15,128 nt of DNA from a bacterium (GTDB taxonomy: Bacteria > CSSED10-310 > JAJRTK01): NCBI GenBank assembly GCA_024278345.1, contig JAJRTK010000002.1, forward strand, positions 1 through 15,128, given 5' to 3'. The translations under genes were made by a program, and so were the position numbers. Below are positions 1 through 15,128 of the stretch, one piece after another; position 1 is the first letter of the stretch; each line of letters opens with the position of its first letter. Under the pieces are notes generated by a model. That model saw only the letters and a program-made list of their open reading frames with translations. It had not been told where the DNA came from and did not search any database.

Positions 1-142
1 ATTGTCGTGTTTTTGCTTTACAATTTTCTTCGCCGAAACGGTGGCACCGGCATCTTGCCGGTGTAGCGCCCTCCGGGCTGCACGGAGCCGGGAAGGAAGC
101 CCGCCCCAGCGGTGAAGTTGTCAACCGGATCTGATAGGTCCC
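1..142 (+). repeat. Gamma element, left copy, cut by the window edge
   Basis: This stretch is nearly identical to the reverse complement of 8739-8881. I see only a few substitutions and one single-base gap over about 142 bases. It ends in GATAGGTCCC, which matches the terminal repeat of the complete copy at 8739-8893. About 12 bases of its outer end should lie before the window. It contains the hairpin CACCGGCA-TCT-TGCCGGTG and is inserted in an alpha element, since the sequence after base 142 (AAGCCCTGCCAGGGG) continues the interior of that family. No protein is convincingly encoded. The window may begin here because such a repeat breaks assemblies; that is inference. Confidence 0.8.
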
Positions 143-340
143 AAGCCCTGCCAGGGGCCGGATGCCGAGCAGAGCGAGACGCGGCCCACAGGGCCGCAGC
201 CGGAGTCCCCGAACGACCGCCGAGTAACGCGAGGCGTTACCCTTCGAGTCACGCAAACGTGACCCGCCGAGCGGAGCGCGGCGTTGTCCGAGGCCAAGTT
301 TTTTCCCCGGCGACCATTGTCCCGCTTTGCGTGGATACCC
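143..340 (+). mobile_element. Alpha element copy 1, right part (MITE-like)
   Basis: This is the right-hand part of an alpha element whose left part is separated from it by the gamma copy at 1-142. It begins with AAGCCCTGCCAGGGG, found inside alpha copy 2 at 478-492, and ends with a terminal repeat at 319-340 (GTCCCGCTTTGCGTGGATAC plus CC). Internal hairpins include GCGGCCC-ACA-GGGCCGC at 181-197 and GTAACGC-GAG-GCGTTAC at 224-240. The second matches the hairpin of copy 3 at 2184-2198, with a T-A pair in place of C-G. Small open frames run through it but are repeat by-products. Alpha copy 2 begins only 6 bases after its end. Confidence 0.75.
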
Positions 341-346
341 GGAAGA

Positions 347-612
347 GGGTATCCACCTAAGCCGGGACACGCAACAAAACCCAAAAAAGACGCGGAGCGT
401 ACAAAAACGTGGGCTGGGCTCCCGTTGCCCTTCGTTGCAACGGGAAGATGAGCTCGCTCCCTGGTGGGTGCAGGGTGAAGCCCTGCCAGGGGATGGAATC
501 CCCGGACGACCTACGGGTAACGCGCGGCGTGACCCGCCAAGCGACAGCGAGGCGTTGCCCGAACGCTTTCGATTCCACAGTCCCGGGAATGTCCCGCCTT
601 GCGTGGATACCC
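347..612 (+). mobile_element. Alpha element copy 2 (MITE-like)
   Basis: This 266-bp non-coding element has 22-bp imperfect inverted ends at 347-368 (GGGTATCCACCTAAGCCGGG plus AC) and 591-612 (starting GTCCCGCCTTGCGTGGATAC). The flanks CCGGAAGA (339-346) and CTGGAAGA (613-620) form an 8-bp direct repeat with one mismatch, read as a target-site duplication. Inside are an A-rich leader, ACGCGGAGCGTACAAA and hairpins: CCCGTTGC/GCAACGGG at 421-444, GCAGGGT-GAA-GCCCTGC at 470-486, GGGGAT-GGA-ATCCCC at 489-503, and a 9-bp stem with one mismatch at 515-535. It ends 29 bases from the stop codon of the GT4 gene. No transposase is present, so mobility must have been supplied from elsewhere. Confidence 0.8.
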
Positions 613-641
613 CTGGAAGACATGTCAGTTCAATATTCGGG

Positions 642-1847
642 TTACAGTACGGAGCGGTAAATCTTCATGATTTCCTCATAGTACGCCTCTGAAGTAAATT
701 GGGAGGCCGCTTTCTCATAGCCCGTTCGTCCCATCTCCAGTGCCTTCGTGGGGTGGTTTTTCATCCATGTAATCCGGTTGCGGAGGGCCGCCGCATCCTC
801 TGGAGCGACCAGAAATCCATCGCTCCCATCATCCAAGACTTCCGGGATTCCGCCAATACGGCTCGCAATGACCGGTCGTCCGAATTGGAATGCTTCAAGG
901 ACGGCAAGCCCAAAAGTTTCGTAACAGATGGAAGGAAGAACGACGCATCGGCATCCCCGAATGAGTTCGGCCAGTTCCCGATCCTGTCGAAAACCCAAGA
1001 GCGTCACGTGGTCGAGTTTTCGCCTTTCGATTTCCCTTGTCAGTGCCTGGCGGTCGTTTCCGTCGCCAACGATCAACAGTTGACACTCCGTCAATGGCTC
1101 AATGGCATCGAGCAGCGTAAAGACTCCTTTGTATCGCTCAAGCCGGCCTACATAAAGGAAATACTCGCCCACAGCCTGGCTGGGAGGTTCTGATGGCATG
1201 TCCACGAAGTTGTGGATGGTGGAGATTTTATGCTCAGGAACGCCATAAGAAATCATCTTTTTTCGCACAAAATCGCTGACAGCGATAAAGTGGTCGATAG
1301 AATCAAGGGACCCCAGAAAGCGGGAAATATAAGATTCTGCCACACTCAAGCATGTTCTCAGGAAAGAATTCCTGTTGCACCTTCGTGGTAAAGCACGCCA
1401 AAATGCATGACCCTGGCATGCTTCACAGTTTTGACCGTTGGATCGCAAACCATAGACAGGACAGATCAGCTTGTATTCATGCAGCGTCTGGACAATAGGT
1501 ATGCCAGCTTTCTTCATCCTCGGGAGAATCGATGCCGTCAGCCTTCCGTAATAGATATGCAAGTGTCCCAGCTTTGGATTCTGGTCACGAATCAAGCGGT
1601 CAATAGCCAGCGCCGCCCGCCGAGAATAGAGATAACGGATAGGGTCCATTGGCCTCGGGCGTTCGAAATTCGCGCCCTTGGGAAAGTAAGCAGACCACTT
1701 CGTCGCTGTCGCCCCCTCGCTCGCCGCTGTGAATGGAATTACCTCGTGACCGTGTTTTCTAAGAATACTAATCGTGTCAAAGAAAACGCGGTCCGAGCCT
1801 CCCCTCAACCGATAGTCCTGGGAAATCTGGAGTATCTTGAGTTTCAT
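642..1847 (-). CDS. Glycosyltransferase family 4 (GT-B fold)
   Basis: The 401-residue protein probably moves a sugar from an activated donor to a growing lipid-linked glycan at the cytoplasmic membrane face. The N-terminal acceptor domain has the glycine loop RLRGGSDRVF (13-22). The C-terminal donor domain has LYVGRLERYKGV (231-242), LLIVGDGND and the E-x7-E motif YETFGLAVLEAF, with E310 and E318, typical of retaining GT4 enzymes. A cysteine cluster (C141, C144, C157) sits in the linker region, as in some polysaccharide-locus GT4 proteins. Length is normal for the family. The ATG has a weak upstream GGGA. The gene stands alone on the minus strand, with alpha elements near both ends. The sugar and linkage cannot be read from sequence. 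Confidence 0.95.
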   Translation of the reverse strand: MKLKILQISQDYRLRGGSDRVFFDTISILRKHGHEVIPFTAASEGATATKWSAYFPKGANFERPRPMDPIRYLYSRRAALAIDRLIRDQNPKLGHLHIYYGRLTASILPRMKKAGIPIVQTLHEYKLICPVYGLRSNGQNCEACQGHAFWRALPRRCNRNSFLRTCLSVAESYISRFLGSLDSIDHFIAVSDFVRKKMISYGVPEHKISTIHNFVDMPSEPPSQAVGEYFLYVGRLERYKGVFTLLDAIEPLTECQLLIVGDGNDRQALTREIERRKLDHVTLLGFRQDRELAELIRGCRCVVLPSICYETFGLAVLEAFQFGRPVIASRIGGIPEVLDDGSDGFLVAPEDAAALRNRITWMKNHPTKALEMGRTGYEKAASQFTSEAYYEEIMKIYRSVL

Positions 1848-2034
1848 GGAATCCCGTGTTGCATGTGATTACCAGCCCGCCCAGGCCCAGAATAGCAGGC
1901 CATCCCCTGTCCCGCCTGGCGGGTGCCACAAGATCAGATGCAGAGGACGATTGTCTTTGTGCAAGTTTGGTTCCGCTGGCGTTGGCGGCAATTCGCCAGC
2001 CGCCACTCGCTATTCACGGCCCGTCAATCGGACC
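1848..2034. other. Non-coding spacer upstream of the GT4 gene
   Basis: This 187-base stretch precedes the minus-strand GT4 gene and should hold its promoter, but I could not identify a convincing -35/-10 pair. It contains the perfect palindrome CCCGCC-T-GGCGGG at 1911-1923, and a TGGCG/CGCCA stem at about 1983-1998. Long plus-strand open frames start here but run straight through the alpha element, and I regard them as spurious. Its last 8 bases, ATCGGACC (2027-2034), are the left target duplication of alpha copy 3. Confidence 0.6.
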
Positions 2035-2245
2035 GGGTATCCACGCAAGGCGGGACAAAACGAGAAACAAAGAGACAGGCGCGAAGCGCCCCACCACGTG
2101 GGTCCAGGGAGCGAGCTCCCTGGTGGGTGCAGGGCGACGCCCTGCCAGGGGACGGGGGACGGAGTCCCCGAACGACCGCCGAGCAACGCGAGGCGTTGGT
2201 ACGACGCAAGATAATACCGAATTGTCCCGCCTTACGCGGATACCC
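2035..2245 (+). mobile_element. Alpha element copy 3, intact, with exact 8-bp target duplication
   Basis: This 211-bp element is the clearest alpha copy. Its 22-bp inverted ends (2035-2056, starting GGGTATCCACGCAAGGCGGG, and 2224-2245) match at 20 of 22 positions. ATCGGACC occurs exactly at 2027-2034 and 2246-2253, a perfect 8-bp target-site duplication. The interior is a row of hairpins: GGCGC-GAA-GCGCC (2078-2090), CCAGGGAGC-GA-GCTCCCTGG (2104-2123), GCAGGGC-GAC-GCCCTGC (2129-2145), GGGGAC-GGA-GTCCCC (2155-2169) and CAACGC-GAG-GCGTTG (2184-2198). It encodes no recognisable protein. Several bacterial IS families make 8-bp duplications (for example ISL3, IS66, IS256), so the mobilising enzyme cannot be named. 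Confidence 0.9.
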
Positions 2246-2271
2246 ATCGGACCCAATGCCCGCAAGGCCCC

Positions 2272-2775
2272 TTACGATCCACTTTTGCGTGGATACTCAG
2301 GAACGGCGCTCCGGGGCGACGGCACGATGGATGATTCAACAAGGAGCCTACCGCGGAGGAACCCATCCCCGGAAAACGGCGGCAGGTTTAGGGCGCGAAA
2401 CGGTACGGCCCCCGACATGTGCGGTCTTTCGCGACCCGATATAAGGCTGATTATCGAGTACTCCCGCCCATCAGCAGCAACAGGCTCTTGTGTATTTGCA
2501 CCCCGTCTGGCCGGCAGCTTGTATGTTGTGGTAACGCTGACGGGTCGCCGAGGGTGTAAGAGAACCGCCAGCGGGGCAACATCGATGGGTGCATATATAA
2601 GGCTGCCAAGCAGAGACACGCCCGATTGTGGATCAACCACAAGAAGTCCCCGACTGTCAACAGCCGGAACAAGAAATGACCGTGTCCCGGCCTTGATTGC
2701 TAGGGGTATCCACTTACCATGAAAGTACATGGTTAAATCCATCTTCGACGGCGTGGTTATGGCGCTCTGCGCCAT
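2272..2775 (-). CDS. Uncertain hypothetical ORF, possibly a relic
   Basis: An open frame of 167 codons runs on the minus strand. I do not recognise the product. Residues around 15-75 read plausibly as folded protein (for example SFLVPAVDSRGLLVVDPQSG and IYAPIDVAPLAVLLH), while the remainder is rich in Pro, Arg and Ser like translated non-coding DNA. Alpha-like end fragments lie within it at 2285-2298 (TTGCGTGGATACTC) and 2705-2716 (GGGTATCCACTT), so it may be partly element-derived. The second fragment falls at the HGKWIPL residues. No clear ribosome binding site was found. It may be a decayed gene or chance. Confidence 0.25.
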   Translation of the reverse strand: MAQSAITTPSKMDLTMYFHGKWIPLAIKAGTRSFLVPAVDSRGLLVVDPQSGVSLLGSLIYAPIDVAPLAVLLHPRRPVSVTTTYKLPARRGANTQEPVAADGREYSIISLISGRERPHMSGAVPFRALNLPPFSGDGFLRGRLLVESSIVPSPRSAVPEYPRKSGS

Positions 2776-2804
2776 TCACTTTCATCTTCCGGGGTGTGGT
2801 CACC

Positions 2805-3021
2805 GGGGTCATGCTCGTTATGGCGGGACAAAGCCGATGGTATCAAGGGTAGGTTGCCTCCTGCCGCGACGCAATGGAAGCTGGTCGATTTTCGAGAGCA
2901 AAGTCTCAAAAAAGTCGGGAAACGAGTGTTGGAAAAAGCGAGAGGCTGGGGTTGTGCCATCGGATGCGCGACAGTTCAAAGTGATGAATCACCGTTTGTC
3001 CCGCCTTACCTGGATGGCCCC
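2805..3021 (+). repeat. Decayed alpha-like inverted-repeat element
   Basis: Imperfect inverted ends bound this 217-base stretch. The left end reads GGGGTCATGCTCGTTATGGC then GGGACAAA, and the reverse complement of the right end reads GGGGCCATCCAGGTAAGGC then GGGACAAA. The inner GGCGGGACAAA is the same as in alpha copy 3, but the outer GGGTATCC is lost. The flanking octamers (TGGTCACC and TGTTGGCC) agree at only 5 of 8 positions, so no duplication can be claimed. The interior lacks the conserved hairpin core. I read it as an old or separate relative of the alpha elements. Confidence 0.4.
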
Positions 3022-3526
3022 TGTTGGCCTTCGTTATGTCGTGCGCTGCCTATTCCAAGTTGCTTATCCCGGAGGACGGTTCTTGAGATCGGTATCAGTG
3101 ATTTCTTCCGGCCCCAAGGGAGTTGCGCGGTGCCATTGTTGTCGCACTGAGGGAGAGATGGTTTGCCGGTTCGCTGGGCGAAAGGCTGGTCGGAGGGAGA
3201 TTCCGGGGGCATGAAGAACGGGGCAAGGGCGATGAAAGGCGAGTGGCGGCGGACGGATTGCCGCCGCCGCGAGCGGAAGTCAACTCAAAGAGAAAAAGTG
3301 TCTTCTCCTCAGTGCGGCGTTTAGGTGTGGCACGACTAAAGATTGCGGGGCCTGCTGCCTTCTTTCCCTTTGTTGGCGGTGCCAAGGGGCACGTCGGCCA
3401 ATGACCCGTATCGTGGTAATATCAAGGATCTGTGTCGGATCTGGTCGATTCGCTTGATGAGCGCAGGCCTGGCGGTGGACCAAGGGGTTCGCTTCCCGAT
3501 GGCGCTTCTTGTACGGGAGAGGACTC
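3022..3526. other. Non-coding spacer upstream of the sulfotransferase
   Basis: I see no convincing gene in these 505 bases. A GC-rich hairpin, GGCGGCGG (3245-3252) and CCGCCGCC (3261-3268) with an 8-base loop, is the only strong structure. It has no following T-run, so it is not an obvious terminator. A TGGCACG at about 3328 recalls the sigma-54 -24 box, but the GC of the -12 box is at the wrong distance. The last bases carry the ribosome binding site of the sulfotransferase. Confidence 0.5.
3515..3523 (+). promoter_or_regulatory. Ribosome binding site that fixes the sulfotransferase start
   Basis: GGGAGAGGA lies just upstream of a GTG at 3527 in the sulfotransferase frame, with 7 bases between GGGAG and the GTG. 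The frame also opens with a TTG at 3509, but nothing comparable precedes it. GTG 3527 is therefore preferred. Confidence 0.6.
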
Positions 3527-4522
3527 GTGGTCGCTCAGTTGAACCGAAGTTATGTTAAAGCCCGTCCGGGCAAGGCTATTTCTCGTTTGCTTAGCTACGC
3601 GCTTTTTGAGGGGCGTCCGCTCACGACTCGAGGTCGCTGGATCAATCCGTTCGTCTTTGGGTTATTTGAAATCGAAAGGCGGTTGCCTCAGCTCAGAAAG
3701 GTCGTTCAGCCGATTTTTATCATTGGCGCGGGGAGAAGCGGCACGACGGTTCTGGGGCTTCTCTTGTCGATGCATCGCGACGTAGGGTTCCTCAATGAGC
3801 CAAAGGCCATGTGGCATGCCATCCATCCAGGTGGGGATGTGATCGGTAACTACTGCAAGGAGCGCGGTCGCCATCGATTCGATTCCTCGGACGTGACCGA
3901 AGAGGTTCGACGGAATGCGCATCGGCTGTATGGCGCCTACCTTTTTGCCACGAGGTCCAAGCGTGTGTTGGACAAAAGCCCCGAACTTGTGTTTCGCGTA
4001 CCTTTTGTTCGAGAGATTTTTCCGGACGCGAAGTTTCTCTTCTTGACTCGGAATGGCTGGGATACTTGTCATTCCATTGTGGGATGGTCCAAGCGTAAGG
4101 GAGTCGATGTCGATGGAGAGCGTCACGATTGGTGGGGAGTTGATAGGCAAAAGTGGCACTTGATGGTGGAGGAACTGGTGAAGCCGGATCCTGGGTTTCA
4201 AGCTATCTGGCCGGAGATCGAGCGCTTCACGGATCACCAGAAGATGTCTCTCGTCGAATGGATCGTGACGATGCGCGAAGGCCTGAAGCAGCGGGATCGC
4301 TATCCGAAGGACGTCCTTTTGCTCCGCTACGAAGACTTGTTGTCAAGTCCAAGGAGGAAGCTTGACGAATTGCTGGAGTTTTTGGGTCTTTCTCCAGATG
4401 ATTGCTTTTTTCGTTATTCGCAAGAGACGATTTCGCCGCCTCGCGCTCATCCTCGAATCTCTGTTCCACCGATTCTATTGGATTTATTCAATAGAACCAT
4501 GTTCGACCTAGGATACAGTTGA
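3527..4522 (+). CDS. PAPS-dependent sulfotransferase
   Basis: The 331-residue protein belongs to the sulfotransferase superfamily, which transfers sulfate from PAPS to hydroxyl or amino groups. Numbered from GTG 3527, the 5'-phosphosulfate loop is FIIGAGRSGTTVLGLLLSMH (64-83). The 3'-phosphate motif is FLFLTRNGWDTCHSI, with R175 and S183. The late motif LLRYEDLLSSP (265-275) is also characteristic. Length fits the Sulfotransfer_3-type group. There is no signal peptide or membrane span, so it should act in the cytoplasm or at the membrane surface. Its place among polysaccharide genes suggests a sulfated glycan, but the acceptor is inference. A delta repeat starts two bases after the stop. Confidence 0.92.
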   Translation: MVAQLNRSYVKARPGKAISRLLSYALFEGRPLTTRGRWINPFVFGLFEIERRLPQLRKVVQPIFIIGAGRSGTTVLGLLLSMHRDVGFLNEPKAMWHAIHPGGDVIGNYCKERGRHRFDSSDVTEEVRRNAHRLYGAYLFATRSKRVLDKSPELVFRVPFVREIFPDAKFLFLTRNGWDTCHSIVGWSKRKGVDVDGERHDWWGVDRQKWHLMVEELVKPDPGFQAIWPEIERFTDHQKMSLVEWIVTMREGLKQRDRYPKDVLLLRYEDLLSSPRRKLDELLEFLGLSPDDCFFRYSQETISPPRAHPRISVPPILLDLFNRTMFDLGYS

Positions 4523-4523
4523 T

Positions 4524-4653
4524 CCGGAAATTTCATCAAAAACCTACTGCGACGTCTGCTCCATCGGCGTCGCCTTCGGGTGTTCTCGCTAGCGGTCGGC
4601 CCCCACCGGCGTTTTCGTCGGTCGGAGATCCGGAGGCGCAGTACAAGATTACG
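4524..4653 (+). repeat. Delta repeat, single-ended copy
   Basis: This segment resembles 8518-8614. Shared blocks include TTTCATCAAAA near the outer end, TACTGCGACGTCTG against TTGCTGCGGCGTCTG, and TTCGTCGGTCGGAGATCCGG against TTCGTCGGTCGGACATCTGG. This copy has roughly 35 extra bases in the middle. Its outer end, CCGGAAATTTCATCAA, matches the inverted ends of the full delta element, but I find no partner end in 4640-4815, so it looks truncated. It begins two bases after the sulfotransferase stop. Open frames on the minus strand here encode Arg-rich peptides like those from the other copy, and are judged non-coding. Confidence 0.55.
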
Positions 4654-4815
4654 TCTCCGAACGCGAGAGTTGGCTCTGCCGCCCACTGATGGACGAGGCC
4701 GGCGCGGTCATGGTCATCGGGCGAAGCGGGGACTCTGTTGCCAAGTGCGGGCTTCCGTGGTACCAATGAACCCTCTTTATTCGCTGAGGTCATTTTTCGT
4801 GTGCTTTGGCCTTGA
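4654..4815. other. Non-coding spacer before wzz
   Basis: No gene, hairpin terminator or clear promoter is seen. CTGATGGACGAGGCCGGCG at about 4686 resembles the sequence beside the two beta elements (9153-9163 and 13149-13170). This could mark a decayed beta-type insertion or a relic of the same target gene; the match is too short to decide. Together with the delta repeat this makes a gene-free stretch of 293 bases. Confidence 0.4.
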
Positions 4816-6141
4816 ATGGGGGCTATCCGAGCGCTGGCCCCAGAGTTGGAATCGGATGTCGTTTGGACGGAGAATTGCCTGTTGCGTACTCAAGGTGGCC
4901 AAGATCAATTCAAAGCCCAACACAATGAGCTGGATATCGTTCAGATGGTCCGCCGCCTCTGGGTGTACCGTCGATCAATCACCGCAGTGACGGTACTCAG
5001 CGTTGTTCTCAGCGCTTGGTTGGTGTTCATGCTCCCAAGAAGCTATCGGGCTGAAGCCACGTTGCTTATCGTGCCGGCGAAGTTGGGGAGTGAGCGGATC
5101 GCCCGCCTGGATAAGTCCACAGTCCAGAGCTACGTGACCATCGCGCAGAACAAGGAGCTTATTCTCGAGATCTTCCAGGATATCAAGGCAGAATTGGCTC
5201 CGTGGATTACGGAGTACGAGCAACTTCTGCAAGTGATCTTGGTGGAACACGTCCGCGACACGAACCTCATACGCCTTGCTGTCGTGCTGGGAGATTCGTC
5301 ACTTGCTGCAAAGATCGCGAATCGCCTTGCCCAAAAGTGCGTCGATCTGTCACGGCGGCTGACGAGCTATCAAGCGTCGGATTCCAAGGAGTTCCTCGAA
5401 ACCCAAGTTGAGGAATCTTTGCGGCAGCTTGAGGAGGCCAGAGCCGTTTTGGTCGCTTTTGAACGGGAAGCCAGGCTTCCGATTCTCCAAAGAAAGCTAC
5501 AGATTCAACTTGATCTAAAGGCGAAACTCGAGCAGCTATCGGTCCAGAAGGAACGTGAGCTTCTTGGTCAGACATCTCGCCTGAAGGAGCTTCAGGTTCA
5601 ACTGGCAGGCCAGAGCAAAACTCTTCGGCTTTCGCGTGCGATTGTCGAGAACCCTGCTTTTGAGCAATTGCTAGCCAATGCAACGGGGGTTGATCCATCT
5701 GCATTGATTGGCCTTACGATGGAGGCTGAAGTTGTCAACTCTGTGCATGATGTCGTCGAAAAGGACTTCGTCAGGACGACAGTGAACGTCGTAAACCTCA
5801 AGGCCAACTACGAGAAGTTAATAGCCCAGTTGAAGCAGGTGGAAGATAATCTTGAGACGTTGGTGCAGCAATCGATAGAAAGAGAGAATGAACATGCTCG
5901 CTTGAAGCAGAATCTCGCACTTGCCATGGAGACTCATCGCACGATGAATCGGGAGTACCAGCAAGCGAAGCTTCTTGTCATGGGACGCTCCGAGGAACTT
6001 CGGCTGGTTGAGCGGGCTGTTCCCTCGATGAAGCCAGTTGCCCCCAAACGCAAGCTCATTGTGGGATTTGCTGCGTTGGGAGGTTTTTTCTTCTCGCTCT
6101 GTGCTGCGCTGGTTTTCGATTTGATTCGGCAGGTCGATTGA
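4816..6141 (+). CDS. Wzz-like polysaccharide co-polymerase (chain-length determinant)
   Basis: The 441-residue inner-membrane protein has the family layout. A first membrane segment lies at about 54-73 and is followed by PRSYRAEATLLI. A large periplasmic region is predicted to be helical and coiled-coil rich (about 180-260 and 325-400). Near the C-terminus the Pro-containing VPSMKPVAPKRK precedes a second membrane segment at about 417-435. Such proteins set glycan chain length with a Wzy polymerase. No Walker motifs or tyrosine-rich tail follow, so the BY-kinase part of Wzc-type proteins is absent. The ATG at 4816 lacks a good ribosome binding site. An in-frame TTG nearer TM1 (about 4881, with CGGAG upstream) is possible. 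wzy follows after 102 bases, and the two are probably co-transcribed. Confidence 0.88.
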   Translation: MGAIRALAPELESDVVWTENCLLRTQGGQDQFKAQHNELDIVQMVRRLWVYRRSITAVTVLSVVLSAWLVFMLPRSYRAEATLLIVPAKLGSERIARLDKSTVQSYVTIAQNKELILEIFQDIKAELAPWITEYEQLLQVILVEHVRDTNLIRLAVVLGDSSLAAKIANRLAQKCVDLSRRLTSYQASDSKEFLETQVEESLRQLEEARAVLVAFEREARLPILQRKLQIQLDLKAKLEQLSVQKERELLGQTSRLKELQVQLAGQSKTLRLSRAIVENPAFEQLLANATGVDPSALIGLTMEAEVVNSVHDVVEKDFVRTTVNVVNLKANYEKLIAQLKQVEDNLETLVQQSIERENEHARLKQNLALAMETHRTMNREYQQAKLLVMGRSEELRLVERAVPSMKPVAPKRKLIVGFAALGGFFFSLCAALVFDLIRQVD

Positions 6142-6243
6142 TTGGCCAATTCGCCGCGTTTTTCCCTTTGTGCTTCCTGTTTTGAACATTTCGAGTTGCC
6201 AGTGCCGACTTCTCTCCACGCGTGAAGTGAGGTTTCGTGCATC

Positions 6244-7812
6244 ATGCCCCCAGTCACTCTGGATAGAACCGACAGTGGAGAAGCGGGGCTTCCTCGGCAA
6301 TTCGGGATGTTTCTCGTTTTGGGGTTGTCGCTTTTCGTTGCTTTCGCTTCAGTGGTTCTGAACGAGCTTGTCGTTGCCGCGGGTGTAGGTCTCTTCGTGG
6401 TGGGGGCGTGTCTTCTCCGCCCCGATCTTTTCGTCCTTGGGTTGTTGGCGTACGTCCCGTTTGAAGAGTTTTTGCTCAAATGGGTTCCTCGCTCGGTCTA
6501 TGGCTTGTTTCGATTTGGCCCCGAGTTATTGATCCTGATTCTATTCTCCGTGAAGCTTTCGCAGCGTGTTCTTGGTTCAGGTCGTTGGAAATCGAGCCGC
6601 TTGGATCTTCCGGTCTTTTGCTTTCTTTCCGTGGTTTTCTTGTCCTCGTTGGTGAACGATGTGCCCGCGGTCGTTGCCGTGCTCGGGATGAAGAACCTGC
6701 TTCGGTACTTGGTTCTTGCCTATCTCGTCATGCACATGGGCATAAGCAAGTTATTCGTGCGACGTGTAGTTCACCTGATTCTTGCCGTGGCGGCGATACA
6801 GACAATAATCTGCGTTATTCAATGGATCATTGGGCCGGCGGCGTTCCGTTTTCTCAATCCCCCCGACGTAGTGGTCGGAGGAACGACGATTCGGCGCATG
6901 GCGAACCTCGTGACTTCGGGCGGCAAGGTCACGGGAACGATGGCGCGTTACAACAACCTCGGGGCATTCATGGCTTTCTTTGCGCTCATCGCTGAGGGGC
7001 TGTGGTATCGCACGCGGAATCCTGCATATAAGCGAATTTTGCCCCTCTTGTTTGTCGCGCTCCTCTTATCATTTTCGAGGATGAGTTGGCTGGGGGTTTA
7101 CGGGGGCATCTGTCTCATCCTCTTGCTGGAGGGAAAACAGAAGCTGGTCTTCTATCTCATTGTGCCAGCATTGGCGACGTTGTTTCTGCTCAATCTCACG
7201 AGTCCTGTGGATTGGCGGAAGGGCGAGGGGAGCGACTCACTTCGTGCCCGCTACCTCGGTATGATCAGTAGTGGTTACGTTCAGAAGTCATTGGAGCATG
7301 ACCGCCTCTATGCGTTGTTCGTCACCGCTCCCACGATCCTCGAAAAATACCCTCTGTTTGGAATCGGACCCGGTACGATTGGTTCGGAGGTCACCGGCGG
7401 GGGTACGACCATGAAAGGGATGTACCCGCAGTTCTCTCATGCCCGTTGGCTGGGTTTGCCGGAGGCTCAACTCCAATACACTGGAGACTGTGGGTGGGTC
7501 GCAATACTAGCACAAGTGGGTTTATTGGGTTTTCTGGCCTTCGCGTGGATCATCGTGCGGATGATAGCTGCGGCCTGGACCTGTTTCCGCTGGTCAGACG
7601 ATGCATTTATCAGGGGGCTAGGATTGGGAACCATCGCAGCCCTAAGCGCAGTAGTTTTCCAAAATATGTTTAGCTTTAATTTTACGTACCGTTCCATGAG
7701 TATTTATTTTTGGGTATTCGGAGCCTTTGCGTGCGAGTTGGCCCGGAGTACTGCCGGGGCGCAAAGGAATTCCGAGATGGCCCACGTTTCCCACGAAGTT
7801 ACCGATTTCTGA
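6244..7812 (+). CDS. Wzy-like O-antigen polymerase / O-antigen ligase family protein
   Basis: The 522-residue protein is strongly hydrophobic, with about ten or more membrane segments beginning at residues 21-58. The Wzy_C-type signature is visible: GTMARYNNLGAFMAFF (231-246), a membrane stretch ending LLSFSRMSWLGVYGG (274-288), a long extracytoplasmic loop at about 317-412, and FGIGPGTIG (372-380) within it. Members either join lipid-linked repeat units or ligate glycan to an acceptor. With Wzz upstream and an initiating phosphotransferase downstream, polymerase is the better reading. The ATG has GTGAGG about 11 bases upstream. The last 14 bases overlap the 3' end of the convergent methyltransferase gene. 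Confidence 0.9.
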   Translation: MPPVTLDRTDSGEAGLPRQFGMFLVLGLSLFVAFASVVLNELVVAAGVGLFVVGACLLRPDLFVLGLLAYVPFEEFLLKWVPRSVYGLFRFGPELLILILFSVKLSQRVLGSGRWKSSRLDLPVFCFLSVVFLSSLVNDVPAVVAVLGMKNLLRYLVLAYLVMHMGISKLFVRRVVHLILAVAAIQTIICVIQWIIGPAAFRFLNPPDVVVGGTTIRRMANLVTSGGKVTGTMARYNNLGAFMAFFALIAEGLWYRTRNPAYKRILPLLFVALLLSFSRMSWLGVYGGICLILLLEGKQKLVFYLIVPALATLFLLNLTSPVDWRKGEGSDSLRARYLGMISSGYVQKSLEHDRLYALFVTAPTILEKYPLFGIGPGTIGSEVTGGGTTMKGMYPQFSHARWLGLPEAQLQYTGDCGWVAILAQVGLLGFLAFAWIIVRMIAAAWTCFRWSDDAFIRGLGLGTIAALSAVVFQNMFSFNFTYRSMSIYFWVFGAFACELARSTAGAQRNSEMAHVSHEVTDF

Positions 7813-8491
7813 TTTCAAGGATTCGTTGCTGATCCTGGGCGTCGTCACCAGATTCGTGTCCGAAAGACCGGAGCGTCCCCAAATCGATCACTTGGAGTCC
7901 ATGCGCCGCACAGACGTTTTCGTAGAAGCTCATTGTGCGCCAAACAACCGGGAAGTCCAGCCAGCTTTTAGTTTGCGTGCGACCGATGTTTACATTTGCA
8001 AAAAAGCGGCCGTCTGTTGAGAGGTCTGACTTCACTATACCGAGAGTATCATTCAAAATAGAGTCATTCATGTGCATCAGCACTGAGAAAGCCCAAATGT
8101 AGTCGAAATCCTGTTCGAATGATGCTTGAGCAATATTATCGAAACAGAAAAGTTGTGGATGTTTTTCTGAAACTCCACATTCCAAGGCTTCCAATTGTGC
8201 TTCTTCGATGACTTGCTTTCTTGAGTCAAAACCAAAATAATGTTTTTTCTCCAAATACTCAATGATTGGAATGCCGCCTCTTAAAGTTCCGCACCCAATG
8301 TCCAGCACGTAATGCTGTGGTTTGAGGCCGACGCTCTTGAGGAATCCGATCTGGAAGTTTCTTTTCATTTCCCAGCTTTTTGCGGCGCCGACCATTGAGT
8401 GCCTTCGTTCTGCCTCTGACAGGAACAACTCGTGAATTCGCCGTATCACACTGCTGAGAATTCGTTTTGTCTTCTTTAGGGGTGTATTCAT
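7799..8491 (-). CDS. Class I SAM-dependent methyltransferase
   Basis: The 230-residue protein has motif I as VLDIGCGTLRGG (62-73), an acidic residue after strand 2 in YFGFDSRKQ (D89), and the motif IV/V region DFDYIWAFSVLMHM (128-141) followed by GRFFANVNIG. It should methylate a small molecule or sugar; the substrate cannot be read. In-frame ATGs at 8590 and 8530 lie inside the delta repeat and give an Arg-rich leader, so ATG 8491 is chosen, although no good ribosome binding site is visible. The gene is AT-rich: 8041-8220 is about 39% GC by my count, against about 77% for 14101-14160. This suggests separate acquisition. It converges on wzy with a 14-bp overlap. Confidence 0.88.
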   Translation of the reverse strand: MNTPLKKTKRILSSVIRRIHELFLSEAERRHSMVGAAKSWEMKRNFQIGFLKSVGLKPQHYVLDIGCGTLRGGIPIIEYLEKKHYFGFDSRKQVIEEAQLEALECGVSEKHPQLFCFDNIAQASFEQDFDYIWAFSVLMHMNDSILNDTLGIVKSDLSTDGRFFANVNIGRTQTKSWLDFPVVWRTMSFYENVCAAHGLQVIDLGTLRSFGHESGDDAQDQQRILEIRNR

Positions 8492-8514
8492 GAATCTGAT
8501 ACTACCATAATTCT

Positions 8515-8728
8515 GGCCAGGAACTTTCATCAAAAGCTTGCTGCGGCGTCTGACCCATTGTCTCCAGCGGCGTCTTCGTCGGTCGGACATCTGGAGGCGA
8601 AATGCGGGACTACGGCGACCGTGTCCGCCTGTTCACCTTTGGTGTATCTCCGCTGCGCTCCAGTTCTCATCCTTGGTGGAAACGCCCGCAGACTGCCTCG
8701 CGACGATCCTTGATGAGAGTTCCGGGTC
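8515..8728 (-). mobile_element. Delta element with inverted ends
   Basis: This 214-base stretch has imperfect inverted ends. The left end is GGCCAGGAACTTTCATCAA (8515-8533). The reverse complement of the right end (8710-8728) is GACCCGGAACTCTCATCAA, matching 15 of 19 positions. Its left part is repeated at 4524-4653. I find no convincing target duplication in the flanks. The interior lacks the A-rich leader and ordered hairpins of the alpha and beta groups. It covers the false N-terminal extension of the methyltransferase frame. The gamma target duplication begins one base after its right end. Mobility is inferred only from the ends and the second copy. Confidence 0.5.
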
Positions 8729-8738
8729 TGAGGGTGAA

Positions 8739-8893
8739 GGGACCTATTCAGATCCAGTTGACAACACCACCGCTGGGGCGGGCCTCCTTCCCGGCTCCGT
8801 GCAGCCCGGAGGGCGCTACACCGGCAAGATGCCGGTGCCACCGTTTCGGCGAAGAAAATTGTAAAGCAAAAACACGATAATTTGATAGGTCCC
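8739..8893 (-). mobile_element. Gamma element, complete copy with 8-bp target duplication
   Basis: This element of about 155 bp has GGGACCTATTCAGATCC at its left end. The reverse complement of its right end is GGGACCTATCAAATTATC: nine exact positions, then imperfect. GAGGGTGA occurs exactly at 8730-8737 and 8894-8901 and is read as the target-site duplication, with one extra A at 8738. The interior has GCCC-GGA-GGGC (about 8805-8815) and CACCGGCA-AGA-TGCCGGTG (about 8820-8838). The body repeats bases 1-142 in the opposite orientation. It lacks the alpha/beta core, so it is a separate group that shares only the duplication length and hairpin style. Confidence 0.8.
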
Positions 8894-8965
8894 GAGGGTG
8901 AGTAATCGCTCGGCCAGCCGAATGTTACGTTGTAGCCTCGCTGCCGGAATTTGTTTCGCTGAGTC

Positions 8966-9162
8966 GGCTTGGTCCATCGTTTCGGCCACCCAGTGAATTA
9001 CGGGCCTGGCGCCCAGGCCTCCGGCCCCGGACCCCGGCGGAGGCTCCGCCTCCGGACCTTCGCCAGGAGCGCTGCTCCTGGACCTCGCCAGGAAGCTAGC
9101 TCCCTGGACCCCTCTTTGTACGCGACGCGTTTTTCGAGAGGGTGGCCGAAACGATGGACGAG
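8966..9162 (-). mobile_element. Beta element copy 1 (MITE-like) with 8-bp target duplication
   Basis: This 197-bp element has a perfect 20-bp inverted repeat, GTCCATCGTTTCGGCCACCC, at 8972-8991 and, inverted, 9140-9159. The outermost bases are less regular. GCTGAGTC is repeated exactly at 8958-8965 and 9163-9170. The left 26 bases align without gaps with the left end of beta copy 2, supporting the boundary. Read on the minus strand, the interior has CGAAAAACGCGTCGCG, TACAAAGA, GGGTCCAGGGA and hairpins at 9063-9081, 9038-9054 and 9003-9019. This is the same order as beta copy 2 read on the plus strand. The right end is 2-3 bases shorter than expected, so that edge is approximate. Confidence 0.82.
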
Positions 9163-9492
9163 GCTGAGTCTAACAGCTTCCGGTATTCCTTCGGAATGCT
9201 TTGCCTCGGGCATCAAGATCCGCTTCGCTCCTTTCTTTTGGGGGCGATTTGACACGAATTGCGCCACGCCAACGGATGGATGAGGGAAACTTGTCAAGTT
9301 TCATGATGCAGGGGAGATCGCCATCTGCTCGTAGAGTGTAGGATTGTGGGTCTGATATTTCAAACTCAAGGTCCGAGAAGACGCAGGGTCGTAGGTGGAG
9401 GACAAATAGGGCTGGAGAAGTGGGAAAGGTCGGCCATTTTGAAATCTTTTGTCCGGTAAGGAGGTTTTTTTGCGGGAGAGGCGGCATTGGAG
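9163..9492. other. Spacer without a convincing gene
   Basis: In these 330 bases I find no recognisable gene, RNA or terminator. A strong ribosome-binding-like site TAAGGAGGT lies at 9457-9465. The TTG at 9470 after it opens only an 8-codon frame, whose TGA overlaps the ATG of the small ORF at 9493. Minus-strand frames here run into beta copy 1 and show no family I know. Confidence 0.45.
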
Positions 9493-9789
9493 ATGAGACC
9501 GAAAAAGCTGCTAGCGTTCAGGGCGCGGTTGGCACTGGCCGCAATGCAGTTTCCCCAGTTTTTTTTGGGCACGTATTGCACCCGCGTGGGTGCTGGCCGT
9601 CGTGTGCCCGATGCTCCTCCATCCCGTTGCCTTGAAATCGAGGTACAGCAAGGGGCTGAAAGGATAGCTGCTCATGGGCGGGAAAGCTTGACAATTGTAG
9701 CTGCCTTCGGTAATTGCAAGAGGCTGATGGCGTCTGCTCCGATGGGCAGAGCCTTGAACCGCTGTTTGACAGGGTGTTCCATCAAATAG
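9493..9789 (+). CDS. Possible small protein upstream of the phosphotransferase
   Basis: A 98-codon frame starts at ATG 9493 and ends with TAG at 9787-9789. That TAG overlaps the AGGAGG ribosome binding site of the next gene, an arrangement that fits translational coupling. The N-terminus, MRPKKLLAFRARLALAAM, is basic then hydrophobic, like a weak signal or anchor. The rest is Arg- and Ala-rich with several Cys and matches no family I recognise. A TTGACA at 9688-9693 lies within the frame and might instead be part of a promoter. It may be a real small gene, a relic or chance. Confidence 0.25.
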   Translation: MRPKKLLAFRARLALAAMQFPQFFLGTYCTRVGAGRRVPDAPPSRCLEIEVQQGAERIAAHGRESLTIVAAFGNCKRLMASAPMGRALNRCLTGCSIK

Positions 9790-9793
9790 GAGG
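9788..9793 (+). promoter_or_regulatory. Ribosome binding site for the phosphotransferase
   Basis: AGGAGG sits five bases before GTG 9799, an ideal sequence and spacing. It decides in favour of the GTG start over internal ATGs, and so for a long cytoplasmic N-terminus. It overlaps the TAG of the small ORF at 9493-9789. Confidence 0.85.
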
Positions 9794-9798
9794 CACAA

Positions 9799-11538
9799 GT
9801 GTCTGGCCCTGCAAAGAAATTGGATATTGAGCCGAAAGGTGACCAAGATCTTTGCAGCGGTGATAAGGTCATACGGATTCAGGCTGAAGGAGGCCAGATA
9901 TCGCCGGCAGATCGGGGTGGCAGCGCTCATCAGAGACCCAAGCTGATTCTCCTTTCTCCTCATCGTGGATCTCTTGGTATTCTTAGAAAAGTCGCAAGGG
10001 AAACCCGAGATCGAGTTTTGGGCAAAGTAATTCGCGATACGATGGAACACGTGACGGAGCCTCAAAGCGAGGAAACCCGACAGCTCGTTGGTCGAAGCCT
10101 AAGGCTTCTCCGAACGGGTCTGCTTTCGGTGGACGTCCTTCTTGTTGTCTTGTCGTTGGCTGGTGCGTTTTGGCTTCGCGTTTTTACGAGGTTTTTGGAC
10201 CGTGCCAAGGACGTCCACGTTGGCCCGAGCCATTTTTGGATTCTGGCAGGTTTCACGATCCTTATCCTTTACCTTTACACGATGCACGGCCTGTATCGCG
10301 CCAGCAACCTTTCCCGCCGCTACTACCAGGCCGTTTCGATCTTCAAAAGCGTGAGCCTGGCGGCTGCGATTCTCCTGACCATCACTTATTTGACGAAGAC
10401 CCGTGCTTTCGTGGAACGGCGTGCGATCATCGTGCTTTCGTGGGGATTGCTCATCTCCACTGAATGCCTGGTTCGTTGCTATCTCGTCCAGCCGTTGGTT
10501 CGGCGATTTCTCAAGCCTCTCCGGGTTCTCGTTCTTGGTGTGGGCGATTGCGCACGGCGGATCGCTAGCCGGTTCACGACGATGGTGTCCCCCGAAAGCT
10601 TCGAGCTTGTCGGCTTGCTGGCGACATCTGATGGCTCGAGGGCGGATTCGGTTCACGGGGTTCCCGTGCTAGGGGGGCTGGAAAACCTGCGGGAAATCGT
10701 CGAGCGCTATGGTATTGACGAAGTCTTCATCGCGGATCTCTCTCTGGAGCCGGAGGGCACCCTGGAGATGATCTCTTTGTGCCGCGGGATGGACGTGGGG
10801 ATCAGGGTTGCGAGCGGCTTGTTCGAGCCCATCTTGCCGCAGATTGAGGCCGAAACGCTGGACACTATTCCCCTGGTTCGGTTGCGGCGTCGGCCTTTTG
10901 TGCGGGTTGCTGCTGTTGCCAAAAGGATCCTTGACCTCTTGGGGGCAGGCATTGGACTTTTCTTGACGTCTCCCCTGTTCTTGCTGTTTGCCATTTGGAT
11001 TAAGCTCAGTTCAAAAGGGCCGGTTTTCTTCGTTCAGGAACGGGTTGGACAGCGCGGCGCCCCTTTCAACATGCTGAAGTTCCGAACGATGAAGGCCAAT
11101 GCCGACAGTTCGGTCCATCGCGACTATGCATCACGGTTTATTAATGGTGACGATGTTGCCCAGACTTGTGTCCGCACGAAAAGCAAGGTCAACAAGTTGG
11201 TCCACGACGACCGCGTGACTCGCGTCGGTCGGTTTCTCCGGCGTTTTTCCCTGGATGAGCTTCCCCAGCTCATCAATGTTCTCAAGGGGGAGATGAGCCT
11301 TGTCGGACCGCGACCTCCAATCGACTACGAAGTTGAATTGTACCGGGATTGGCACAAGAAGAGACTGGACGTTGTGCCAGGTCTGACGGGACTCTGGCAA
11401 GTGAGTGGCCGCAACCGTCTTTCTTTCCAGGAGATGGTTCTTCTCGATCTCTATTACGCTGAGAATTGGTCCGTAGCGATGGATCTGAAGATACTCCTTC
11501 GCACGATACCGGCCGTCTTCGACAAGGCGACCTACTGA
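9799..11538 (+). CDS. Exopolysaccharide polyprenyl glycosylphosphotransferase (initiating enzyme)
   Basis: The 579-residue inner-membrane enzyme should transfer a sugar-1-phosphate from a nucleotide sugar to undecaprenyl phosphate, the first step of repeat-unit assembly. It has about four membrane segments at 105-235 and a Rossmann-like domain from [16 protein letters not shown] (241-256). The catalytic domain starts at about 371 with a membrane-entering helix (377-401). Visible motifs are [39 protein letters not shown] (484-503) with D486 and E487, and [12 protein letters not shown] (527-538). This is the WbaP/WcaJ (PF02397) family. The roughly 100 residues before the first membrane segment are longer than usual and of unknown role. 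The sugar cannot be assigned. Confidence 0.95.
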
Positions 11539-11773
11539 AGAATCGAGCGGCGGGATGCCCCAAGGGCACATTTGCTCTCGACCGCATTTTCCTCTTGGGT
11601 TGGGTTCCGCAACCGTCGGCGTCCATCCGGTCGCCGCCGTTTGCCCTTCATCCCCCTTGGTCCTGCTGATGAAATCCCACAAATGAACCACGGTCGATAT
11701 GGTGTCCCATGGACCCTTAGGAGTCGAGAAGGGGCTTTGTAGGGATTGCCCAGATGGGAAAAACTTGGAGTTC
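11539..11773. other. Convergent spacer between phosphotransferase and aminotransferase
   Basis: The two flanking genes end facing each other across these 235 bases. No hairpin followed by a T-run is obvious, so no terminator is called. Frames on both strands are extensions or shadows. I see no repeat element here. Confidence 0.5.
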
Positions 11774-12880
11774 CTAGGCGGTGAGGAGAGTCCGGAGCTG
11801 CCCCGTAACGAATGCGATCTGTTGTTTCGTTAATTCGGGGTAGAGCGGCAGACTGAGGACCCGCCTGCACGACGCTTCGGTGACCGGGAATTCACCTTCG
11901 GAGTAGCCCAGATAGCGGAAAGCGGGTTGCAAGTGAAGTGGGAGCGCGTAGTGAATACCAGTGCCAATGCCCAGTGCTTCCAGTTTTCCGTGAATCTGAT
12001 CCCGGTTGTCGAGTTCGATGACCATGACGTGGTGGACCGATTCGCAGTCGTTCGAGGTCCGCAAGAGCTGAATTTCGGGCAGATCAGCCAGGAGTCGCTG
12101 ATACAGAGCAACGTGTCTTCTCCGATACCGGTTCCACTGGTCCAGGTGAGGCAATTTGTCCCGCAAGATCGCCGCCTGGATTTCGTCCATCCGATGGTTG
12201 AAACCGCGTTGGACGTGGAGGTACTTGCTGGAACGTCCGCAATCCCGGAGCAAGCGGACCTGTTGCGCAAGTTCGGCGTCGTTGGTGGTTACGCAACCGG
12301 CTTCGCCGTAGGCACCGAGGTTCTTGCTCGGGTAGAAGCTGAAGATGGCCATCTTCCCGAGTCCACCCACGCGTTTACCACGGTACCGGGCTCCATGGGC
12401 TTGTGCCGCATCTTCGAGAACCGGCAAATCGTGCCGATGGGCGATTTCCAGGATGGGGTTCATATCCGCTGGATGCCCGTAGAGATGCACGGGAAGGAGT
12501 ACCCGGGTCTTCGCGGTGATGGCATCTTCCAAAGCCGCCGGATCCATGGTTTTTGTGGCCGGATCGACATCGACGAAGACCGGAGTCGCGCCGACGCTGG
12601 CAATGGCTTCTCCCGTGGCATAGAAGGTGTCCGGAACCGTGATCACCTCCGAGCCGGTTTCCACCCCGAGGGCAATCAAGGAGAGCCGGAGAGCATCGGT
12701 TCCGTTGGATACGCAAACCGCATGCTCAACCTCGCAATAAGAGGCAAATTCCTCCTCAAAACTCCTGGTCTCCGGGCCAAGAACAAAGATTGTACTTTCC
12801 ACCACCCGCCGAATCGCAGCATCGATTTCGCTTGCCATCGTGAGATATTGAGCCTTCAAGTTGACAAGTGGGATGTTCAC
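11774..12880 (-). CDS. DegT/DnrJ/EryC1/StrS-family sugar aminotransferase
   Basis: The 368-residue PLP enzyme should aminate a nucleotide-linked keto-sugar to give an amino sugar for the glycan. Numbered from GTG 12880: NGTDALRLSL (59-68) in the cofactor region, LEDAAQAHGA (155-164) with D157 facing the PLP ring nitrogen, and FSFYPSKNLGAYGEAG (180-195), where K186 is the predicted Schiff-base lysine. C-terminal substrate-site motifs such as GFNHRMDEIQAAIL and GIGTGIHYALPLHLQPAF are present. The start is placed at GTG 12880 because GAGG lies 9 bases upstream. A TTG at 12895 would add five residues. It may make a 3-amino-dideoxyhexose, as FdtB/QdtB relatives do, but this is uncertain. It stands alone on the minus strand. 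Confidence 0.94.
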   Translation of the reverse strand: MNIPLVNLKAQYLTMASEIDAAIRRVVESTIFVLGPETRSFEEEFASYCEVEHAVCVSNGTDALRLSLIALGVETGSEVITVPDTFYATGEAIASVGATPVFVDVDPATKTMDPAALEDAITAKTRVLLPVHLYGHPADMNPILEIAHRHDLPVLEDAAQAHGARYRGKRVGGLGKMAIFSFYPSKNLGAYGEAGCVTTNDAELAQQVRLLRDCGRSSKYLHVQRGFNHRMDEIQAAILRDKLPHLDQWNRYRRRHVALYQRLLADLPEIQLLRTSNDCESVHHVMVIELDNRDQIHGKLEALGIGTGIHYALPLHLQPAFRYLGYSEGEFPVTEASCRRVLSLPLYPELTKQQIAFVTGQLRTLLTA

Positions 12881-12916
12881 GGGTGTGTTCCTCAAAAGGG
12901 GGTTGTGTTCTGTGAG

Positions 12917-13636
12917 TCAAGCAACCCTGGGACTTTGGGATGTTTGCCCAGAAAAGTCGTCATGGGGGCAACCCAGTGGGAATCCAGTAGATTCGAGAAG
13001 TCGCATTCTCAAGGTCGATAGGCTCTGCTGAGCCCCATGGGAGGCCATCACCACTCGGTCGAGGTGGCTGAGGCGCAGAAACTGGTTCAACGGTCGGATT
13101 CCCGCCTGACTCATCCGCCCGAAGCATAACTGGGCGGCTACTACGAGCTGATGGACGAAAGCGAGGCCTCGGTCATGGTACCGGCCACCCGAAAAAAGCG
13201 CGCAGCGCACAAAGATGTGGGTCCAGGGATCTGGCTCCCTGGCGTGGGTCTGGGAGCGGCGCTCCCAGCGGAGGTGCCGGAACCGGAGCGGAGCGTAAGC
13301 GCAGCGGAGATAATCGCCGTAGGCGATATCCGGAGCCTCCGCCGGGTTCCAGGGCTGGAAGCCCCGGGGCGGCGTCTGAAATCTGAACCGTGGCCGGTAC
13401 CATGACCGAGGCCGAAAGCGATTCCCTGAGGACTTTCGAGGAAATCGGCCAATCGGGCCGCTGTCCAGCGACTGCTTGTGTGCTTGCCAGTGTTGCAGGG
13501 TGGTTCGGGCTACGCTCGTTTCTCGTTTGAACTGGCGCATGGGAAGTGCCTTGTCTTCGGGCGGACTCCAACTGGATGAGCTTTGCCGCAGCCTTCTTGC
13601 GAGCAACGCCATTGCCTCCCCCGGCTCCACTTTCAA
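12917..13636 (-). pseudogene. DUF6399-like (transposase-like) gene fragment, interrupted
   Basis: Read from 13636, the N-terminal part (RQFKRETSVARTTLQHWQAH, then LDSGPI) resembles the start of proteins I recall as DUF6399, which look transposase-like. A one-base shift near 13449 leads to ADFLESPQGIAF. There the frame is broken by beta copy 2 (13165-13413). Beyond it FVHQLVVAAQLCFGRMSQAG continues, then LNQFLRLSHLDRVVMASHGA. Removing the element and one target copy joins these as ESPQGIAFVHQLVVAAQL. Similarity seems to end near 12989, so most of the normally much longer protein is missing. The gene is dead by insertion, frameshift and truncation. Family assignment rests on remembered sequence pattern. 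Confidence 0.7.
13165..13413 (+). mobile_element. Beta element copy 2 (MITE-like) inserted in a gene
   Basis: This 249-bp element has perfect 24-bp inverted ends at 13165-13188 (beginning GGCCTCGGTCATGGTACCGG) and 13390-13413. GAAAGCGA is repeated exactly at 13157-13164 and 13414-13421. It splits the DUF6399-like reading frame, and excising it with one duplicate restores the coding sequence, which proves insertion. The interior starts GAAAAAAGCGCGCAGCGCAC, then AAAGATGTGGGTCCAGGGA. Hairpins follow at 13223-13242 (TCCCTGG stem), CTGGGAGC-GGC-GCTCCCAG (13250-13268) and ATCGCC-GTA-GGCGAT (13313-13327). No protein is encoded. Confidence 0.92.
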
Positions 13637-13753
13637 CTCATCCTCTTCTCTTTCGCTGGGATAGGTGGATCAAACGATGAACAAGGCCCAATTCTGCATA
13701 GCTGTTTCGGTTTCTGCAAGTCCATCCCCATGCCAAGCTGATCTTCCCGGCCC

Positions 13754-14044
13754 GTGGCCTTGGTGGTTTGGGCGGCACCTGGGGTTCTCATGTCTGACGG
13801 TTGCTGGATGTTGCCGGGAGGTTCTGGCGTTGGTCAGCTTGGGGACTCTCTATTGCTTTGGCGACTCCCCCGGTTGGTGGTCTCGATGGGTCCGGCGCTG
13901 AATTTCCGAAAGAAGTCGATCCTTGGTGGCTCAGGCGATTTCGGGGCATCGAGCGACGTGGGACGAAGAGTTGCCACGTTGCCGGACGTTTGCCTACCTC
14001 TTCTTCCCATGAAAACCTGGCAGTTGGGCATCCCGTGTCGGTAG
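13754..14044 (+). CDS. Doubtful ORF upstream of the GT9 gene
   Basis: A 96-codon frame (or 84 codons from an ATG at 13790) ends in a TAG at 14042-14044 that overlaps the AGGAGG of the GT9 gene. This parallels the small ORF before the phosphotransferase. The product (SDGCWMLPGGSGVGQLGDSL, later SDVGRRVATLPDVCLPLLPM) matches nothing I recognise, and a second frame is open over the same bases. The rest of 13637-14058 shows no gene, repeat or terminator. Treat as a possible gene relic or chance. Confidence 0.18.
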   Translation: MALVVWAAPGVLMSDGCWMLPGGSGVGQLGDSLLLWRLPRLVVSMGPALNFRKKSILGGSGDFGASSDVGRRVATLPDVCLPLLPMKTWQLGIPCR

Positions 14045-14048
14045 GAGG
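14043..14048 (+). promoter_or_regulatory. Ribosome binding site that fixes the GT9 start
   Basis: AGGAGG lies ten bases before ATG 14059. The frame is open back to 13801, but those 86 residues do not look like GT9 and have no such site, so the start at 14059 is chosen. It gives a normal family length. Confidence 0.7.
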
Positions 14049-14058
14049 AAGCGCTTCA

Positions 14059-15081
14059 ATGCCAAGTACCACCCATCATCATATCCTTGTGCTTCAGCTC
14101 GGGGGGCTGGGGGACTTGGTTGCCTCGCGGCGGGGGCTTGCCGGGTTGGGCCTCCGGTTCCCGGGGGCTTCCATCGAGGTGGTCGTTCGGGACTGCTGGA
14201 TTGGAGCTCTGGACGAAGGAGCCGCGGGGGTGCGTTGGCATCCTTATCCGGCCCGCCTCGATGGAGCGGGTTTCCGGCGCGTTCTTGCTCTTGCGGTCGG
14301 CCTCCGAAGAGGCGGGCGACCCGATCTTTGCCTTGACCTGACCGGGTCTCCTCCGGCGCGGTGGCTCTCTTTTTTGGCGGGATCCAGGCGGCGGATTGGC
14401 TGGGGGCGGAGCTGGTTCTATCATGGTGGAACAGAGGATCCGAGACGGCGGGAAGCTGCTTATGAGGCGGAGATCGAGAGACTGCTCCTCTCCGTGGGGA
14501 TTTCACTCCCCCGGGAGATTCCATACCTGGCACCACTCCCCGTTCCCATGGGATTGGAAGCCCGGCTTGGCCTTGGGAGAGAACCGCTTGTCGTGCTCCA
14601 TCCCGGGGCCGCCAACCCGCTTCGCCGGTGGGGTGTCCGGCGGTGCGCCGCCCTCCTGGATCTCTTCGTAGGGCGCGGCCTTCGCTCCCTGGTCCTGGGA
14701 GGGCCTGGCGACGGGGATCTCCTGGACCAGATTTCCGCGGCATCGGCGAGCCGGCCCCCCTGCTACTCTTGCCGGGACCTTGGGGAACTTCGTTCCCTTC
14801 TTGGCCGGGCGTCGGTGGTGGTGGCCATGGATTCAGGCCCCATGCACCTGGCAGCGGCCATGGGGATTCCCGTGGTGGCTTTGTTTGGGCCGAATATCCC
14901 TTCCAGGGCGGCTCCGAGGTCAAGGGTTCTCCGGACGGTGGAGGTGGAGATGGAGTGCCGGCCTTGCGGCCAGCGGGTCCGGGATTGTCTCGTGCCGCAC
15001 GGCGAGACCTGCATGGATCGGCTCGATCCTGGTAGGGTGGCTGATACTGTTATCCAAAGTCTGAGGGAGAGTGGCTGGTGA
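14059..15081 (+). CDS. Glycosyltransferase family 9 (heptosyltransferase-like)
   Basis: The 340-residue GT-B enzyme resembles ADP-heptose:LPS heptosyltransferases and related O-antigen transferases. The N-terminus has LVLQLGGLGDLVASRRGLAG (10-29), the glycine-rich loop of the family. The donor domain has VVLHPGAANPLRRW and the signature VVVAMDSGPMHLAAAMGIPV then VALFGPN. The C-terminal cysteine set CRPCGQRVRDC, followed by GETCMDRLDP, is common in GT9 members. It probably acts at the cytoplasmic membrane face; donor and acceptor are unknown. Its very high GC (about 77% in 14101-14160) differs from its neighbours. It overlaps the next gene start by four bases (GTGA), implying an operon running out of the window. 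Confidence 0.93.
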   Translation: MPSTTHHHILVLQLGGLGDLVASRRGLAGLGLRFPGASIEVVVRDCWIGALDEGAAGVRWHPYPARLDGAGFRRVLALAVGLRRGGRPDLCLDLTGSPPARWLSFLAGSRRRIGWGRSWFYHGGTEDPRRREAAYEAEIERLLLSVGISLPREIPYLAPLPVPMGLEARLGLGREPLVVLHPGAANPLRRWGVRRCAALLDLFVGRGLRSLVLGGPGDGDLLDQISAASASRPPCYSCRDLGELRSLLGRASVVVAMDSGPMHLAAAMGIPVVALFGPNIPSRAAPRSRVLRTVEVEMECRPCGQRVRDCLVPHGETCMDRLDPGRVADTVIQSLRESGW

Positions 15082-15128
15082 CGGGTGAGACGTTGGAGAG
15101 ACCGGAGGCGATGGCGGGAAAGGATCCG
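15078..15128 (+). CDS. Start of a further gene, cut by the window edge
   Basis: GTG 15078 overlaps the GT9 stop as GTGA and opens a frame of 17 codons (MTGETLERPEAMAGKDP) to the last base. GGGAG lies about 9 bases upstream. An in-frame ATG at 15111 is an alternative. Too little is present to suggest a function. The tight overlap makes translation with GT9 likely. Confidence 0.4.
   Translation, partial: MTGETLERPEAMAGKDP

Follow-up and report, generated by a model that had tools for sequence, protein, structure and literature searches.

The locus raises the question of how small repeats with unrelated ends come to share one and the same interior. The window, i.e., the whole stretch of 15,128 nucleotides that was analysed, is contig C507 of a draft genome (6.06 Mb, 550 contigs, 87.9% complete), which has only seven relatives of the same phylum among the genomes searched. 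The genes of the window form a polysaccharide cluster (glycosyltransferases, sulfotransferase, Wzz-like protein, O-antigen ligase-like protein, sugar transferase and DegT aminotransferase), and small repeats occupy the gaps between them. As a rule, it is the ends that define a MITE family, and the interior is seen as a decaying passenger.

Small elements in the window

The elements were assigned to the types A, B and D according to their terminal inverted repeats (TIRs). The following features were found:

1–142: element D, partial copy with the TIR GGGACCTATCAGATCC, without core; its right end adjoins A1
143–340, plus strand: A1, partial type A element without the core part, adjoining the partial D; contains module M1 (about 163–200), module M4 (about 242–265) and the A right end (317–340)
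347–612, plus strand: A2, complete type A element, module M3 in place of the left arm of core hairpin 1; target-site duplication 339–346 / 613–620 (CCGGAAGA / CTGGAAGA, one mismatch)
2035–2245, plus strand: A3, complete type A element with the ends GGGTATCCACGCAAGGCGGGACA; exact 8-bp duplication ATCGGACC
2078–2123, plus strand: core in A3, leader hairpin GGCGCGAAGCGCC, then GTGGGTCCAGGGAGCGAGCTCCCTGG (2098–2123)
8739–8893: element D, complete, without core; duplication GAGGGTGA with one extra base at the left
about 8966–9165, minus strand: B1, type B element (Bb) with the core in minus orientation; flanked by the 8-bp direct repeat GCTGAGTC (8958–8965 and 9163–9170)
9088–9113, minus strand: core hairpin 1 in B1, AGGGGTCCAGGGAGCTAGCTTCCTGG
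13165–13413, plus strand: B2, type B element (Ba) with perfect 24-bp TIRs; exact 8-bp duplication GAAAGCGA
13187–13242, plus strand: core in B2, A-rich leader, GCGCGCAGCGC hairpin, ACAAAGAT and GTGGGTCCAGGGATCTGGCTCCCTGG (13217–13242)
about 13284–13330: hairpin module M2 in B2

A2, A3, B1 and B2 are complete small transposable elements with TIRs and an 8-bp duplication; for B1 and D, the flanking repeats line up when one end is moved by a few bases. Positions 1–134 form an inverted repeat with 8748–8881 at 96% identity (D family, 154 bp). The interior of A2 retains the leader, ACAAA, GTGGG and the right arm GCTCCCTGG, and its M3 reads CTGGGCTCCCGTTGCCCTTCGTTGCAACGGGAAGATGA. In addition, an E-like repeat (TACCATGAAAGTACATGG ... 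GGGGTGTGG; for type E see below) is located at 2703–2830 within what appears to be a split A end (GGGTATCCAC and TTATGGCGGGACA), an arrangement also seen in L158, L170, L209 and L212.

Elements with A and B ends share an ordered interior

The interior order common to A and B elements is an A-rich leader, a small hairpin with a GNA loop (GCGCGCAGCGC, ACGCGTAGCGT, ACGCGGAGCGT and others), ACAAA, GTGGGTCCAGGGAGCnnGCTCCCTGG and more hairpins. Local alignment of A3 with B2 gave a score of 24.0, compared to a mean of 8.9 and a maximum of 13.0 in 200 dinucleotide shuffles. The scores for A3 and B1 (20.0; shuffle maximum 13.0) and for A2 and B2 (17.5; shuffle maximum 12.5) were also above all shuffles, and that for A2 and B1 was weak (12.5; shuffle maximum 11.0). 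The core pattern GTGGGTCCAGGGANNNNNNTCCCTGG with up to two mismatches occurs at 146 and 128, together about 274, genome sites, and the reversed control gave none. The proposal of the first-pass annotation that A2, A3 and both of its "beta" elements (B1 and B2) have parts of one ordered interior in common is thus confirmed. The shared stretch includes the non-palindromic sequence from ACAAA to GTGGGTCC and is therefore more than a set of generic GC-rich hairpins, the trivial explanation against which the similarity had to be checked. Element D does not have this stretch in common with A and B.

The identity common to A and B is strongest over about 45 bp, and the two types agree in the order of the core and in its distance from the left end. 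Past hairpin 1, A and B elements consist of different hairpin chains: among 102 instances, 37 combine an A end with the right half "a" and 39 a B end with the right half "b". Single hairpin units (GACGCGCAGCGTCAAAAAAA, TTCGAGTCACGCAAACGTGACCC and GGTAACGCGCGGCGTGACCCGCT) are in places tandemly expanded inside elements (L163 near 13900 on the minus strand, L166:16151-16517, L165:5366-5600).

Ends and target-site duplications

Type A ends have the sequence GGGTATCCACGCAAGGCGGGACA, type B ends GGCCTCGGTCATGGTACCGGCCAC or GGCCTCGTCCATCGTTTCGGCCACC and type D ends GGGACCTATCAGATCC. A third end type around the core, E (CTCATGG...TTTCACGG, then TAAC), was found at 24 places. Within each end family the TIR sequence is conserved. 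Alignments of A with B ends are at the level of shuffled sequences (p 0.4–0.7), save one A variant end, GGCCATCCACGTAAGG, which is marginally similar to the Bb and Bc ends (p 0.03–0.04, uncorrected); homology of A and B ends was accordingly rejected. The Ba, Bb and Bc ends belong to one family (z 8–10). The assumption that the two groups have unrelated ends therefore holds for A versus B; the ends of the two "beta" elements are variants of a single family. Some B ends (e.g., L189:9048, minus strand; L164:3585; L215:2351, minus strand) contain module M6 (GGTGGTGCCTTCGGCAGCTCTCGCTGTCGCTCGGACCC), inserted midway within the terminal repeat, at both ends, which results in a longer TIR with outermost and innermost sequences that are still of type B.

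A de novo scan without predefined ends identified 458 short inverted-repeat pairs in 1.18 Mb, the part of the genome that all our element statistics cover and which was sampled partly from contigs known to contain hits. Exact flanking repeats in this set peak solely at 8 bp (11 cases compared to 0–3 at other lengths), and all 11 cases belong to A, B or D. Exact 8-bp duplications flank eight of the 18 complete A, seven of the 12 Ba and eight of the 16 D elements; the chance rate for an 8-bp duplication with at most one mismatch is 0.0007. This shows that A, B and D elements create an 8-bp target-site duplication on insertion. None of the complete elements of these types carries a transposase gene, and most have a length of 142–295 bp. 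With a length under about 500 bp, TIRs and a target-site duplication of fixed size, they have the properties of MITEs.

Probable exchange of ends and interiors

The core is found between ends of three types (A, B and E). Nineteen of the 24 E instances are without core and most of these are 70–127 bp long; the five with core have a length of 218–334 bp. Four of these five have 100–131 bp in common with A elements at 86–98% identity. In L165, 98% identity over 100 bp connects the E copy with an A element that has unrelated ends. A second line of evidence comes from M3 (CTGGGATCCCGTTGCCCTTCGTTGCAACGGGAAGATGA), a rare 38-bp core variant that replaces the left arm of hairpin 1. Thirteen A-ended elements, A2 among them, and the B-ended element L130 have M3 at this position. 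L130 is flanked by the repeat GTCCCAAC, and only single-base differences separate it from the versions with A ends. No other element combines M3 with a b right half and a B end that could be fully typed; L215, L119 and possibly L201 are supporting cases, but are degenerate, nested or cut. Modules M1 and M2 are likewise not confined to one type and occur in interiors of A and of B elements (in the window M1 in A1 and M2 in B2). Elements are also nested in each other, for instance an A element within the M3-bearing B element L119.

Thus, all four combinations occur: A with the standard core, A with M3, B with the standard core and B with M3. Without exchange, this would be difficult to account for. 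One of the two options originally proposed, namely that ends are swapped while the core is kept, is supported by these data: the core is found on A, B and E ends, M3 on A and B ends, and E ends with and without the cassette. Exchange is uncommon, as is shown by the tight link between left end and right half (A-a 37, B-b 39), which agree in 76 of the 80 instances in which both could be typed as A or B.

We think it probable that the elements are MITE-like and non-autonomous and that a hairpin cassette has been exchanged between their end families. A transposase acting in trans would recognise only the ends and move any interior, which would be passenger DNA; this part of the model is based on the anatomy of the elements and on what is known about MITEs rather than on an enzyme found here. 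Rather than having originated independently, cassettes and single hairpin modules would have moved from one family to another through recombination or template switching, with nested insertions and the hairpins as promoting factors. Hairpin-rich interiors with a common 45-bp core would be natural sites for such events between copies. The shared interior offers a natural system to study the origin of new ends or new cargo in non-autonomous elements and a possible role of hairpins in the exchange. It is also a warning, because classifying short repeats by the likeness of their interiors would merge unrelated transposon families.

Alternative explanations

The linkage of left end and right half would also be expected if A and B elements derived from one ancestral MITE, with an inherited interior and ends that diverged while adapting to different transposases, without any exchange. 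The core has the same order and the same position from the left end in both types, A, B and D ends all start with GG and share the 8-bp duplication, and the marginal similarity of the one A variant end to Bb and Bc points in the same direction. However, M3 in the same slot of A and B elements, E ends with and without the cassette and the 98% identity over 100 bp between an E and an A element all need exchange. Moreover, the cores are near-identical, yet ends of the same age would have lost all similarity. We therefore regard descent without exchange as unlikely, although plain descent from one ancestor could account for part of the similarity between A and B. About as unlikely is that the cassette is kept because it acts as a portable terminator of transcription or as an insulator and so allows insertions to be tolerated. 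In 58 of the 102 cores the leader hairpin lies beside an A-run (at least six A in 10), compared to about one expected from mononucleotide shuffles; read on the minus strand, this is a hairpin followed by a T-run, which resembles an intrinsic terminator, and the terminator-like SPRITE repeats of pneumococcus are a precedent (PMC3049150). But on the side that would be terminated, 24 genes point toward the core and 24 away from it, as judged from simple ORF calls and with many elements at contig ends. By the same calls, convergent placement is not significantly enriched (10 convergent and 8 divergent compared to 31 and 57 in the background; p 0.12). The combination of hairpin and A-run is thus real, but since the neighbouring genes show no matching orientation, a role for the host is not supported; the reading as a host terminator was not adopted, and a benefit of the cassette for the host is not evident.

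The other option put forward at the outset, a long structured RNA or single-stranded DNA fold under selection with the outer repeats as a closing stem, appears very improbable, even compared to the terminator. Stems are less variable than unpaired positions (0.055 versus 0.162 in B, 0.046 versus 0.097 in A), compensatory change is present in 28 cells, and the hairpins have GNA triloops, which are typical of very stable mini-hairpins. Mismatched pairs are G-T in 31 and A-C in 21 cases, which does not clearly indicate an RNA function of one strand. The scan of the window with Rfam 15 yielded no match above the gathering score, and the elements have no orientation bias to genes. The idea that the outer stem is constrained only by pairing does not agree with the data either: the ends are sequence-conserved TIRs flanked by 8-bp duplications, and in seven of the 18 complete A elements the two arms mismatch at three or more positions. 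Recurrent variants of the A left end exist, such as CCACCTAAGCC. Judged by arm mismatches, compensatory counts and wobble asymmetry, the structured-RNA reading is weak, and for the ends it is largely refuted.

Distribution in other genomes

The core pattern was searched in 386 genomes and gave only five single hits outside the source genome, each with two mismatches. DNA searches of 60 genomes found no copies except a 51-bp hairpin match in one genome (G055), GTDB r220 contigs contained no exact full-core match (the genome itself left out), and the core was not found in viral contigs. The bare hairpin with its linker occurs elsewhere, at 63 sites in a Ruminococcus MAG, nine in a Rubritepida MAG and three in an Asaia MAG, with none in the controls; the Ruminococcus and Acetobacteraceae copies examined are without flanking TIRs. 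In these loci (L231-L246) the hairpin GTGGGTCCAGGGAGCTTGCTCCCTGG follows a GCGCGTAAGCGC hairpin, often with more GGGTCC-linked hairpins after it. Thus, the same design with the GTGGGTCCAGGGAGCTTGCTCCCTGG hairpin is found in distant phyla, with 63 copies in the 2.1-Mb Ruminococcus MAG (RUG14638) and few in the Acetobacteraceae MAGs. The hairpin and linker in these distant MAGs may reflect convergence or an old mobile module.

A more speculative possibility, to which we give somewhat less credence than to descent without exchange, is that the cassette is a selfish unit, a parasite of mini-transposons that jumps between A, B and E chassis by hairpin-mediated template switching. If this were true, the hairpin and GGGTCC linker at the 63 Ruminococcus sites and in Acetobacteraceae would represent horizontal spread and not convergence.

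Search for a mobilising transposase

A transposase with the ends of these elements was not found among the IS1595, DDE_Tnp_1 and IS256 families searched in this fragmented assembly, whose 550 contigs often break at the repeats. Profile searches gave two relics ending with GGCTCTATATGCGATCC for PF12762 (IS1595), one fragment for PF01609 and none for PF00872. The de novo scan of 1.18 Mb contained no long TIR pairs with 8-bp duplications that could be an autonomous partner, and in the first 0.91 Mb of the sample, all ORFs with several copies were reading frames through the elements. The IS1595-family relics (L198:1438-1836 and L199:1400-1775) end with GGCTCTATATGCGATCCAGGG, which has a weak likeness to D ends (p 0.15).

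Comparison with known small repeats

The statement in the first-pass annotation that no described family has this design was too strong. In BOX elements of Streptococcus suis, the end pairs boxA/boxC and boxE/boxF both surround the same boxB modules, and the BOX repeats of S. suis and S. pneumoniae are small and modular, with nested insertions among repeat families (PMC3049150). BOX of S. suis is the closest precedent for an identical interior between different ends, as judged by architecture from the published description. In contrast to BOX, the elements reported here have TIRs and 8-bp duplications, contain a chain of GC-rich hairpins with GNA loops and occur in an isolated lineage that lacks close relatives in the set of genomes searched. 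Small repeats of this kind are already known, but swapping of ends and interiors has rarely been described.

Bacterial MITEs are shorter than 500 bp, have TIRs and target-site duplications, lack a transposase gene and reach high copy numbers (PMC10969869). Our elements share these traits, but a classical MITE family has its own interior, whereas here unrelated ends share one. The Tn3-derived TIMEs have constant 38-bp Tn3-type ends, 5–6 bp duplications and varying cargo (PMC4133298). They are likewise non-autonomous and their ends mobilise different interiors; here the same cargo is additionally found with varying ends. SPRITE of S. pneumoniae (PMC3049150) is also a dispersed repeat with a terminator-like hairpin and a T-tract, but here the motif is part of a longer mobile element and shows no bias to the 3′ ends of genes.

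REP/REPIN sequences with their RAYT transposases (PMC3733652, PMC3116915) are similar in that they are short, GC-rich hairpins in high copy number and in that the source genome encodes a RAYT-like protein. They differ in that the core hairpin here follows GGGTCC and not a GTAG/CGTC tag, and that the elements have TIRs and 8-bp duplications. The REP tag (GTAG or CGTC) is absent beside the palindrome, and GTGGGTCC precedes the core hairpins in the aligned copies. The genome contains one RAYT-like Y1 transposase gene (C390, L247), which as a protein scores 30.1 bits with Pfam Y1_Tnp, above the cut-off. This gene (L247:1012-1737, G000 C390) has two copies of a GGGCGGGTTCGGAACCCGCCCCT palindrome inside its reading frame, and D-like ends are located nearby on both sides.

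Follow-up and report, generated by a model that had tools for sequence, protein, structure and literature searches.

A row of short hairpins forms the interior of a small MITE-like mobile repeat in a bacterium of the CSSED10-310 lineage

Several families of small non-autonomous DNA transposons (MITEs) have been described in bacteria, including NEMIS/Correia, ERIC, YPAL, RUP and Nezha (PMC3733652), which are 70–300 bp long and non-coding, are bounded by terminal inverted repeats (TIRs) of 15–30 bp, occur in many copies and have interiors that fold strongly. REP/BIME sequences, which are associated with RAYT transposases, are short GC-rich palindromes of high copy number, and some are arranged in rows. 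Rickettsia palindromic elements (RPE) and enterobacterial RU elements, as outlined in two accounts (PMC3733652; PMC2759123), are palindromic mobile repeats, some of which lie within reading frames, while intrinsic (Rho-independent) terminators combine a GC-rich hairpin with a T-rich tail on one strand. Each of these shares features with a row of hairpins in the DNA analyzed here, a stretch of 15,128 nucleotides (the window) from contig JAJRTK010000002.1 of assembly GCA_024278345.1; the likeness to terminators extends to a part of the copies.

The row is the interior of a small, parasitic, MITE-like mobile repeat and not of a host gene. The element is 211 bp long (2035–2245). A 23-bp TIR that we designated TIR-A (GGGTATCCACGCAAGGCGGGACA, 2035–2057, plus strand) and its inverted copy (TGTCCCGCCTTACGCGGATACCC, 2223–2245, minus strand) enclose the hairpins, and an exact 8-bp target-site duplication, ATCGGACC, is found on the left (2027–2034) and on the right (2246–2253). 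The left end is followed by an A-rich linker (2058–2077) and then, on the plus strand, by HP1 (GGCGC-GAA-GCGCC, 2078–2090), an extra hairpin seen in the fold of this copy (CCAC-CAC-GTGG, 2091–2101), HP2 (CCAGGGAG-CGAG-CTCCCTGG, 2104–2123), HP3 (GCAGGGC-GAC-GCCCTGC, 2129–2145), HP4 (GGGGAC-GGA-GTCCCC, 2155–2169) and HP5 (CAACGC-GAG-GCGTTG, 2184–2198).

The initial annotation had reported five hairpins at 2078–2198, and these are present and fold beyond chance expectation. The RNA fold of 2030–2250 (221 nt) has an energy of −108.3 kcal/mol, compared with −81.4 (sd 4) for dinucleotide shuffles (z −6.7; 0/200 as low), and the DNA fold of 2070–2205 has a z of −3.5 (0/200 as low). Both contain HP1–HP5 and the copy-specific CCAC-CAC-GTGG, and in the RNA fold the two ends of the element form a long outer stem. 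The second hairpin, first read with a GA loop, has a four-base CGAG loop in the fold. Three-base G-N-N loops are common, as had been noted, but are not invariant: across copies, HP3 has GAA (84) or AAA (56), HP4 has GGA in most copies but also AGC (24) and AGA (8), and HP5 has GAG (66), GCG (31) or ACG (11).

The genome (6.06 Mb in 550 contigs, 88% complete) contains 413 matches to TIR-A ends at ≤3 mismatches, and none to the reversed pattern. TIR pairs were read in 1.5 of the 6.06 Mb, in stretches mostly chosen by matches and often ending at contig ends. Among the 95 TIR-A pairs lying ≤6 kb apart, 20 have an exact 8-bp duplication, where about 0.001 would be expected by chance (arithmetic estimate), and 26 have one with ≤1 mismatch; other lengths from 4 to 12 did not fit, in pairs preselected for an 8-bp duplication. 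Elements with duplications are 169–294 bp long, apart from one 646-bp composite, and nothing larger than 646 bp was seen at spacings up to 6 kb. A covariance model of the row matched all 150 scored candidates, giving at least 150 matches in the genome. The ends were absent from 59 other genomes searched, seven of the same phylum among them, and exact TIR-A ends were not found in genome_contigs. Neither the hairpin DNA nor the covariance model was found in the seven other genomes of the phylum, and no second genome of the source organism's class is in the collection. The features by which MITEs are recognized (TIRs of 15–30 bp, a target-site duplication, short length, no transposase gene and many copies) are all found here, and the row very probably belongs to a non-autonomous DNA transposon (MITE), of which a trans-acting, DDE-type transposase has produced hundreds of copies. 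The MITE identity settles what the row is, and it bears on the assembly, which is interrupted by copies at many places: many contig ends fall inside TIR-A copies.

The three 'alpha' copies distinguished in the initial annotation correspond to a partial TIR-A element (copy 1; 186–340, plus strand), with its right end at 318–340 and its left part missing or replaced, a second complete element (copy 2; 347–612, plus strand) with the duplication CCGGAAGA/CTGGAAGA (7/8), and the element at 2035–2245. Other repeats are also evident. A stretch of about 105 bp, ACCATGAAAGTACATGG...CATGCTCGTTA, splits TIR-A at an identical position in three or more copies (about 2717–2821 of the window; L253; about 9210–9340 of L011). 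In at least one of them it is flanked by TA on either side, and it is a case of one repeat inserting into another. Positions 1–134 and 8748–8881 of the window are an inverted pair (134 bp, 96% complementary) of a further dispersed repeat, and a pair of direct repeats (about 40 and 51 bp, ~80% identity), likewise dispersed, occurs at 4526–4653 and 8520–8614. Single hairpin units have multiplied in tandem to three to four copies at L012:16151-16482, L017:9808-10164 and L028:420-666, possibly a footprint of replication slippage.

Four predicted genes have TIR-A elements inserted in frame (L037:3008-3206, L043:4011-4179, L015:5790-6021 and L012:15085-15367). They encode an Omp85-domain protein, a TPR membrane protein, a methyltransferase and a protein with no Pfam match, and in all four the length of element plus duplication is divisible by three and the frame is left open. 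The 26 TIR-A elements with duplications have on average 2.7 stop-free frames, compared with 1.0 in shuffles and 1.7 in shorter, GC-matched intergenic pieces, an excess that is not independent evidence because the copies are related.

The hairpin payload is common to TIR-A and at least one other inverted-repeat family of the genome. In the window, a perfect copy of a TIR-B element (TIR GGCCTCGGTCATGGTACCGGCCAC; 13165–13413, plus strand) carries the same kind of payload and has the duplication GAAAGCGA on both sides. The same kind of row is also found in an element on the minus strand (8966–9162; TIR GGCTTGGTCCATCGTTTCGGCCACCC), with a duplication, GCTGAGTC, read by eye at 8958–8965 and 9163–9170, and this element is possibly a diverged TIR-B. 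TIR-B duplications are 8 or 9 bp long, and one copy interrupts an ISL3 transposase gene. When mismatches are allowed, the TIR-B scan gives 146 matches and its reversed control 61, a high background, so only copies with duplications should be counted.

A transposase with TIR-A ends was not found among the four families tried in this incomplete genome. IS1595 (PF12762) is represented by two relics with no adjoining TIR-A end, and the sole TIR-A match in the 10-kb stretch around the relic at C322 is ~3.8 kb away. DDE_Tnp_1 (PF01609) gave one short, ISAs1-like fragment at a contig end with no matching end nearby, IS256 (PF00872) was absent from the genome search, and the ISL3 copy (PF01610) at C5, the one split by a TIR-B element, has no adjoining TIR-A end. 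The autonomous partner may lie in the unread part of the genome, or may have been lost.

It is very improbable that the row consists of REP-like hairpins that a RAYT (Y1) transposase recognizes as single-stranded DNA. Small, multicopy GC-rich palindromes would suit such a system, and there is a RAYT-like gene at C390, but Y1 transposition produces neither 23-bp TIRs nor 8-bp duplications, both of which the elements have. The Y1_Tnp match is missing in seven of the twelve row-carrying genomes, and the palindromes carried by the C390 gene are GTAG-tagged and of other sequence; this locus (L253, G000:C390) has the motif MPDHVHGI, a Y1_Tnp match below the cut-off and two copies of the tagged palindrome. 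A GTAG/CGTC foot tag is lacking from the row itself, in which rows start with GGGTCC and have a TGGGT spacer. Nothing points to the recognition of single-stranded DNA that was suggested at first, for which RAYT is the recognizer known for hairpins of this sort.

The paired changes quoted in the initial annotation (GGGGAC/GTCCCC to GGGGAT/ATCCCC, and CAACGC/GCGTTG to TAACGC/GCGTTA) are in the sequence and recur in a larger set of copies. At the innermost pair of HP4, 98 of 160 copies have C-G, 53 T-A, two C-A and one T-G, and at one pair of HP5, 67 of 126 copies have T-A and 44 have C-G. In an alignment of 58 distinct complete rows, 94.1% of the cells are paired, compared with 37–49% when partners are slid by 1–3 columns. 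Seven pairs are changed on both sides (1–4 slid; shuffled mean 4.8, 19/500 shuffles as high), as are 52 cells (1–9 slid; 0/500 shuffles as high), with the caveats that related sequences may exceed shuffles without any structure, and that the slid control, while preserving relatedness, is biased towards a structure derived from those very sequences. Covariation between copies thus exceeds both controls. The two-sided changes involve three pairs of HP4, where they are clearest, three of HP5, which also has alternative pairings (85% of cells paired), and the innermost pair of HP2, but none of HP3, where changes are one-sided and mostly G-T. The rows are mosaics, with alleles of HP2, HP4 and HP5 found in many combinations, so the hairpins move as modules and represent few independent events; such events are few because the row lies inside a mobile element, whose copies share recent ancestry and swap modules.

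Similar rows occur far beyond the source genome, in several unrelated bacterial phyla. At least 71 stretches of genome_contigs match the exact pattern GTCCAGGG-n-CCCTGGTGGGTnCAGGG-n-CCCTG, whose first hairpin corresponds to HP2. Among the matches listed, the carriers include Magnetococcales, Acetobacteraceae, Rhodospirillales, Desulfovibrio, Solidesulfovibrio, strain Smac51, Clostridia, Chloroflexi, Dehalococcoidia and the actinomycete Actinorhabdospora filicis, and several of these genomes hold many copies. A shorter motif matched 29 stretches of viral_contigs, compared with two for a reversed, equally palindromic control. No similar rows were found in plasmids by blastn, and in a literature search for the motif, the papers listed were all unrelated. 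The covariance model built from the source genome detected rows in 26 of 26 loci tested, matches that are not independent because the loci were chosen for the motif. In the first hairpin, the outer pairs are fixed by the exact pattern itself, but the inner pairs are not. Among the matches listed, the first of these was Watson-Crick in 44 of 47 distinct genome-variant cases and G-T in three, and the second was Watson-Crick in 34 of 34, a comparison that spans about two dozen other genomes and includes all four Watson-Crick types. TIR-A type ends were not seen in the examined flanks of these rows, and the repeats in other carrier genomes extend differently. We put forward, at a little under an even chance, that the row GTCCAGGG-n-CCCTGG-TGGGT-nCAGGG-n-CCCTG is a structural module in its own right, belonging to a seemingly undescribed family in at least six bacterial phyla, that it keeps its pairing while the inner sequence changes, and that in the source genome it is the payload of unrelated MITE families. 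Its recurrence across phyla may reflect common descent, horizontal spread or convergence. If the module is real as a family, it would provide a natural test set for separating selection from template switching as the source of covariation, and would explain a class of unnamed intergenic hairpins.

Copies that have already landed show a different picture. Private variants (present in one or two copies) are about as dense in stems as outside them (0.95 and 0.84 per column), so there is no detectable protection of the fold in copies already in place. Variants present in at least three copies are scarcer in stems (0.34 per column, 0.96 outside; Fisher p 0.0075). This deficit has p < 0.05 in seven of nine cut-off settings when stems are compared with all unpaired columns, but in one of nine when compared with linkers alone, and arises mainly because the loops are hypervariable. 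Stem decay at the neutral rate, which the initial annotation named as counting against selection, appears to hold for landed copies, whereas variants that went on to be copied retain pairing better. The covariation exists, but it belongs to the mobile element, whose decay seems unconstrained in copies that have landed. This combination is predicted both by selection on source copies and by repair through template switching. The comparison separates two things that are usually merged in covariation tests of repeats: the maintenance of pairing among spreading copies, and ordinary decay after landing.

Paired changes can arise and persist without selection through template switching, a mechanism known for RNA genes (PMC8794818). 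That it produces the paired changes within these hairpins, making selection for the fold unneeded, is possible, at well below an even chance. It would account for the innermost HP4 pair, where C-G has been replaced by T-A at bases three apart with hardly any intermediates, and some copies have hairpin modules duplicated in tandem. However, a neighbouring pair passed through a mismatch that itself spread, from A-T to C-T (16 copies) and then C-G (9), and in HP2 the number of reverse-complement loop pairs (three, with ~1.9 expected; manual count) is not in excess of chance. Selection for the fold, as first proposed, is upheld to the extent that paired changes exceed the controls and inner pairs are kept in other genomes, but resident copies have no detectable stem protection and template switching could also explain the changes.

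Rather unlikely is that the row is all or part of a transcribed, structured RNA working in the host, with compensatory paired changes. In addition to pairing above both controls and the nearly standard inner pairs of other genomes, the one-sided changes of HP3 comprise 74 G-T cells and four A-C cells on the plus strand, as expected if that strand is the RNA. This excess, although suggestive in HP3, was not accepted as proof of RNA selection: it comes from few distinct variants (five vs one shared and six vs nine private; Fisher p 0.15), and the bias is not clear in the viral-contig set. Rfam 15 gave no match above the gathering threshold, either for the window or for 15 loci from other genomes, and the stems of resident copies are unprotected. 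The genes adjoining 182 rows, called by simple codon usage, have no orientation bias relative to the row (upstream, 54 same and 59 opposite; downstream, 52 same and 49 opposite), so there is no sign of an RNA role in cis for the host.

Gene orientation bears equally on whether these are ordinary bidirectional transcription terminators of host genes. The GC hairpins are strong and there is a T-rich tail on one strand, but with orientation random and several copies within reading frames, this is improbable. On the minus strand the linker forms a T-rich tail behind HP1, where pattern matching gave one terminator-like match (2091–2077), and in 20 of 26 elements the 25 nt that follow the left end include at least 12 A. 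Because of this tail and linker, a terminator-like reading is favoured for the selective version of events, and by these simple pattern matches it is a candidate function of the row.

The MITE reading suggests the following sequence of events. A DDE-type transposase would act in trans on the 23-bp ends and make 8-bp target duplications, a few source elements would supply the payload copies, and recombination between copies would reshuffle the hairpins. The fold would be maintained in source copies and lost at the ordinary rate after landing. Two causes could maintain it, and we give them about equal weight. One is that source copies are selected for a structured transcript that acts like a terminator and protects the element or its neighbours against read-through; the other is template-switch repair during replication, in which one hairpin arm is rewritten from the other.

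Among the described systems, the MITEs NEMIS/Correia, ERIC, YPAL, RUP and Nezha are set apart, by their descriptions, from an element with these ends and an 8-bp duplication, whose interior is a set of several short hairpins, most with three-base loops, common to TIR families. The element differs from REP/BIME sequences in having TIRs and target duplications, and in lacking a GTAG/CGTC tag and a consistent RAYT. In contrast to RPE and RU elements, to which it is likened by description, most of its copies are intergenic, although the four TIR-A copies in genes leave the frame open. Unlike intrinsic terminators, the row has several hairpins, is mobile and is not placed relative to genes.
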